This document shows, piece after piece, positions 1 through 64,000 of a stretch of DNA of 64,000 nucleotides. Numbering within the stretch: position 1 is the stretch's first letter; each line of letters begins with the position of its first letter. This stretch comes from Microbacterium thalassium (GTDB lineage: Bacteria > Actinomycetota > Actinomycetes > Actinomycetales > Microbacteriaceae): assembly GCF_014208045.1 (NCBI RefSeq), contig NZ_JACHML010000001.1:1984001-2048000 (forward strand), read 5' to 3'. The position numbers were made by a program, and so were the translations under genes. Below the pieces are notes generated by a model. It saw only the letters and a program-made list of their open reading frames with translations, ran no database searches and was not told where the DNA came from.

Positions 1-24
1 CTGCCTGTTCCTGCTCCTTCGCAT

Positions 25-53
25 GCTCGCGCGGTCACACGGACCCCGCGAGC
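25..53 (+). other. Hairpin in the leader just upstream of pnp
   Basis: Arms at 25-36 and 42-53 pair over 12 positions with one mismatch around a 5-nt loop. The structure ends 12 nt before the pnp ribosome site. It may be the end of the preceding gene's terminator (rpsO is the usual neighbour), an RNase III processing site controlling pnp, or part of a pnp leader RNA. The window starts too late to decide. Confidence 0.6.
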
Positions 54-76
54 CTAAACAAAGAAGGAGGGACCTC

Positions 77-2326
77 TTGGAAGGTCCGGAAATCACCGCC
101 GCCGAAGCCGTCCTCGACAACGGACGATTCGGCACCCGCACGATCCGCTTCGAGACGGGTCGTCTGGCGCAGCAGGCGCAGGGCGCCGTCGCCGCCTACC
201 TCGACGAGGAGACCATGCTCCTGTCGGCCACCAGCGCCGGCAAGCACCCTCGTGAGGGCTTCGACTTCTTCCCGCTGACCGTCGACGTCGAGGAGCGCTC
301 GTACGCCGCCGGCAAGATCCCCGGCTCGTTCTTCCGGCGCGAGGGTCGCCCCTCGACGGACGCGATCCTGGTGTGCCGTCTGATCGACCGCCCGCTGCGC
401 CCGTCGTTCGTCGACGGCCTGCGCAACGAGGTCCAGATCGTCGTCACCGTCCTCTCGATCGCGCCCGGCGAGTTCTATGACGCCCTCGCGATCAACGCGG
501 CATCCGCGTCGACGCAGATCTCGGGTCTGCCCTTCTCGGGTCCGATCGCGGGCGTCCGACTCGCGCTCGTCCCCGGTCACGGCGACCACGAGGACCAGTG
601 GGTCGCGTTCCCGAACACCAAGGTGCTCGAGGAGGCCGTGTTCGACCTGATGGTCGCCGGCCGCGTGCTGCCCGACGGCGACGTCGCGATCATGATGGTC
701 GAGGCCGAGGCCACCGAGCACAGCTGGAACCTCATCAAGGGCGGCGCCACCAAGCCGAGCGAAGAGGTCGTGGCCTCGGGTCTCGAGGCTGCCAAGCCGT
801 TCCTCAAGCAACTCGTCGAGGCCCAGGCCCAGATGGCGGCGACCTCGTCGAAGGAGCCGGGCGTGTACCCGGTGTTCCCGCCCTACTCGCCGGCGACCTA
901 CGACTTCGTCGCCGAGCGTGCCTACGGCGAGCTGGTGAACGTCTACCAGATCGCCGACAAGGTCGAGCGACAGAACGCCGACGACGCGATCAAGGACCGT
1001 GTCAAGGGCGAGCTCGCCGCCGCCGTCGAGGCGGGTCAGCTGCCCGAGTCGGCACTGGGCGAGTTCGGCGGCGCGTACAAGTCGGTCACCAAGAAGATCG
1101 TGCGCGGCCGCATCCTCAGCGAGGGCGTCCGCATCGACGGCCGCGGCCTCGCCGACATCCGTCCGCTCGACGCCGAGGTGCAGGTCATCCCGCGCGTCCA
1201 CGGCTCGGCGATCTTCCAGCGCGGCGAGACCCAGATCATGGGTGTCACGACGCTGAACATGCTCAAGATGGAGCAGCAGATCGACTCGCTGTCGCCCACG
1301 ACGAGCAAGCGCTACATGCACCACTACAACTTCCCGCCCTACTCGACCGGTGAGACCGGCCGCGTGGGCAGCCCCAAGCGTCGCGAGATCGGCCACGGCT
1401 TCCTCGCGGAGCGTGCGCTGGTCCCGGTGCTGCCGGGCCGCGAGGAGTTCCCGTACGCGATCCGTCAGGTCTCCGAGGCACTCGGCTCCAACGGCTCGAC
1501 GTCGATGGGCTCGGTGTGCGCCTCGACTCTGTCGCTGCTGAACGCGGGTGTGCCGCTGCGCGCCCCCGTCGCCGGCATCGCGATGGGCCTGGTCTCGGAC
1601 GAGGTCGACGGCCAGACGCGCTACGCCGCGCTGACCGACATCCTCGGCGCCGAGGACGCCCTCGGCGACATGGACTTCAAGGTCGCCGGCACGAGCGACT
1701 TCGTCACCGCGATCCAGCTCGACACGAAGCTCGACGGCATCCCGTCGTCGGTGCTGACCGCCGCGCTGACGCAGGCCAAGGAGGCCCGCCTGACGATCCT
1801 CGGCGTGCTGAACGCCGCGATCGACACGCCCGACGAGATGGCGCCGACGGCGCCGCGCGTCATCAGCGTGCAGATCCCCGTCGACAAGATCGGCGAGCTG
1901 ATCGGCCCCAAGGGCAAGACGATCAACGGCATCCAGGACGAGACCGGCGCCGACATCTCCATCGAGGAGGACGGCACCGTCTACATCGGCGCGACCGACG
2001 GCCCGTCGGCCGAGGCCGCCCGCGCCCAGGTCAACGCGATCGCCAACCCCACCAACCCGGAGGTCGGCGAGCAGTTCCTCGGCACGGTCGTGAAGATCGC
2101 GACGTTCGGCGCGTTCATCTCGCTCCTGCCCGGCAAGGACGGCCTGCTGCACGTCAGCGAGGTCCGCAAGCTCGCCGGCGGCAAGCGCGTCGAGAACGTC
2201 GACGACGTCGTGTCGGTCGGCCAGAAGCTGCTGGTCCGCATCACCAAGGTCGACGACCGCGGCAAGCTGTCGCTGGAGCCGGTGCTCGACGAGGCCGCCT
2301 CCGCGGAGGCGCCCGCCGAGGCCTGA
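77..2326 (+). CDS. pnp: Polyribonucleotide nucleotidyltransferase (PNPase)
   Basis: Phosphorolytic 3'-5' exoribonuclease of the RNA degradation machinery; it releases nucleoside diphosphates from RNA using phosphate. The protein (749 aa, normal for the family) shows a first RNase PH domain (about 10-145), an alpha-helical linker, a second RNase PH domain (from about 347), a KH domain around 593-655 containing the GPKGKTI loop, and an S1 domain from about 662 with the GAFI and GLLH motifs. The start is taken at the TTG at 77, which lies 6 nt after a strong AAGGAGG site at 64-70. An in-frame ATG at 23 would place the hairpin and the ribosome site inside the gene. Regulation through the 5' hairpin is plausible. 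Confidence 0.96.
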
Positions 2327-2342
2327 TCGGCGAAACACGGAG

Positions 2343-2379
2343 GATGCCCGCCCCACGCGACACGCGAGGGGCGGGCATC
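2343..2379 (+). terminator. Terminator after pnp
   Basis: A perfect 12-bp stem (2343-2354 with 2368-2379) around a 13-nt loop, 16 nt after the pnp stop. There is no strong T tract, as is common in high-GC actinobacteria. Confidence 0.75.
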
Positions 2380-2387
2380 CGTCGTTC

Positions 2388-2424
2388 GCGCGGAATGTCC
2401 CCCGAACGGGGGACGATTCCGCGC
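2388..2424 (+). repeat. Second long inverted repeat after pnp
   Basis: Arms 2388-2403 and 2408-2424 pair over 16 bases with a single bulge and a 4-nt loop. It directly follows the first hairpin. It may be a back-up terminator, or an operator for the gene at 2588; the arms are longer than a typical operator. Confidence 0.6.
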
Positions 2425-2587
2425 ATATCGAGCGTGTCGTGACCAAAGCGTTACAGGGATTTCACCGAACCGTCGTCTCAATCGCCAGGCCGCGCCCAGC
2501 GGGGGCCTAACCTCTTAGTACGTGCCGGGGGGCGCGGGTACGAAGGTACGCGAACCGACCGCAAGGACGGATCGTGGGGGGTGAATC

Positions 2588-3619
2588 ATGGGACCGATCG
2601 AGATCGGAGCAGACGCGACGCCGGAGTCGGCGACGCCGTCCACACGCGCGACGCATCCGTCCGCGCCCATCCCCGTCCAGGGCGCGCCGCTGGGCAGCGC
2701 TCTGCGGGTCGCTCTGGGTGACGGCGGGGCCGAGATCTTCCCCCTCATCCTCGGGGGAGCGGAGTTCGGCTGGAACGTCGACCTCGAGTCCAGCCACGCG
2801 ATCCTCGACGCGTACGCCGAGCTGGGCGGCAACGCCGTGCACACCGCCGACAGCTTCTCGGCCGGCCGCAGCGAGCACATCATCGGGCAGTGGCTGCGCT
2901 CGCGGGGGACCCGCGACGAGACGGTGCTGATGAACCGCATCGGCGGTCACCCCGACAACCCCGGCCTCGGGCCGGTCAACCTCGTGCGCGCCGTCGAAGC
3001 CTCGCTCACGCGGCTGGGCACCGACCGCATCGATGTGCTGTACCTCGACGCCACCGTCGACGACGTCACGGCGATGGAGGACACCCTCGCGACGGCCGAA
3101 TGGCTCGTCGAGGCGGGCAAGGTCCGCGCCGTCGGCGCGACCGGCTACACCGCCGCGCAGCTCGTCGAGGCGCGCATCCTCGTCTCGGCGGGGCTCCCGC
3201 GCCTGACGGTGCTCGACGTCCCGTTCAACGTGCTGCGGCGCCACGAATTCGACGCGGACCTGCGTCTGGTCGCCGAGGCGCAGGGCATCGCCGTCACGCC
3301 GTCGCACGCTCTCGAGCACGGCTTCCTCGCGGGTCGCTACCGCTCGCGCGCCCGCGGACCGCTGTCGTATCGCGCGGCCCAGCTCGCCGCGAACCTCAAC
3401 CGCCGCGGCAGCCGGACGCTGCGGGCGCTCGACGCCATCGGCACCCAGCTCGGGGTCCCCGACGCCGCCGTCGCGGTCGGGTGGCTGCTCGCGCAGAAGA
3501 GCGTGACCGCGCCGATCATCAACGCGTTCGCACCCGAGCACGTCGAGGAGCTCGTGCAGGGCGTCGGTGTGCGGCTCAGCCGTGCTCAGCTCGCCGACAT
3601 CGCACGCGTCGCCGAGTAG
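2588..3619 (+). CDS. Aldo/keto reductase-fold protein lacking the catalytic tetrad
   Basis: The 343-aa protein aligns along the whole aldo/keto reductase barrel after a roughly 40-residue N-terminal tail: the LGGNAVHTADSFSAGRSE region (about 80-95), LMNRIGG (about 114-120), RLGTDRIDVLYLD (142-154) and GKVRAVGATG. Each catalytic position of the Asp-Tyr-Lys-His tetrad appears replaced: His85 for Asp, Phe90 for Tyr, Arg117 for Lys, Asp154 for His. The fold call is strong, but classic carbonyl reduction is doubtful; a binding, regulatory or altered role is possible. The start at ATG 2588 follows a GGGGGGTG ribosome site. It is a single gene after the pnp hairpins. Its substrate is unknown. Confidence 0.8.
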   Translation: MGPIEIGADATPESATPSTRATHPSAPIPVQGAPLGSALRVALGDGGAEIFPLILGGAEFGWNVDLESSHAILDAYAELGGNAVHTADSFSAGRSEHIIGQWLRSRGTRDETVLMNRIGGHPDNPGLGPVNLVRAVEASLTRLGTDRIDVLYLDATVDDVTAMEDTLATAEWLVEAGKVRAVGATGYTAAQLVEARILVSAGLPRLTVLDVPFNVLRRHEFDADLRLVAEAQGIAVTPSHALEHGFLAGRYRSRARGPLSYRAAQLAANLNRRGSRTLRALDAIGTQLGVPDAAVAVGWLLAQKSVTAPIINAFAPEHVEELVQGVGVRLSRAQLADIARVAE

Positions 3620-3659
3620 CTTCTCCACATGTCGCCCCGGGCGGGCGGGTCCCGTCGCG

Positions 3660-3665
3660 TAGGGT
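3660..3665 (+). promoter_or_regulatory. -10 element for the histidine phosphatase
   Basis: TAGGGT lies 50 nt before the GTG start at 3716, giving a leader of about 44 nt. No clear -35 element. Confidence 0.45.
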
Positions 3666-3715
3666 GGAGACGCGCCCCCGCGCGTGTTTCTCCCCCGAAG
3701 AAGTGAGCTGAGTTC

Positions 3716-4318
3716 GTGACGCACTACATCTACCTTGTGCGGCATGGCGAGCATCAGGATGCCCAGCACGGCCTGGTGGATGGCCCCCTGTCCGCCCGCG
3801 GCCGGCGTCAGGCACAGCTGCTGGCCGGCCGCCTGTCGTCGGTGGCCTTCGACAGCGTCCGCCACTCGCCCCTGGAGCGGGCGAGCCAGACGGCAGCGGC
3901 CGTCGCCGAGCGGATGCCGTCGGTCACGCCGCAGCCGTCCGCGCTGCTGTTCGACTGCGTGCCGACGGGCATGACCCCCGAGACCCCGGCCGTGTTCGAG
4001 CCGTTCTTCGGGGGCGTCACCGAGGCCGAGATCGACGCCGGGCGCGCGCAGATGTCGGATGCCGTGAGCGAGTTCCTGGTCCGCCGGGCGGGCGACGTGC
4101 ACGACCTGGTCATCACGCACAACTTCGTCATCGCGTGGTTCATCCGCGAGGTGCTTCAGGCGCCCGAGTGGCGATGGATGACGCTCAATCAGGCGCACTG
4201 CGGGCTGTCGGTGATCGCGCAGAAGCCGGGGCGGCCGTGGACGCTCGTGTCGCACAACGACATGGCCCACCTGCCGCCCGAACTGCGCACGGGCCTGCCG
4301 GACGACTACCCCGTCTGA
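3716..4318 (+). CDS. Histidine phosphatase family protein
   Basis: A 200-aa member of the phosphoglycerate mutase-like (histidine phosphatase) superfamily. The phosphohistidine loop LVRHGE is at residues 7-12, so His10 is the expected nucleophile. The second histidine sits in the VITHNF motif near residue 127. Members hydrolyse phosphomonoesters of sugars, nucleotides or cofactors; nothing in the context fixes the substrate. It starts at GTG 3716 and converges on the rimK-like gene, overlapping its 3' end by 13 bp. Confidence 0.88.
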   Translation: MTHYIYLVRHGEHQDAQHGLVDGPLSARGRRQAQLLAGRLSSVAFDSVRHSPLERASQTAAAVAERMPSVTPQPSALLFDCVPTGMTPETPAVFEPFFGGVTEAEIDAGRAQMSDAVSEFLVRRAGDVHDLVITHNFVIAWFIREVLQAPEWRWMTLNQAHCGLSVIAQKPGRPWTLVSHNDMAHLPPELRTGLPDDYPV

Positions 4319-5526
4319 GCGTCGTTCTCGTCGGCTGCCGCCGACGGGATCGGCTTCTTCGGCAGCTTGCGCACCTTGGCGCGGCGCCGACGGCGCTCGG
4401 GGATCATCGAGCGCATCTCCTCGAGCTTGCCGAAGCACAGCAGACGGTCCTCGGCCTCGAGGACGGTGCTGCGGCGCGGGTTGGGGATGACCGTCGTGCC
4501 GCGGTGCAGTGTGAGCACCGTGATGTCGCGCTCGCCGAGCCCGGAGTCGCCGAGCGTCGTTCCCACCAGGTCGGCGGCGCCGTGGACGACCAGCTCCGCC
4601 ACGCCGTAGCCGGTCGAGACGCTCAGCCGCTGACGCACGTCGATCTCGGGGAAGGCGACCTGGTTCGCGATGTGGTCGATGATGGCGCCGGCGACGTCGA
4701 GGCGCGTCGCCGTCTCGATGCCCTCCAGCCCGGGGGACGAGTTGACCTCCATCACGAGGGGGCCGTCGTTGCCGACGAGCATGTCGACGCCGGCGACCTT
4801 GAGCCCCATGATCTGCGCCGAGCGCACCGCCGCCTGCTCGTACTCCGGCGTCAGCTCGACGGGCTCGACCGTACCGCCGCGGTGCACGTTCGATCGGAAC
4901 TCGTCGCCCGAGGCGCTGCGGCGCATGGCCGCGACGACGCGGTCGCCGACGACCAGGGCGCGGATGTCTCGTCCGCGGCTCTCCTCGACGAAACGCTGGA
5001 TCAGAACGTTCTGCTTCGTCGACTGCAGGGTCTCGATGATGGCCTCGGCCACCTTCACCTCGGGGGCGAGGATGACCCCGATGCCCTGCGTGCCCTCGAG
5101 CAGCTTGATGACGACCGGCGCTCCGCCGACGCGCTCGATGGCGGGGCGGACGTCGGCGCGGTTGCGCACGAAGGCCGTCGCCGGCATCCCGATGCTGTGC
5201 CGCGACAGGATCTGCGTCGCCCGCAGCTTGTCACGCGAATTGGTGATGCCGTTGGCCGTGTTCGGCGTGTAGACGTCCATCTGCTCGAACTGGCGGACGA
5301 CGGCGGTGCCGAAGTAGGTGATCGAGTTGCCGATGCGGGGGAGGATCGCGTCGTAATCGCTCAGCGGCCGGCCGCGGTACTGCAGATCGGGCTCATTCCC
5401 CGACAGGTCGATGCCGAATCGCAGGGTGTCGAGCACCTTCACGATGTGGCCGCGCTGCAGCGCTGCGGCCCTGAGTCGTTGGGTCGAGTACGCCTTGGGC
5501 GCACGAGAGAGGATGGCCAGCTTCAT
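4306..5526 (-). CDS. rimK: RimK-type ATP-grasp ligase fused to a C-terminal RCK-C-like domain
   Basis: RimK ligases add glutamate (or related residues) to a C-terminus, classically of ribosomal protein S6, using ATP. Here residues 1-290 form a full RimK/ATP-grasp module: MKLAILSR start, VIKLLEGTQGIGV (138-151), and the metal-binding MEVNSSPG at 259-266. Residues from about 300 to 375 (ELVVHGAADLVG, ITVLTLHRG, VLEAEDRLLCFG) read like an RCK-C/TrkA-C regulatory domain, followed by a basic tail with KVRKLPKKPIP. At 406 aa it is about 100 residues longer than plain RimK. The start at 5526 is chosen from the conserved N-terminus and an AGGAA site. It is divergent, 25 bp away, from a RimB-like protease gene, its usual functional partner. 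Confidence 0.88.
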   Translation of the reverse strand: MKLAILSRAPKAYSTQRLRAAALQRGHIVKVLDTLRFGIDLSGNEPDLQYRGRPLSDYDAILPRIGNSITYFGTAVVRQFEQMDVYTPNTANGITNSRDKLRATQILSRHSIGMPATAFVRNRADVRPAIERVGGAPVVIKLLEGTQGIGVILAPEVKVAEAIIETLQSTKQNVLIQRFVEESRGRDIRALVVGDRVVAAMRRSASGDEFRSNVHRGGTVEPVELTPEYEQAAVRSAQIMGLKVAGVDMLVGNDGPLVMEVNSSPGLEGIETATRLDVAGAIIDHIANQVAFPEIDVRQRLSVSTGYGVAELVVHGAADLVGTTLGDSGLGERDITVLTLHRGTTVIPNPRRSTVLEAEDRLLCFGKLEEMRSMIPERRRRRAKVRKLPKKPIPSAAADENDAQTG

Positions 5527-5551
5527 GGATGGTTCCTGCGATGATGGGGGA

Positions 5552-6043
5552 GTGAGGCAACCTGTCCATTCAAACACCATCGCGGGGTGGCGGGAGTGGG
5601 TTGCTCTGCCGCAGGCCGACATCGACTGGATCAAGGCCAAGCTCGACACCGGAGCCCGCTCGTCGGCGCTCCACGCGTTCGGTGTGCGCGAGTTCGAGCG
5701 CGACGGCGAGGCCTGGGTGCGCTTCGGCGTGCACCCGTGGCAGCGCACCGGTGCCGACGAGGTGATCATGGAGCTGCCGGTGCACGATCGGCGCTCGATC
5801 CGGAGTTCGAGCGGGCACACGCAGCGCCGCTATGTCGTGCTGATGACGATCCGCCTGCTGGGCCACGACATCACTGCCGAAGTCACCCTGACCAACCGCG
5901 ACGAGATGGGCTTCCGCATGCTCATCGGCCGCCAGGCGCTGCGCCAGGGCTCCATCGTCGTGGACTCCGGGGCGTCGTTCCTGGGCGGTCGCGCCCCGAA
6001 GCCCGTGCGGCGCCGCAACCGCGGCCGCGACGTCGAAGCCTGA
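5552..6043 (+). CDS. RimB-like retropepsin-type protease (RimK/LysX partner)
   Basis: A 163-aa protein of the family often annotated ATP-dependent zinc protease. The signature KLDTGARSSALHA (residues about 29-41) carries the Asp-Thr-Gly triad of retropepsin-like aspartic proteases, and RMLIGRQAL occurs near the C-terminus. In Pseudomonas RimB, a member of this family, trims glutamates added by RimK, so the divergent rimK-like gene supports a ligase/peptidase pair. GTG 5552 has a GGGGGAG site just upstream; longer in-frame extensions would run into the start of rimK. Confidence is high for family, moderate for role. Confidence 0.85.
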   Translation: MRQPVHSNTIAGWREWVALPQADIDWIKAKLDTGARSSALHAFGVREFERDGEAWVRFGVHPWQRTGADEVIMELPVHDRRSIRSSSGHTQRRYVVLMTIRLLGHDITAEVTLTNRDEMGFRMLIGRQALRQGSIVVDSGASFLGGRAPKPVRRRNRGRDVEA

Positions 6044-6049
6044 GCCGCG

Positions 6050-6532
6050 TCAGCCCGCGCGGAGCTGCTTGCCGTACCAGCGGGTGGCGTTGGGGTTGTC
6101 GTTGTAGGGCTCGATGGCGGTGAAGCCGGAGCGGCTGTAGAGGGCGGCCGCGGCCTCGAGGGAATGGTGCGTGTCGAGCACGAGCTCGGCCGCGCCGAAG
6201 GCACGGGCACGGCGTTCGAGATCGTCCATCAGCAGTGCGCCCCAGCCGCGCCCGCGGGTCTCAGGGCGCAGGAAGAGGTGCTTGACCTCGTATCGCGGGC
6301 CCAGCGGGCCGTCGGGGATGCTGCGGATGCCGCCGCATCCGACCGGGGCGCCCTCGTCGTCGTCGACGATGACGAAGACGCCGCGGGGCGGAGTGAAGGC
6401 GGCGGTGTCGGGGAACGTGGTCGTATATGCGATCGACTGGTGCGCGAACCCGAGCTCGCGCGACTGGAAGTACTCGGTGAGCAGCGCCCGGGCATCGGGG
6501 GCGTCGGCGGGGGATTCGCGCAGCTGGACCAC
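6050..6532 (-). CDS. GNAT family N-acetyltransferase
   Basis: A 160-aa acetyl-CoA-dependent acyltransferase. The acetyl-CoA loop is seen as RPETRGRGWGALLMDDLERRA, preceded by the strand VKHLFL. Substrate unknown. GTG 6532 is selected because a -10-like TACGCT ends 6 nt upstream of it; a longer reading frame would overlap the divergent dapB start. It is convergent with the RimB-like gene, 6 bp apart. Confidence 0.85.
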   Translation of the reverse strand: MVQLRESPADAPDARALLTEYFQSRELGFAHQSIAYTTTFPDTAAFTPPRGVFVIVDDDEGAPVGCGGIRSIPDGPLGPRYEVKHLFLRPETRGRGWGALLMDDLERRARAFGAAELVLDTHHSLEAAAALYSRSGFTAIEPYNDNPNATRWYGKQLRAG

Positions 6533-6538
6533 GTGTCC

Positions 6539-6544
6539 AGCGTA
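6539..6544 (-). promoter_or_regulatory. -10 element, predicted leaderless acetyltransferase mRNA
   Basis: TACGCT on the minus strand with a 6-nt gap to GTG 6532. Confidence 0.5.
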
Positions 6545-6580
6545 GGCGTCACGTCCTCGGGCGCGGATCCATGCCGCGCA

Positions 6581-6586
6581 TAGGAT
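6581..6586 (+). promoter_or_regulatory. -10 element, predicted leaderless dapB mRNA
   Basis: TAGGAT with a 7-nt gap to ATG 6594. The GGAG in the gap could alternatively act as a ribosome site, but transcription from this -10 would begin at or next to the ATG. Confidence 0.55.
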
Positions 6587-6593
6587 GGAGGCC

Positions 6594-7406
6594 ATGACAA
6601 CGCGCGTGGCCATCGTGGGCGGCACCGGCAAGCTGGGGAGCGTCATCCGCGACGTGGTGGAGGCGCATCCGGACTACGAGGTCCACGCGGTCCTCGGATC
6701 CGACTCGTCGCTGGACGAGCTCGACGGCGCCGGCCTCGTGGTCGACGCCACGACCCCCGCGGTGTCGGGCGACGTCGTGCAGGCGGCCATCGACCGTGGC
6801 ATCAACGTCCTCGTCGGCACGAGCGGCTGGTCGGCCGAGCGGATCGCGCTCGTGAAGCCGCGCGTCGCCGAGGCCGAGATCGGCGCGGTGTTCATCCCCA
6901 ACTTCTCGCTCGGCTCGGTGGTGGGCTCGGCGCTGGCTGCGGCGGCATCCGTCCTCTTCCCGTCGGTCGAGATCGTCGAGGCGCACCGCGACACGAAGGT
7001 CGACTCGCCCAGCGGCACCGCCGTCCGCACGGCCGAGCTCATCGCGGCGGCCCGCGGCGACATCGGCCCGGTGGCGGCGCCGCACGTCGACCAGCGGGCG
7101 CGCGGGCAGCAGGTGGCGAGCGTGCCGATCCACTCGCTCCGCCGACCCGGCGTGATCGCGCGTCAGGAGACGATCCTGTCGGGACCGGGGGAGGCCCTGA
7201 CGATCGTGCACGACACCGTCGAGCCCGCCGAAGCGTATGCGCCCGGCATCCGCCTCGCCCTCGACGCGGCTCGCGACGCGACGGGCATCGTGATCGGCCT
7301 CGACAGCCTCATCGACGTCGGCGTCCACCCGCGCCACACCCACGCCGGCCCGAAGACCAGCCCGCAGGGCGGCGGGGGCCAGGTCGCGCGCGCGACCGGA
7401 GCATGA
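6594..7406 (+). CDS. dapB: 4-hydroxy-tetrahydrodipicolinate reductase
   Basis: NAD(P)H-dependent reductase of the diaminopimelate/lysine pathway, acting after DapA (encoded at 13819). The 270-aa protein has the Rossmann glycine motif VGGTGKLG near the N-terminus and the substrate loop DSPSGTA at 137-143. The catalytic motif usually reading HHxxK is HRDTK here: His131 and Lys135 are kept but the second His is Arg132. The C-terminus is about 20 residues longer than the typical family length, with a glycine-rich tail. The stop overlaps the next gene's ATG by 4 bp. Confidence 0.92.
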   Translation: MTTRVAIVGGTGKLGSVIRDVVEAHPDYEVHAVLGSDSSLDELDGAGLVVDATTPAVSGDVVQAAIDRGINVLVGTSGWSAERIALVKPRVAEAEIGAVFIPNFSLGSVVGSALAAAASVLFPSVEIVEAHRDTKVDSPSGTAVRTAELIAAARGDIGPVAAPHVDQRARGQQVASVPIHSLRRPGVIARQETILSGPGEALTIVHDTVEPAEAYAPGIRLALDAARDATGIVIGLDSLIDVGVHPRHTHAGPKTSPQGGGGQVARATGA

Positions 7407-7846
7407 GCGCGCGCATCGGCGTCGCCGTCATGGCGGTGCTCCTCGTGCTGTACATCGCGCTCGTGGGGCAGCGCGCGTGGCTGCTGCTGATCTCGGGAGA
7501 CACCGTCGGCGTGCTCATGGGCGCCGCGCTCGTCGTGCTGCCGCTCGTGGCGCTGTGGGGTCTCGGGCGCGAACTGTGGTTCGGCGTTCGCGCCGACCAG
7601 CTCGGCCGGCGCCTCGAGGCCGAGGGCGGGCTCCCCGCCGAGGTCGTGTCGCTGCGCCCCAGCGGGAGGGTCGTGCGTGAGGACGCCGACGCGCTGTTCG
7701 GCTCGTACCGCGACGCCGTCGAACAGCATCCGGACGACTGGGCGTCCTGGTATCGCCTGGGTCTGGTCTACGACGCCGCCGGCGACCGCCGTCGAGCCCG
7801 CGAGGCGGTGCGCAAGGCGATCCGCCTGGAGTCCGCCTCGAGCTGA
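7403..7846 (+). CDS. Small membrane protein with a C-terminal TPR-like helix pair
   Basis: I do not recognise a named family. The 147-aa protein has two hydrophobic segments (about 4-28 and 37-57), then a cytosolic-looking region ending in DDWASWYRLGLVYDAAGDRR, which resembles a single tetratricopeptide repeat. Its ATG overlaps the dapB stop (ATGA), so the two are translationally coupled. Such proteins usually act as membrane scaffolds, but no function can be assigned. Confidence 0.8.
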   Translation: MSARIGVAVMAVLLVLYIALVGQRAWLLLISGDTVGVLMGAALVVLPLVALWGLGRELWFGVRADQLGRRLEAEGGLPAEVVSLRPSGRVVREDADALFGSYRDAVEQHPDDWASWYRLGLVYDAAGDRRRAREAVRKAIRLESASS

Positions 7847-7945
7847 TCGGCCGCGCGACGCGACCTGCGGCTGCGGGCGGGTCGCATGCGATCGTGCCCG
7901 GCAAGCCGCCTCCCTCCGCGGTTCATCGTGTGATCTGCTGGGCAC

Positions 7946-8968
7946 ATGCCTGGAGCCATCACGGGAGCCATCGAGGTCTTCGGCACCACGCTGGGGTGGT
8001 CCGACCTGATCACTGCGGCGATCATCGCCGTGATCGCGATCGTGGTGGCCATCGTGTTGCGGCGGGCGATCGTGCGCTACTCGAGGCGCGAAGACACCGC
8101 GCACACCTCGACCTGGTACACGCTGTCGCGACTGGTCACCTACATCGTCCTGACGATCGGCTTCTTCCTCGTGATCGGCGAGCTCGGCGTGCCGCTCAGC
8201 CGCTTCACGCTTCTCGCGGGGGCGCTCGGCGTGGGCCTCGGCTTCGGCCTGCAGCCGCTCGTGGCGAACTTCGTCGCGGGAATCGTGCTGTTGCTGGACA
8301 AGTCGCTCAAGGTGGGTGATTTTGTCGAACTCGAGTCCGGCGCGACCGGACAGGTGCGGGATATCCGGATGCGTGCCACCACGATCGTCACCAACGACAA
8401 CATCGATGTCATCGTGCCGAACTCGGAGTTCGTCACCGGCCGGGTCGTGAACTGGACGCACCGCGACGTGCGCCGTCGCGTGCGCATCCCCTTCGGCGTC
8501 GCCTACGGGACAGACAAGGAGCTGGTGAAGACGGCCGCGCTCGAAGCGGCCGAGGCGGTGCCGTTCACCCTCGACCTGGACGGGCCGCTGCGGCCGCAGG
8601 TCTGGCTGAGCGAGTTCGGCGACAGCGCCCTGGGGTTCGAACTGGTCGTCTGGCTCAATCCCGAAGCGACCAGGAAGCCGATCGCGGTCGCCGCCGCCTA
8701 CAACTGGGCGCTGCACAGCGCCCTGAGCCGGCACGGCATCGAGATCCCGTTCCCGCAGCGCGATGTGCACGTGCGCTCCCTGTTCGGGCTGGCGAAGGAA
8801 GACGCGCGCGCCGCACTGAAGCTGGAGGATCACGACGGCGAGCCGGACGCTCCCGTCACCCCGACCGCACGTGTCACGGCCGACAACGACGCGCTCGCCG
8901 ATGTCAGCGGTGAAGCCGGATACGCCCCGGACCGCGTCGACCGCACCGACGAAAGCGAGAAGCGCTGA
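7946..8968 (+). CDS. Small-conductance mechanosensitive ion channel (MscS family)
   Basis: A 340-aa inner-membrane channel that opens under membrane tension to relieve hypo-osmotic shock. Three hydrophobic segments precede the pore helix, which contains LAGALGVGLGFGLQPLVANF (about 91-110), the small-residue Gly/Ala pattern of MscS TM3. The beta domain follows with LKVGDFVEL and the IVPNSEF motif. An acidic, low-complexity C-terminal tail (about 290-340) extends beyond the family core. It starts at ATG 7946 without an evident ribosome site, and is probably a monocistronic unit. Confidence 0.93.
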   Translation: MPGAITGAIEVFGTTLGWSDLITAAIIAVIAIVVAIVLRRAIVRYSRREDTAHTSTWYTLSRLVTYIVLTIGFFLVIGELGVPLSRFTLLAGALGVGLGFGLQPLVANFVAGIVLLLDKSLKVGDFVELESGATGQVRDIRMRATTIVTNDNIDVIVPNSEFVTGRVVNWTHRDVRRRVRIPFGVAYGTDKELVKTAALEAAEAVPFTLDLDGPLRPQVWLSEFGDSALGFELVVWLNPEATRKPIAVAAAYNWALHSALSRHGIEIPFPQRDVHVRSLFGLAKEDARAALKLEDHDGEPDAPVTPTARVTADNDALADVSGEAGYAPDRVDRTDESEKR

Positions 8969-9141
8969 CGGCGTCCGCCTCGGCAGCGGCGCCGCCTTCG
9001 TCCGGCCTGGGGCGAACGCTGCGGGTCAGCGTGCTTCCCGGCGTCCGGCCCGGTCTGCTCATAGTCTCGCGCCGGGTCCTTATGAGAAACCGACGAGGCC
9101 GATCGGCGGGCCGGGGCGCTGTCCGATCGATTCTGTGCCGG

Positions 9142-10056
9142 TCAGCGCGCGGGAACAGCGGCTGCCACGGCCTCCTCGACCGTCGCGTGTGTGAATGCGA
9201 AGCCGGATGCCTCGAGCGCGGCGGGAACGATGTGCGCGTCGGCGGTGAGCAGCGACTCGGTGGCATCCTTCCCGAGGACGAGCTTGAGGCCCCACTCGGG
9301 GGCCCGAAGCAGGTACGGGCGGTTCATGCGCCGGGCGAGCGCGAACCCGAGGTCGTTCGCCGTCGCCCGCTCCGGCCCGCTGAGGTTCACGGGCCCCTCG
9401 ACATCCGTGCCGAGGACATGGTGGATCGCCCGCACCTCGTCCTCGAGGGAGATCCACCCCCACGCCTGCGTGCCGCGTCCCACCGGCCCGCTGACACCCA
9501 GCGCCGTGAGGAGCAGAAGCGGCTTGAGGACTCCCTCGGGATGGATCAGCGGCGCCGTGCGCAGGTGCACGACGCGGGCGTCGCCCGAGTGCCGCGCCGC
9601 GCCCTCCCATTCTCCGCAGATGTCGGCGAGGAACGTCTCGCCCCGCGGCGCCGACTCGTCGAGCGGCACCCCTGGGGCCGACCCGTAGTAGCCCACCGCG
9701 GACGCCGACGCGAACGCCGGAGCGTCGGCCCCGAGTTCGCGCAGGGCGCTCGCGATCGCCCGCGTCGGGACGACACGCGACCACAGCAGCGTGTGCCGAT
9801 AGGAGGGCGTCCAGGGGAACCGCCCGATCGAGGCGCCGTTGAGGCACACGACGGCATCCGCCCCGTCGAGCACCGCCGGATCGAGCCGGTCGTCGTCGGA
9901 GAGCCACTCGACCTCGTCGGCCGTCGCCGCGGGGCGCCGCACGAGGTGCGTCACCTCGACGCCGTCGGAGCGAAGGCGCTCGGTGAGGGTCGTGCCGATG
10001 AGGCCGGACGCGCCGGCGATGACGACGCGCCGCAGCGCCGGAGGGGCGTCAGGCAA
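9142..10056 (-). CDS. TIGR01777-type NAD(P)-binding epimerase/oxidoreductase
   Basis: A 304-aa extended SDR-fold protein (YfcH/SULA-like). The Rossmann motif IAGASGLIGT is at residues 13-22; ASAVGYYGSAPG and LRTAPLIHPEG are characteristic, and the C-terminal part matches the DUF1731 cap (LRAPEWGLKLVLGKDATESL). The reaction is unknown for this family. Its start overlaps the end of the osmC-like gene by 8 bp, suggesting co-transcription. The 173 bp between MscS and this gene hold no recognised signal. Confidence 0.88.
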   Translation of the reverse strand: MPDAPPALRRVVIAGASGLIGTTLTERLRSDGVEVTHLVRRPAATADEVEWLSDDDRLDPAVLDGADAVVCLNGASIGRFPWTPSYRHTLLWSRVVPTRAIASALRELGADAPAFASASAVGYYGSAPGVPLDESAPRGETFLADICGEWEGAARHSGDARVVHLRTAPLIHPEGVLKPLLLLTALGVSGPVGRGTQAWGWISLEDEVRAIHHVLGTDVEGPVNLSGPERATANDLGFALARRMNRPYLLRAPEWGLKLVLGKDATESLLTADAHIVPAALEASGFAFTHATVEEAVAAAVPAR

Positions 10057-10474
10057 GCGTCGCCTCGAGCGTGATCTCCACGCCGGCGAGCGCCTGCGAG
10101 ACCGGGCAGCCGGCCTTCGCGGCCTGCGCGATGCTTTCGAAGTCCTCCGGCGAGATGCCGGGCACGACGGCGTTGACGTTGAGGTGGCTGCCGGTGATGC
10201 CGGTGCCGGGGACGAAGGTGACCGATGCCGTGGTGTCGATCGACTCCGGGGGAGTGCCGTTCTCGGCGAGCATGTTCGAGAAGGCCATGCAGAAGCAGGA
10301 CGAGTGCGCCGCCGCGATGAGCTCCTCGGGCGTCGTGACCGACGTCGAGCCCTCGCTGCGCGCCTTCCAGTTCACCGCGAAGGTGCCCATTCCGGAGGAC
10401 ATCAGCGTGACCTCGCCGGATCCCTCGAACAGGTTGCCCTTCCAGGCGGTGGTGGCTTCGCTCGTCACGGACAT
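10049..10474 (-). CDS. OsmC family peroxiredoxin
   Basis: A 141-aa thiol peroxidase of the OsmC/Ohr family that reduces organic hydroperoxides. The two redox cysteines are visible: Cys60 in AAHSSCFCMA and Cys123 in AKAGCPVSQ, the spacing expected for OsmC rather than Ohr. An additional Cys62 is present. The ATG at 10474 follows an AGGAGG site. First gene of a two-gene unit with the oxidoreductase at 9142. Confidence 0.93.
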   Translation of the reverse strand: MSVTSEATTAWKGNLFEGSGEVTLMSSGMGTFAVNWKARSEGSTSVTTPEELIAAAHSSCFCMAFSNMLAENGTPPESIDTTASVTFVPGTGITGSHLNVNAVVPGISPEDFESIAQAAKAGCPVSQALAGVEITLEATLA

Positions 10475-10495
10475 CGGGACCTCCTGGATCGCGGG

Positions 10496-10508
10496 CCCGA
10501 GTCTCGGG
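10496..10508. repeat. 13-bp palindrome in the osmC leader
   Basis: CCCGAG T CTCGGG is a perfect palindrome between the -10 element and the start of the osmC-like gene. It may be an operator or a small hairpin; no regulator gene is adjacent. Confidence 0.4.
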
Positions 10509-10519
10509 CGCTCGCGGTC

Positions 10520-10525
10520 AGCCTA
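10520..10525 (-). promoter_or_regulatory. -10 element for the osmC-like gene
   Basis: TAGGCT on the minus strand, about 45 nt before the ATG at 10474, leaving room for a leader with a ribosome site. Confidence 0.45.
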
Positions 10526-10586
10526 ACGATGCCGGTCGCTGGATGCGACGGGTTGACACCCGACCATGCGGATGCCGAGAGGCGGA

Positions 10587-11126
10587 TCAGGCGGCGGCCG
10601 GACGCTCGCGGCCGACGATGCCCGCGCGCTGCAGCAGCAGGTACAGCTGGCAGCCCAGGCAGAGCCCGAACGCGGCGTTGAGGAACGAGGCGACGAACGC
10701 CATCGCGGCGGCGATGGGAAGCGCCCACGGGACGCCCGCGAGCTGGAGCACCAGGCCGATCGCGGTGACGAACAGACCGACACCCTGCGCGAAGCGCGGC
10801 GGACGCGGGTCCTCGAACTCCGTCGGCGGGGTCAGTCGCGGCTGAACCGCCACGCGGTAGAGCGCGCCCCAGGGAGCCGTGCGCGGCGAGGCCACACCCC
10901 ACACGAACAGCAGCGCGAGAGCGAGCAGCAGCAGGAATGCCGGATCCAGCACGCGGTCGGCGAAGGAGGCGGCCGGAAGCGCCCAGCCGCCGGCGGGAAC
11001 GCGCGCGGTCGACAGACCGGTCAGCCCGAGGAACACATCGACGAGGAGCAGCAGCGACGTGATCCCCGCCGTGAAGCGCGGGCCGCGCGGATCGATGCCG
11101 CGATGGCCGCCGGTGGCCTCAGACAT
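10587..11126 (-). CDS. DUF4395 membrane protein
   Basis: A 179-aa integral membrane protein with about four hydrophobic segments (ITSLLLLVDVFLGLTG; FLLLLALALLFVWGV; and two near the C-terminus, including FNAAFGLCLGCQLYLLLQRAG). The CLGC motif in the last segment is typical of DUF4395. The function is unknown. It overlaps the thioredoxin-like gene upstream by 8 bp, so a membrane redox partnership is a reasonable inference. Confidence 0.85.
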   Translation of the reverse strand: MSEATGGHRGIDPRGPRFTAGITSLLLLVDVFLGLTGLSTARVPAGGWALPAASFADRVLDPAFLLLLALALLFVWGVASPRTAPWGALYRVAVQPRLTPPTEFEDPRPPRFAQGVGLFVTAIGLVLQLAGVPWALPIAAAMAFVASFLNAAFGLCLGCQLYLLLQRAGIVGRERPAAA

Positions 11127-11565
11127 GCGCGGGGACTCCCGTCAGGCGGGTGAGCTCGAGCTCGAGCACGTCACGCGAGGGAGCTCCGCCGATGCGGGTC
11201 TGGACGGCGCCGTCGCGGTCGAGCACGAGTGTGGTGGGGGTCTGCAGGATGTGGAAGTGCTTGGCGATGTCGGGGCGGTGCGTCACGTCGATGTCGAGGT
11301 GGCGAACGCCCTCGCGGTCCGCGGCGACGTCGGCGAGCAGGCGGTGCACGCCGGGGCACTTGGCGCACATCTCGGTGCTGAACTGGAGCAGCGTCGCCGT
11401 GGTCCCCAGGGAGTCCGCCCCGAGGCGGGTCGGCTGGACGACCTCGTGCGGGATGTCGCGCTGCGGGCGGCCCTGGCGCGCCTTCATGACGACGCCGACG
11501 ACGACCGTCGCCGCCAGAAGCGCGGCGAGGCCGATGAGTGCTGTCAACAGATCCACATCCTCCAC
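11119..11565 (-). CDS. Membrane-anchored thioredoxin-like protein
   Basis: A 148-aa protein with an N-terminal membrane segment (residues 5-28) and a thioredoxin fold. The active site is CAKC (Cys67 and Cys70) in LLQFSTEMCAKCPGV, and the cis-proline loop is LQTPTTLVLD. A thiol-disulphide exchange role at the membrane is likely. It is translationally coupled to the DUF4395 gene, a pairing familiar in actinobacteria. The divergent neighbour is thyA. Confidence 0.86.
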   Translation of the reverse strand: MEDVDLLTALIGLAALLAATVVVGVVMKARQGRPQRDIPHEVVQPTRLGADSLGTTATLLQFSTEMCAKCPGVHRLLADVAADREGVRHLDIDVTHRPDIAKHFHILQTPTTLVLDRDGAVQTRIGGAPSRDVLELELTRLTGVPAHV

Positions 11566-11605
11566 CGTAGATGCATTCGGCTGAACGGATCCCGGACGGC
11601 CTCAC

Positions 11606-11621
11606 TGTGACGACTTGTGAC
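11606..11621. promoter_or_regulatory. Direct repeat TGTGAC-N4-TGTGAC, possible response-regulator site
   Basis: Two exact hexamers (11606-11611 and 11616-11621) with a 10-bp period, about one helix turn. They lie between the thioredoxin-like gene and thyA. Read on the minus strand they are GTCACA repeats, a form described for MtrA-type regulators. That assignment is tentative. Confidence 0.3.
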
Positions 11622-11658
11622 ACGCGCCGCGGCCCGCCCCAGGGCGGCCGGGCGCGAG

Positions 11659-11664
11659 TATCGT
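11659..11664 (+). promoter_or_regulatory. -10 element, predicted leaderless thyA mRNA
   Basis: TATCGT with a 7-nt gap to GTG 11672. This argues against the alternative GTG at 11663, which overlaps it. Confidence 0.5.
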
Positions 11665-11671
11665 GTCAGCC

Positions 11672-12480
<809 letters not shown>

Positions 12481-12484
<4 letters not shown>

Positions 12485-12987
12485 GGCGGCTCGGGCTCAT
12501 CTGGGCCGAGGCGGCCGACCGCGTCATCGGCGCGGCCGGAGGCATGCCGTGGCACGTGCCCGAGGACCTCGCCCGCTTCAAGGAGATCACCGACGGCCAT
12601 CCGGTCGTCATGGGCCGGCGCACGTGGGACTCTCTGCCGCCGCGCTTCCGCCCGCTGCCGGGGCGCCGCAACATCGTGGTCACGCGCAACGCGCAGTGGG
12701 CGGCGGACGGTGCCGAGCGCGCGGGATCGATGTCCGATGCTCTCGCCGCCGCGGCGGCCTCGGATGCCGAGTGGGTCTGGCTCATCGGCGGCGGCGAGCT
12801 GTTCCGCGAGGCCATCGACGGTGCCGATCGGCTCGAGGTCACCGAGCTGGATCTCGCCGTCGCGGGCGATACGACCGCGCCCGAGCGCGACTCGTGGCAG
12901 ACCGTCCGCACGGACCCGCCTGCCGGATGGCACACCTCGCGCACCGGCATCCGCTACCGGTACGTGACCCAGGAACGCCCCGAGTAG
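12481..12987 (+). CDS. folA: Dihydrofolate reductase
   Basis: NADPH-dependent reduction of dihydrofolate to tetrahydrofolate, regenerating the cofactor oxidised by ThyA. The 168-aa protein shows [20 protein letters not shown] with the conserved Pro-Trp, GRRTWDSLP, and WLIGGGELF of the NADPH site. It starts at ATG 12481, overlapping the thyA stop by 4 bp. Length and motifs are those of a normal chromosomal DHFR. Confidence 0.95.
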
Positions 12988-12997
12988 GCCGGCGCGC

Positions 12998-13759
12998 ATG
13001 GCCACGGCACTCATCACGGGCGCGAGCTCGGGCATCGGCGCGGAGTACGCGCGGCAGCTGGCGGCGCGGGGAGCGGACCTGGTGCTCGTCGCGCGGGATC
13101 GCGCCGCCCTGGACGAGCTCGCGGCGCGGCTCGCCGACGAGCACCGCGTCGCGACCGAGGTGCTCGTCGCCGATCTGCTCGACGCCGACGATCTCGCCAC
13201 GGTCGAGGCGCGACTCGCCGACACACGCCGGCCCGTGGAGATGCTCGTGAACAACGCCGGGTTCGCGCTGGGGTTCGCGTTCGAGCGCAACGACATCGAC
13301 GACGAGGTGCGCCACCTGAGGCTCCACGTCGAAGCGCCCATGCGCCTCATGCACGCCGTCATCGGGCCGATGCTCGAGCGGGGGCACGGCCGCATCCTGA
13401 ACGTCGCGTCGGTCTCGGGCTGGATGCCGCGCTCGACCTATGGTGCCGCGAAGGGGTGGCTGATCAGCTTCAGCCGCTGGGCCAACGGCGCCTACGCCGC
13501 GCGCGGTGTCGTCGTCACGGCCGTCGCCCCGGGGTTCACGCACACGAACTTCCATGAGCGCGCGGGCCTGCCGAAAGGCGAGGAGGGCATCGCCGACTGG
13601 ATGTGGCTGGATGCCTCGACCGTCGTCGCGACGTCGCTGCGCGACTCCGCCCGCGGCAAGGCGGTGTCGATCCCGTCGCTGAAGTACAAGGTGCTCGTGG
13701 CCGCCGCGCGTCTCGCGCCGCCGCGGCTGGTGGCGCGCGCGGCGACCCGCGGGCGCTGA
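12998..13759 (+). CDS. Short-chain dehydrogenase/reductase
   Basis: A 253-aa classical SDR. The cofactor motif TGASSGIG is at residues 7-14, VNNAG near 83-87, the catalytic Ser in NVASVSG and the YGAAK catalytic Tyr/Lys near 148-152. The pattern fits NADP-dependent oxidoreductases of unknown substrate. It lies 10 bp downstream of folA and may be in its operon. Confidence 0.9.
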   Translation: MATALITGASSGIGAEYARQLAARGADLVLVARDRAALDELAARLADEHRVATEVLVADLLDADDLATVEARLADTRRPVEMLVNNAGFALGFAFERNDIDDEVRHLRLHVEAPMRLMHAVIGPMLERGHGRILNVASVSGWMPRSTYGAAKGWLISFSRWANGAYAARGVVVTAVAPGFTHTNFHERAGLPKGEEGIADWMWLDASTVVATSLRDSARGKAVSIPSLKYKVLVAAARLAPPRLVARAATRGR

Positions 13760-13806
13760 CCCGGATCATCGCGCGGCATCCGTCGTGTCGGCATCCGCCC
13801 TACCGA

Positions 13807-13812
13807 TAGCCT
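13807..13812 (+). promoter_or_regulatory. -10 element, predicted leaderless dapA mRNA
   Basis: TAGCCT with a 6-nt gap to ATG 13819. Confidence 0.5.
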
Positions 13813-13818
13813 GAGAGC

Positions 13819-14796
13819 ATGACGCACACGGGCAATCCCTTCGGACAGGTGCTCGTCGCGCTGGTCACTCCGATGGCGGCCGACGGCGAGGTCGACTGGC
13901 CCGCCGTCGAGAAGCACATCGACGACGTCATCACCGCGGGAGCGGACGGCATCGTCGTCACGGGCACGACCGGCGAGACCTCGACGCTGACGGATGCCGA
14001 GAAGCTCAAGCTCGTCGAGGTCGGCAAGGACGTCTCGGCCGGCCGGGCCAAGATCATCACCGGCGGCGGCTCGAACGAGACCGCCCACGCCATCGAGCTC
14101 TACCAGGCCAGCGAGAAGGCCGGCGCCGACGGCATCATGATCGTCACGCCGTACTACAACAAGCCGACGCAGGCGGGCATCCTGACCCACTTCCGGCTCG
14201 TGGCCGACGCCACCGACCTGCCGGTGATCCTCTACGACATCCCCGGCCGCACCGGCGTGCCCATCAAGTACGAGACGATCCTGCGCCTCGCGAAGCACCC
14301 GAACATCCTCGCGATCAAGGACGCCAAGGGCGACTTCAGCGAGGTCAGCCGCGTGCTGAACCAGACCGACCTCATGTACTTCTCGGGCGACGACGCCAAC
14401 GTCCTGCCGCACCTGTCGATCGGTGCGACAGGGCTCATCGGTGTGACCGCCAACATCGCCGCGCAGCCCTACCGAGAGATCGTCAACGCGGTCAACGCGG
14501 GCGACCTGCGCTCCGCCACCGCGGCGCACATGAAGCTCGAGCCGCTCGTGCGCGCGGTGATGACCCACGTCCCGGGAACGGTCGCGGCGAAGTACATCCT
14601 GCACGGGCTCGGCCGCATCTCGAGCCCGCGCGTGCGTCTGCCGCTCGTCGGTCCGGAGGAGTGGGAGGCCGCCGTGATCGAGGATGAGCTCGCCCTCGTG
14701 ACGGACGTCCCCGGCGTCGACTTCTCCAACTTCCGCCCCGACCGCAACGCGGCCGCCGGCGGTGCGCTGCCGAAGGTGTCGGGCACCACCAGATGA
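13819..14796 (+). CDS. dapA: 4-hydroxy-tetrahydrodipicolinate synthase
   Basis: Condenses pyruvate with aspartate semialdehyde at the entry of the diaminopimelate/lysine pathway. The 325-aa TIM-barrel protein shows VTGTTGETSTL (substrate loop), ILYDIPGRTG with the catalytic Tyr, and the Schiff-base lysine in ILAIKDAKGD. The C-terminus is about 30 residues longer than the E. coli enzyme. DapB is encoded at 6594; between dapA and rnj there are only 67 bp. Confidence 0.96.
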   Translation: MTHTGNPFGQVLVALVTPMAADGEVDWPAVEKHIDDVITAGADGIVVTGTTGETSTLTDAEKLKLVEVGKDVSAGRAKIITGGGSNETAHAIELYQASEKAGADGIMIVTPYYNKPTQAGILTHFRLVADATDLPVILYDIPGRTGVPIKYETILRLAKHPNILAIKDAKGDFSEVSRVLNQTDLMYFSGDDANVLPHLSIGATGLIGVTANIAAQPYREIVNAVNAGDLRSATAAHMKLEPLVRAVMTHVPGTVAAKYILHGLGRISSPRVRLPLVGPEEWEAAVIEDELALVTDVPGVDFSNFRPDRNAAAGGALPKVSGTTR

Positions 14797-14863
14797 CCTG
14801 CCCGGGAGCCTGTCGCTCCCGGATGATGAAGCACGGATGCCGCGGCATCCCGAGGAGGCTGAC

Positions 14864-16540
14864 ATGCCCATGAATCCGTACGATCCGCCCGCCCTCGAAT
14901 CCGGAACCCTGCGCGTCACGCCGCTGGGCGGACTCGGCGAGGTCGGTCGGAACATGACCGTCTTCGAATTCGACGGCAAGCTCCTGATCGTCGACTGCGG
15001 CGTGCTGTTCCCCGAGGAGCACCAGCCGGGGGTGGACCTGATCCTCCCGGACTTCGAGCCCATCAAGGACCGGCTCGACGACATCGTCGGGGTCGTCCTC
15101 ACGCACGGTCACGAGGACCACATCGGCGCCGTGCCGTACCTGCTGCGCATGAAGCGGGACATCCCGCTGCTCGGCTCCGGCCTGACGCTGGCGCTGACCG
15201 AGGCGAAGCTCAAGGAGCACCGCATCAAGCCGTACACGCTGACCGTCGCCGAGGGGCAGCACGAGCAGCTGGGCGACTTCGGCCTCGAGTTCGTCGCGGT
15301 CAACCACTCGATCCCCGACGCGCTGGCCGTCATGATCCGCACGCCCGCCGGCACGGTGCTGGCCACCGGCGACTTCAAGATGGACCAGCTGCCGCTCGAC
15401 GGCCGCCTCACCGATCTGCGCTCGTTCGCGCGCCTCGGCGAGGAGGGCGTCGACCTCTTCCTGGTCGACTCGACGAACGCCGACGTCCCGGGGTTCACGC
15501 CGACGGAGCGCTCGATCGGGCCGGTGCTGGACCAGGTGATCGCGAAGGCCCCGCGCCGCGTCATCGTCGCGAGCTTCTCGAGCCACGTGCACCGCGTGCA
15601 GCAGGTCATCGACGCCGCCGCCGCCCACGGGCGCCGCGTGGCGTTCCTCGGTCGCAGCATGGTCCGCAACATGACGATCGCCGAGGACCTCGGCTACCTC
15701 ACGGTTCCCGAGGGCCTCCTCATCGACTACAAGAAGGCGCGCGACCTCCCCGAGGACCGCATCGTCTACATGTCGACCGGATCGCAGGGCGAGCCCATGG
15801 CCGTGCTCAGCCGCATGGCCAACCTCGACCACGAGATCGAGCCGGGCGAGGGCGACACCGTGATCCTCGCGTCGAGCCTCATCCCGGGCAACGAGAACGC
15901 GGTGTACCGCGTGATCGACGGGCTGACCAAGCTCGGCGCGAACGTCGTGCACAAGGCGAACGCGCGCGTGCACGTCTCGGGTCACGCCGCGGCGGGGGAG
16001 CTGCTGTACTGCTACAACATCCTCGGCCCCAAGAACGTGCTGCCGATCCACGGCGAGTTCCGCCACCTCATGGCCAACGCCAAGCTCGCCCAGGACACCG
16101 GCATCCCCGCCGAGCGGACCATCCTCGGCGAGAACGGCACCGTCGTCGATCTCAAGGACGGGATCGCCCAGGTGGTGGGTCAGCTCGACCTCGGCTTCGT
16201 CTACGTCGACGGCTCGACCGTGGGCGAGATCACCGACGCCGACCTCAAGGACCGCCGCATCCTCGGCGAGGAGGGCTTCGTGTCGGTCATCGTCGTGGTG
16301 GATGCGGCCACCGGCCGCATCATCAACGGGCCCGACATCCACGCGCGCGGCGTCGCCGAGGACGATGCGGTGTTCGAGGACGTCAAGCCGAAGATCGCGG
16401 CGGCGCTGACCGACGCCGCCCACTCGGGCGTGCGCGATCCGTACGCGCTGTCTCAGGTGGTGCGCCGGACGATCGGCCGCTGGGTCAACCAGAAGCTGCG
16501 ACGCCGGCCGATGATCGTGCCGCTCGTCATCGAGGCGTAG
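14864..16540 (+). CDS. rnj: Ribonuclease J
   Basis: Metallo-beta-lactamase/beta-CASP ribonuclease with endo- and 5'-3' exonuclease activity in mRNA decay and rRNA maturation. The 558-aa length is typical. The zinc motif LTHGHEDHIGA is at about residues 78-88, followed by NHSIPDA, TGDFK and the C-terminal VHVSGHAAAGE. ATG 14864 has a GAGGAGG site 5 nt away; ATG 14870 is a second possibility. It follows dapA as in many actinobacteria. Confidence 0.95.
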   Translation: MPMNPYDPPALESGTLRVTPLGGLGEVGRNMTVFEFDGKLLIVDCGVLFPEEHQPGVDLILPDFEPIKDRLDDIVGVVLTHGHEDHIGAVPYLLRMKRDIPLLGSGLTLALTEAKLKEHRIKPYTLTVAEGQHEQLGDFGLEFVAVNHSIPDALAVMIRTPAGTVLATGDFKMDQLPLDGRLTDLRSFARLGEEGVDLFLVDSTNADVPGFTPTERSIGPVLDQVIAKAPRRVIVASFSSHVHRVQQVIDAAAAHGRRVAFLGRSMVRNMTIAEDLGYLTVPEGLLIDYKKARDLPEDRIVYMSTGSQGEPMAVLSRMANLDHEIEPGEGDTVILASSLIPGNENAVYRVIDGLTKLGANVVHKANARVHVSGHAAAGELLYCYNILGPKNVLPIHGEFRHLMANAKLAQDTGIPAERTILGENGTVVDLKDGIAQVVGQLDLGFVYVDGSTVGEITDADLKDRRILGEEGFVSVIVVVDAATGRIINGPDIHARGVAEDDAVFEDVKPKIAAALTDAAHSGVRDPYALSQVVRRTIGRWVNQKLRRRPMIVPLVIEA

Positions 16541-16568
16541 GCGGCGCAGGCGAAGGGCGCATTGTCAG

Positions 16569-16574
16569 TACAAT
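16569..16574 (+). promoter_or_regulatory. -10 element, predicted leaderless acetyltransferase mRNA
   Basis: TACAAT with a 6-nt gap to ATG 16581; one of the best -10 matches in the window. Confidence 0.55.
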
Positions 16575-16580
16575 CGCGTC

Positions 16581-17075
16581 ATGCCCGCGTCGTTCGTCGT
16601 CCGTCCCGCCACGCAGGCCGACGGCGCGTTCCTCGGTGAGATGGTCGTCGAGGCGGCCAACTGGAAGCCGGGGAGCGACCGGCTCAAGCACGAGGTGCTG
16701 ACCGACCCCGACCACCGCCGCTACGTGTCCGGATGGATGCGTCCCGGGGACGCGGGCTTCGTCGCGCTCGCCGGCACCGGCGAGGCGATCGGCGCCGCCT
16801 GGTACCGCATGTTCCCGCGCACCGATCCGGGCTTCGGGTACGTGGCGACCGGCGTGCCCGAGATGATCATCGGCGTACGCCCCATCTGGCGCGCCCACGG
16901 CGTCGGACGCGCCCTCGTGCAGGCCCTGTGCGAGCACGCGAAGGCGAGCGGATTCGGCCGCCTGAGCCTGAGCGTGGAGCGGGGCAACTTCGCCACCACG
17001 CTGTACCGCAGCGAGGGATTCGCCGTCACCACCGCGGGGCACGGGCGGAACACCATGGTCAAGCGGCTCGGCTGA
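16581..17075 (+). CDS. GNAT family N-acetyltransferase
   Basis: A 164-aa acetyltransferase-fold protein. The acetyl-CoA site is VRPIWRAHGVGRALVQALCEHA and the following strand RLSLSVERGN with LYRSEGF is the usual GNAT end. Substrate unknown. It sits between rnj and ftsK with its own predicted leaderless promoter. Confidence 0.88.
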   Translation: MPASFVVRPATQADGAFLGEMVVEAANWKPGSDRLKHEVLTDPDHRRYVSGWMRPGDAGFVALAGTGEAIGAAWYRMFPRTDPGFGYVATGVPEMIIGVRPIWRAHGVGRALVQALCEHAKASGFGRLSLSVERGNFATTLYRSEGFAVTTAGHGRNTMVKRLG

Positions 17076-17150
17076 GCGACACGCCGCGAGAGTCCGCGAA
17101 CCCCGCGTGGGGACCGCCGAATGTCGCCGGATCCGCCTACCGTGGAGGAC

Positions 17151-19844
17151 ATGCCACGCAGCTCCAGCGCGCCCGCGAAGGGGAAGACGCCCGCCAAGGG
17201 AGCACCGTCGCGCGCCCGCAAGCCCGAGCCCGCACCGAAGTCGTACGTCGGCGAGCCCGATCGGCCGCCGGTGATCGTGCGTGCGTGGCTCGGCCTCGCG
17301 CACGCGACCGGGGCGCTGTTCCGCGCCTTCGGGCCCGAGAATCTCGAGAAGGATCAGCGCCGCGACGGCTTCCCGTTCCTGCTCGTGCTGCTCGCGGTCG
17401 CCGGCGCCGTCGTCGAGTGGTTCTTCATCGGCACCGAGACCGCGGCCCTCATCAGCGCGTACAGCGTGGGCGGCCTGCTCGGGCGCGAGGCGTTCGTCCT
17501 CCCGGTGCTGCTGACCGTCCTGGCCGGGTGGATGTTCCGGCATCCGTCCTCGGTCCACGACAACGGACGCATCGGGATCGGGTTCGGCATGTTCATGCTG
17601 ATGATCGCCGGGTTCTGCCATGTCGCCGGCGGCCGCCCCCAGCCCGCCGAGGGCCTGCCGGCGCTGAGCGAGGCCGGCGGGCTGTTCGGGTGGATGATCG
17701 GCGAGCCCCTCGCCCTGCTCCTGACCGACATCGGCGCCTACATCGTCCTCGGCCTGTTCACGGCGCTGAGCGTCCTGATCCTCACCAAGACGCCGCCGAA
17801 CCGCATCGGCCGCCGCCTCGGCGAACTGTACGACTGGATGTTCGGCACCGAGCCGCGCCCCGAGAAGGCCGAGGCCGAGCCCGCGCCCGCGTCCGACGAC
17901 GACGCGCTGCCCTGGTGGCGCCGCAACAAGTCGCGCCGCGAGACCGACTCCGGCGACGGTCTCGGATCCTCCGACCTGACCGAGCTGCTTCCGCCGGGAA
18001 CGTCTCAGGGCGGCTTCGAGAAGGCCGTCGTGCCGCCTGCGGCCCCCGTGCCCGCTGCGGCGCCGCCGGAGACCGACGCGGTCACCGAGGTGCTCGATCC
18101 CGCGATGCTCGCCGCCGGGGCGAAGGGCGCCGGCAAGAGCGGCACCGGTCTGCGCGACGACTCCGCGCAGGACGCGGCCGACGACGGCATGCTCCCCGGC
18201 CTGTCTGGGCTGGGCTCCGCGGGGCCGCACGACCACCCCGCGGCGCCCTACCGGCTGCCGTCGGTGACGTCGCTGGCCTCCGGTCCGCCGCACCTCGCGC
18301 GTTCGCAGGCCAATGACGACACGGTCCGTGCGATCACCGGCGTGCTCGAGCAGTTCTCGGTGGACGCGCGCGTCACCGGGTTCTCGCGCGGGCCGACCGT
18401 CACGCAGTACGAGATCGCCCTCGGGCCCGGCGTCAAGGTCGAGCGGATCACCGCGCTGACGAACAACATCGCCTACGCGGTCGCCTCGAACGAGGTGCGC
18501 ATCCTCGCGCCGATCCCCGGCAAGAGCGCCATCGGCGTCGAGATCCCCAACTCCGACCGCGAGATCGTGACGCTCGGCGACGTGCTGCGATCCGATACGG
18601 CCCAGCACTCGACGCACCCTATGACGATCGGCGTCGGCAAGGACGTCGGGGGCGGCTTCGTGGTCGCCAACCTCGCCAAGATGCCGCACCTGCTCGTCGC
18701 CGGCTCCACCGGCTCGGGCAAGTCGAGCTTCGTGAACTCGATGATCACGAGCCTGCTGATGCGGGCCAAGCCCGCCGACGTGCGCATGGTGCTGATCGAC
18801 CCCAAGCGGGTCGAGCTGACCAGCTACGCCGGTGTCCCGCACCTGATCACGCCCATCATCACGAACCCCAAGAAGGCCGCCGAGGCGCTGCAGTGGGTCG
18901 TGAAGGAGATGGACATGCGGTACGACGACCTCGCGTCGTTCGGCTTCCGTCACATCGACGACTTCAACAAGGCCGTCGTCGCCGGCGACGTCAAGCTGCC
19001 CGAGGGTAGCGAGCGCGTGCTCAAGCCGTACCCGTACCTGCTGGTCGTCGTCGACGAGCTCGCCGACCTCATGATGGTCGCCCCGCGCGACGTCGAGGAC
19101 TCGATCGTGCGCATCACACAGCTCGCGCGCGCGTCGGGCATCCACCTCGTCCTGGCCACCCAGCGGCCCAGCGTCGACGTCGTCACGGGGCTCATCAAGG
19201 CGAACGTGCCGTCGCGCCTCGCCTTCGCCGTGACGAGCGTGACCGATTCGCGCGTCATCCTGGACCAGCCCGGCGCCGACCGGCTCATCGGGCAGGGCGA
19301 CGGACTATTCCTGCCGATGGGCGCGTCCAAGCCGCTGCGCGTGCAGGGCGCGTGGGTGAGCGAGCCCGAGATCGAGAAGGTCGTCGCGCACGTGACCGCG
19401 CAGGCGCGTCCCGAGTACCGCGCCGACGTGGCCGCAGCCGCCGAGAAGAAGGAGATCGACGCAGACATCGGCGACGACCTCGAGCTGCTCCTCGCGGCGG
19501 CCGAGCTCGTGGTGTCGACGCAGTTCGGGTCGACCTCGATGCTGCAGCGCAAGCTCCGCGTCGGGTTCGCCAAAGCCGGCCGGCTCATGGACCTGCTCGA
19601 GTCGCGCGAGATCGTCGGACCGTCCGAGGGCTCGAAGGCTCGCGACGTGCTCGTCAGCCCCGAGCAGCTGCCGGGCGTGCTGGCGCGTCTGCGCGGCGAC
19701 GACGTCCCCGACGCCGCGCCCGCGGCCTCGTCCGATCCGGCCGACCCGTACGCGGCGGACCCCGTCGAGCAGCAGTTCGAGGGCCGCGAAGTGGTCGACG
19801 CCGACGGCGACGAAGACGCGTGGGGGCTCACCGGGCGCGACTGA
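17151..19844 (+). CDS. ftsK: FtsK/SpoIIIE DNA translocase
   Basis: Septal DNA pump that moves chromosome ends and coordinates segregation with division. The 897-aa protein has four to five N-terminal membrane segments (about 75-230), a low-complexity linker (about 240-380), a motor domain with Walker [11 protein letters not shown] near 516-526, Walker [14 protein letters not shown], and a C-terminal winged-helix gamma domain ([22 protein letters not shown]) that recognises orienting sequences. ATG 17151 is preferred (GGAGGA immediately upstream, MPRSSS start); ATG 17121 would add 10 residues and has a TGGGGA site, so the start is uncertain. Confidence 0.94.
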
Positions 19845-19882
19845 GCCCGCGCGGGCTGTCGTCGCCTCCCCGGTCGCCCGGA

Positions 19883-19888
19883 TAGGCT
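19883..19888 (+). promoter_or_regulatory. -10 element, predicted leaderless pgsA mRNA
   Basis: TAGGCT with a 6-nt gap to ATG 19895. Confidence 0.5.
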
Positions 19889-19894
19889 CGGACC

Positions 19895-20467
19895 ATGGCG
19901 ATCCCGAGGCAGCTGCCCAACGCGATCACGATCGTCCGGATCCTGTTCGCGCCGGTCTTCCTGTGGATGCTGCTGGCGGACGCCGGCGCCGACGGGGCGC
20001 TGCGGTGGTGGGCGGCGGTCCTGTTCATCGTGGCGATCGCGACCGACTGGGTCGACGGCTACCTCGCCCGCAAGTACGAGATCGTCACGGATCTCGGAAA
20101 GCTCCTCGACCCGATCGCCGACAAGGCGCTCACCGGCATCGCCTTCGTCGGACTCTCGATCCTCGGCGAGCTGCCCTGGTGGGTCACGATCATCGTGCTG
20201 GTGCGCGAGATCGGCATCACGATCTATCGACTCGTGGTCGTGAGCGATCACGTGCTGGCGGCCGCCTGGATGGGCAAGCTCAAGACGTTCGCGCAGGCCA
20301 TCGCTCTCTCGCTCGCCCTGCTGCCGCTGTGGACGCTGGTCGGCGAGTGGATCTGGTGGGTCAACGGCGTGGCGATGGCGATCGCGGTCGTCCTCACCAT
20401 CGCGAGCGGGATCGACTACATCGTCGCCGAGGTCCGCGCGGCCCGCAGCAAGAAGGGCGCGGCGTGA
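19895..20467 (+). CDS. pgsA: CDP-diacylglycerol-glycerol-3-phosphate 3-phosphatidyltransferase
   Basis: Membrane enzyme forming phosphatidylglycerophosphate. The 190-aa protein carries the CDP-alcohol phosphotransferase signature with its four aspartates (DWVDGYLAR, then LGKLLDPIADK) near residues 49-75, plus about five hydrophobic segments. It overlaps cinA by 4 bp (GTGA). The downstream order cinA-clgR-recA is conserved in actinobacteria. Confidence 0.94.
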   Translation: MAIPRQLPNAITIVRILFAPVFLWMLLADAGADGALRWWAAVLFIVAIATDWVDGYLARKYEIVTDLGKLLDPIADKALTGIAFVGLSILGELPWWVTIIVLVREIGITIYRLVVVSDHVLAAAWMGKLKTFAQAIALSLALLPLWTLVGEWIWWVNGVAMAIAVVLTIASGIDYIVAEVRAARSKKGAA

Positions 20468-20940
20468 CGGATGCCGCGGCGACGCTCCTGGCGCGGCTGG
20501 CGGCCCGGGGGTGGTCGATCGGCGTCGCCGAGTCCTTGACGGGAGGCCTCGTCGCAGCGCGCATCACGAGCGTCCCCGGCGCCAGCGAGCACATGCGCGG
20601 GGGAGTGGTCGCCTACGCAACCGACCTCAAGCGCGACGTCCTGGACGTTCCCGCCGCGCTGCTGGCCGAGCGCGGCGCCGTCGATCCCGACGTCGCGCAG
20701 GCCATGGCAGACGGCATCCGCCGCGTCGCGGGTGCGGACGTGGGCGTGTCGACCACGGGTGTCGCCGGCCCCGATCCTCAGGACGGCAAGCCCGTGGGCA
20801 CCGTGTACATCGCCGTCTCCACGCCCGTCGGCGGTGCCGTCGAAGCCCTCGCGCTGTCGGGCACACGTGCGCACATCCGCGACGCGACGGTGGACGCCGC
20901 GCTGTCGCTGTGCGCTGCGGCGATCTCGGTCGACGCGTGA
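20464..20940 (+). CDS. cinA: CinA-type nicotinamide-nucleotide amidase
   Basis: Only the C-terminal CinA domain is present (158 aa), as in stand-alone PncC enzymes that deamidate nicotinamide mononucleotide to nicotinate mononucleotide. Motifs: GVAESLTGGLVAARITSVPG near the N-terminus, GGVVAYA, and STTGVAGPD. GTG 20464 overlaps the pgsA stop, so translation is coupled. An older link of CinA with competence and RecA rests on gene order. Confidence 0.92.
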   Translation: MTDAAATLLARLAARGWSIGVAESLTGGLVAARITSVPGASEHMRGGVVAYATDLKRDVLDVPAALLAERGAVDPDVAQAMADGIRRVAGADVGVSTTGVAGPDPQDGKPVGTVYIAVSTPVGGAVEALALSGTRAHIRDATVDAALSLCAAAISVDA

Positions 20941-21016
20941 CCCACAGGGAACACATCGTGTTTCCGTGTGGTTAAGTTCCGCGATTCCCACCCATTGTCC
21001 AGCGCACGGGATTAGA

Positions 21017-21046
21017 TTGACATCAGGTGGTGTTGTACCGTTATCC
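21017..21046 (+). promoter_or_regulatory. Candidate promoter for the ClgR-like regulator
   Basis: TTGACA at 21017-21022 is an exact -35 match. The paired -10 is less clear: TTATCC at 21041-21046 gives an 18-bp spacer. Confidence 0.4.
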
Positions 21047-21084
21047 ACCCAGAGGACAGGGAATCGGCAGTGAGGAGGGGACCC

Positions 21085-21393
21085 ATGATCCTGGTACGGC
21101 AAGAGATCGGCGAGGTGCTTCGTGACTTCCGCCAGCAGAAGGGTCGCACCCTCCGTCAGGTTGCGAGCAAGGCGAGCGTCGCCCTCGGTTACCTGAGCGA
21201 GGTCGAGCGTGGCCAGAAGGAAGCCTCGAGCGAGATCCTCGCGTCGGTGGCCGATGCCCTGGACGTCCCCATCTCGACCATCATGCGCGAGGTCGGCGAC
21301 CGCCTCTCGGTGCTCGAGGGTCTGCAGACCTTCCCCGACGTGGTTCCCGACGACCTGGTGGCCTCGGTCGACGCCGAGCTGTCGCTGCGCTGA
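21085..21393 (+). CDS. clgR: ClgR-like XRE-family transcriptional regulator
   Basis: A 102-aa HTH protein. The DNA-binding helix-turn-helix covers about 9-60 (LRDFRQQKGRTLRQVASKAS, LGYLSEVERGQKEASSEIL). Sequence and position between pgsA-cinA and recA match ClgR, which activates clp protease and DNA-repair genes in corynebacteria, mycobacteria and streptomycetes. ATG 21085 is chosen because AGGAGGGG lies 4 nt upstream; GTG 21070 precedes that site. The family is sure; the ClgR role is inferred from synteny. Confidence 0.85.
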   Translation: MILVRQEIGEVLRDFRQQKGRTLRQVASKASVALGYLSEVERGQKEASSEILASVADALDVPISTIMREVGDRLSVLEGLQTFPDVVPDDLVASVDAELSLR

Positions 21394-21417
21394 CCGGCTG
21401 CGAGCGTCTGGCGGTCC

Positions 21418-21639
21418 ATGCGACGCAGTGAGTTCGAGCGCGCCGTCGCCGACGAGTTCGGTGCGAGCGCATCCTCTCTGGTCGTCGATCTGGCGCTTCC
21501 GGGCATCGGCAGCCTGACCGCGGCCGAGGGTCTTGCGGCGGGCATTCCGCCGCGCGAGGTCTGGCTGGCGCTGTGCGCCGAGACCGATGTCCCCCCGGCC
21601 CGCCGCTACGGCGTGGGCCGTCTCGAACCGCGTCGCTGA
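21418..21639 (+). CDS. DUF3046 protein
   Basis: A 73-aa protein typical of the actinobacterial DUF3046 family, found just upstream of recA. It begins MRRSEFERAVADEFG and has a tract PGIGSLTAAEGLAAG, with PPREVWLALC in the middle. No function is known; conserved linkage to recA-recX is the only clue. It is 24 bp after clgR and probably co-transcribed. Confidence 0.9.
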   Translation: MRRSEFERAVADEFGASASSLVVDLALPGIGSLTAAEGLAAGIPPREVWLALCAETDVPPARRYGVGRLEPRR

Positions 21640-21664
21640 ACCGCGTCTTCGACGCGGCGTGTCG

Positions 21665-21680
21665 TCGAAGATCCGTTCGA
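21665..21680. promoter_or_regulatory. LexA (SOS) box in front of recA
   Basis: TCGAAGATCCGTTCGA matches the actinobacterial SOS consensus TCGAAC-N4-GTTCGA at 11 of 12 fixed positions. It overlaps the -35 region belonging to the -10 element at 21689, so bound LexA would block RNA polymerase. Confidence 0.85.
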
Positions 21681-21688
21681 TCTTCGCC

Positions 21689-21694
21689 TAGGCT
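21689..21694 (+). promoter_or_regulatory. -10 element of the recA promoter
   Basis: TAGGCT, 8 bp after the SOS box. Transcription from here leaves a leader of about 184 nt before recA, which contains further inverted repeats (GATGTC/GACATC pairs) but no other clear gene. Confidence 0.55.
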
Positions 21695-21884
21695 CCTGCA
21701 CAGCGGATGTCCCCGGACTCTCCGTCCACAGTTCGACGGTTCCGCCGACCGATGTCGGAGGCCCTTCGTACTGTGAGCGGTGTCGGAAGACATCCCACGC
21801 CTTGTCGCAGCATCCGCTCCATTCCGGGGCAGAGCGCGACAGCCTACAGGCGACGGAATCGATGAAGTGCAGGAGGAGCACGCC

Positions 21885-22940
21885 ATGCCATCACCCGCTG
21901 ACCGCGACAAAGCCCTCGATTCGGCTCTCGCTCAGATCGATCGTCAGTTCGGCAAGGGAACGGTCATGCGACTGGGCAGCGACGAGCGCGCCCCGGTCGA
22001 GATCATCCCCACCGGCTCGATCGCCCTCGACGTCGCGCTCGGCGTCGGCGGACTCCCGCGAGGCCGCATCATCGAGATCTACGGACCCGAGTCCTCGGGT
22101 AAGACGACGCTGACGCTGCACGCGATCGCCAACGTGCAGAAGGCCGGCGGCATCGCCGCCTTCATCGACGCCGAGCACGCGCTCGACCCCGACTACGCGC
22201 AGAAGCTCGGCGTCGACATCGACGCGCTGCTCGTGTCGCAGCCCGACACCGGTGAGCAGGCGCTCGAGATCGCCGACATGCTGATCCGGTCCGGCGCGAT
22301 CGACCTGGTCGTGATCGACTCGGTCGCCGCGCTCGTGCCGAAGGCCGAGATCGACGGCGAGATGGGCGACTCGCACGTGGGTCTGCAGGCGCGACTGATG
22401 TCGCAGGCGCTGCGCAAGCTGACCGGTGGCCTGAACCAGACCAAGACGACCGCGATCTTCATCAACCAGCTGCGTGAGAAGATCGGCGTCTTCTTCGGTT
22501 CGCCCGAGACGACCGCGGGTGGAAAGGCGCTGAAGTTCTACGCGTCGGTCCGCCTCGACATCCGTCGCATCGAGACGCTGAAGGACGGTTCGGACGCCGT
22601 CGGAAACCGTACGCGCGTCAAGGTCGTCAAGAACAAGATGGCGCCGCCGTTCAAGCAGGCGGAGTTCGACATCCTCTACGGCGTGGGCATCTCGCGCGAA
22701 GGCAGCCTCATCGACTTCGGCGTCGAGCACGCGATCGTGAAGAAGTCGGGTGCCTGGTACACCTACGACGGAGAGCAGCTGGGCCAGGGCAAGGAGAACG
22801 CCCGCAACTTCCTGCTGAAGAACCCCGATGTGGCTGCGGAAATCGAATCGAAGATCCTCGCAAAGCTCGGCGTCGGGCAGCCGAAGCAGTCCGACGCTGC
22901 TCCCGCGAAGGACGAGCTGGCGGCACGTCGCCCGGCCTGA
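21885..22940 (+). CDS. recA: Recombinase RecA
   Basis: Catalyses strand exchange in homologous recombination and stimulates LexA self-cleavage. The 351-aa protein has Walker [11 protein letters not shown] near residues 67-76, [22 protein letters not shown], the DNA-binding loop 2 region ([19 protein letters not shown]), and an Ala/Lys-rich C-terminal tail. ATG 21885 follows AGGAGG by 8 nt. No intein is present, unlike M. tuberculosis. It is SOS-controlled through the upstream box and overlaps recX by one base. Confidence 0.98.
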
Positions 22941-23611
22941 TGGTCCACTTCGTCGAAGACGGGGGCGAGTCCGACCGGCTCGCCCCCGTCATCCCCCTCT
23001 TCCCGGGCAGTGGCGAGCGCGCGCCTGCCCGGCCCGGCGGCCGGCGGGTCATGTTCGAGGAGATGCCCGAGCCGGAGCGCCCAGGTTCGAGCGACACGTC
23101 GCCCGAACCTGCCGACCCGGCCACGATCGCAGCCGGGGCCGAGAAGGCGCTCGTGCGCAAGCTCGCCGCGCGTGAGCTGTCGGTCGTCGAAGCGCGGACG
23201 TTCCTCGTCGAGCGAGAGGTCGCGGAGGACGAGGTCGAGCGGATCCTGGGCGACTTCGTCGACCGCCGCTATCTGGATGACGCCCGGCTGGCCGAGCAGA
23301 TCGTCCGCATCGGCACCGAGCGCAAGGGACAGGGCCGGCAGGTCATCGCGATGACACTCTCGTCGCGCGGCGTCCCGCGCGACGTCGCCGATGCCGCCCT
23401 CGATGCCATGCCCGACGACGAGGCCGAACGCGCGCTCGCGTTCGCCCGCGATCGCGCGCGGCGCCTCGATGGCGTCGACGAGACGGCGGCGCTCCGGCGG
23501 CTGCTCGGCCAGCTCGCGCGACGCGGGTACGGCGGGTCGGCTGCGACCGAGGCCGCGCGCCAGGCACTCGCCGAGCGTCGCGGGTCGTCATCGGGCGTGC
23601 GCTTCGACTGA
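22940..23611 (+). CDS. recX: Regulatory protein RecX
   Basis: Modulator that limits RecA filament activity. The 223-aa protein has an N-terminal extension of about 65 residues rich in Pro, Glu and Gly, then the three-helix RecX repeats (LVRKLAARELSVVEARTFL; FVDRRYLDDARLAEQIV; ALAFARDRARRL). The TGATG overlap with recA couples their translation, the standard arrangement. No terminator is seen before the next unit. Confidence 0.92.
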   Translation: MVHFVEDGGESDRLAPVIPLFPGSGERAPARPGGRRVMFEEMPEPERPGSSDTSPEPADPATIAAGAEKALVRKLAARELSVVEARTFLVEREVAEDEVERILGDFVDRRYLDDARLAEQIVRIGTERKGQGRQVIAMTLSSRGVPRDVADAALDAMPDDEAERALAFARDRARRLDGVDETAALRRLLGQLARRGYGGSAATEAARQALAERRGSSSGVRFD

Positions 23612-23746
23612 GGCCGCCGAGCGACCGACGCGCTGCGCCTCGCGTGCCGTGCGGCCGGCGTCGAAGCCGCGCCGGACGCGGGACTTTGGTCCGTGCGGGC
23701 GGACGGCACCGCCGGTAGCGTTGCCGCTGACCGCAGGGGAGGGGCG

Positions 23747-24673
23747 ATGGCGGCACTGTCCGTCCAGGTGGACCATCTCACCAAGTCGTACCGCGACACC
23801 GTCGCGGTGGACGACATCTCGTTCACCGTTCCCGAGGGCAGCGTCTTCGCGTTCGTCGGCACCAACGGCGCCGGCAAATCCACGACGATCGGCTGCCTCA
23901 CCACGATCCTCCCGTTCGACGCCGGCGAGGTCCGGGTCGAGGGGCACGATGTGCGCGGGGACGCCGATCGCGTCCGCGGCACGATCGGCGTCGTGTTCCA
24001 GGAATCGCTTCAGGATCCGATCCTCACGACGCGGGAGAACCTTCGGCTGCGGGCGCGCCTGTCGGGCGTGGCGCCCGGGCGAGTGGACACGCGCATCGGC
24101 GAACTGGCCGAGCTCATCGGTCTGGGCGACTTCCTCGACCGCCGGTACGGCAAGCTGTCCGGCGGTCAGCGGCGCCGCGCGGACATCGCGCGCGCCCTCG
24201 TTCACGAACCTTCGCTGCTCTTCCTGGACGAACCGACGGCGGGGCTCGACCCGGGCAGCCGCGCCGTGGTCTGGAACACCCTGCACGAGCTGCGCGGAGA
24301 CGGCCGCTTCACGATCTTCCTCACGACGCACTACATGGAGGAGACCGAGGAGGCCGACCGCGTGTGCATCATCGACGAGGGCCGGATCATCGCCGAGGAC
24401 ACGCCGACACGGCTCCGCGCCGCGCACAGTCGCAGCCTGCTCACGGTGACCAGCGACGACGTCGAGGGCCTTCACGCCCTCGCCCGCGCGGCGGGAGCCG
24501 ATCCCGCCGTCGACGGCGGGCGCGTCCAGATCGCGGTTCCGCACGCCGGCCTCGCCCGCGACCTGCTCGCCCGCCACGGCGCCCACGTGCTCGACTTCGA
24601 GTTCCGCCACGGCCGAATGGACGATGTGTTCCTCGCCCTGACCGGCCGCGCGGCCACGGGGGAGGACTCGTGA
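23747..24673 (+). CDS. ABC-2 type exporter, ATP-binding subunit (DrrA-like)
   Basis: A 308-aa ATPase of the drug/lipid exporter type. Walker A GTNGAGKST near 40-48, Q-loop VVFQESLQDP, signature LSGGQRRR, Walker B LLFLDEPTAGLD and the H-loop histidine in TTHYMEE are all intact. A C-terminal domain of about 80 residues matches the DrrA extension. ATG 23747 has a GGGGAGGGG site. It overlaps the permease gene (GTGA). The exported substrate is unknown. Confidence 0.92.
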   Translation: MAALSVQVDHLTKSYRDTVAVDDISFTVPEGSVFAFVGTNGAGKSTTIGCLTTILPFDAGEVRVEGHDVRGDADRVRGTIGVVFQESLQDPILTTRENLRLRARLSGVAPGRVDTRIGELAELIGLGDFLDRRYGKLSGGQRRRADIARALVHEPSLLFLDEPTAGLDPGSRAVVWNTLHELRGDGRFTIFLTTHYMEETEEADRVCIIDEGRIIAEDTPTRLRAAHSRSLLTVTSDDVEGLHALARAAGADPAVDGGRVQIAVPHAGLARDLLARHGAHVLDFEFRHGRMDDVFLALTGRAATGEDS

Positions 24674-25548
24674 GCGTCGTCTGGGCGCTGGCCGTGCGCA
24701 ATCTGCGGCTGTTCTTCCGCGACCGGCTGAACGTGTTCTTCTCGCTGCTGGGCGCGATCATCCTGTTCGGGCTGTACACGATGTTTCTCAGCAACCTGCA
24801 GACGGCCGATCTCGCCGCGAACCTCCCGGGCGCGACCGCCGACGAGGTGCAGGTCTTCGTCGACAGCTGGATGTTCGCCGGGATCGTCCTGATCACGACG
24901 GTCACGACCGGGCTCGGCGGGTTCTCGACGCTCGTGGACGACGGTCAGACCGGCCGGTTCCGCGACTTCCTGGTCGCCCCGCTGCGCCGCGGCCAGCTCG
25001 TCCTCGGCTACCTCATCGCGGCGATCATCATCTCCCTGGTGATGTCCCTGATCGTCTTCGCCGTCGCGCTGCTCTACCTCGGCATCCTCCGCGACGCGTG
25101 GATGCCGGTGGACGCGATCCTGCGCAGCCTCGGCATCGTGGTGCTCTCGTGCGTGTCGTTCACCTCGCTCGCCGCGCTGCTGGCCAGCTTCGTGCGCACC
25201 AGCGGCGCCTTCTCGGGCCTCGCGACCATCGTCGGAACCGTGCTCGGATTCATCGCTGCCGCCTACCTTCCCATGGGTCTTCTGCCGGGCGGCGTGGCGT
25301 CCGGCCTCTCCGCCCTGCCGTTCGCGCAGGCGGGCATGCTGCTGCGCCGGGAATTCGCCGCCGACAACCTGTCGGTGATCGTCGCCGACGCGCCGGGCGC
25401 CGAGGAGACCCTCCGCACGTTCTTCGGTCTCGACCTCACGATCGGCGACTGGGCGGTGCCGGACTGGTTCGTCGTGGTCGTCCTCCTGGTCGTCGCGGTC
25501 GTGTGCGCCGTCCTGTCGGCGCTGCGGATCCGCGCGCGCATGCGCTGA
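24670..25548 (+). CDS. ABC-2 type exporter, permease subunit
   Basis: A 292-aa membrane protein with six hydrophobic segments (first near 20-40, last near 265-285), a typical ABC-2 permease. It contains the conserved stretch ERxxG-like DDGQTGRFRDFLVAPLRRGQ after the second segment and YLPMGLLPGG before the fifth. It starts at GTG 24670 inside the end of the ATPase gene; the two form one transporter. The position between recX and miaB is not part of the usual conserved core, so it may be an accessory insertion. Confidence 0.9.
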   Translation: MSVVWALAVRNLRLFFRDRLNVFFSLLGAIILFGLYTMFLSNLQTADLAANLPGATADEVQVFVDSWMFAGIVLITTVTTGLGGFSTLVDDGQTGRFRDFLVAPLRRGQLVLGYLIAAIIISLVMSLIVFAVALLYLGILRDAWMPVDAILRSLGIVVLSCVSFTSLAALLASFVRTSGAFSGLATIVGTVLGFIAAAYLPMGLLPGGVASGLSALPFAQAGMLLRREFAADNLSVIVADAPGAEETLRTFFGLDLTIGDWAVPDWFVVVVLLVVAVVCAVLSALRIRARMR

Positions 25549-25592
25549 GGGCCCGCTCCGCCGTACTCAGCCGTCCTTCCGGCATCCGCTCG

Positions 25593-25598
25593 TAGAAT
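25593..25598 (+). promoter_or_regulatory. -10 element for miaB
   Basis: TAGAAT, an almost perfect -10, ends 10 nt before ATG 25609. It overlaps the upstream in-frame ATG at 25597, which therefore cannot be the start of this transcript. Confidence 0.55.
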
Positions 25599-25608
25599 GG
25601 CATCCATC

Positions 25609-27162
25609 ATGTCGACCCCCTCCAGCTCACCGACGCTCATCGCGCCCTCCGAGGCCGCGACCGACGTCGACGGCCGCGCGCGCACGTACGAGGTGCGCAC
25701 GTTCGGCTGCCAGATGAACGTCCACGACTCCGAGCGGCTGTCCGGTTCGCTCGAGAGCGCCGGCTACGTCCGCGTCGACGCGGGCGAAGAGGCCGACGTC
25801 GTCGTCATCAACACCTGCGCCGTGCGCGACAACGCCGCCGGCAAGCTCTACGGCACGCTCGGACACCTGAAGTCCCGCAAGGACAAGCACGACGGCATGC
25901 AGATCGCCGTCGGCGGCTGCCTCGCGCAGATGGACAAAGAGGTCGTCCAGCAGAAGGCGCCGTGGGTTGACGTCGTCTTCGGCACGCACAACATGGGGTC
26001 CCTCCCGAGCCTGCTCGAGCGTGCCCGTCACAACGACGAGGCCGAGCTCGAGATCCTCGAGTCGCTCGAGGTGTTCCCCTCGACGCTGCCCACCAAGCGC
26101 GACAGCGTCTACAGCGGCTGGGTGTCGATCTCGGTCGGCTGCAACAACACGTGCACGTTCTGCATCGTCCCGAGCCTGCGGGGCAAGGAGAAGGACCGCC
26201 GACCCGGCGACATCCTGAACGAGATCCGTCTGCTCGTCGACGACGGCGCCATGGAGGTCACGCTCCTCGGCCAGAACGTCAACTCCTACGGGGTCGAGTT
26301 CGGCGACCGCCAGGCGTTCGGCAAGCTCCTGCGCGCCGCCGGCGAGATCGAGGGCCTCGAGCGCATCCGTTTCACGAGCCCTCACCCGGCCGCGTTCACC
26401 GACGACGTCATCGATGCGATGGCCGAGACCCCCGCGGTCATGCCGCAGCTGCACATGCCGCTGCAGTCCGGCAGCGACCGCATCCTCAAGGCGATGCGCC
26501 GCTCCTACCGCAGCGAGCGGTTCCTCGGCATCCTCGACCGCGTGCGCGCCAAGATCCCGCACGCGGCCATCTCGACCGACATCATCGTCGGCTTCCCCGG
26601 TGAGACCGACGAGGACTTCGAGGACACGATGCGCGTCGTCGAGCAGGCCCGCTTCGCGAGCGCGTTCACGTTCCAGTACTCCATCCGCGAGGGCACGCCC
26701 GCCGCGACGATGGAGGACCAGGTGCCGAAGGCCGTCGTGCAGGAGCGCTACGAGCGTCTCGTGGCGCTGCAGGAGCGAATCTCGCTGGAGGAGAACCAGA
26801 AGCAGCTCGGCCGCGAGCTGCAGGTGCTCGTGTCGACGGGCGAGGGCAAGAAGGACGCCGAGACGCACCGCCTCACCGGGCGCGCCGAGGACAACCGCCT
26901 CGTGCACTTCGAGGCGCCGGAAGGCTCCGACGTGCCGCGCCCCGGAGACATCGTCTCGGTCGTCGTGACCCACGCCGCGCCGTTCCACCTGCTCGCGGAC
27001 GCGCCGAGCGGAGCGCCGCTGCGCATCCGCCGCACGCGGTCGGGCGATGCATGGGACCGCTCGCAGGCGGAGTCCTGCGGCGTTCCCGCGCCGATGCCCG
27101 TCGGCGAGGACGGCCGCCGCATGGTGGGCCTGGGCATCCCGACGCTGCGCATCGGTTCGTGA
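25609..27162 (+). CDS. miaB: tRNA-2-methylthio-N6-dimethylallyladenosine synthase
   Basis: Radical-SAM methylthiotransferase that modifies A37 of tRNAs after MiaA. The 517-aa protein has the N-terminal UPF0004 domain with three cluster cysteines (FGCQMN, NTCAVR, GGCLAQ), the radical-SAM cluster Cys178, Cys182 and Cys185 (GCNNTCTFC), and a TRAM domain near 390-460. A tail of about 50 residues after TRAM exceeds the usual length. It precedes miaA, consistent with a tRNA A37 modification unit. Confidence 0.95.
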
Positions 27163-27196
27163 CCTCGCTTCCGCACACCGTGATGGCAGGTGTCCG

Positions 27197-27232
27197 CGGC
27201 ATCCGCGCCATCGATCGGTGCCGCGGATGCCG
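27197..27232 (+). repeat. Hairpin between miaB and miaA
   Basis: Arms of 11 bp (27197-27207 and 27222-27232) contain the two orientations of the frequent word GGCATCCG/CGGATGCC around a 14-nt loop. It may act as a weak terminator or mRNA processing site after miaB. Confidence 0.55.
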
Positions 27233-27265
27233 GATCCTGCCGCCGTCGTGTGAGCGGGGCACGTC

Positions 27266-28186
27266 GTGACCACGACTCCGCGCCTGTGGGCGGTCGTCGG
27301 CGCCACGGGCACGGGCAAGACCGCGCTGTCGCTCGACCTCGCCGAGGCACTCGCCGCGCGCGGCCGGCCGGCCGAGATCGTCAACGCCGACGCCATGCAG
27401 CTGTACCGCGGCATGGACATCGGGACGGCGAAGCTGCCGGTCGACGAGCGCCGCGGCATCCCGCACCATCTGTTCGACGTGCTGGACGTGACCGACGACG
27501 CCGCGGTCGCCTGGTACCAGGCCACTGCCCGCCGCGCGATCGACGAGATCCACGCGCGCGGCGCGGATGCGATCCTCGTCGGCGGCTCGGGGCTGTACGT
27601 GTCGAGCGTGCTGTTCGACTTCCGCTTCCCGCCGCGGGACGAAGGCGTCCGCGCGCGCCTGGAGGCCGAGCTCGAGGCGGAGGGGCCCGGCGTGATGTTC
27701 GCGCGGCTGCGCGAGGCCGACCCGGTGACCGCCGAGCGCGTGGACCCTCGCAACGGGCGGCGCATCGTGCGCGCGCTGGAGGTGCTCGAGCTCGGCGAGC
27801 GCACGCACGGCGCCGCGCTTCCCGATGAGCCCGTGCTGTGGCGCGAGCCGACGACGATCATCGGCGTCGCGGTTCCGCGTGAGGAGCTCGTGGCGCGCCT
27901 GGATGCGCGGGTCGAGGGGATGTGGCGCGACGGGCTCCTGAACGAGGTGGAGCGGCTCCGCGAGTCCGGTCTCGAGGACGGCGTGACCGCGCGTCGTGCG
28001 ATCGGCTACGCGCAGGCGCTGGCCGAGCTCGCGGGCGAGCAGACCGAGGCCGAGGCGATCGCCGAGACCCAGGCGCTGACGCGTCGCTACGCCCGCCGCC
28101 AGGTGTCGTGGTTCAAGCGGTATCCCGAGATCACGTGGATTGACCCTGGGACGGATGCCTCCGCCCTGGCAGACTCAGCGGCATGA
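27266..28186 (+). CDS. miaA: tRNA dimethylallyltransferase
   Basis: Transfers the dimethylallyl group from its diphosphate to A37 of tRNAs, giving the substrate for MiaB. The 306-aa protein shows the P-loop [11 protein letters not shown] near 13-23, [20 protein letters not shown], and [12 protein letters not shown] 27266 is the start. Its stop overlaps the acetyltransferase ATG by 4 bp. Confidence 0.96.
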
Positions 28187-28605
28187 CCGTCGACATCCGC
28201 ACCTTCCAGATCGCCGACACCGAGGCCGTCATCGCGCTGTGGCAGGCCACCGGGCTGACCCGTCCGTGGAACAACCCGCACCAGGACATCCGGCGCAAGC
28301 TCGCCGTGCACCCCGAGCTGTTCCTCGTCGCCGTCGACGCCGGCGAAGTCGTCGGCTCGGTGATGGCCGGCTACGACGGGCACCGCGGCTGGATCTACTA
28401 CCTCGCCAGCGACCCCGCTCGCCGGGGGCAGGGGATCGCCCGTGCTCTCGTCGAAGAGGCCGAGGAGCGGCTGCTCGACATGGGCTGCCCCAAGGTGAAC
28501 CTGATGGTGCGTCCCGAGAACGGCGTCGCACAGGGGTTCTACGAGTCGCTCGGCTACGAGCACTTCGAGACGTGGGCGACCGGCAAGCGCCTCATCGCCG
28601 ACTGA
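28183..28605 (+). CDS. YpeA-like GNAT acetyltransferase
   Basis: A 140-aa acetyltransferase closely resembling E. coli YpeA in layout: [32 protein letters not shown], the acetyl-CoA motif [34 protein letters not shown] and ESLGYEHFE. The substrate is not known. It overlaps miaA by ATGA, so it is translationally coupled in the miaA unit. Confidence 0.9.
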
Positions 28606-28646
28606 AGCCGGCCCGGAGGGCGGCGTTCACGCCCGCCGGCGCACCG

Positions 28647-28652
28647 TAGGCT
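28647..28652 (+). promoter_or_regulatory. -10 element, predicted leaderless dapF mRNA
   Basis: TAGGCT with a 7-nt gap to ATG 28660. Confidence 0.5.
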
Positions 28653-28659
28653 GGACGGC

Positions 28660-29532
28660 ATGGCGCGCACCGTCCCCTTCACCAAAGGCCACGGCACCGG
28701 GAACGACTTCGTGATCGTCCCCGACACGGACGGGGAGCTGGACCTCACCGCCGACCACGTCGCGATCCTGTGCGACCGGCGCTTCGGCATCGGCGGTGAC
28801 GGCATCCTGCGGGTCGTCCGCTCGCGCGACATCGACGCCGGAGCTGCGGCGGCCGCGGCCGGCGCCGAGTGGTTCATGGACTACCGCAACGCCGACGGCT
28901 CGATCGCCGAGATGTGCGGCAACGGCGTGCGCGTCTTCGCGCGCTACCTCGTCGACGCGGGACTCGCGCAGTTCGGCGACGAGCCGCTGAAGATCGGCAC
29001 GCGCGCGGGCGTCAAGACGGTGACCCCCAGCGACCTCGGGTTCGAGGTCGACCTCGGCGCTTGGCGCATCGACCCGGGCGATGTGCTCGTGCGCGCCCGC
29101 GGGATCGGCGCTCCGCGCCCGGGCATGTCGATCGACCTCGGCAACCCGCACGTCGTCGTGGCGCTGCCCGACGAGCGGGAGCTCGAGACGCTCGACCTCA
29201 CGGCCCTGCCGCAGCTGCACCCCGAGCCCGAACACGGCGCGAACGTGGAATTCGTGGTGCCGGCCGATCCGCTCGTGCGCGACGGCGTCGGCTCGATCCG
29301 CATGCGGGTCTTCGAGCGCGGCGTGGGCGAGACGCTCTCGTGCGGCACCGGGGTCGCGGCAGCCGCCCTCGCCGTTCGCGAGTGGGCGGGGCCGGCTGCG
29401 CCCACGCACTGGCGCGTCGACGTCCCCGGCGGAACGCTGGGCGTGCGCATGGTGGAGGTCGACGGCGAGCAGCACGTGCTGCTGTCGGGGCCGGCGACCC
29501 TCGTCTACTCGGGGCAGGTCACGCTCGCCTGA
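28660..29532 (+). CDS. dapF: Diaminopimelate epimerase
   Basis: PLP-independent racemisation of LL- to meso-diaminopimelate, for lysine and peptidoglycan. The 290-aa protein contains [11 protein letters not shown] at the N-terminus and the catalytic cysteine pair: Cys86 in [10 protein letters not shown] and Cys228 in [10 protein letters not shown]. It converges on the methyltransferase gene with 6 bp between stops. It is the third dap gene in this window, each in a separate unit. Confidence 0.96.
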
Positions 29533-29538
29533 GCGAAC

Positions 29539-30180
29539 TCAGGGCAGGACGATCGGCCTCGTCGGGGGAGACCCGTGGCGGCGGATCTTCAGCACGCGGA
29601 AGCCGCGCCCGGTGGCCGCGCGATAGACGCTGTAGCCGTCGTCGAACGTCGCCGTCAGCCACCGCTGCAGCGAGTCCGAGCCGAGGTTGCGGGCCACGAC
29701 GAGCCACGCGTCGGAGCGCTCGTCCAGTCGCGGGATCCAGGTCTCGAGCAGCTCGTGCAGCATGTCCTTGCCGACGCGGATCGGCGGGTTCGAGCGGATC
29801 GTGCGGAACGACACATGCTCGGGGACCTCGTCGGGCGTGACGGCGTTGATGTTGTCGAGGCCGAGGTCGGCGGCGTTGCGGCGCACCAGGTCGAGCGCCC
29901 GCTCGTTGACGTCGACGGCCCAGATCGTCGCGTGCGGGGAGTCCATCGCGAGGCTCAGCGAAATGGGACCCCAGCCGCAGCCGAGGTCGAGGAAGTGGCC
30001 GCCGGCCGGCGGGGGAGGCGTGTGCGCCAGGAGCACGGCGGTTCCGGTGTCGAGGTGGTCGGGACTGAACACGCCCGCGGCGGTCGTCACCTCGACGTCA
30101 CGACCGGCCAGTGACACCCGGATGCGGCGGAGGTTCTCGGCGCTGGCGGGCGACGCGCTGAAATAGTGGTCGCTCCCCAT
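29539..30180 (-). CDS. RsmC/RlmG-like SAM methyltransferase
   Basis: A 213-aa class I methyltransferase of the MTS family. The SAM motif is FLDLGCGWGPISL (about 63-75), the acidic residue of motif II is in AVDVNERA, and the catalytic SNPPIR motif fits N2-guanine rRNA methyltransferases. Homologues modify 16S or 23S rRNA guanines; the actual site here is unknown. It is transcribed away from hflX. Confidence 0.9.
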   Translation of the reverse strand: MGSDHYFSASPASAENLRRIRVSLAGRDVEVTTAAGVFSPDHLDTGTAVLLAHTPPPPAGGHFLDLGCGWGPISLSLAMDSPHATIWAVDVNERALDLVRRNAADLGLDNINAVTPDEVPEHVSFRTIRSNPPIRVGKDMLHELLETWIPRLDERSDAWLVVARNLGSDSLQRWLTATFDDGYSVYRAATGRGFRVLKIRRHGSPPTRPIVLP

Positions 30181-30221
30181 GGCTGACGAGCGTAGCGGAG
30201 GTCACCCCACGTGCGGGAGCG

Positions 30222-30227
30222 TAGAAT
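30222..30227 (+). promoter_or_regulatory. -10 element upstream of hflX
   Basis: TAGAAT, about 58 nt before ATG 30285, giving a leader of about 50 nt. An in-frame ATG at 30234, 6 nt after the hexamer, would give a leaderless start with a 17-residue extension, so both start sites are possible. Confidence 0.5.
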
Positions 30228-30284
30228 CGACGGATGCCCGCGTGTGCGGCATCCGCGCCGCACGCACGTCGTCGAAAGGACTTC

Positions 30285-31811
30285 ATGACCGACACCACCT
30301 CCACCCCGAGCACCGACGAGACGCCGGTCGACCCGGTGGATCCGGTGGATCGCGTGCTGTCGCACGCGGAGGCGCGGTCGGGGGTGCGCGTGTTCGGGTC
30401 GGCGCAGGCGCTGCAGGATGTGACCACGGCACGCGGCGGCGACACCGACGGCGATCAGTGGGATCGCGAGGAGCGCGCGGCGCTGCGGCGCGTGCCGGGG
30501 CTGTCGACCGAGCTCGAGGACGTCACCGAGGTCGAGTACCGCCAGCTGCGCCTGGAGAACGTCGTCCTGGTGGGCGTGCATCCGCAGGGCGAACAGGAGG
30601 ATGCCGAGAACTCGCTGCGCGAGCTCGCCGCCCTCGCCGAGACCGCGGGCGCGGTCGTGCTCGACGGTGTGCTGCAGCGACGTCCGCACCCGGACCCCGC
30701 GACGTACGTCGGCCGCGGCAAGGCCGAGGAGCTGCGCGACGTGGTCGCCGCCGTCGGCGCCGACACCGTCATCGCCGACACCGAACTCGCCCCGAGCCAG
30801 CGACGCGCGCTCGAGGACGTCGTCAAGGTCAAGGTCATCGACCGCACGACGGTGATCCTCGACATCTTCAGCCAGCACGCCAAGAGCCGCGAGGGCAAGG
30901 CGCAGGTCGAGCTCGCGCAGCTGGAGTATCTCCTCCCGCGCCTGCGCGGCTGGGGCGACTCGATGTCGCGTCAGGCCGGCGGCCAGGTGGGCGCCGGCGG
31001 CGCCGGCATGGGCTCGCGCGGACCCGGTGAGACGAAGATCGAGCTGGACCGGCGTCGCATCCGCACCCGCATGGCGCAGCTGCGTCGGCAGATCAAGGAC
31101 TTCGGGCCGGCGCGCGAGGCCAAGCGCGCCGAGCGCAAGCGCAACACGATCCCGTCGGTCGCGATCGCCGGCTACACCAACGCCGGCAAGTCGAGTCTGC
31201 TCAACCGCCTCACCAGCGCCGGCGTCCTCGTCGAGAACGCGCTGTTCGCGACGCTCGACGCGACCGTGCGCCGCAGCCAGACCGAGGACGGACGGGTCTA
31301 CACGCTCACCGACACCGTCGGGTTCGTCCGCAATCTCCCGCACCAGCTCGTCGAGGCGTTCCGCTCGACGCTGGAGGAGGTGGCGGATGCCGACGTGATC
31401 GTCCACGTGGTGGACGGCTCGCACCCCGACCCCGCCGCGCAGCTGTCGACCGTGCGCGACGTGATCGGCGATGTGGGCGCGCGCGACATCCCCGAGATCG
31501 TGGTCTTCAACAAGGCCGATCTGATCGACCCCGACACGCGGCTCGTGCTGCGCGGGCTCGAGCCCGACGCGGTGTTCGTCTCCTCCCGGACCGGTGAGGG
31601 CGTGGTCGACCTGCGCGCCGTGGTCGAGGACCGCCTGCCGCTGCCGGCGGTCGAGGTGCGCGCGCTCATCCCGTACCACCGCGGCGACCTGGTGTCGGCG
31701 ATCCACGAGCAGGGCATCATCGTCACCCAGGCGCATGAGGAGGGCGGCACCGCGGTGCACGCCCACGTGTCGGCGTACCTGGCCGCCAAGCTCGCCGACT
31801 ACCTGGTCTGA
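30285..31811 (+). CDS. hflX: GTPase HflX
   Basis: Ribosome-associated GTPase that splits stalled or heat-stressed 70S particles. The 508-aa protein has the N-terminal HflX domain (RPHPDPATYVGRGKAEEL, LAPSQRRALE), a Gly-rich linker GGQVGAGGAGMGSRGPGET, and the GTPase with Walker A GYTNAGKSSLL, DTVGFV and NKADL. ATG 30285 is preferred for its AAAGGA site 4 nt upstream. The N-terminal region contains a threefold Pro-Val-Asp repeat encoded at 30324-30350. Frequently found downstream of miaA/dapF. Confidence 0.94.
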   Translation: MTDTTSTPSTDETPVDPVDPVDRVLSHAEARSGVRVFGSAQALQDVTTARGGDTDGDQWDREERAALRRVPGLSTELEDVTEVEYRQLRLENVVLVGVHPQGEQEDAENSLRELAALAETAGAVVLDGVLQRRPHPDPATYVGRGKAEELRDVVAAVGADTVIADTELAPSQRRALEDVVKVKVIDRTTVILDIFSQHAKSREGKAQVELAQLEYLLPRLRGWGDSMSRQAGGQVGAGGAGMGSRGPGETKIELDRRRIRTRMAQLRRQIKDFGPAREAKRAERKRNTIPSVAIAGYTNAGKSSLLNRLTSAGVLVENALFATLDATVRRSQTEDGRVYTLTDTVGFVRNLPHQLVEAFRSTLEEVADADVIVHVVDGSHPDPAAQLSTVRDVIGDVGARDIPEIVVFNKADLIDPDTRLVLRGLEPDAVFVSSRTGEGVVDLRAVVEDRLPLPAVEVRALIPYHRGDLVSAIHEQGIIVTQAHEEGGTAVHAHVSAYLAAKLADYLV

Positions 31812-31818
31812 GCCCGGC

Positions 31819-33729
31819 TCACTCCAGCGTCAGAGCCGGCACCTCCGCGGGCTCGAACCCGAGGATCTGGCCGAAGAACGACAGCTCGGCCTCGAGTGTC
31901 GCCACGACCGTCTCGGCGCGCCGGAAGCCGTGCCCCTCGCCCTCGAACGCCAGGTAGGCGTGCGGGATGCCGGCGGCGGCGAGGGCGTCGCGCACGCGCT
32001 CGGACTGCGACGGCGGCACCACCGCGTCCTCGAGTCCCTGCTCGATCAGCAGCGGGGTGGACAGCCGCTTGAGGCGGTTCAGCGGCGACCGCTCGATGTA
32101 GACATGGGCGGATGCGGGCATCGGCCCGACCATGCTGTCGAGGTACCGCGACTCGAAGTCATGGGTGTCCTCCAGCAGCGAGCGCAGATCCGCGACGCCG
32201 TAGCGGCTCACGCCCGCGGCGAAGACGTCCGACGCGACGAGCGAGCACAGCACCGTCCAACCGCCCGCCGAGCCGCCCGCGATCGCGATGCGGGCCGGGT
32301 CGGCGTGACCGGCCGCGGCGAGTCCCCGGGCGGCGGCGATGACGTCCTCGACGTCCACGACGCCCCACTCGCCGAGCAGCCGCTCGCGGTAGTCGCGTCC
32401 GTACCCGGTCGACCCGCCGTAGTTGACGTCGAGCACGCCGATGCCGCGGCTGGTGAGGTACGCGATCTTGGCGCTGGCCGCGCCGCCGACGTGCGTGGTC
32501 GGGCCGCCGTGGACGAACACCACGTACGGGGGCAGCTCACCCTCGGGGGCCTGTGCCTCGGGATTCGTGGGCGGATAGCGGAACGCGTGCACCGGTCCGC
32601 GCGGGCCCGAGTAGGTGACGGCCTCGGGCCGTGCCATCCACTCGGCGCCCCACGGGCTCTCGCCCCCGCGCACGGGCGTCGTGGCCGGATCGGCGTCGAC
32701 GTCGACGAGCCACAGCCCGCCGGGGCGGTCGAGGCCGGCGCCGGTGACGAGCGCCCTGGTGCCCTGGACGTCCTCGACGTTCAGCCCCGCCGACAGCGGC
32801 GTGTCGATCGTGCGCTCGCCGTCGGTCGACGGGTCGAGGACGACGAGCCGGTCGGCTCCGTTCGTGCGGACGGCGAGGATCCTGCCGTCGGCCAGGCGCG
32901 CGTACCACCGCAGCCCCAGCACCCACAGGGGGCCGCCGGTGTCGGCGTCGGCGGCGGCGACCGCATGACGGTCGAGTCCCGCCGACAGGCGGACGCTCCA
33001 CACGTTCCACCGTCCGGTCGGGTCGTCCAGGTAGACGAGCTCGTCGGGGCCGAGCCATGTCGGCTGCAGCGGCGCCGTCTCGCCGCCGGCGATGGCGGTC
33101 CACTCGGCGACGGTCCCGTCCACGATGCGTCCGATGCGCAGCTCGGTGCGGTCCCACGGCATCGCGGGGTGGTCCCACGCGATCCACGCGAGGTGCGTGC
33201 CGCCGGGGGAGAGCGCCGGCTGGGCGAGGAAGTCGCTGTCCGAGACCAGGTGCTCGGCTCCCGTGCCGTCGAAGGCGATCGTCACGATGTCTCGCGCCGG
33301 GACGCGGGCGTCGCCGTGCTGCTCGCGCACCGCGAGCAGCGTGCCGTGCTGGTATGTCAGCCCGCCGTAGCGCGTGTCGCCGGCTTCGGGCGTGAGGGGC
33401 CAGGGTGCGCCGCCGGGCTCGAGCGCCCACACGCGCTGATCGGCCTTCTCGACGAACACCAGCGTGCCGTCCGCGGTCGTGGTCCACGCCCCGCCGCCGT
33501 ACTCGTGGACGCCCGAGCGCGCGTTCCAGGGAGCGGGGAGGACGTCCTCGATGCCGCCGGATGCGGTCAGGCGGCGCACCGCCGTCCGCCCGCCCTCGTC
33601 GGGGACGGTCTCGCCCCACCACACCTCGTCACCGACGAAGCGCGCTCCCTCGACACGGCCCGACGCGACGGCGACGTCGGCGGCGGAGAGAGGGGACGGC
33701 CAGGATCCGAACGGCAGCACCTGCGACAT
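31819..33729 (-). CDS. S9 family prolyl oligopeptidase-like peptidase
   Basis: A 636-aa serine peptidase with an N-terminal beta-propeller (about 1-370) and a C-terminal alpha/beta hydrolase domain (about 390-630). The nucleophile lies in IAGGSAGGWTVL, the Asp is expected near LIEQGLEDAVVPP, and the His is in FEGEGHGFRR. VFVHGGPTTHVGG marks the oxyanion region. No signal peptide, so it probably acts in the cytosol on short peptides. Convergent with hflX, 7 bp apart. Confidence 0.9.
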   Translation of the reverse strand: MSQVLPFGSWPSPLSAADVAVASGRVEGARFVGDEVWWGETVPDEGGRTAVRRLTASGGIEDVLPAPWNARSGVHEYGGGAWTTTADGTLVFVEKADQRVWALEPGGAPWPLTPEAGDTRYGGLTYQHGTLLAVREQHGDARVPARDIVTIAFDGTGAEHLVSDSDFLAQPALSPGGTHLAWIAWDHPAMPWDRTELRIGRIVDGTVAEWTAIAGGETAPLQPTWLGPDELVYLDDPTGRWNVWSVRLSAGLDRHAVAAADADTGGPLWVLGLRWYARLADGRILAVRTNGADRLVVLDPSTDGERTIDTPLSAGLNVEDVQGTRALVTGAGLDRPGGLWLVDVDADPATTPVRGGESPWGAEWMARPEAVTYSGPRGPVHAFRYPPTNPEAQAPEGELPPYVVFVHGGPTTHVGGAASAKIAYLTSRGIGVLDVNYGGSTGYGRDYRERLLGEWGVVDVEDVIAAARGLAAAGHADPARIAIAGGSAGGWTVLCSLVASDVFAAGVSRYGVADLRSLLEDTHDFESRYLDSMVGPMPASAHVYIERSPLNRLKRLSTPLLIEQGLEDAVVPPSQSERVRDALAAAGIPHAYLAFEGEGHGFRRAETVVATLEAELSFFGQILGFEPAEVPALTLE

Positions 33730-33735
33730 GCCTCC

Positions 33736-33741
33736 ACGCTA
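33736..33741 (-). promoter_or_regulatory. -10 element, predicted leaderless peptidase mRNA
   Basis: TAGCGT on the minus strand with a 6-nt gap to ATG 33729. Confidence 0.5.
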
Positions 33742-33805
33742 CGCCTCGCACGGTGCTCGACGTGTCGCGCGGCATCGGCCTGGTGCCGGCCGAGCGCGTG
33801 GCGGC

Positions 33806-35191
33806 CTATGGTGCGTCGACGGTCGCCGGCTCCTCCTCAGCGGGGGTCGGTGTCTCGGCGGCCTCGATCCCGTCGTCGGGATGCTTCTGCAGCAGGACGG
33901 CGGCGAGCCACACGACCAGCGCCAGGATGACGGTCAGGACGATGTCGCCGATCGACAGCGGACGAAGGGCGAACAGCAGCACGATCGCGAGGACGAGGAT
34001 CACGACCCGCACGAGTACGCGCTGCGTGTAGAGCCAGTCGCCGAAGGAACCGGTGTTCATGCCGCGGGTGCGCAGCGACCGGCGCGCGCTGGTCGTGAGC
34101 GAGTCGGAGAATCCCCGAGCGCGCCGGGCGGATGCCGATCGCCCACCCAGCCACGCGGCGACGATGATGACGATGCCGAGGAACGTGAAGACCACGGCCG
34201 TGTCGCGCATGGCCCCGACGACCGTGTAGTAGATGGCGTCGAGCGTCCGCGTGGGGACGCCGAGCGCGGGTGCATTGAGCCCGAGGACGGCGCCGGCGGC
34301 GGTGAGGGCGATCGCCAGCGTCGCCGCGCCGATGGTGAGCGCGATCCCGACGCCGAGCGTCGCGGTCGCCCGCCGGCGCGCGACGAGGATGCCGACCGCG
34401 ATGAGGCCGAGCGCGATGAACGGCAGCCACCACCCGACGGTGTCGGCGATGCTGTACACGGCGCCGACCAGCAGGAGCGCGTCGGACTGCACGATGACGA
34501 TGGTCGTGTCGATCGTCGGGATCATGCTCGCGATCCCGATCCCCTGATCCACCAGCCGCGTCTTGAGCTCGTCGATGATCGGCCCCAGCTGGATGCCGAG
34601 GGTTCCGGTGTCGTCGATGGTCACGGCGCCGGTGTCGTCTGCCGTCGCGGTGGCGACGAGCGCGCGGTGGCTCGCGACCAGAGCAGTCCGCCAGACCGTG
34701 GGGAAGACCTCGGATTCGACGATCCGGGTGACCCCGGCGTCGATGAGACTCTCCACCCCTGCGGCGGCCGGTGCGCGCAGCAGCCCCAGCGCCGTGATGG
34801 CGGCAGGAGGCAGATCGAGGCTCTGGAGGCCGTCGAACAGGTCGTCCGTGACGCCCTCGATGTCGAGCGAGTCGTTGATGGCGGTCGTGGCCTGGTCGAT
34901 CACGAGCGCCTGCACATCCGGATCGTCGGCCAGCGGAGCGAACGTCGCGACGAACGCGTCCTCGCTGACCAGCTGCGCTCGCGCCCACGTGCCCACGATC
35001 GAGACCGGGACGAGGATCCCCACCAGGACGATGCACACCGCCGAGATGAGGGCGCGCCACCAGCCGCTGCGCCGTGGCGCCTGTTCGGCCGCAGCGTGCT
35101 CGGGCGGTGGCGGGGTGGTCTCGCGGAGTCGGGCGTTCTCTTCGCGCAGCGCCTGCAGTTCGGCGCGCAGCTCATCGACCTCGGACGCCAT
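33806..35191 (-). CDS. Unrecognised multi-pass membrane protein with an N-terminal coiled coil
   Basis: A 461-aa protein I cannot assign to a named function. Residues 1-25 form a short charged coiled coil (VDELRAELQALREENARLRE), followed by a membrane segment (about 46-66), a large extracytoplasmic loop (about 70-235), then about four more membrane segments, a basic loop (GRSASARRARGFSDSL) and two last segments with an acidic tail. It is tandem with lexA on the same strand, 86 bp away, but has its own -10. The fold suggests an envelope protein with an external domain. Confidence 0.82.
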   Translation of the reverse strand: MASEVDELRAELQALREENARLRETTPPPPEHAAAEQAPRRSGWWRALISAVCIVLVGILVPVSIVGTWARAQLVSEDAFVATFAPLADDPDVQALVIDQATTAINDSLDIEGVTDDLFDGLQSLDLPPAAITALGLLRAPAAAGVESLIDAGVTRIVESEVFPTVWRTALVASHRALVATATADDTGAVTIDDTGTLGIQLGPIIDELKTRLVDQGIGIASMIPTIDTTIVIVQSDALLLVGAVYSIADTVGWWLPFIALGLIAVGILVARRRATATLGVGIALTIGAATLAIALTAAGAVLGLNAPALGVPTRTLDAIYYTVVGAMRDTAVVFTFLGIVIIVAAWLGGRSASARRARGFSDSLTTSARRSLRTRGMNTGSFGDWLYTQRVLVRVVILVLAIVLLFALRPLSIGDIVLTVILALVVWLAAVLLQKHPDDGIEAAETPTPAEEEPATVDAP

Positions 35192-35218
35192 CGGTCTCCC
35201 CTTCCGATCGTTGACGTC

Positions 35219-35224
35219 AGACTA
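35219..35224 (-). promoter_or_regulatory. -10 element for the membrane protein at 33806
   Basis: TAGTCT on the minus strand, about 27 nt before the ATG at 35191; a GGAAGGGGAG ribosome site lies between. Confidence 0.45.
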
Positions 35225-35277
35225 GCGGCGGGGCGGTGCGGCGCGCGGGCCCAACGTCCCGATTGTCCGAGCGGCCG

Positions 35278-35973
35278 TCAGACCGCGCGCAGCAGCGCCA
35301 CGACCTTCCCGAGCACGACGGCCTCGTCGCCGAGGATGGGCTCGAACGCGGAATTGCGCGGCAGCAGCCACGTGTGACCGTCGCGCTGGCGGAAGGTCTT
35401 GACCGTGGCCTCGCCGTCGAGCATCGCGGCGACGATGTCGCCGTTCTCGGCCGTCGGCTGCGATCGCACGACGACCCAGTCCCCGTCGCAGATCGCGGCG
35501 TCGATCATGGACTCGCCCGAGACCTTGAGCATGAACAGCTCGCCCTTGCCCACGAGCTGGCGGGGGAGCGGGAAGATCTCCTCGACCTGCTGGTCCGCCG
35601 TGATGGGGACGCCCGCGGCGATGCGGCCGACCAGCGGCACGAGGGCGGCATCGCCGAGCGCGGGGGCGGTGTCGGCGGGGTTCTCGGCTGCGGCCCCCGG
35701 CAGGTCGATCAGGACCTCCATCGCGCGCGTCTTGCCGGGGTCGCGGCGCAGGTAGCCGCTCAGCTCGAGCTGGTTCAGCTGGTGCGTGACGCTCGAGAGC
35801 GACTTGAGTCCGACCGCGTCGCCGATCTCGCGCATGCTCGGCGGGTAGCCGTGCCGGGAGATCGAGCGCTGGATGACCTCGAGGATCGCCAGCTGCTTGT
35901 CGCTCAGGCTCTTGCGGCGCCGCGTCTGCGGCTTGTCTGCCGGCGCCTTCTCGCGTCCGCTCGCCTCGCTCAT
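35278..35973 (-). CDS. lexA: LexA repressor
   Basis: SOS master repressor with self-cleaving peptidase domain. The 231-aa protein has a winged helix-turn-helix at about 20-85 ([34 protein letters not shown]), the Ala-Gly cleavage site in GRIAAGVPI, the catalytic Ser in KVSGESM and the Lys in EATVKTF. ATG 35973 has an AGGAG site. It is divergent from a LysM gene, as in mycobacteria and corynebacteria. It is expected to repress recA through the box at 21665 and probably itself. Confidence 0.96.
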
Positions 35974-36044
35974 GTCGGCTCCTGTCTCGCTCCGTCTTCG
36001 GCAGCGGTCTTCGAATGTCGGAGGCCCGTGGTGGGCTGTCGCTA

Positions 36045-36062
36045 TCGAAACCGTATCCGGTT
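36045..36062. repeat. Inverted repeat upstream of lexA
   Basis: AACCG-TATC-CGGTT arms, within about 90 bp of the lexA start. It does not match the SOS consensus well. A minus-strand TACGGT hexamer within it could be a -10 element. Role uncertain. Confidence 0.3.
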
Positions 36063-36127
36063 CCTCGGGCATCCGCCCGGAGTGCGGCCCGCGTGTCGCT
36101 TCGAGAGAACGGAACGGGATCGACCGC

Positions 36128-36156
36128 TTGACACCCATGAACATCGAAGATAACTT
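36128..36156 (+). promoter_or_regulatory. Promoter of the LysM gene
   Basis: TTGACA (36128-36133), a 17-bp spacer, and TAACTT (36151-36156). This is the best sigma-70 type -35/-10 pair in the window. Its -10 overlaps the palindrome at 36144. Confidence 0.65.
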
Positions 36157-36159
36157 CGG
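36144..36159. promoter_or_regulatory. Candidate LexA operator between lexA and the LysM gene
   Basis: TCGAAGATAACTTCGG has perfect CGAAG/CTTCG arms. It begins with the same TCGAAGAT as the recA SOS box but departs from the TCGAAC-N4-GTTCGA consensus at three positions. Its place on the -10 element fits a repressor site. Confidence 0.5.
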
Positions 36160-36166
36160 AAGAGAG

Positions 36167-36206
36167 GTTCGCATCCGCCGTTCCCGGCCGATCGGCGGAT
36201 GCGAAC
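36167..36206 (+). repeat. Long hairpin in the LysM gene leader
   Basis: A perfect 14-bp stem (36167-36180 with 36193-36206) and a 12-nt loop, ending 11 nt before the ribosome site of the gene at 36233. Pairing can continue past a bulge. It may control translation or mRNA stability. Confidence 0.65.
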
Positions 36207-36232
36207 TCTTCCCCACCTGCACAGGAGGAGAA

Positions 36233-36631
36233 ATGACCGCGATCAGCTTCCCCACTCCCGTCGCACGTCGTCGCGCCCGGTTCGCGCCGCAGTTCGCGGA
36301 GTCGCCGCGCACCCGTCTGCGACTGACGCCGCGCGGCCGTCGTGTGCTGGCGGCCATCGCGGCGCTTCCGGCCGCCGTCGCGCTCTCGATCGCCGTGATC
36401 GGCGGCGGCGCGGCGCTCGCGAGTCGCGATGACGGCGCCGTCGCGGGAACCTTCGAGACGGTCACCGTCGATCCGGGCGAGTCCCTGTGGTCGATCGCGC
36501 AAGAGGTCGCGCCGATGGCCGACCCGCGCGACGTCGTCGATGCGATCTCGCGCCTCAACGCGCTCGACGGCGGCGTGCTGCGCGCGGGTCAGACGCTGGC
36601 GATCCCGCTGGAGTACTCGGCGGATCAGTGA
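36233..36631 (+). CDS. LysM protein divergent from lexA, likely SOS division inhibitor (YneA/DivS/ChiZ-like)
   Basis: A 132-aa membrane protein: basic cytosolic N-terminus (to about 40), one hydrophobic segment (about 41-62, [20 protein letters not shown]), and an external LysM domain (about 75-130, beginning [17 protein letters not shown]) that binds peptidoglycan. Its place opposite lexA matches Bacillus YneA, Corynebacterium DivS and Mycobacterium Rv2719c/ChiZ, which halt division after DNA damage. The start has an AGGAGGAG site. Function is inferred from architecture and synteny; no hydrolase motif is apparent. Confidence 0.85.
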
Positions 36632-36676
36632 GCGCGACGCATCGTCACCTGACGGTCCGTGCGCATCGCGCGGTCG

Positions 36677-36682
36677 TACGAT
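36677..36682 (+). promoter_or_regulatory. -10 element, predicted leaderless hisC mRNA
   Basis: TACGAT with a 6-nt gap to ATG 36689; it excludes the in-frame upstream start at 36659. Confidence 0.5.
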
Positions 36683-36688
36683 GACGGG

Positions 36689-37774
36689 ATGACCGTTCGA
36701 CTCGACGATCTGCCCCTCCGCGACGATCTTCGCGGCCGCAAGCCCTACGGAGCGCCGCAGGCGCCGCTGCCGGTCGCGCTCAACGTCAACGAGAACACCC
36801 ATCCTGTTCCCGAAGAGGTCGCCGACGACATCCTCGACGCGATCGCGCTCGCGCTGCGCGAGGTGAACCGGTACCCGGATCGCGAGTTCACGGGCCTGCG
36901 CGAGGCCTTCGCGGGCTACCTCGGCCACGGGCTGACGCGGGATCAGATCTGGGCGGCGAACGGGTCCAACGAAGTGCTCCAGCACATCCTGCAGGCCTTC
37001 GCAGGGCCTGGGCGCACCGCGTTCGGCTTCTCGCCGACGTACTCGATGTACCCGCTGCTCACGCGGGGGACCGGGGCCGAGTGGCGAGAAGGCGAGCGCG
37101 AAGCCGATTTCTCGGTCAGCGCCGTCAGCGCCGCCGAGCAGGTGGGCGAAGCACGGCCGGACGTCGTCTTCCTGTGCTCCCCGAACAACCCCACCGGCAC
37201 CCCGATGACGCTCGACGTCATCGAGGCCGTGTACGACGCGACCGACGGCATCGTGATCGTCGACGAGGCGTATCACGAGTTCGCGCCGCACGACGTCCCG
37301 TCGGCGCTGACGCTGCTGCCGGGCCGCGAGCGGCTGGTGGTCTCGCGCACGATGAGCAAGGCGTTCGCCTTCGCCGGCGCCCGGGTGGGCTACCTCGCCG
37401 CCGACCCCGCGTTCATCGACGCGCTGCGACTGGTCCGGCTGCCGTACCACCTGAGCGCCCTGACGCAGGCGGCGGCGACCGCGGCCCTCGGGCACGCCGA
37501 CACGATGCTCGCGATGGTCGACGACATCGTCGTCCAGCGCGACCGCATCTCCGCGACCCTCGAGGCGCTGGGCTACGAGCCGTACGAGTCGTGGTCCAAC
37601 TTCGTGCTGTTCGGCGGGGTGGACGAGCCCGCGCGGGTGTGGGAGCGCCTGTACGAGCGCGGCGTCCTCATCCGCGACATCGGCATCCCGCACCACCTGC
37701 GCGTGTCGGCCGGCACCGAGGAGGAGACGACCGCGTTCCTGGACGCGCTCGCGTCGATAGACTCGGCCTCATGA
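36689..37774 (+). CDS. hisC: Histidinol-phosphate aminotransferase
   Basis: PLP-dependent transamination of imidazole acetol phosphate in histidine synthesis. The 361-aa fold-type I protein has [14 protein letters not shown] near the N-terminus, [32 protein letters not shown], and the Schiff-base lysine in [17 protein letters not shown]. The first gene of the unit hisC-hisB-hisH-priA-sseB, overlapping hisB by 4 bp. No hisD or hisG lies in this window. Confidence 0.95.
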
Positions 37775-38379
37775 ACGAAGGGTCCCGCACCGCGTCGCTC
37801 CGGCGCGCGACGAGCGAGTCGACCGTCGAGCTCGAGCTCGACCTCGACGGCACCGGCCGCAGCCGCATCGACACCACCGTGCCGTTCTTCGACCACATGC
37901 TGACCGCGTTTGCGAAGCACTCGCTCACCGATCTGACCGTGCGCGCCTCGGGCGACACCGACATCGACGCCCACCACACCGTGGAGGACATCTCCATCGT
38001 GCTCGGTCAGGCGATCCGGCAGGCGCTCGGCGACAAGGCGGGCATCTCGCGCTACGGCGACGCTCTCGTCCCGCTCGACGAGGCGCTCGCGCAGGCCGTC
38101 GTCGACATCAGCGGACGCCCGTATCTCGTCCACGAGGGCGAGCCGGCGGGCTTCGAGCACCACCTCATCGGCGGTCACTTCACGGGCAGCCTCGTGCGCC
38201 ACACCTTCGAGGCGATCGCCTTCAACGCCGCGCTCACCGTGCACGTGCGCGTGATCTCGGGGCGCGACCCGCACCACATCGCCGAAGCCGAGTACAAGGC
38301 GTTCGCGCGGGCGTTCCGGCAGGCCAAGGCGCTGGATCCGCTCGTCGAGGGCATCCCGAGCACGAAGGGCGCTCTGTGA
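37771..38379 (+). CDS. hisB: Imidazoleglycerol-phosphate dehydratase
   Basis: Manganese-dependent dehydration step of histidine synthesis. The 202-aa single-domain protein contains [28 protein letters not shown] and [15 protein letters not shown], and [16 protein letters not shown] near the end, the two His-rich metal motifs. It lacks the phosphatase domain of the enterobacterial fusion. ATGA and GTGA overlaps join it to hisC and hisH. A TAGACT hexamer ends 7 nt before its ATG, so an internal leaderless promoter is possible. Confidence 0.96.
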
Positions 38380-39026
38380 GCTCTCGGCCCGTCGTCGCCG
38401 TGCTCGACTACGGCTCGGGCAACGTCCACTCGGCCGTGAAGGCGCTCGACGCCGCCGGAGCCGACGCGCGCCTCACGAGCGACCGCGATCTCGTCCTGAA
38501 GGCCGACGGACTCGTCGTCCCGGGCGTCGGCGCCTTCCGCGCCGTCATGGACGCGCTCCGCGCCAGCCGCGGGCACGAGCTCATCGATCGCCGCCTCGCC
38601 GGCGGACGCCCGGTGCTCGGGATCTGCGTCGGCATGCAGATCCTCTTCGAGCACGGCGTCGAGCGCGGCGTCGACACCGAGGGGATGGGCGAGTGGCCCG
38701 GCGCCGTGACGGAGCTCGATGCGCCGGTCCTGCCGCACATGGGGTGGAATACGGTCGATGCCGGCGAGGGGTCGCGGCTGTTCGCCGGGATCGAGGACGA
38801 GCGGTTCTACTTCGTCCACTCGTACGGCGCGCAGCACTGGTCGCTCGATGTCATCCACCCGTTCACGCCGCCCGTGCTGACGTGGTGCACGTACGGCGCG
38901 CCGTTCCTGGCCGCCGTCGAGAACGGACCCCTCAGCGCGACGCAGTTCCACCCGGAGAAATCGGGGGAGGCGGGCATCCGCCTGCTCGCCAATTGGATCG
39001 AGGGCCTCGACGGGGCTACTCTCTGA
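38376..39026 (+). CDS. hisH: Imidazole glycerol phosphate synthase, glutaminase subunit
   Basis: Class I glutamine amidotransferase that supplies ammonia to HisF. The 216-aa protein has [10 protein letters not shown], the nucleophile in [13 protein letters not shown], and the His-Glu pair in QFHPEKSGE. It starts at GTG 38376 over the hisB stop. HisF is not encoded in the window, and priA follows after 54 bp. Confidence 0.96.
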
Positions 39027-39080
39027 ATTCGTGCCCACCGCGGAGCGGCCCGAGCCCGCGAACTTCCTGCACGAGGAGCC

Positions 39081-39827
39081 ATGAACGATTTCGCGTCAAC
39101 GCCCATGCTGACCCTGCTGCCGGCGGTCGACGTCGCCGACGGGAAGGCCGTCCGGCTCACGCAGGGTGCCGCCGGCACCGAGACCAGCTACGGCGATCCG
39201 GTCGACGCGGCGCTCGGGTGGGCGCGACAGGGTGCCGACTGGATCCACCTGGTCGACCTGGACGCCGCCTTCGGCCGCGGATCGAACGCGCCGCTGCTGC
39301 GCAAGGTCATCAAGCAGGTCAAGGGCGTGCAGGTCGAGCTGTCGGGCGGCATCCGCGACGACGCGACGCTCGAGGCCGCGCTCGAGTCGGGGGCCGCGCG
39401 CATCAACCTCGGCACCGCCGCGCTCGAGAACCCCGAGTGGGCCGCCGACGTCATCGGGCGCTACGGCGATGTGATCGCGGTGGGGCTGGACGTTCGCGGC
39501 ACGACGCTCGCCGCGCGCGGCTGGACCCGCGAGGGCGGCGATCTGTGGACGGTGCTGGAGCGCCTCGAGGCCGCCGGCTGCAGCCGCTACGTCGTCACCG
39601 ACGTCACCAAGGACGGCACGCTGCGCGGCCCGAACCTCGACCTGCTGCGCCAGATCACGGCGCGCACCCCCAAGCCCGTCGTGGCCTCGGGCGGCATCTC
39701 GAGCCTCGACGACATCGCGGCGCTGCGCGAGCTCGTGCCGCTGGGCGTCGAGGGCGCGATCATGGGCAAGGCACTGTACGCGGGCAAGTTCACGCTCGCC
39801 GAGGCCCTGGATGTCGCCGGATACTGA
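39081..39827 (+). CDS. priA: Phosphoribosyl isomerase A (HisA/TrpF bifunctional type)
   Basis: TIM-barrel isomerase for the ProFAR step of histidine synthesis. In actinobacteria without a separate trpF the enzyme also isomerises phosphoribosyl anthranilate. The 248-aa protein has [18 protein letters not shown] with the first catalytic Asp, ELSGGIRDD, and the second Asp in [15 protein letters not shown]. The start has an AGGAG site. It overlaps the sseB gene by 17 bp. Bifunctionality is inferred from taxonomy, not seen directly. Confidence 0.92.
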
Positions 39828-40590
39828 CGGCTGCGACCACTCGGCCGACTCGGCCGGCGTGCCGTGGGAGGGGCGTGGCTTCCGCCCCAATCCGCATGCG
39901 GCCGACGACGGCTCTGCCGACCCCGCGCTGGTGGCGGCGCTCGCCGTGTTCCGCGCGGGGGAGGGCTCGCAGGAGGCCGTCGTGGAGGCCTACCGCCGTG
40001 CGCGGCTGCTGATCCCCCTGGTCGCCGAGAAGGGCGACGAGGGCGTGGGTCCCACGGGCCTGCCCGTCGACAAGACCCAGGAGCTCTCGATCGTCACGGT
40101 CGCCGCTCCCGACGGCCGCAAGGTCCTGCCGGTGTTCAGTTCGGTGGCGGCGATGGCGGTGTGGGATGCTGCGGCGCGGCCGATCCCCGCGGACGGCGTG
40201 CGCACGGCGGTCGCCGCAGCGTCCGACGACACGGATCTGATCGTGCTCGACCCCGGGAGCGAGACGGAGTTCGTCATCCGGCGCCCCGCGGTGTGGGCTA
40301 TCGCCCGCGGCGAGCGGTGGGAGCCGAGCTTCGTGTCGCCGGAGGTGTTCACCGGGCTCCAGGAGAGCGTGGGCGGTGAGCTGGCGGTGCTGGACCTCTC
40401 GGTCGAGTCCGGCGACCCCACCGCCCGTCTGCGCGGGCCGGAGCTCGTCGTGCGCCTGCGCCTCATGGAGGGCCTCGACAAGGACGAGCTCGACGCCGTC
40501 CTCGCCCGCCTCGCGCGGCGCTGGGCGGCCGACGACCGCGTTGCGGTGCTCGTCGATTCGCTGAGCGTCAAGCTGCTGCGCGCCGGCTGA
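39811..40590 (+). CDS. SseB family protein
   Basis: A 259-aa protein with an SseB-type domain (about 30-155: [45 protein letters not shown]) and a C-terminal extension often seen with it ([26 protein letters not shown]). Its function is unknown; in actinobacteria it commonly follows priA in his units. The ATG lies inside the end of priA. The 75 bp to the next gene show no signal. Confidence 0.87.
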
Positions 40591-40665
40591 CCGGGCCGCA
40601 CGTCGCGGGGTGGCCCTTGCGGGCGCGGGCGCCGCGGCGGAAGGATCGGCTGGCGGAGGTGCCCG

Positions 40666-42048
40666 ATGACCGACGACCCCTACCGCCGCGCGCTCGATGC
40701 CGCCCACGGCCACGCGATGCGGTGGCTCGAGACGCTGCCCGAGCGGCCGATCCGCCCTGCTCTCGACGTCGACGGCGTGCTGGCCCGGCTCGATCCCGAC
40801 CTGCCCGAGTCGGGACGCGACCCCGCTGACGTGATCGACGAGCTGGCGGATGCCGCCGAGCCGGGGCTCATCGCGATGGGTTCGCCGCGGTTCTACGGCT
40901 TCGTCATCGGCGGCGCGTACCCGTCGGCCATGGCGGCCGACTGGCTGGTGTCGGCGTGGGATCAGAACACGGGATCGCGGCAGCCGACACCCGCGACCGC
41001 CGCGTTCGAGGAGACGGCGGGGCGCTGGCTGCTCGACCTGCTCCACCTTCCGGCCGATTCCGGTCTCGGGTTCGCCACCGGCGCGACGAGTGCGAATCTC
41101 GCGTGCCTGGTCGCGGCGCGGGATGCCGTCATCCGCCGCGACGGCGGGGATCCGGCATCCGGCCTCTCGGCGTCGCGACCGGTGCGGTTCCTCGCCGGCG
41201 GCGCCGTGCACATCTCGGCCGTGCTCGCCGGACGCATGGCGGGCCTGGGAGCACCCGAGACCGTCGGCAGCGACGACCAGGGGAGGATCGACGTCGCGGG
41301 CCTCCGTTGTGCGCTCGCTGCGGGCGAGGGACCGGCCGTGGTGTCGCTGCAGGCCGGCGACGTGCACTCGGGCGCCTTCGACGACTTCACCGCCGCGATC
41401 GACGTCGCCCACGAGGCCGGGGCGTGGGTGCACGTGGACGGCGCGTTCGGGCTGTGGGCGTGCGCGGTGCCGCGGCTCCAGGGGCTGGTCGCGGGAATCG
41501 AACGCGCCGACTCGTGGGCGACCGACGCCCACAAGACCCTCAACGTCCCCTACGACTGCGGACTCGCGATCGTGCGCGACGCTGCCGCGATGACCGCGGC
41601 CCTCGGCCCGCAGGCGGCGTACCTGCCCGATGCGGGAGGCGTCGCCGATCCTTGGGACCGTGTGGTGGAGATGTCCCGTCGCGGGCGCGGCGTGCCGGTG
41701 TGGGCGGTGCTGCGAGAGCTCGGCCGCTCGGGCGTCGTCGACCTCGTCGATCGGCTGGCGCGGTCGGCGGCCGAGCTTGCCGAGGGCTTCGCCGCGATCG
41801 ACGGCGTCGAGATCCTCAACGACGTCGTGTTCACGCAGGTGTGCCTCGCGACGGCTGACGACGCCGCGACCGAGGCGCTGGGGGAGTGGCTGCGCGACGA
41901 GGGCACCGTATGGGCGTCGTCGTCGCGCTGGCAGGGGCGCGCGGTGGTCCGCTTCTCGGTGTCCAACCACGCGACCTCGGCGAACGACGTCGAGCGGACG
42001 ATCGACGCGGTCCACCGCGGCGCCGCGGCGATCGGCATCCGCTCCTAG
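40666..42048 (+). CDS. PLP-dependent group II decarboxylase-like protein
   Basis: A 460-aa fold-type I PLP enzyme related to aromatic amino-acid and glutamate decarboxylases. Motifs: SPRFYGFVIGGAYPSAMAAD, TGATSANLACLVAARD (phosphate site), HVDGAFGLWA with the PLP-contacting Asp, and the Schiff-base lysine in WATDAHKTLNVPYD. Substrate unknown, and no amine transporter is adjacent. Aminotransferase activity cannot be excluded. Confidence 0.87.
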   Translation: MTDDPYRRALDAAHGHAMRWLETLPERPIRPALDVDGVLARLDPDLPESGRDPADVIDELADAAEPGLIAMGSPRFYGFVIGGAYPSAMAADWLVSAWDQNTGSRQPTPATAAFEETAGRWLLDLLHLPADSGLGFATGATSANLACLVAARDAVIRRDGGDPASGLSASRPVRFLAGGAVHISAVLAGRMAGLGAPETVGSDDQGRIDVAGLRCALAAGEGPAVVSLQAGDVHSGAFDDFTAAIDVAHEAGAWVHVDGAFGLWACAVPRLQGLVAGIERADSWATDAHKTLNVPYDCGLAIVRDAAAMTAALGPQAAYLPDAGGVADPWDRVVEMSRRGRGVPVWAVLRELGRSGVVDLVDRLARSAAELAEGFAAIDGVEILNDVVFTQVCLATADDAATEALGEWLRDEGTVWASSSRWQGRAVVRFSVSNHATSANDVERTIDAVHRGAAAIGIRS

Positions 42049-42058
42049 GCGACCGCTC

Positions 42059-42478
42059 TCAGGTGACCGGGCCGGTCCACTTCTCGCCCGGGCCCTTGCC
42101 GATCGGGTCGGGGATGACGGATGCCTCGCGGAACGCCAGCTGGAGCGAGCGCAGTCCGTCGCGCAGGGAACGGGCGTGCATGTCGCTGATCTCGGGCGCG
42201 CCGGCGGTGATGAGACCGGCCAGCGCGTTGATGAGCTTGCGCGCCTCGTCGAGGTCCAGCTGGTTCTCGGGGTCGTCCGCGAGACCGGTCTTGACCGCGG
42301 CGGCGCTCATGAGGTGGACGGCGGTGGTGGTGATCACCTCGACCGCGGGGACGTCGGCGATGTCGCGCGTCGCCGAGGCGGCCGCCTGCTCCTGCTCCTC
42401 CCAGCGCGCCTCGCGCTGAGGGTCGCGATGGCCTGCTGCATCGCCGGCGAGGTCGCCGGCATCCCGAATCGTCGTCAC
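42059..42478 (-). CDS. DUF1844 protein
   Basis: A 139-aa protein whose C-terminal half (about 45-125) matches DUF1844: AVEVITTTAVHLMSAAAVKTGL, DLDEARKLINALAGLI and LRDGLRSLQLAFREAS. The N-terminal 40 residues are charged and low complexity. Function unknown; its divergent linkage with infC is conserved in actinobacteria. GTG 42478 is the start. A minus-strand TAGCAG (42489-42494) overlaps the infC -10 by two bases, so the two promoters may compete. Confidence 0.86.
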   Translation of the reverse strand: MTTIRDAGDLAGDAAGHRDPQREARWEEQEQAAASATRDIADVPAVEVITTTAVHLMSAAAVKTGLADDPENQLDLDEARKLINALAGLITAGAPEISDMHARSLRDGLRSLQLAFREASVIPDPIGKGPGEKWTGPVT

Positions 42479-42492
42479 GTGTCGCTCTCTGC

Positions 42493-42498
42493 TAGACT
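42493..42498 (+). promoter_or_regulatory. -10 element of the infC-rpmI-rplT unit
   Basis: TAGACT gives a transcript with about 220 nt of leader before the infC start. Several inverted repeats are present in the leader. Leaders of this operon are regulatory in other bacteria. Confidence 0.5.
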
Positions 42499-42723
42499 TG
42501 TGCGGGCTCCGGTGCGTTCTGCTCCGGACTGAAAGAGGATTTATCCCACCCGCGCTTGCCGCTCCAGGCTACCGGGTCCACGCACTCCGCCCCGACGCAC
42601 GGCGTCCGGGGCAGTCAGGGTGCACCGGCGCTGACGCGTCATGCCGGGTGGAATGACTCCTCTTCTGCCCGCGACGCACCCCGTGTCGCGGTGGCCGACA
42701 CCCCGCACGAAGAGGAGTTCCGC

Positions 42724-43341
42724 ATCAGCGATCCCCGCACCAACGAGCGCATCCGCGTGCCAGAGGTCCGCCTTGTCGGACCGAACGGCGAGCAGGTCGG
42801 CGTCGTCCGCATCGAGGTTGCGCAGCGTCTGGCACAGGAGGCGGATCTCGACCTGGTCGAGGTCGCGCCCAACTCGAAGCCTCCCGTCGTCAAGATCATG
42901 GACTACGGGAAGTTCAAGTACGAGGCCGCTCAGAAGGCCAAGGAAGCACGCCGCAACCAGGCGAACACGGTCCTCAAGGAGGTCCGCTTCCGGCTGAAGA
43001 TCGAGGCGCACGACTACATCACCAAGCTCAAGCGCGCCGAGGGCTTCCTGAAGTCCGGCGACAAGGTGAAGGCGATGATCCTCTTCCGCGGTCGCGAGCA
43101 GTCGCGTCCCGAGCAGGGCGTGCGGCTCCTGCGCAAGTTCGCCGAGGATGTCGCAGAGCTCGGCGTCGTGGAGTCGAACCCCACGATCGACGGCCGCAAC
43201 ATGACGATGGTGATCGCTCCGATCAAGAACAAGTCCGAGGCGAAGGCCGAGCAGAACGCTCAGCGCGCCGCGAACAAGGAGGCGGCGCGCCACGCGCGCA
43301 GCGGATCGGACTCCGAGGGCGAGCCGGCGGACGCCGAGTAG
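42724..43341 (+). CDS. infC: Translation initiation factor IF-3, probable AUC start
   Basis: Promotes fidelity of start selection on the 30S subunit. The 205-aa protein has the N-domain ([20 protein letters not shown]), linker helix ([17 protein letters not shown]) and C-domain ([25 protein letters not shown]), plus a low-complexity tail. I place the start at ATC 42724, 6 nt after AGAGGAG and directly before SDPRTNERI, where family members normally begin. GTG 42691 is in frame but lacks a ribosome site. Rare start codons allow IF-3 autoregulation in other bacteria. First gene of infC-rpmI-rplT. Confidence 0.9.
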
Positions 43342-43363
43342 CCCTCCCCACAGACTCCCGCCC

Positions 43364-43393
43364 AGGCGGGACCCCCTTCCCGCCCGAGCGGGA
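43364..43393 (+). repeat. Two small hairpins between infC and rpmI
   Basis: The stretch contains TCCCGCC/GGCGGGA-type and TTCCCGC/GCGGGAA-type inverted repeats in succession. They may be processing or attenuation elements between the factor and the ribosomal protein genes. Confidence 0.45.
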
Positions 43394-43413
43394 AACAACA
43401 CGAAGGAAGAAAC

Positions 43414-43608
43414 ATGCCGAAGCAGAAGACCCACTCGGGCTCCAAGAAGCGCTTCAAGGTCACCGGTAGCGGCAAGCTCAAGAAGCAGCAGGCCGGTATG
43501 CGCCACAACCTCGAGGGCAAGTCGAGCCGCCGCACCCGTCGCCTGAACCAGGACCAGGTGCTGTCGAAGGCCGACACCAAGGTCGCCAAGAAGCTCCTCG
43601 GCCGCTGA
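43414..43608 (+). CDS. rpmI: Large ribosomal subunit protein bL35
   Basis: A 64-aa, very basic protein ([20 protein letters not shown] start, [17 protein letters not shown] end), a complete bL35. An AAGGAAGAA site precedes the ATG. It is second in infC-rpmI-rplT. Confidence 0.97.
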
Positions 43609-43641
43609 CGCGCGCCGAAGCACGAATAGGAACGAAACGAA

Positions 43642-44025
43642 ATGGCTAGAGTCAAGCGGGCCGTCAACGCCCACAAGAAGCGTCGCGTCATCCTCGAGCG
43701 CGCCTCGGGTTACCGGGGTCAGCGTTCGCGCCTGTACCGCAAGGCGAAGGAGCAGGTCACCCACTCGCTCGTCTACGCGTACCGCGACCGTCGCAAGCGC
43801 AAGGGCGACTTCCGTCGTCTGTGGATCCAGCGCATCAACGCCGCCAGCCGCCAGAACGGCCTCACCTACAACCGCTTCATGCAGGGCCTCGGCCTCGCGG
43901 GCGTGCAGGTCGACCGCCGCATGCTGGCCGAGCTCGCCGTGAACGAGCCGAAGGCCTTCGCCTCGCTCGTCGAGACGGCCAAGAAGGCGCTGCCCGAGAA
44001 CGTCAACGCTCCCAAGAGCGCCTGA
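43642..44025 (+). CDS. rplT: Large ribosomal subunit protein bL20
   Basis: A 127-aa rRNA-binding assembly protein ([54 protein letters not shown]). Full length. In other bacteria bL20 autoregulates the operon by binding its leader; the leader here has not been tested for such a mimic. A strong terminator follows. Confidence 0.97.
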
Positions 44026-44043
44026 CACCGGCACACACGCTCT

Positions 44044-44076
44044 GAAGGGCGCCCTCCGATGCGGAGGGCGCCCTTC
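44044..44076 (+). terminator. Strong terminator after rplT
   Basis: A perfect 15-bp stem (44044-44058 with 44062-44076) and a 3-nt loop, 18 nt after the rplT stop; it is followed within 10 nt by the next gene's -10 element. Confidence 0.85.
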
Positions 44077-44085
44077 GTCGTTCCC

Positions 44086-44091
44086 TAGACT
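44086..44091 (+). promoter_or_regulatory. -10 element, predicted leaderless methyltransferase mRNA
   Basis: TAGACT with a 6-nt gap to GTG 44098. Confidence 0.55.
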
Positions 44092-44097
44092 GGTCGC

Positions 44098-44904
44098 GTG
44101 CTCGAGAACCCCCGCTCGCCGCGCGTGCGCGCCGTCGCGAAGCTCACCAAGCGCAGTGCCCGCCAGGAGACCGGTCTGTTCCTCCTCGAGGGCCCGCAGG
44201 CGGCGCGCGAGGCGCTGACCTACCGCCCCGACACCGTCGTCGAGATGTTCGCGACGCCCACCGCGGTCGACAAGCATCAGGACGTCCGCGCGGCGGCCGC
44301 CGATGCCGGCATCGAGGTGCAGTTCGCCTCGGAGGCGGTCATCGACGCGATGGCCGACACCGTCACGCCCCAGGGGATCATCGCGGTGGCGCGCCAGACG
44401 CCGACCTCGGTGCGCGACGTCTTCGCGGCGAACCCGCGCCTCGTCGCCATCTGCGAAGAGGTGCGCGACCCCGGGAACCTCGGCACGATCATCCGCGCAG
44501 CCGACGCCGCCGGCGCCGACGCCGTGGTGCTCACGGGCCGCACCGTCGACCCGTACAACCCCAAGGTCGTGCGCGCCACGACCGGATCGCTCTTCCACAT
44601 CCCCGTCGCGCTCGGCATCGACCTCGCGACCGCCGTTGAACGCGCGCACGCCGCGGGTGTGCGCGTCATCGCCGCGGATGTGGGCGGCGGCGATTTCCTC
44701 GCGGGACGCCATCTGCTGGCCGAGCCCACGGCGTGGCTGTTCGGGAACGAGGCGCGCGGACTGGAGGAGACCGCCCTCACGCTTGCCGACATGTCGCTGC
44801 GCCTGCCGATCTACGGGGACGCCGAATCGCTGAATCTCGCCACCGCCGCCAGTGTGTGCCTCTATGAGACCGCGTTCGCGCAGCGGGCCGCCGCGAACGC
44901 GTGA
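44098..44904 (+). CDS. TrmH/SpoU-family RNA methyltransferase
   Basis: A 268-aa SPOUT methyltransferase with an N-terminal substrate-binding domain ([17 protein letters not shown]). The three SPOUT motifs are present: [29 protein letters not shown] and [15 protein letters not shown]. It probably 2'-O-methylates rRNA; the target nucleotide cannot be inferred. Position after rplT is common in actinobacteria. GTG start from a leaderless mRNA. Confidence 0.92.
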
Positions 44905-44973
44905 TGCATTCCCTTCCTGTTACAGATCGGTAAAGAGGCGCGTCACCCCCTGCCGCGGCTCGCGCCTGGCTCA

Positions 44974-44979
44974 TAGGGT
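44974..44979 (+). promoter_or_regulatory. -10 element, predicted leaderless gluA mRNA
   Basis: TAGGGT with a 6-nt gap to ATG 44986. A GTTAC-N6-GTAAA repeat lies about 50 bp upstream (44919-44934). Confidence 0.5.
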
Positions 44980-44985
44980 GAGCCC

Positions 44986-45783
44986 ATGGCGACACCAGAT
45001 CAAGCGACGCCCGCACCGCGCACGTCGAACATCAACGTGAAGCGCGGGGAGCCCCTCGTCGTCGTCGAGCATGTCGACAAGCATTTCGGCGACCTCCACG
45101 TCCTCCGCGACATCAACACCGTGGTCAACCGCGGCGAGGTCGTCGTCGTCATCGGGCCCTCGGGCTCGGGCAAGTCGACGCTGTGTCGCGCCATCAACCG
45201 CCTGGAGACGATCGACTCCGGCACGATCACGATCGACGGCGTGCCGCTGCCCGAAGAAGGGCGCGGCCTCGCCAAGCTGCGTGCGGACGTGGGAATGGTG
45301 TTCCAGTCGTTCAACCTGTTCGCCCACAAGACCGTGCTCGAGAACGTCACCCTCGGGCCCATCCGCGTGCGCGGCCTGAAGAAGAAGGACGCCGAAGAGC
45401 AGGCGATGAAGCTGCTCGACCGCGTCGGGGTCGCCAATCAGGCCTCGAAGATGCCGAGCCAGCTCTCGGGCGGCCAGCAGCAGCGCGTCGCCATCGCCCG
45501 GTCGCTCGCGATGAACCCCAAGCTCATCCTCATGGACGAGCCCACGAGCGCCCTCGACCCCGAGATGATCAACGAGGTCCTCGACGTCATGATCGGACTG
45601 GCAGGCGAGGGCATGACGATGATCGTCGTCACGCACGAGATGGGATTCGCGCGCAAGGCGGCCGACCGCGTGCTGTTCATGGCCGACGGGGCGATCGTCG
45701 AGGAGGACACCCCCGAGGAGTTCTTCACGAACCCGAAGAGCGACCGGGCGAAGGACTTCCTGTCGAAGATCCTGGAGCACTGA
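44986..45783 (+). CDS. gluA: Polar amino-acid ABC importer, ATP-binding subunit (GluA-like)
   Basis: A 265-aa ATPase of the PAAT family. Walker [11 protein letters not shown]-loop [13 protein letters not shown], signature LSGGQQQR, Walker [15 protein letters not shown] and the switch His in VTHEMGFAR are intact. Gene order ATPase, binding protein, permease, permease is that of Corynebacterium gluABCD, a glutamate importer. The amino-acid specificity is inferred. Confidence 0.9.
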
Positions 45784-45814
45784 GACCCACCGCCCGCGTG
45801 GCGGGAACCGAGAG

Positions 45815-45836
45815 GAGGACCGCCTCGGCGGTCCTC
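45815..45836 (+). repeat. Hairpin between gluA and gluB
   Basis: A perfect 10-bp stem (45815-45824 with 45827-45836) just upstream of the gluB ribosome site (AAAGGACGAAGAG). It could stabilise the gluB message. Confidence 0.65.
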
Positions 45837-45856
45837 GCACAGCAAAGGACGAAGAG

Positions 45857-46726
45857 ATGAAGCGAGCGAGAATTCCCCTGATCGCGCTGGCTGCGGCCGG
45901 CGCCCTCGCCCTGTCGGCGTGTTCCGGCTCGACCGATTCCGGAGACACCGGCGACACCGGAGACACCGAGGAGATGATGTTCGAGGAGGGCACCACGATG
46001 GCCGCCCTCAGCGAGGCGGGCACGATCACGATCGGCACGAAGTTCGACCAGCCGCTGTTCGGCCTCGTCGGGCCGTCCGGCGACCCCGAGGGCTTCGACG
46101 TCGAGATCGGCAAGATCATCGCCGGCAAGCTCGGCATCGACGAGGGCAGCATCGAGTGGGTCGAGACCGTCTCGGCCAACCGCGAGCCGTTCATCGAGAA
46201 CGGCCAGGTCGACATCGTCGTGGCCACCTACACGATCAACGACGACCGCAAGGAAGTCGTGTCGTTCGCCGGCCCGTACTACATGGCTGGACAGTCGATC
46301 CTCGTCCTCGCCGACAACGAGGACATCATGAGCGAGGAGGACCTCGTCGGGCAGCCGGTCTGCTCGGTCACCGGGTCGACCCCCGCCGCGATGCTCGAGG
46401 AGATCGGGGCCGACCCCGTGCTCACCGACACGTACTCGAACTGCCTCGAGCCGCTCCGCAGCGGAGCCGTCGTCGCCGTCTCGACCGACAACGTCATCCT
46501 CGCGGGTCTCGCGGCCCAGAACGAGGGTGAGTTCAAGGTCGTCGGCGAGCCCTTCACGGACGAGCCCTACGGCATCGGCCTGGCGCTGGACGACACCGAC
46601 TTCCGCATGTGGATCAACGACGTGCTGGAGGAGAGCTACGCGGACGGCAGCTACGAAGAGGCGTGGAACGCGACGGCAGGCACGATCCTGCCGTACGTCG
46701 AGCCGCCGACACCCGACCGCTACTGA
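45857..46726 (+). CDS. gluB: Amino-acid ABC importer, substrate-binding lipoprotein (GluB-like)
   Basis: A 289-aa solute-binding protein. The signal peptide ends in lipobox LSAC (cysteine at residue 22), so it is a membrane-anchored lipoprotein. A Gly-Asp-Thr repeat linker follows. The bacterial extracellular SBP family 3 domain spans about 50-285 (GFDVEIGKIIAGKLG, NGQVDIVVATYTINDDRK, VCSVTGSTPA). Flanking hairpins suggest raised message level relative to its operon partners. Glutamate or a related amino acid is the likely ligand. Confidence 0.92.
   Translation: MKRARIPLIALAAAGALALSACSGSTDSGDTGDTGDTEEMMFEEGTTMAALSEAGTITIGTKFDQPLFGLVGPSGDPEGFDVEIGKIIAGKLGIDEGSIEWVETVSANREPFIENGQVDIVVATYTINDDRKEVVSFAGPYYMAGQSILVLADNEDIMSEEDLVGQPVCSVTGSTPAAMLEEIGADPVLTDTYSNCLEPLRSGAVVAVSTDNVILAGLAAQNEGEFKVVGEPFTDEPYGIGLALDDTDFRMWINDVLEESYADGSYEEAWNATAGTILPYVEPPTPDRY
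45941..45967 (+). repeat. Three 9-bp tandem repeats in gluB
   Basis: GGAGACACC, GGCGACACC, GGAGACACC encode Gly-Asp-Thr three times in the linker behind the lipobox. In-frame copy-number changes here would alter linker length only. Confidence 0.8.
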
Positions 46727-46731
46727 TCCAC

Positions 46732-46770
46732 GGATTCCCCGGCCCGGGCCGCGCCCGGGCCGGGGAATCC
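46732..46770 (+). terminator. Intra-operon hairpin between gluB and gluC
   Basis: A perfect 18-bp stem (46732-46749 with 46753-46770) and a 3-nt loop, placed 6 nt after the gluB stop and 36 nt before gluC. It looks like a partial terminator or 3' stabiliser that lets gluB be made in excess over the permeases. Confidence 0.85.
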
Positions 46771-46806
46771 TGAACCCGCACCGCATCCGCGTCGAAAGGA
46801 GGAGGC

Positions 46807-47454
46807 ATGGCGCAGCTCTGGTCGCTCATGCCGCAGTTCTGGGAGGGCTTCCGCGTCACGCTGCTGCTGCTGGTCGTCTCGGGTGTCCTGGCACTGGTCC
46901 TCGGCACACTCATCGCCGCGATGCGCATCTCGCCGGTCCCCGTGCTGCGCACGTTCGCGGCGGTGTGGACCGAGGTCGCTCGCAACACACCGCTGACGCT
47001 GGTGTTCTTCTTCACGATGTTCGTGATGCCCATGCTCGGCATCCGGCTGCCGTTCATCCTGCTGGCGTTCGTCGCACTCACGTACTACACGTCGCCCTTC
47101 GTCGCCGAGGCCCTGCGCTCGGGTATCAACGGCGTCCCGGTCGGCCAGGCCGAGGCGGCACGCAGCGTCGGGCTCGGATTCGGGCAGACGGTGTCGCTGG
47201 TCGTGCTGCCGCAGGCGTTCCGCATGACCGTGCCGCCGCTGATCAACGTCTTCATCGCCCTGACGAAGAACACCTCGGTTGCGGGAGGGTTCTTCGTCGT
47301 CGAGCTCTTCGCCGAGACGCGACAGCTCGCCAACGACAACGGGAACATCGTCATCCCGATCCTGCTCGTCGCCGCCGCGCTGTACCTGGTGATCACGGTG
47401 CCGCTCGGCTTCGCCGCGAGCCAGCTCGAGAAGCGATGGGTGGTGGCACGATGA
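46807..47454 (+). CDS. gluC: Amino-acid ABC importer, permease subunit (GluC-like)
   Basis: A 215-aa PAAT permease with about five membrane segments and the EAA loop GQAEAARSVGLGFGQTVSLVVLPQAF. The start has an AAAGGAGGAG site. It overlaps gluD by ATGA. It pairs with GluD in a heterodimeric channel. Confidence 0.9.
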   Translation: MAQLWSLMPQFWEGFRVTLLLLVVSGVLALVLGTLIAAMRISPVPVLRTFAAVWTEVARNTPLTLVFFFTMFVMPMLGIRLPFILLAFVALTYYTSPFVAEALRSGINGVPVGQAEAARSVGLGFGQTVSLVVLPQAFRMTVPPLINVFIALTKNTSVAGGFFVVELFAETRQLANDNGNIVIPILLVAAALYLVITVPLGFAASQLEKRWVVAR

Positions 47455-48383
47455 GCACGAGCGTCCTCTTCGACGCGCCCGGGCCGCGGGCCCGGCGGAC
47501 GTCGATGATCGCGTCGATCGTCTCGATCGTCCTGATCATCGCCGGCGCCGTGTGGATCTACCTGCTGCTCGCGGCGCCGCGCGAATCGGGCGGCATCACC
47601 CTTCCCGGCATGTTCGACGTGTCGCGCTGGGACGTCTTCGCCGACCCAGAGGTGTGGGGCTTCATCGGCCAGGGCGTCGTCGCGACGCTCCAGGCGGCCG
47701 CGGTCGCGGCGGTGGGCGCCATCGCGCTCGGCGTCGTGTTCTCCCTCCTACGCAGCTCGCTGATCCCGTGGGTGCGCATCCCCACCGCGTGGCTGCTCGA
47801 GTTCTTCCGCGGCATGCCCGTGCTGCTGATGATGCTGTTCATCCTGCTCGTGGCCTCGACCGGGGCGTTCTGGGCGGTCGTGATCGCGCTCATCATCTAC
47901 AACGGCACGCTCATCGGCGAGGCGCTCCGCGCCGGCCTCGCGGCGCTGCCCCGCGGCCAGCGCGAGGCGGCGCTGAGCGTCGGAATGCGCGAGTTCCAGT
48001 CCAAGATGCTCGTGGAGTTCCCGCAGGCGTTCCGGCAGATGCTGCCGATCATCGTGGCGCAGCTCGTCGTGCTGCTGAAGGACACGTCGCTCGGCTACAT
48101 CGTCGGCTACAGCGAGATCATCCGCACGAACATGAACAACCTGGGCGCCTTCTTCGGCAACCGGTACCTGTTCTCGCTGTTCGTCGTAACGCTCGTGATC
48201 TACCTGGCGATCAACCTGACGCTGTCGTGGTTCGCGCGGTGGCTCGCGAAGCGGACGGCGAGCTCCGGCGGCAAGGGCGGCAAGGCGAAGAACGGCAAGG
48301 CGACGCCGGGCGTCGCGGATCCCACGTCGGCGATCCGGCTCGCGCAGGCCAACGCGTCGGCGAGACAGTCCGAGGGTCGCTGA
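47451..48383 (+). CDS. gluD: Amino-acid ABC importer, permease subunit (GluD-like)
   Basis: A 310-aa PAAT permease with N-terminal segment (about 18-40) and five further segments; the EAA loop is GQREAALSVGMREFQSKMLVEFPQAFRQ. A lysine/glycine-rich tail (about 270-310) is longer than in many homologues. Downstream, the iron-importer genes converge 31 bp away. Confidence 0.9.
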   Translation: MSTSVLFDAPGPRARRTSMIASIVSIVLIIAGAVWIYLLLAAPRESGGITLPGMFDVSRWDVFADPEVWGFIGQGVVATLQAAAVAAVGAIALGVVFSLLRSSLIPWVRIPTAWLLEFFRGMPVLLMMLFILLVASTGAFWAVVIALIIYNGTLIGEALRAGLAALPRGQREAALSVGMREFQSKMLVEFPQAFRQMLPIIVAQLVVLLKDTSLGYIVGYSEIIRTNMNNLGAFFGNRYLFSLFVVTLVIYLAINLTLSWFARWLAKRTASSGGKGGKAKNGKATPGVADPTSAIRLAQANASARQSEGR

Positions 48384-48414
48384 GCGCAGCCGCCGGACGC
48401 GCCGCAGCGGGGCG

Positions 48415-49530
48415 CTAGGCCGGACCGGGGCCCTCGGCCGCGAGGGTCTCGCCGCCCGCGGCATAGGCGAGCGCGTCGCCCTCGATCTCGGGGCGCACGC
48501 GCGAGCCGACCGGAGTGAGTGCGGGCGACGCGACGCGGGCCCGGAGCAGAGTGCCGTTGTCGAGCGCCACCTCGACCAGCGCGCTGTGGCCCGTGAATCG
48601 CACGCGCCGAACCGTGGCGCCGCCCTGAGCGTCGGGCGTCAGCGTCACCTGCTCGGGCCGCACCATCGCGCGCACCGCGGCGCCGACCGCGGGCGCGGCG
48701 GAGTCTTCGAGCGGCGATCGCTCGGCCCAGTGGGCCGGGATGCGGCCGACCGCGGTCTCGACGACCGAGTCGTGCCATGTGGCTTCGAGGAAGACCGCGT
48801 CGCCCACGAATCCCGCCACCCACGCCGAGGCTGGCCTGCCGAAGACGACCTCGGGAGCGTCCTGCTGCAGCACACGACCGCCGCGCAGGACGGCGACCCG
48901 GTCGGCGAGCGACAGGGCCTCCTCCTGGTCGTGGGTCACCAGCACGGCGGTCGCCCCCTCGGTCCGCAGCCACCGGGGCACCGCCTCGCGCAGCTCGTGC
49001 CGCAGCAGCGGGTCGAGCGCCGCGAAGGGCTCGTCGAGGAGCACCAGCGTCGGCCGGGCTGCCAGTGCGCGCGCGAGCGACACGCGCTGCGCCTGACCGC
49101 CCGAGAGCTGGCTCGGCATTCGATCCGCGAGCCCGTCGAGTCCGACGAGCGACAGGAGCCGGGCGATCTCGGGGTCGTCCGCGCGTCCCCGGCGCAACCG
49201 GCCACGCGCCCCTCGCGGCGCCCCGAACGCGATGTTCTGGGCGACCGTCAGGTGCGGGAACAGCGTCGCGTCCTGCGGCACCCAGCCGATGCCGCGGCGC
49301 TCCGGGCGCAGATGCAGCCCATGCGTGGCGACCATGCGCGTCCCCAGCCGGATCTCGCCCGACTGCGCGCGCACGAGGCCGGCGATCGTGCGCAGCAGCG
49401 TGGTCTTGCCGCATCCGCTCGGTCCGACCACCGCGAGCAGCTCGCCGTGGTCGGCGGCGACGTCGACGGCGTGGAGGACCTCCCGTCCGCCGAGGCGCAC
49501 GGTGAGGTCGTTCACCTGAAGCGATGTCAT
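48415..49530 (-). CDS. Iron(III) ABC importer, ATP-binding subunit (FbpC-like)
   Basis: A 371-aa ATPase. Walker A GPSGCGKTTLL, signature LSGGQAQR, Walker B LVLLDEPFAALDP and VTHDQEEAL are visible, with a C-terminal TOBE-like regulatory domain (about 240-355). ATG 49530 starts one base after the permease stop, 9 nt from a GGAGG site; ATG 49539 is the alternative. Third gene of the iron-importer unit transcribed leftward from 52125. Confidence 0.88.
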   Translation of the reverse strand: MTSLQVNDLTVRLGGREVLHAVDVAADHGELLAVVGPSGCGKTTLLRTIAGLVRAQSGEIRLGTRMVATHGLHLRPERRGIGWVPQDATLFPHLTVAQNIAFGAPRGARGRLRRGRADDPEIARLLSLVGLDGLADRMPSQLSGGQAQRVSLARALAARPTLVLLDEPFAALDPLLRHELREAVPRWLRTEGATAVLVTHDQEEALSLADRVAVLRGGRVLQQDAPEVVFGRPASAWVAGFVGDAVFLEATWHDSVVETAVGRIPAHWAERSPLEDSAAPAVGAAVRAMVRPEQVTLTPDAQGGATVRRVRFTGHSALVEVALDNGTLLRARVASPALTPVGSRVRPEIEGDALAYAAGGETLAAEGPGPA

Positions 49531-49531
49531 G

Positions 49532-51052
49532 TCACACATCCTCCGGGTCTCGGTGGCGCGAGAGCAGGAACGCGGGGATCGTCGCGACGACGAGCAGCGC
49601 GAGGGCGTACGGCGCGGCGGCGCCGTACGCGGCGACGTCGGTCCGCGACCACAACTCGGTGGCGAGCGTGTCGGTGCCCGTCGGGCGCAGCAGCAGCGTC
49701 GCGGGCAGCTCCTTCATCGCGGTGACCGCGACCAGCAGCGCCGCGGCGAGGATGCCGGGCCGGGCCAGGCGTGCCGTGACCTGCCACCACGTCTGGAGGC
49801 CCGTACGCCCGAGGGTGCGCGAGACGTCTTCGAGCGCCGGCGGCACGAGCCCGATCGAGCTGCGCACGCCGCCGACCGCCTTCGGCAGGAACATCACGCC
49901 GTAGGCGAAGGCGAGGATGAGCGCGGTCTGGTACCACCACGGCACGACCGTCAGCGAGAACGCGACGAGCGAGAGACCGACCACGATGCCGGGCAGGCCC
50001 AGGGGTATCACGGCGGCGGTCTCGACGATCCGCACGCGGCGCCCGCGGTAGCGCGCCGCCAGGGCCCCGATCGGGAGCGCCAGGACGATCGCGATGACGG
50101 CGCCGCCCACGGCGAACGCGAGCGTGCCGGCGAGCGCCTCGGCGAACTCGGCGAGGTCGAAGGCGCGCAGTGCTGCGGCGTCGAGAGCACGCGCGACGAG
50201 GATGGCCGTGGGAACGCCGGCGGCGAGCAGCGACGGCGTCGCGAGCAGGATCAGGGCCGCAGGAAGTGCCGCGCCGAGTCGGAAGCGCGCCGCGCGCGGC
50301 CCATGCGGTGCGCGAGCGGGAGCGCGGCGGCGCAGCACCTGCTCGGCGAGGACCACGGCGAGGGCGATGACAACGAGCACCCCTGCGAGGATGAGCGCGT
50401 AGTCGCGGTCGAAGCTCGCGCCGAAGGCCTGGTGCACCGCGGTGGTGAGGACCGGGAGCCGGAACAGGGCCACGCCGCCGAAGTCGCTCAGCGTGTAGAG
50501 GAATGCGAGCAGCGCGCCCGCCGAGACCGCCGGCGCGATCTGCGGCCACGTGCCGCTGAAGAACGCCGCGACCGGCCCGCGTCCGAGCGTGCGCGCCAGA
50601 TCGTCGAAACCCGTGGTCGACAGTCGCAGCGCGGCCGCCGTCGGCAGGGTCACATACGGCAGACAGACGCTCGTGAGGACGAACCACGCCGCCCAGAACC
50701 CCTGCATCCCGGGCACGGCGGCGAGCCAGCCGTACGCTGCGAGGTACGAGGGCACCGCCAGCGGCAGGGCGGCCAGCGCCGCCCACAGTCCGCGCGCGGG
50801 CAGCGCAGCGCGCGCAAGCAGGAAGGCCGACGGCACGCCGATCGCGATCGTGGCCACGGTCACCGAAGCCGACAACAGCAGCGACGTGCCGATCAGCTCC
50901 GGAACCCGCGGACGCGACAGGGCCTCGGCGATCTGCTCGGGCCCCGCTCCCGCGACCCGCGCGATGAGATAGACGAGCGGGACGCTCGCGAGGGCGCACG
51001 CCACAAGCGCCGCGACCCAGAGGGTACGTGGTGGGCGTCGTGACGAGGGCAT
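49532..51052 (-). CDS. Iron(III) ABC importer, permease subunit (FbpB-like)
   Basis: A 506-aa permease with two homologous halves and about 12 membrane segments, as in FbpB/ThiP-type systems where one gene encodes the full channel. Each half carries an EAA-type loop (TTGFDDLARTLGRGPVAAF; ALEDVSRTLGRTGLQTWWQV). The start at 51052 is from the conserved N-terminus; no ribosome site is clear. It is 35 bp downstream of the binding-protein gene. Confidence 0.88.
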   Translation of the reverse strand: MPSSRRPPRTLWVAALVACALASVPLVYLIARVAGAGPEQIAEALSRPRVPELIGTSLLLSASVTVATIAIGVPSAFLLARAALPARGLWAALAALPLAVPSYLAAYGWLAAVPGMQGFWAAWFVLTSVCLPYVTLPTAAALRLSTTGFDDLARTLGRGPVAAFFSGTWPQIAPAVSAGALLAFLYTLSDFGGVALFRLPVLTTAVHQAFGASFDRDYALILAGVLVVIALAVVLAEQVLRRRAPARAPHGPRAARFRLGAALPAALILLATPSLLAAGVPTAILVARALDAAALRAFDLAEFAEALAGTLAFAVGGAVIAIVLALPIGALAARYRGRRVRIVETAAVIPLGLPGIVVGLSLVAFSLTVVPWWYQTALILAFAYGVMFLPKAVGGVRSSIGLVPPALEDVSRTLGRTGLQTWWQVTARLARPGILAAALLVAVTAMKELPATLLLRPTGTDTLATELWSRTDVAAYGAAAPYALALLVVATIPAFLLSRHRDPEDV

Positions 51053-51087
51053 CGGCGGATGAAACGTCGGGCGTGGGGCGCGCCCTC

Positions 51088-52125
51088 TCAGAGGAGGCCG
51101 ACGCGCACGAGCATCTCCTGGGTCTCGGCCACCGAATCGAGGTCGCTGAGATCGAGACCGGGGTTGACGAGCGTCTCGAGCGCGGGCAGACCCGAGGGTG
51201 CCTCGACACCGGGGAGCAGCGGGTACTCGAAGGTCTGCTCGACGAAGTACTGCTGGCCGGCCGGCGAGACGAGGTACTCGACGAGCGCGAGCGCGTCGGG
51301 GTCGCCCGCTCCTCCGGTCAGGATCGCCGCGCCCGTGACGTTGACGATGCCGCCGGGGTCGCCCGGCAGGAACGCCAGCTGGGCCCGCATCGCATCCTCG
51401 CCGAGCTCGGCGGCGCGCTGGTACCAGTAGTAGTGGTTGATGAGTGCGAGATCGAGTTCGCCCGCATTGACCAGGTCGAGTGTCGCCCCGTTGCTCTCGG
51501 TGAGCACGGGATCGTTGGCCGCCATGTCGGCAGCCCAGTCCTCGGCGGCCTGCTCGCCCTCGAGGACGCGAAGCGCCGTCACGAACGACTGGAAGCTGGC
51601 GTTGCCCGGGGGGAAGCCGACGCGTCCGGCCCACTCGGGGTCGACCAGATCGAGAACCGAGGTCGGCACCTGGTCGGCCTCGAGCACGTCGCCGTCGTAC
51701 GCGATGACGCGCGCGCGACCGGTCACGCCGATCCAGCTGTCGTCCTGCGAGGTCAAGCCCGCGGGGATGGTCTCCGCCAGCTCCGCAGGGATCGGCGATG
51801 TCAGTCCGGCATCCGCGATGGCGCCGAGCGCACCGGCGTCCTGCGACAGGAACACGTCGGCGGGGGAACGGTCGCCCTCTTCGAGCAGGAGTGCCGTCAG
51901 CTCGCTCGTGCCCGCATAGCGGACCTCCACCTCGATGCCCGTCTCGTCGGTGAACTGCTCGATGAGGGGCGCGATCAGCGCCTCGTCTCTTCCGGCATAG
52001 AGGGTGACTTCGCCGTCGGATGCCGGGGCGTCGGCCGAATCTTCCGAGGCCGGGTCTCCGGCGCAGCCGGTCAGCAGGAGGCCGCTCGCGACGGCGGCGG
52101 GAACCAGGATGCGAAGTGCGCGCAC
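51088..52125 (-). CDS. Iron(III) ABC importer, substrate-binding lipoprotein (FbpA/FutA-like)
   Basis: A 345-aa solute-binding protein with lipobox LTGC (cysteine 21). Iron family features: LYAGRDEALIAPLIEQFTDETGIEVEVRY, ADVFLSQDAGAL, and the double tyrosine in LALINHYYWYQR that binds Fe(III) in FbpA/FutA. GTG 52125 has a GGAG site. The unit binding protein-permease-ATPase is controlled by a promoter overlapping an iron box. Confidence 0.9.
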   Translation of the reverse strand: MRALRILVPAAVASGLLLTGCAGDPASEDSADAPASDGEVTLYAGRDEALIAPLIEQFTDETGIEVEVRYAGTSELTALLLEEGDRSPADVFLSQDAGALGAIADAGLTSPIPAELAETIPAGLTSQDDSWIGVTGRARVIAYDGDVLEADQVPTSVLDLVDPEWAGRVGFPPGNASFQSFVTALRVLEGEQAAEDWAADMAANDPVLTESNGATLDLVNAGELDLALINHYYWYQRAAELGEDAMRAQLAFLPGDPGGIVNVTGAAILTGGAGDPDALALVEYLVSPAGQQYFVEQTFEYPLLPGVEAPSGLPALETLVNPGLDLSDLDSVAETQEMLVRVGLL

Positions 52126-52168
52126 GACGGTGTCTCCGTGAGATGTGGGAACTCAGCCGAGAGTGAAC

Positions 52169-52187
52169 TGAGGTGAGGCGAACCTAA
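52169..52187. promoter_or_regulatory. DtxR/IdeR-type iron box
   Basis: TGAGGTGAGGCGAACCTAA matches the iron-box consensus TTAGGTTAGGCTAACCTAA at 16 of 19 positions. It covers the -10 region of the iron-importer promoter, fitting repression when iron is plentiful. Confidence 0.85.
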
Positions 52188-52209
52188 CCTGCCGCGCGCG
52201 CGAATGCAA
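52181..52209 (-). promoter_or_regulatory. Promoter of the iron importer
   Basis: On the minus strand: TTGCAT (-35), a 17-bp spacer, and TAGGTT (-10). The -10 lies inside the iron box. Confidence 0.65.
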
Positions 52210-52271
52210 AGGCAACGCAAAGGTGCGACATAGCAGAGGTCACTGCGCCGTTGCGCCTCCGCGCCCGCCGG

Positions 52272-52277
52272 TAGACT
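52272..52277 (+). promoter_or_regulatory. -10 element for pheS
   Basis: TAGACT with an 8-nt gap to GTG 52286; it excludes the upstream in-frame start at 52223. Confidence 0.5.
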
Positions 52278-52285
52278 CGTCTCTC

Positions 52286-53350
52286 GTGTCTGACGCGCAC
52301 GAGAACACAGCCCCCACCGACGCCGGCATCACGCCCGAAGCGGTCGAGACCGCGGTTGCGGACGCCCTCGCGGCGATCGCCGCCGCGGGCGACACCGCCG
52401 AGCTGAAGGCCGCCCGCTCCGCCCACACCGCCGAGGGCTCGCCGCTGGCGAAGCTCAACGCGCGCATGCGTGAGGTGCCCAAGGACAAGAAGGCCGAATT
52501 CGGCAAGCTCGTCGGGCAGGCTCGCGCGAGCGTGAACCAGGCCCTCGCCGCCCGTGAGGTCGAGCTGGCCGAAGCCGAGCTCGCCGCCAAACTCGAGGCC
52601 GAGCGCGTGGACATGACCGCGCTCGCGCAGCGGGCCCGCGTGGGCGCGCGGCATCCGATCTCGCTCCTGCAGGAGGAGATCAGCGACATCTTCGTCGGCA
52701 TGGGGTGGGAGATCGCCGAAGGCCCCGAGCTCGAGCACGAGTGGTACAACTTCGACGCGCTGAACTTCGACGCCGATCACCCGGCGCGTCAGATGCAGGA
52801 CACGTTCTTCGTGGACCCCGTCGAGCGCCACCTCGTCATGCGCACGCACACGAGCCCCGTCCAGGTGCGCTCGATGCTCGAGCGCGATCTGCCGATCTAC
52901 GTGCTGTGCCCCGGCCGCGTCTACCGCACCGACGAGTTCGACGCGACGCACCTGCCGGTCTTCACGCAGTTCGAAGGACTCGTGATCGACAAGGGCATCA
53001 CGATGGCGCACCTCAAAGGCACGCTGGACCACGCCGCCAAGGTGCTGTTCGGGCCCGAGGCCAAGACGCGCTTCCGCGCGAACTACTTCCCCTTCACCGA
53101 GCCGAGCGCCGAGCTCGACCTGTGGCACCCGACCTTCAAGGGCGGCGCGCGCTGGATCGAGTGGGGCGGATGCGGCATGGTCAACCCCAACGTGCTGCGC
53201 GCGGCCGGCATCGACCCCGAGGAGTACTCGGGCTTCGCGTTCGGGATGGGGATCGAGCGGACCCTCATGTTCCGCTCGGATGTGCAGGACATGCGCGACA
53301 TGGCCGAGGGCGATGTCCGCTTCAGCGAGCAGTTCGGAATGGTGGTCTGA
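52286..53350 (+). CDS. pheS: Phenylalanine-tRNA ligase, alpha subunit
   Basis: Class II synthetase subunit with the catalytic core. The 354-aa protein has an N-terminal coiled coil (about 10-95), motif 1 near HPISLLQEEISDIF, motif 2 with FRANYFPFTEPSAELD and motif 3 GMGIERTLMFR. The GTG start is selected from the -10 position. Its stop overlaps pheT by one base (TGATG). No attenuator or leader peptide is seen, in contrast to enteric pheST. Confidence 0.96.
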   Translation: MSDAHENTAPTDAGITPEAVETAVADALAAIAAAGDTAELKAARSAHTAEGSPLAKLNARMREVPKDKKAEFGKLVGQARASVNQALAAREVELAEAELAAKLEAERVDMTALAQRARVGARHPISLLQEEISDIFVGMGWEIAEGPELEHEWYNFDALNFDADHPARQMQDTFFVDPVERHLVMRTHTSPVQVRSMLERDLPIYVLCPGRVYRTDEFDATHLPVFTQFEGLVIDKGITMAHLKGTLDHAAKVLFGPEAKTRFRANYFPFTEPSAELDLWHPTFKGGARWIEWGGCGMVNPNVLRAAGIDPEEYSGFAFGMGIERTLMFRSDVQDMRDMAEGDVRFSEQFGMVV

Positions 53351-55857
53351 TGCGCGTCCCGCTGTCATGGCTTCGTGAGTACGTCGACGTCCCGCAGGAT
53401 GCCTCGCCCGAGGACGTCCTCGCGGCGCTCGTCTCGGTCGGCTTCGAAGAGGAGGACGTGCACGGCTTCGAGCTGACCGGCCCCATCGTCGTCGGCCAGG
53501 TCGTCGAGTTCGTCGAGGAGCCGCAGTCCAACGGCAAGACCATCCGCTGGTGCCAGGTCGACGTCGGCGAGGAGCAGGGCGGAGTCCGCGGCATCGTGTG
53601 CGGCGCGCGCAACTTCTTCGAGGGCGACAAGGTCGTGGTGACGCTCCCGGGCGCGGTGCTGCCGGGTCCGTTCCCGATCGCGGCGCGCAAGACGTACGGG
53701 CATGTCTCGGACGGCATGATCGCCTCGGCGAAGGAACTGGGGCTCGGCGACGAGCACAGCGGCATCCTGCGTCTGGTCGAGCTCGGGATCGACGCACCCG
53801 CCGGCACCGACGCGATCGCGCTCCTCGGCCTCGACGACGTCGCCGTCGACATCAACGTCACGCCCGACCGCGGCTACGCGCTGTCGATCCGGGGCGTCGC
53901 GCGCGAGTACTCGCACGCCACCGGCGCGGACTTCCGCGACCCGGGCGTCCGCCATGCGGACGAGGTCGCGCCGGGCGTCGGCTTCTCGGTCGCCGTCGAG
54001 GACGCCGCCCCCATCCGCGGACGCGTGGGCGCGACGGAGTTCGTCGCGCGGGTCGTGCGCGACGTCGACCCCACCAAGCCCACGCCGGCGTGGATGGTCG
54101 CGCGGCTGACGCTCGCCGGCATCCGGTCGCTGGGCATCCTCATCGACATCACCAACTACGTCATGGTCGAGCTCGGCCAGCCGATCCACGGCTACGACCT
54201 CGACAAGCTCACCGGCGGCATCACGGTGCGTCGCGCGCAGGCGGGGGAGAAGCTCGAGACCCTCGACGGTCAGGTGCGCACCCTCGACGCCGAGGACCTG
54301 CTGATCACCGACGAGTCGGGCCCGATCGGCCTCGCCGGCGTCATGGGCGGCGGCACGACCGAGATGAGCGGCACGACGCGCAACGTCCTCATCGAGGCGG
54401 CGACCTTCGACACCGTCTCGATCGCGCGCACGGCGCGCCGGCACAAGCTGCCGAGCGAGGCCTCCCGCCGCTTCGAGCGCGGCGTCGACCCGGCGATCCC
54501 GCTGGTGGCCGCGCGACGCGTGGCCGACCTCATGGTCGAGTTCGCCGGGGGCACGATCGACGCCGACTACGGCACGGCGCTGTTCGCCGAGATCTCGGCG
54601 ATCGAGATCCGGCTTCCCGCCGGCTTCGTCGCCGGTCTCATCGGCGTCGACTACACCGCTGACGAGATCGTCACGGCGCTCGAGCTCATCGGCTGCGCCG
54701 TGGCGCCGGCCGAAGACGGCTGGACCGTCACGCCGCCGTCGTGGCGCTCGGATCTCACCGACAAGTGGACGCTGGCCGAGGAGGTCGCGCGCATCGAGGG
54801 CTACGACCGCATCCCGTCGGTGCTGCCCCTGCCGCCGTCGGGTCGCGGGCTCACCCCGGCCCAGCGCGGTCGCCGTCGCGTCGCCAACGCGCTGGCCGCC
54901 GCGGGCTTCGTCGAGACCCCCTCGTTCCCCTTCACGACCGAGGAGCAGAACGATCTGCACGGCTCGCCCACGGGAGAGCACCTGCCGAGCGTCAAGATCG
55001 CCAATCCGCTCGACGGCCAGGCGGCGTTCCTGCGCCGCTCGCTGCTCCCGGGGCTGCTGCAGGTCGCGCACCGCAACGTGTCGCGCGGCTTCACCGACCT
55101 GGCGCTGTTCGAGACCGGCACGGTGTTCCTCCCCAAGCCCGGTGTGCAGTACGGCACGTCGTACGTGCCGCCGCTCGCGGTGCGTCCGTCGGCCGCAGCC
55201 CTCGCCGAGCTCGACGAGTCGATTCCGCCGCAGCAGCGCTTCGTCTCGCTGCTGCTGACCGGCAACCGCATCGCGAAGCAGCCGGGCCAGCCGCCGGTCC
55301 CCGTCGACATCGCCGACGGACTCGACGCCGTGCGCGTCATCGCGTCCGCCGCCGGCGTGACGCTCGACGTCTTCCAGGCGCAGGGGAAGCCCCTGCATCC
55401 CGGCCGCACGGCCGTGCTGTTCGTCGGCGAGACCGAGGTCGGCTACGTCGGCGAGCTGCACCCGGACGTCGTGGCGGACGCAGACCTCACCGGTCGCGTC
55501 GTCGTGGCCGAGCTGTTCCTCGACCGACTGCTCGACATCGCCGGCGAACGCGTCGTCGCGGCGTCGCTGTCGGGGTTCCCGGCGGCGACGCAGGACGTGT
55601 CGCTGGTCGTGCCGGCCGACGTCCCGGCGGGCCAGGTCCGCGCGGCCCTGACCGAGGGCGCGGGGGAGCTGCTGGAGTCCCTGCGCCTCGTCGACGACTA
55701 CCGCGGCCAGGGGCTGCCCGACGGCAGCAAGAGCCTCACGTTCGCGCTGCGGTTCCGCGCCCCGGACCGCACGCTGACGGCGGCCGAGGCGACCGAGGCG
55801 AAGCTCGCCGGCGTCGCCGTGGCCACCGAGCGATTCGGCGCCGCGATCCGCGACTGA
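53350..55857 (+). CDS. pheT: Phenylalanine-tRNA ligase, beta subunit
   Basis: An 835-aa subunit with the N-terminal tRNA-binding OB domain (about 40-150), B3/B4 editing domain (about 215-390, with YVMVELGQPIHGYDLDKL), B5 domain (about 410-480), the catalytic-like core and a C-terminal anticodon-binding FDX-ACB domain (about 745-835, VAASLSGFPAATQDVSLVVP). Length and order are standard. Coupled to pheS. Confidence 0.96.
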   Translation: MRVPLSWLREYVDVPQDASPEDVLAALVSVGFEEEDVHGFELTGPIVVGQVVEFVEEPQSNGKTIRWCQVDVGEEQGGVRGIVCGARNFFEGDKVVVTLPGAVLPGPFPIAARKTYGHVSDGMIASAKELGLGDEHSGILRLVELGIDAPAGTDAIALLGLDDVAVDINVTPDRGYALSIRGVAREYSHATGADFRDPGVRHADEVAPGVGFSVAVEDAAPIRGRVGATEFVARVVRDVDPTKPTPAWMVARLTLAGIRSLGILIDITNYVMVELGQPIHGYDLDKLTGGITVRRAQAGEKLETLDGQVRTLDAEDLLITDESGPIGLAGVMGGGTTEMSGTTRNVLIEAATFDTVSIARTARRHKLPSEASRRFERGVDPAIPLVAARRVADLMVEFAGGTIDADYGTALFAEISAIEIRLPAGFVAGLIGVDYTADEIVTALELIGCAVAPAEDGWTVTPPSWRSDLTDKWTLAEEVARIEGYDRIPSVLPLPPSGRGLTPAQRGRRRVANALAAAGFVETPSFPFTTEEQNDLHGSPTGEHLPSVKIANPLDGQAAFLRRSLLPGLLQVAHRNVSRGFTDLALFETGTVFLPKPGVQYGTSYVPPLAVRPSAAALAELDESIPPQQRFVSLLLTGNRIAKQPGQPPVPVDIADGLDAVRVIASAAGVTLDVFQAQGKPLHPGRTAVLFVGETEVGYVGELHPDVVADADLTGRVVVAELFLDRLLDIAGERVVAASLSGFPAATQDVSLVVPADVPAGQVRAALTEGAGELLESLRLVDDYRGQGLPDGSKSLTFALRFRAPDRTLTAAEATEAKLAGVAVATERFGAAIRD

Positions 55858-55889
55858 CCTTGGTCCCTGGCCGGTTCGCCCCCGCTGAG

Positions 55890-55895
55890 TAGGGT
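55890..55895 (+). promoter_or_regulatory. -10 element for the P-type ATPase
   Basis: TAGGGT gives a short leader of about 20 nt that carries a GGGAGG site 6 nt before ATG 55923. Confidence 0.5.
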
Positions 55896-55922
55896 GGGAT
55901 CCACCGGCCAGGGAGGCGAGAG

Positions 55923-58571
55923 ATGGTGCCCGAACGCGCGGCGGCGCCCGCGTCGGGGTGGTGCGCGCGCGACGTGCCGACGGTGTGCGCCGAACTGGGC
56001 GCGAGCGTCGGGGGACTCAGTCCCGAGGACGCCGCCGATCGGCTGGCGCGATGGGGCCCGAACGCGCTCCCGGCGCCGCCGCCGACGCCCTGGTGGGTGG
56101 TGCTGGCGCGCCAGTTCATCAGCCCGCTGATCGCGATCCTGATCGTCGCCGGCATCGTGACCTCGATCCAGCGCCACTGGGTCGACGCCGGCGCGATCTT
56201 CCTCGTGCTGGCGCTGAACGCCGCCCTCGGCTTCTGGCAGGAGCGCAAGGCGGCGCGCGACGTGCGCGCGCTCCAGGAGCTGGCCACGACGTCCGCGCGC
56301 GTGCGGCGCGGCGGCGTCGTCGAGGTGATCCCGGCGGAGGACGTCGTCCCCGGCGACCTCGTGCTCGTCGAGAGCGGCGACCGCGTTCCCGCCGACGCCC
56401 GGCTGGTTGAGGTCAACGCGCTGCTGGCCGACGAATCGCTGCTCACCGGGGAGTCGCTCGCCGTCCTGAAGGGCACCGCCCCGGTCGCAGCCGACACCGC
56501 GGTCGCGGACCAGACCGACATGCTGTTCACCGGGACCCTCGTCTCGAGCGGCCGCGGCGCGGGCATCGTCGTGGCCACCGGTGCGCGCACGCAGCTCGGC
56601 GAGATCAGCGCCCTCGTGCGCCGCAAGCCGCCCCGCACGCCGCTGCAGAAGCTCACGCACAGCCTCGAGCGCCGCATCGGCGTGGTGGTGCTGATCTCGG
56701 TCGTGTTCGTGTTCGCCGCGGGACTGGTCAGCGGGTATTCCGTCTCGGACATGTTCCGCGTGGCGGTGGCGCTCGCCGTCGCCGCGATCCCGGAGTCGCT
56801 GCCGATCATCTTCACGGTCGCCATGAGCGTCGGCGTCTCGCGCATGGCGCGGCGCGGGGCGATCGTGCGCACGCTCCCGGCGGTCGAGACGCTCGGCTCC
56901 ACCACGGTGATCGCGTCGGACAAGACGGGGACCCTCACCGAGAACCGTCTGACCGTCGAGCGGCTGTGGACGATGGACGGCGACATCGTGCCCGGTGAGG
57001 CGACCGATCAGCTGACCATGCGCCTACTGCGCGCCGGCGCGCTGACGAACGAGGCGGGCGAGTCCGCGCGCGGAGACCTCGCGGGCGACGCCGTCGATGT
57101 CGCCATGGCCTCGGTCGCGCTGACCGCCGGCGCCGTCTCGGCCGTGGAGCGCGCCCGGCCGCCCGAGCACCACGTGCCGTACGAGCCGGCCCGGCGGTAT
57201 TCGCTGACCGTCGTCCGCGAACCCGACGGGGCGCGGATGCAGTACGTCAAGGGTGCGCCCGAGGTCGTCGGCGCCCTGTGCGAGAGCCTGGCGGTGCCCG
57301 GCGGCACCGTCCCGTACGACGTCGAGCTGGTGATGATCGAGAACGCCCGGCTGTCGCGCGACGGACTGCGCGTCATCGCGGTCGCCGAGCGCGTGCTGCC
57401 GCCGGACGCCGCGGTGGACGCGCCGCCGAGCGGCATGACGCTGCTCGGACTCGAGGGCATGGACGACCCGCCGCGCGCGGGCGTCGCCGACGCCGTCGCG
57501 GAGTGCCGCAGCGCCGGCATCGCGGTGAAGATGATCACCGGCGACCACCCCGAGACCGCGCAGGCGATCGCTCGGCGGCTGGGGATCGCCACGGACCGCC
57601 CGCCGGTCACCGGAGCCGAGATGGCCGAGCTCGACGACCGGGTCCTGACCGCGCGGCTCGAGGAGGCGGGCGTCGCCGCGCGCGTCGCGCCGGGGGACAA
57701 GCTGCGCATCGTCGAGGTGCTCCAGCGCGGCGGCGAGACGGTCGCGGCCACCGGCGACGGCGTGAACGACGCCCCGGCCCTGCGCGCGGCATCGGTCGGC
57801 GTCGCGATGGGTCGCGGCGGAACGGATGTCGCACGCGACGCGGCCGACCTCGTGCTCACCGACGACGACTTCACGACCATCGTCGAGGCGGTCGAGCAGG
57901 GGCGCGTGACGTTCGGCGCCATCCGCAAGGCGACGTTCTTCCTGCTCTCCACGGCGCTCGCGGCCGTGTTCGCGCTGTCGGCGAACGTGCTGATCGATCA
58001 GCCGCTGCTGTTCCTGCCGGTCCAGATGATCTGGATCAACCTCGTCACCACCGGCATCCAGGACATAGCTCTCGCCCTCGAACCGGGCGAGGGCGATGAG
58101 CTGGCCCGTCCGCCCCGCGGCCGCCGCGAGGGAGTGCTCTCACGCGTGCTGTGGGCCCGCACGGCGGTGACGGGCGTGTGGATGGGCCTGGTCGTGCTCG
58201 CGGTGTTCGCCTGGTCGCTGAACACCGGCGCCGACGTCGATCACGCGCGCACCCTCGCGATGGCCACGTTCGTGCTGCTGAACTTCTATCAGGTGGGCAA
58301 TGCCCGCGCCGAGCGGACGTCGCTCGTGCGGCTGAGCCCGCTGCGCAACAAGGCGCTCGTCGTCACCGCAGCCCTCGCGGTCGGCGTGATGTGGGCGGTG
58401 ACCGTGTGGGAGCCGGCGGCGGCGCTGCTCGAGGTCACGCCGCTGAGCCTGCTCGAGTGGGCGGGATGCGCCGCGGTCGCGGCATCCGTCCTCGTCCTCG
58501 TCGAAGCCGAGAAGTTCGCGCGGTGGCTTCTGCTGCGGCGGCGGCGCCTCGTCGACGAGATGCAAGACTGA
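55923..58571 (+). CDS. Cation-translocating P-type ATPase
   Basis: An 882-aa P-type ATPase. An N-terminal cytosolic segment (WCARDVPTVCAELG) precedes two membrane helices, the actuator with LLTGESLAV, the M4 motif AIPESLPIIF, the phosphorylation site Asp333 in SDKTGTLTEN, KGAPEVV (nucleotide site), TGDGVNDAPAL, and six C-terminal helices. It resembles calcium/magnesium-type (P2/P3-like) rather than heavy-metal pumps, as it lacks CPx. The ion is not certain. Short ribosome-site leader; monocistronic or with the next genes, 28 bp downstream. Confidence 0.92.
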   Translation: MVPERAAAPASGWCARDVPTVCAELGASVGGLSPEDAADRLARWGPNALPAPPPTPWWVVLARQFISPLIAILIVAGIVTSIQRHWVDAGAIFLVLALNAALGFWQERKAARDVRALQELATTSARVRRGGVVEVIPAEDVVPGDLVLVESGDRVPADARLVEVNALLADESLLTGESLAVLKGTAPVAADTAVADQTDMLFTGTLVSSGRGAGIVVATGARTQLGEISALVRRKPPRTPLQKLTHSLERRIGVVVLISVVFVFAAGLVSGYSVSDMFRVAVALAVAAIPESLPIIFTVAMSVGVSRMARRGAIVRTLPAVETLGSTTVIASDKTGTLTENRLTVERLWTMDGDIVPGEATDQLTMRLLRAGALTNEAGESARGDLAGDAVDVAMASVALTAGAVSAVERARPPEHHVPYEPARRYSLTVVREPDGARMQYVKGAPEVVGALCESLAVPGGTVPYDVELVMIENARLSRDGLRVIAVAERVLPPDAAVDAPPSGMTLLGLEGMDDPPRAGVADAVAECRSAGIAVKMITGDHPETAQAIARRLGIATDRPPVTGAEMAELDDRVLTARLEEAGVAARVAPGDKLRIVEVLQRGGETVAATGDGVNDAPALRAASVGVAMGRGGTDVARDAADLVLTDDDFTTIVEAVEQGRVTFGAIRKATFFLLSTALAAVFALSANVLIDQPLLFLPVQMIWINLVTTGIQDIALALEPGEGDELARPPRGRREGVLSRVLWARTAVTGVWMGLVVLAVFAWSLNTGADVDHARTLAMATFVLLNFYQVGNARAERTSLVRLSPLRNKALVVTAALAVGVMWAVTVWEPAAALLEVTPLSLLEWAGCAAVAASVLVLVEAEKFARWLLLRRRRLVDEMQD

Positions 58572-58599
58572 CCGTGGCCGCCCCGGCGAGAGGAACGAC

Positions 58600-59340
58600 A
58601 TGACCGGCACGATCACCCTCACCGCCGACGGTGACACCTTCGGCGTGCACCTCGCGCGCCCGACCGGATCGCCGCGCGGCGCCCTCGTGGTCATCCACGA
58701 GATCTGGGGACTGGTGCCCCACATCGTCGCGGTCGCCGATCGTCTCGCGGCGGAGGGGTACGTCGTGGCGGCACCCGACATCCTGTCGCACGCCGGCGTC
58801 GCGCCGGCGCTCGGCGAGGAGCTGTTCGAGATCATGACCGGCGGCGACGAGGAGCGACGGATCGCCGCCCAGCCGATGATGCGCGAGGCGATGTCGGGGA
58901 TGCGCGCGCCGGACTACGCGGGATGGGCGGTATCGGCTCTGCGCGCCACCGTGGACCTGCTCGAGGCCGAGCCCGGCGTCGACGGCCGCATCGGCGTGAC
59001 GGGCTTCTGCTTCGGCGGCACCTACACGTTCCTGCTCGCAGCCTCCGACGACCGCATCCGCGCGGCGGCGCCGTTCTACGGCACCGCGCCCGCGCCGGAG
59101 CGGATGGCGACGATCTCGGCGCCGGTCCTCGCCCTCTACGGCGCCCACGACCCGGCTCTCATCGACGCCCTGCCGCAGGTGCGCGCCGACATGGCCGCCG
59201 CCGGCGTCGAGTTCGAGGCGGTGGTCTACCCGGACGCGGCGCACGCGTTCTTCAACGACACCGGGCGGCGCTACGACGCGGCTGCCGCCGCCGACGCGTG
59301 GCGGCGGGTCACCGGCTTCTTCGCGGAGCGTCTGGCGTGA
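58600..59340 (+). CDS. Dienelactone hydrolase family protein
   Basis: A 246-aa alpha/beta hydrolase. The catalytic cysteine sits in GVTGFCFGGTYTF (about 128-140), the Asp in LYGAHDPALI and the His in YPDAAHAFFN, the Cys-Asp-His triad of dienelactone hydrolases. The natural ester substrate is unknown, as no aromatic-degradation genes are near. It overlaps the next gene by GTGA. Confidence 0.9.
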   Translation: MTGTITLTADGDTFGVHLARPTGSPRGALVVIHEIWGLVPHIVAVADRLAAEGYVVAAPDILSHAGVAPALGEELFEIMTGGDEERRIAAQPMMREAMSGMRAPDYAGWAVSALRATVDLLEAEPGVDGRIGVTGFCFGGTYTFLLAASDDRIRAAAPFYGTAPAPERMATISAPVLALYGAHDPALIDALPQVRADMAAAGVEFEAVVYPDAAHAFFNDTGRRYDAAAAADAWRRVTGFFAERLA

Positions 59341-60314
59341 CCGACGTCCTCGTCCTCGGCGGCACGGGATGGCTGAGCGGCCGGGTCGCCCGCGAGTGGC
59401 TGGCGCGCGGCGCGCGTGTCACGTGCCTCGCGCGGGGCGGCCGCCCGGCTCCCGACGGCGCCGCGCTCGTCGTCGGCGACCGCGAGACGCGGGATGCCTA
59501 CGCCGCGGTCGCCGCGCACGAGTGGGACGAGGTCGTCGACGTGTCGTCGATGCCGTCACACGTCGCGCAGGCGGCCGGAGCGCTCGGCGAACGCGCGCGG
59601 CACTGGACGTACGTGTCGTCGCTGTCGGTGTACGCCGCCGACGACGTCGCGGGCGCCGACGAGTCGGCGGCTCTCGCCGAGCCCGCGCTGCCGGGAGACG
59701 CGTACGACTACGCGCGTGCGAAGTCCGCCGCCGAGGCATCCGTGCGCGCCGCGTGCGGCGATCGCGCCGCCGTCGTCCGGCCAGGCCTCATCGTCGGCGA
59801 CGGCGACCCGACCGACCGGTTCGGCTACTGGGTGGGGCGCTTCGCGCTCGCCGCGGACGGGCCCGTCCTCGTCCCGGGGGACGAGCGGCGCTCGCAGGTG
59901 ATCGACGTCGACGACCTCGCGCGCTTCCTCGTCGACCGGGGAGAGAAGCGGTGGCACGGCGTCGCGAACGCCACGGGCCCGTCGGCCCCGCTTTCCGATG
60001 TGCTGCGCGCGGCGCGCGCGGTCGCCGGGCACACCGGGACGGTCGTCGCGGCATCCGACGCCGACCTGCTCGCGCACGATGTCGCGTACTGGATGGGTCC
60101 GCGCTCGCTGCCGCTGTGGCTCCCGGCGGACATGCCGGGCTTCGCGACGCGCTCCATCGAGACGTACCTGCGCGAGGGCGGGCAGCACGCACCCCTCACC
60201 GAGACGCTCGAGCGGGCCCTGGCGCACGAGCGGGCGCTCGGACTCGAGCGTGAGCGCCGGGCGGGCCTGACGCGGCCCGACGAACTGTCGATCATCGACG
60301 CGCTCGGCGCCTGA
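59337..60314 (+). CDS. NAD-dependent epimerase/reductase-like protein
   Basis: A 325-aa extended SDR. The cofactor motif is LVLGGTGWLSGRVA (about 5-18), TYVSSLSVYA carries the expected Ser, and YDYARAKSAAE the Tyr/Lys pair. It resembles the atypical SDRs often labelled reductase; substrate unknown. GTG 59337 overlaps the hydrolase stop. Last gene before the arginine unit. Confidence 0.86.
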   Translation: MTDVLVLGGTGWLSGRVAREWLARGARVTCLARGGRPAPDGAALVVGDRETRDAYAAVAAHEWDEVVDVSSMPSHVAQAAGALGERARHWTYVSSLSVYAADDVAGADESAALAEPALPGDAYDYARAKSAAEASVRAACGDRAAVVRPGLIVGDGDPTDRFGYWVGRFALAADGPVLVPGDERRSQVIDVDDLARFLVDRGEKRWHGVANATGPSAPLSDVLRAARAVAGHTGTVVAASDADLLAHDVAYWMGPRSLPLWLPADMPGFATRSIETYLREGGQHAPLTETLERALAHERALGLERERRAGLTRPDELSIIDALGA

Positions 60315-60339
60315 GTTGCGGATGCCGCGCGCAGGCCGC

Positions 60340-60345
60340 TATCGT
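60340..60345 (+). promoter_or_regulatory. -10 element of the arginine leader transcript
   Basis: TATCGT with a 6-nt gap to ATG 60352, the same spacing as at the leaderless genes elsewhere in the window. Confidence 0.5.
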
Positions 60346-60351
60346 CGGCGC

Positions 60352-60435
60352 ATGCCTTCGGCGGTCACGGGTCTCGCAGCGCTCCTTCCGAGCGCCGTTC
60401 CCGCGCGCCGACGTCTGGGCGGACGCCGACTCTAG
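60352..60435 (+). CDS. Putative arginine-rich leader peptide upstream of argC
   Basis: A 27-codon ORF beginning at ATG 60352 with a leaderless-type -10 element 6 nt upstream. The peptide ends PARRRLGGRRL: five arginines in the last nine residues, using CGC, CGA, CGT, CGC and CGA. CGA and CGT are uncommon in neighbouring genes. It lies 118 nt upstream of argC, and alternative inverted repeats occupy the gap, as expected for ribosome-mediated attenuation by arginine supply. Translation is a prediction; chance occurrence is possible. Confidence 0.5.
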   Translation: MPSAVTGLAALLPSAVPARRRLGGRRL

Positions 60436-60436
60436 G

Positions 60437-60527
60437 CGACCCCGCGCGCTCCCCGCTCCGGCGGGTCGAGGCGCACGGAGTCGCCGCCGCCGATGTTTCC
60501 GCCCCTGTCGCGCGACGCGGAAGGGGC
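60437..60527 (+). promoter_or_regulatory. Possible attenuator structures between the leader ORF and argC
   Basis: CGACCC/GGGTCG (60437-60442 with 60463-60468), and then two mutually exclusive stems: TTCCGC/GCGGAA (60497-60502 with 60517-60522) and GCCCCT/AGGGGC (60501-60506 with 60522-60527). There is no T tract. Competing stems fit attenuation, but the high GC makes small stems common. Confidence 0.4.
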
Positions 60528-60539
60528 CTGCCCAGACTC

Positions 60540-60545
60540 TAAGGT
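60540..60545 (+). promoter_or_regulatory. -10 element just upstream of argC
   Basis: TAAGGT with a 7-nt gap to ATG 60553. If used, argC is also transcribed as a leaderless mRNA independent of the leader ORF. Confidence 0.45.
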
Positions 60546-60552
60546 GGAATCC

Positions 60553-61686
60553 ATGACCTATTCGGTCGCCGTCTCCGGCGCCTCCGGCTATGCGGGAGGC
60601 GAGATCCTCCGGATCCTCGCCTCTCATCCCGACGTCGATATCCGCACCGTCACGGCGCATTCGAACGCGGGCCAGCCGCTGATCCAGCACCAGCCGCATC
60701 TGCGGTCGCTGTCGCACCTGACCCTGCAGGAGACGACCCCCGAGATCCTCGCCGGGCACGACATCGTCTTCCTCGCCCTGCCGCACGGGCAGTCGGGGCA
60801 GTACACCGATGCGCTCGGCGCCGCGCCGCTCGTCATCGACGCCGGCGCCGACCACCGCCTCGAGTCGCAGGACGCGTGGGACGCGTTCTACGGCGGCGCC
60901 TTCCACGAGCCGTGGACCTACGGCGTGCCCGAGCTCCCGGTCGGCGACGGGAAGCAGCGCGAGCGCCTCGCCGGTGCGACCCGCATCGCGGCACCGGGCT
61001 GCAACGCCTCGACGGTGAGCCTGAGCCTCGCGCCCGGCGTGGCGGCGGGCGTCATCGACCCGTCCGACATCGTCACGGTGCTCGCGGTCGGTCCGTCGGG
61101 CGCCGGCAAGAGCCTGAAGACGAACCTGCTCGCCAGCGAGATCCTCGGCACCGCGAATCCGTACGCCGTCGGCGGCACGCACCGCCACATCCCCGAGATC
61201 CGCCAGGCGCTCGCGCACGCGCGGGCGGCCGGCGCATCGTCGGAGAACTCGGCCACCGCCGGAGGATCTGGCTCAGATGCTCCGACGAAGCGCGGATTCT
61301 CCGACGCGGCCGGCGACGACGGCATCCGCATCTCGTTCACGCCCGTGCTCGTGCCGATGGCCCGCGGCATCCTCGCGACCTCCACGGCGCCGATCGCACC
61401 GGGAGGGACGGATGCCGACATCCGCGGCGCGTGGGAGGCCGCCTACGGCGACGAGACGTTCGTGCAGCTGCTGCCCGAGGGACACTTCCCGCGCACCGCC
61501 GACGTGGTCGGCGCGAACACGGCGCTGATGGGGCTCGCGATCGACCGGGCCGCGAACCGCGTCACGGTCGTCACCGCCGTCGACAACCTCGTCAAGGGCA
61601 CCGCGGGCGCGGCCGTGCAGTCCATGAACATCGCGCTGGGCCTTCCCGAAGGCACCGGCCTGACCGTGAACGGAGTCGCGCCGTGA
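60553..61686 (+). CDS. argC: N-acetyl-gamma-glutamyl-phosphate reductase, with an internal insertion
   Basis: NADPH-dependent third step of arginine synthesis. The 377-aa protein has the Rossmann motif [10 protein letters not shown] (8-17), the catalytic Cys150 in [20 protein letters not shown] and [15 protein letters not shown]. Between HARAAG and RISFTPV an Ala/Ser/Gly-rich stretch (about 224-254) is not typical of ArgC and accounts for the extra length over about 345 aa. The insert DNA is flanked by 10-bp inverted repeats. It overlaps argJ by GTGA. Confidence 0.94.
61238..61306. repeat. 10-bp inverted repeats around the argC insertion
   Basis: CGTCGGAGAA at 61238-61247 and TTCTCCGACG at 61297-61306 are exact inverse copies, 49 bp apart, inside the segment encoding the extra residues. 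The segment may be a decayed small insertion or just a linker-like expansion. Confidence 0.5.
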
Positions 61687-62840
61687 GCGTCACCGCACCG
61701 CAGGGATTCGAGGCGGCCGGCGTCGTCGCGCAGCTGAAGTCCACCGGCAAGCCGGACGTCGCCGTCGTCGTCAACCGCGGCCCGCTCCACGCGGGGGCGG
61801 CCGTGTTCACGAGCAATCGCGCCAAGGCGAACCCGATCCTGTGGTCGGAGCAGGTGGTGCAGGACGGCGTCGTCGAGGCGATCGTGCTCAACTCCGGCGG
61901 GGCGAACTGCTTCACCGGCGCCTTCGGCTTCCAGACGACGCACGCCACCGCCGAGAAGGCCGCGGAGCTGCTCGGGATCAGCCCGGGCGACGTCGTGGTG
62001 TGCTCGACGGGCCTCATCGGCACCGGCGACGAGGTGTTCCGTCAGAAGGTGCTCACCGGCACGGCGGACGCCATCGCGAACCTGTCGGCCGACGGCGGTC
62101 AGGATGCCGCCGAGGCGATCATGACGACCGACTCGGTGTCGAAGACCAGCGTCTACCGCGGTGACGGCTGGACGATCGGCGGAATGGCCAAGGGCGCCGG
62201 CATGCTCGCGCCGGGTCTGGCGACGATGCTCGTGGTGATCACGACGGATGCCGAGCTCACGTCCGCCGAGACCGACGCGCACCTGCGCGCCGCGACCCGG
62301 GTGAGCTTCGACCGTCTCGACTCCGACGGCTGCATGTCGACCAACGACCAGGTGACCCTCATGGCCAGCGGCGCCTCCGGCGCCGCACCCGATCCGGACG
62401 AGTTCCGCTTCGGGCTCATCGAGGTGTGCACCGACCTCGCCGCCCAGCTCCAGCGGGATGCCGAGGGCGCCAGCCACGACATCACGATCCAGGTCGTGGG
62501 CGCCGCGACCGAGGACGACGCGGTCGAGGTCGGCCGCTCCGTCGCCCGCAACAACCTGTTCAAGGCGGCGATCTTCGGCAACGACCCGAACTGGGGCCGC
62601 GTGCTCGCCGCGATCGGCACCACCCAGGCGGAGTTCGACCCGTACGCGGTCGACGTCGAGATCAACGGCGTGCGCGTGTGCTCGGCCGGCGGTCCGGACC
62701 GGCCCCGCGAAGAGGTCGACCTCGCCCCGCGCGCGGTCTCGCTCGTGATCGACCTCAAGGTCGGCACGGCATCCGCGGTCATCCTCACCAACGACCTCAC
62801 CCACGACTACGTCCACGAGAACAGCGCGTATTCCTCATGA
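61683..62840 (+). CDS. argJ: Bifunctional ornithine acetyltransferase/N-acetylglutamate synthase
   Basis: Recycles acetyl groups from acetylornithine to glutamate. The 385-aa precursor is self-cleaved before the nucleophilic Thr181 in [12 protein letters not shown]. Other motifs: [17 protein letters not shown], and [18 protein letters not shown] 61683 overlaps the argC stop. A one-gene cyclic pathway is implied; mono- or bifunctionality cannot be told from sequence alone. Confidence 0.95.
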
Positions 62841-63736
62841 CAGACCTCCAAGACACCGACCCGGCTCTCGCCAGCGCGAAGGCGGCCACCCTCATCGAGT
62901 CGCTGCCCTGGCTGCGCCGCTTCCGCGACCAGGTGATCGTCGTCAAGTACGGCGGCAACGCCATGGTCAGCGAGGAGCTGCAGGACGCCTTCGCCGCCGA
63001 CATGGCCTACCTCCGCTACGTGGGCGTCAAGCCCGTCGTCGTGCACGGCGGGGGCCCGCAGATCTCGTCGATGCTCGACCGGCTCGCCATCCCGAGCGAG
63101 TTCAAAGGCGGCTACCGCGTCACCTCGACCGAGGCGATCTCGGTCGTGCGCATGGTGCTCACCGGCCAGATCAATCCGCAGCTGGTCGGCAAGATCAACA
63201 CCCACGGACCTCTCGCGACGGGGCTGAGCGGCGAGGACGCGGGGCTGTTCGGCGGACGCCGCCGGGGCGTGACGGTCGACGGCATCGAGCACGACCTGGG
63301 CCGCGTCGGCCATGTGGTGGAGGTCGATCCGCAGCCGGTGCTCGACCAGCTGGCGGCCGGCCGCATCCCCGTCGTCTCGTCGATCGCGCCCGATCTCGAC
63401 CACCCCGGCCACTCGCTGAACGTCAATGCGGATGCCGCGGCGGCGGCGCTCGCCGTGGCGCTGAAGGCGTCGAAGCTCGTCGTCCTCACCGACGTGCCCG
63501 GGCTCTACGCGGACTGGCCCAACCGGGACTCTCTGGTGTCGCACCTGACCTCGACCGAGCTGCGCGCGATGCTGCCGTCGCTCGAGTCGGGGATGATCCC
63601 GAAGATGACCGCGTGCCTGGACGCGGTCGAGGGCGGCGTCGACACGGCGGCCATCATCGACGGACGGGTGCCGCACTCGGTGCTCGTCGAGATCTTCACG
63701 AGCAAGGGAATCGGAACAGAGGTGGTGCAGGGATGA
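62837..63736 (+). CDS. argB: Acetylglutamate kinase
   Basis: Phosphorylates N-acetylglutamate, usually the arginine-feedback step. The 299-aa amino-acid kinase fold protein has [12 protein letters not shown] near 34-45, [12 protein letters not shown], and [12 protein letters not shown] near the C-terminal half. The N-terminal helix needed for arginine-sensitive hexamers appears present (about 10-28). ATGA overlaps on both sides with argJ and argD. Confidence 0.96.
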
Positions 63737-64000
63737 CGACTTGGCTGGATGACGCGCGGCGCGACCTCGTGCGCAGCTTCGGCGACCGGATGGCGATGTT
63801 CGTCCGCGGCGAGGGCGCGCACCTGTGGGATGCCGACGGCAAGCGCTACCTCGACTTCCTCGCGGGCATCGCGGTGAATTCGCTGGGGCACGCCCACCCG
63901 GTCTTCGTCGACGCGATCTCGCGTCAGGCGGCGACCCTCGCGCACGTGTCCAACTACTTCGCCACGCCGCCGCAGCTCGCGCTCGCGGCCCGGCTCAAGC
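63733..64000 (+). CDS. argD: Acetylornithine aminotransferase, truncated by the window end
   Basis: Only the first 89 codons are in the window. They match class III PLP aminotransferases: [39 protein letters not shown] and [13 protein letters not shown]. The ATG at 63733 overlaps the argB stop. The context argC-J-B-D makes the assignment secure. Confidence 0.93.

Follow-up and report, generated by a model that had tools for sequence, protein, structure and literature searches.

A question raised by the region upstream of argC in Microbacterium thalassium is how this bacterium may adjust its arginine operon to the supply of arginine. In bacteria, control of arginine synthesis is commonly attributed to ArgR. 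The original prediction, made from the 64,000-nt stretch of DNA analysed here (the window), was of a ribosome-mediated arginine attenuator, in which a short ORF rich in arginine codons is followed by mutually exclusive inverted repeats before argC. The genome that carries the window is a single contig of 3.70 Mb, and the operon downstream of the ORF has the order argC, argJ, argB, argD, argF, a gene for a DUF418-type membrane protein and argH; in the stretch from argF to argH there is no argR. Membership of this operon in an ArgR regulon was considered and rejected, as no ArgR gene was matched in the genome. The features on which the argument turns are collected in Table 1.

Table 1. Features of the argC upstream region, in coordinates of the window
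Feature	Positions	Strand	Remarks
-35-like element of the leader promoter, TTGCGG	60316..60321	+	18 nt upstream of the -10 element
-10 element of the leader promoter, TATCGT	60340..60345	+	6 nt before the leader ATG; leaderless start expected at the ATG
Leader ORF, 27 codons, stop TAG included	60352..60435	+	ATG 60352-60354, TAG 60433-60435; homologous ORF in 149/197 loci (strict detector)
Arginine cluster 1, CGC CGA CGT (codons -10 to -8 before the hairpin)	60406..60414	+	Arg at each position in 82% of 131 distinct ORFs
Arginine site 2, CGC CGA (codons -4 and -3 before the hairpin)	60424..60429	+	-3 is CGA in 131/131 and -4 is CGC in 116/131 distinct ORFs
Putative attenuator hairpin, 51 nt	60435..60485	+	arm 2 GGCGAC 60435-60440, arm 3 GTCGCC 60480-60485; -36.3 kcal/mol, equalled by 0/200 shuffles
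Spacer to argC, candidate Rho loading region, without U-tract	60486..60540	+	pooled C 47%, G 24% (120 distinct spacers)
AAGG, SD-like site of argC	60541..60544	+	overlaps possible second -10, TAAGGT 60540-60545
argC, first gene of argCJBDF	60553..61686	+	Pfam matches of all seven operon proteins fit

The leader ORF and its distribution

The predicted 27-codon ORF is present upstream of argC. Its peptide ends in ARRRLGGRRL directly before the stop codon and, as had been claimed, five of its last nine codons specify arginine, with two CGA and one CGT among them. The distance to argC had been given as 118 nt and measures 117 nt, with the argC ATG at 60553. The ORF was also said to share the leaderless -10 spacing of other genes in the window, and this proved correct: TANNNT lies 5-8 nt before an in-frame start in 17 of 36 likely genes, picked by length and codon composition, versus 2 of 72 out-of-frame controls. 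In relatives, the distance from the -10 element to the leader start codon is 6 nt in 127 of 134 distinct upstream regions and 7 nt in the remaining 7, within the range of 5-8 nt that the strict detector described below itself demanded for TANNNT. A TTG stands 16-19 nt from the -10 element in 111 of these 134 regions, at 18 nt in 101 of them, and its commonest form is TTGCGG.

Conservation was assessed in 112 argC upstream regions of a Microbacterium group and 85 from 59 other genera of the Microbacteriaceae. The group takes its name from the nearest named argC relatives of the window, 71 of 80 of which are titled Microbacterium and 9 more broadly, and its 112 loci come from two overlapping collections in which some species occur twice and of which one source gave the best 30 of the matching genomes; identical sequences were merged before any count that we call distinct. 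The strict detector called for an ORF whose end lay at prescribed distances from arm 2, the two arms of the hairpin, TANNNT at leaderless spacing and an arginine-rich end, and the relaxed detector did not require the hairpin. One locus (L146) was excluded as its region lay on the wrong side of argC, and three (L153, L186 and L193) were counted as lacking the leader though leader-like by eye.

The ORF and its run of arginine codons are conserved in close relatives, and a lack of such conservation was one outcome that would have spoken against the original prediction. With the strict detector, 108 of the 112 Microbacterium-group loci and 41 of the 85 loci of other Microbacteriaceae had the leader, and with the relaxed detector 110 and 47, respectively; both were written after the loci had been viewed, which is guarded against in part by control windows from Microbacterium-group loci (strict, 0 of 1529; relaxed, 2 of 2460). 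By one detector or the other the leader occurs in 29 of the 59 other genera, with no sampled genus mixed, and neither detector found it in any of 23 argC regions examined from other families. A pattern search for the leader end with its hairpin returned a single occurrence in the whole genome of M. thalassium. The leader ORF is thus real, above chance.

Several other roles for the region were considered. A small functional protein was rejected, the N-terminal half of the ORF being poorly conserved by eye, and a riboswitch or T-box was ruled out since no Rfam cis-regulatory family reached its gathering score between positions 59000 and 62000, where three matches fell below it. Among loci in which the leader was not called, one from a Microbacterium MAG (L068) lacks it under both detectors and keeps the TAAGGTGGA region before argC, and its upstream sequence looks replaced. 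In other loci without the leader (L141, L151, L154, L173, L183, L195 and similar), a TAGATT often precedes argC at leaderless spacing, in some of them close behind a gene that by eye resembles pheT.

Arginine codons, hairpin and spacer

Counted back from the hairpin over 131 distinct leader ORFs, the frequency of arginine is 89% at codon -4 and 100% at codon -3, and all 131 have at least two arginine codons between -14 and -6. Most remaining positions have frequencies of 0-0.2, with higher values beside cluster 1 (0.39 at -7, 0.28 at -11 and 0.26 at -6). CGG accounts for 3% of the arginine codons in cluster 1, none at site 2 and 17% in the rest of the leader, while in the argC genes of 110 Microbacterium-group loci it accounts for 31% and CGA for 2.8%. 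CGU, CGC and CGA are read by one tRNA-Arg and CGG by its own tRNA, and the scarcity of CGG at the arginine sites suggests that the leader monitors a single tRNA-Arg. Of 149 loci, 132 have the stop codon at the foot of the hairpin; in the other 17 it comes 18-24 nt further on, and some of their peptides end in extra arginine codons (e.g., RRLQATPRR). Whichever stop a locus has, the CGA codon begins 8 nt ahead of the hairpin, so that the regulatory position is more likely CGA than the stop; the strict detector allowed stops almost solely in one frame relative to arm 2, which builds in the fixed frame in part and leaves the identity of CGA independent of it.

The hairpin beyond these codons has a mean energy of -29.5 kcal/mol over 132 distinct loci and a mean z of -3.7 against shuffles. 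Because the detector already requires complementary arms, the interior was also shuffled alone, which gave a mean z of -2.3 for 90 Microbacterium-group loci and -2.2 to -2.3 for 39 others. This comparison took the place of alignment because MAFFT alignments were poor in the variable apical part. That the sequence of the interior is unconserved favours a conserved structure and speaks against an aptamer. Variation is almost absent from the six basal pairs; at one of them, 128 of 149 loci have A-U, 6 have G-U, 2 have G-C and 13 have A-C, and the A-C mismatch in these 13 counts against the proposed attenuator. Covarying stems across the Microbacteriaceae had been suggested as a check. RNAalifold and pair counts showed invariant basal pairs with a single pair changed on both sides, and since the basal pairs are almost invariant, covariation speaks neither for nor against the hairpin and lends the predicted stems no support.

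The mutually exclusive repeats of the original prediction survive in part. CGCC (60424-60427) can pair with GGCG (60435-60438) and shares this arm with the long hairpin, and only the long hairpin is strong. A 4-bp local pairing of this kind is possible in 90 of 103 distinct sequences. Pairing of arginine cluster 1 with arm 2, with energies calculated with T in place of U, was no better than in permuted or synonymous-redraw controls. From arm 3 to argC, structure is at chance level (mean z 0.03 and 0.05), which rules out a 3:4 terminator stem, and the classical arrangement of alternative 2:3 and 3:4 stems was rejected, the local CGCC/GGCG pairing being the sole alternative. A set of competing stems is not what the region shows: a single hairpin is strong, cluster 1 has no selected pairing with arm 2, and support for competing stems before argC is weak. 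The energies of hairpin, spacer and masking were also first calculated with T for U, and recalculation with U gave the same picture.

In the spacer beyond the hairpin, C exceeds G in 120 of 120 distinct sequences. The difference between C and G divided by length averages 0.009 in background windows and 0.028 at the same place in the 48 loci without a strict leader. The bias in the spacer of the window itself lies towards the low end of the range (22 C versus 17 G in 53 nt). In the 20 nt that start 7 nt from the first base of arm 3, the longest T-run is 0-2 nt in 113 of 120 sequences, 3 in six and 4 in one, and near the hairpin of the window it is 3; with T-runs this short, a classical intrinsic terminator of hairpin and U-tract was rejected. 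Across the family, the region combines a C-rich, G-poor, unstructured stretch with no intrinsic terminator, as expected of a Rho-dependent attenuator; the C bias is weak in the window, and Rho is encoded in the same genome. Between arm 3 and argC, at 60500-60530, the window has another inverted repeat rich in G+C, CCCCT ... AGGGG, which by eye the relatives do not share.

A proposed mechanism and its rivals

The region before argC thus holds a short predicted ORF enriched in arginine codons at conserved positions, as a ribosome-mediated attenuator would require. In the mechanism that we propose, RNA polymerase would start at the A of the leader ATG, as the -10 spacing implies, and ribosomes would bind at the leaderless 5' end. 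A shortage of charged tRNA-Arg for CGU, CGC and CGA would make the ribosome halt at arginine codons of the leader. With the invariant CGA in its A site, it would cover most of arm 2, with its leading edge on the 5' arm of the hairpin; the geometry shows this position, and its presumed effect would be to block the hairpin and let transcription continue into argC. When arginine is ample, the ribosome would finish and depart, the hairpin would form and transcription would stop before or early in argC. The lack of a U-tract makes Rho, acting on the spacer, the most likely agent of this termination. Against this step, masking barely alters the computed accessibility of the spacer or of the SD, and the window's own spacer has a weak C bias, so that a link from hairpin to Rho is putative.

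Hairpin probabilities, computed with general values for the length of the ribosome footprint, are 0.65 for the free RNA, 0.62 with the ribosome at codon -9, 0.01 at codon -3 and 0.00 at the stop, the last two forced by the unpaired footprint. A ribosome at the stop would mask arm 2 too. Cluster 1 lies 26 nt upstream of the hairpin, where a ribosome leaves arm 2 unmasked, and this is a misfit to simple masking; stalling there would need a kinetic effect, e.g., through the local CGCC/GGCG pairing. We prefer the polarity in which masking turns the operon on because arginine codons are concentrated where a stall masks arm 2.

An arginine attenuator had been predicted from an ORF, its arginine codons and competing stems; the ORF, arginine codons, promoter and hairpin are conserved and no ArgR was matched in the family, and it is the competing stems that fell short. 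That argC has an arginine-responsive leader peptide is very probable, and these sequence comparisons lend strong support to the core idea of a leader that would sense arginine through stalled ribosomes. Beyond this, how the hairpin would engage Rho, which way the switch runs and how transcription ends are inferred, and the full mechanism, as an attenuator of argCJBDF, stands at slightly better than even.

One rival turns the polarity around, after the manner of trp or speF: a stall at cluster 1 would leave arm 2 free and the hairpin would protect the transcript, whereas a ribosome at the slow CGA or at the stop would mask arm 2, expose the C-rich strand and allow Rho to terminate. The position of cluster 1, at which a ribosome is harmless to the hairpin, suits this reading, as does a stop codon at the hairpin foot, and in Salmonella speF low arginine favours a hairpin downstream of the stop, according to the accessible part of that report (PMC6386406). 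However, the enrichment of arginine at -3 (131 of 131) and -4 would then place stalls where they regulate the wrong way, and the chance-level structure between arm 3 and argC also argues against it. We consider this reversal unlikely, at about one chance in four.

It is less likely still that the leader acts on translation of argC or on decay of the mRNA, with the hairpin serving as an RNase site or altering ribosome access and stalling protecting the message. An RNase could plausibly act on a long hairpin, an SD-like motif precedes argC in all 149 strict leader loci, and arginine-dependent decay is described for speF in the accessible part of PMC6386406. Against translational control, the predicted accessibility of the SD is 0.45-0.47 whatever the position of the ribosome. 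SD sequestration was rejected on these values, and since they are alike in all states, transcription termination ranks above control of translation.

A very improbable alternative is that TAAGGT at 60540 serves argC as a leaderless promoter of its own and that a separate transcript of the leader has no influence on argC. In its favour, TAAGGT or another TANNNT at leaderless spacing precedes argC in 145 of the 149 strict leader loci, and L180, a relaxed leader locus, retains the -10 and lacks the SD-like motif. In the 48 loci without a strict call, argC is preceded by the -10 alone in 23, the SD-like motif alone in 12, both in 12 and neither in one. Yet the remaining four strict loci, together with L127, L149 and L197 (relaxed detector only), lack TANNNT and keep the SD-like motif, and the upstream promoter, arginine codons, hairpin and C-rich spacer are retained beside argC across many genera. 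The constancy of the SD-like motif where TANNNT is sometimes missing favours TAAGGTGGA at 60540 as the ribosome site of a longer mRNA. Transcription of argC solely from this -10, named at the outset as an outcome that would overturn the attenuator, is thereby made less likely, and a second promoter there may still operate.

That the inverted repeat is a DNA operator of some repressor is scarcely credible: the GGCGAC and GTCGCC arms are near-invariant, as an operator would be, but their spacing ranges from 16 to 54 nt, the interior folds above shuffles and the arms accompany an arginine-rich ORF with its CGA codon. A chance ORF, for which one might cite the abundance of arginine-rich frames in GC-rich DNA, is refuted by conservation, by the near-empty control windows and by the invariance of a rare codon, CGA.

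Arginine control across the Microbacteriaceae

The proposed attenuator would stand in place of the ArgR and operators of related families. PF01316 (ArgR) was matched in 0 of 249 Microbacteriaceae genomes from 85 genera, that of M. thalassium included, and 225 of the 249 have a completeness of 90% or more and a contamination of 5% or less; PF02863 (ArgR) was matched in 0 of 100. In an order-wide draw, PF01316 was found in 181 of 184 genomes of other families and in none of 14 members of this one, and in several of the other-family genomes argR lies about 5 kb from argC. ArgR-operator-like sites occur near argC in 15 of 23 other-family loci versus 0 of 197 Microbacteriaceae loci, by a simple pattern written after those 23 sequences had been viewed. 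At five other-family loci (L210, L214, L215, L218 and L222), the leaderless-type -10 of argC lies inside an operator-like TGTATAGTTATGC motif immediately upstream of the start codon, a compact layout for a repressor.

Replacement of ArgR by the leader is not the whole story, since 30 of the 59 other genera of the family have neither by these tests, and argC in such loci may be unregulated or regulated otherwise. In a quick ArgC and ArgJ tree (35 rows with the leader, 30 without and 8 outgroup), at least 13 label changes are needed versus a shuffled mean of 24.6, and the labels are scattered over the family. Together with shared sequence details, this fits one early origin of the leader with repeated loss, a history unproven on a tree with many weak branches. 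A fuller scenario is that ArgR was lost at the base of the Microbacteriaceae and a leaderless-mRNA attenuator gained, with one hairpin, no antiterminator and no U-tract, opened by a ribosome at the invariant CGA 8 nt away, terminated by Rho and reading only the tRNA-Arg for CGU, CGC and CGA; several lineages would later have lost it and been left with neither control. We offer this as a tentative account, somewhat more apt to be wrong in some part than right in all.

The attenuator would cover part of the pathway, since argG (L230) lies apart from the operon and has a leaderless-type -10, TAGAAT, with no such leader. Elsewhere, G000:C1:1585277-1585480 (L231) gave a weak match, below the cut-off, to argininosuccinate synthase in a 696-aa frame.

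Attenuators of the trp and his type have a leader ORF with tandem codons for the end product and 1:2, 2:3 and 3:4 stems. The argC leader resembles them in its short ORF with end-product codons, a stop beside a hairpin arm and a biosynthetic operon downstream, and differs in responding to arginine, in its presumably leaderless mRNA, in having one hairpin and no U-tract and in a further site at the base of the hairpin, where CGA is invariant. ArgR with its ARG boxes has the same operon as its target in sister families, whereas ArgR and operator-like sites were not found in the Microbacteriaceae. In the cys operons of Mycobacterium, the accessible part of PMC1262725 describes leader peptides with amino-acid codons near the stop and no obvious terminator, for which its authors suggested Rho; those leaders differ in sensing cysteine and in having no conserved hairpin. 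The same part of this 2005 survey of Actinobacteria reports no conserved RNA structures upstream of arginine operons (PMC1262725). The orf34 leader of Salmonella speF shares tandem arginine codons, a hairpin just past the stop and an involvement of Rho, but, as far as the accessible text goes, it controls ornithine decarboxylase rather than arginine biosynthesis, in a gamma-proteobacterium and through a leader of about 500 nt (PMC6386406). In Staphylococcus aureus, the arginine codons of the short rbfL uORF sense arginine limitation, but pausing there blocks the start site of a biofilm regulator, a translational and negative effect, by the accessible account (PMC13009471). Titles and abstract openings, in a literature without most subscription papers, gave no description of an arginine attenuator before argC in Actinobacteria; as far as the literature searched shows, the kind of attenuator is known and its one-hairpin, probably Rho-coupled arginine form is new.

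With no ArgR found in any sampled genome of the family and an arginine leader in nearly all Microbacterium-group loci and in about half of the sampled genera outside Microbacterium, our analysis suggests that Microbacteriaceae with the leader sense arginine by ribosome stalling and not through a repressor protein. If that is true, sister lineages would offer a clear natural example of one operon governed by a protein repressor in some and by an RNA attenuator in others, and the argC leader would provide a simple test system for attenuation in leaderless, high-GC, U-tract-poor bacteria.
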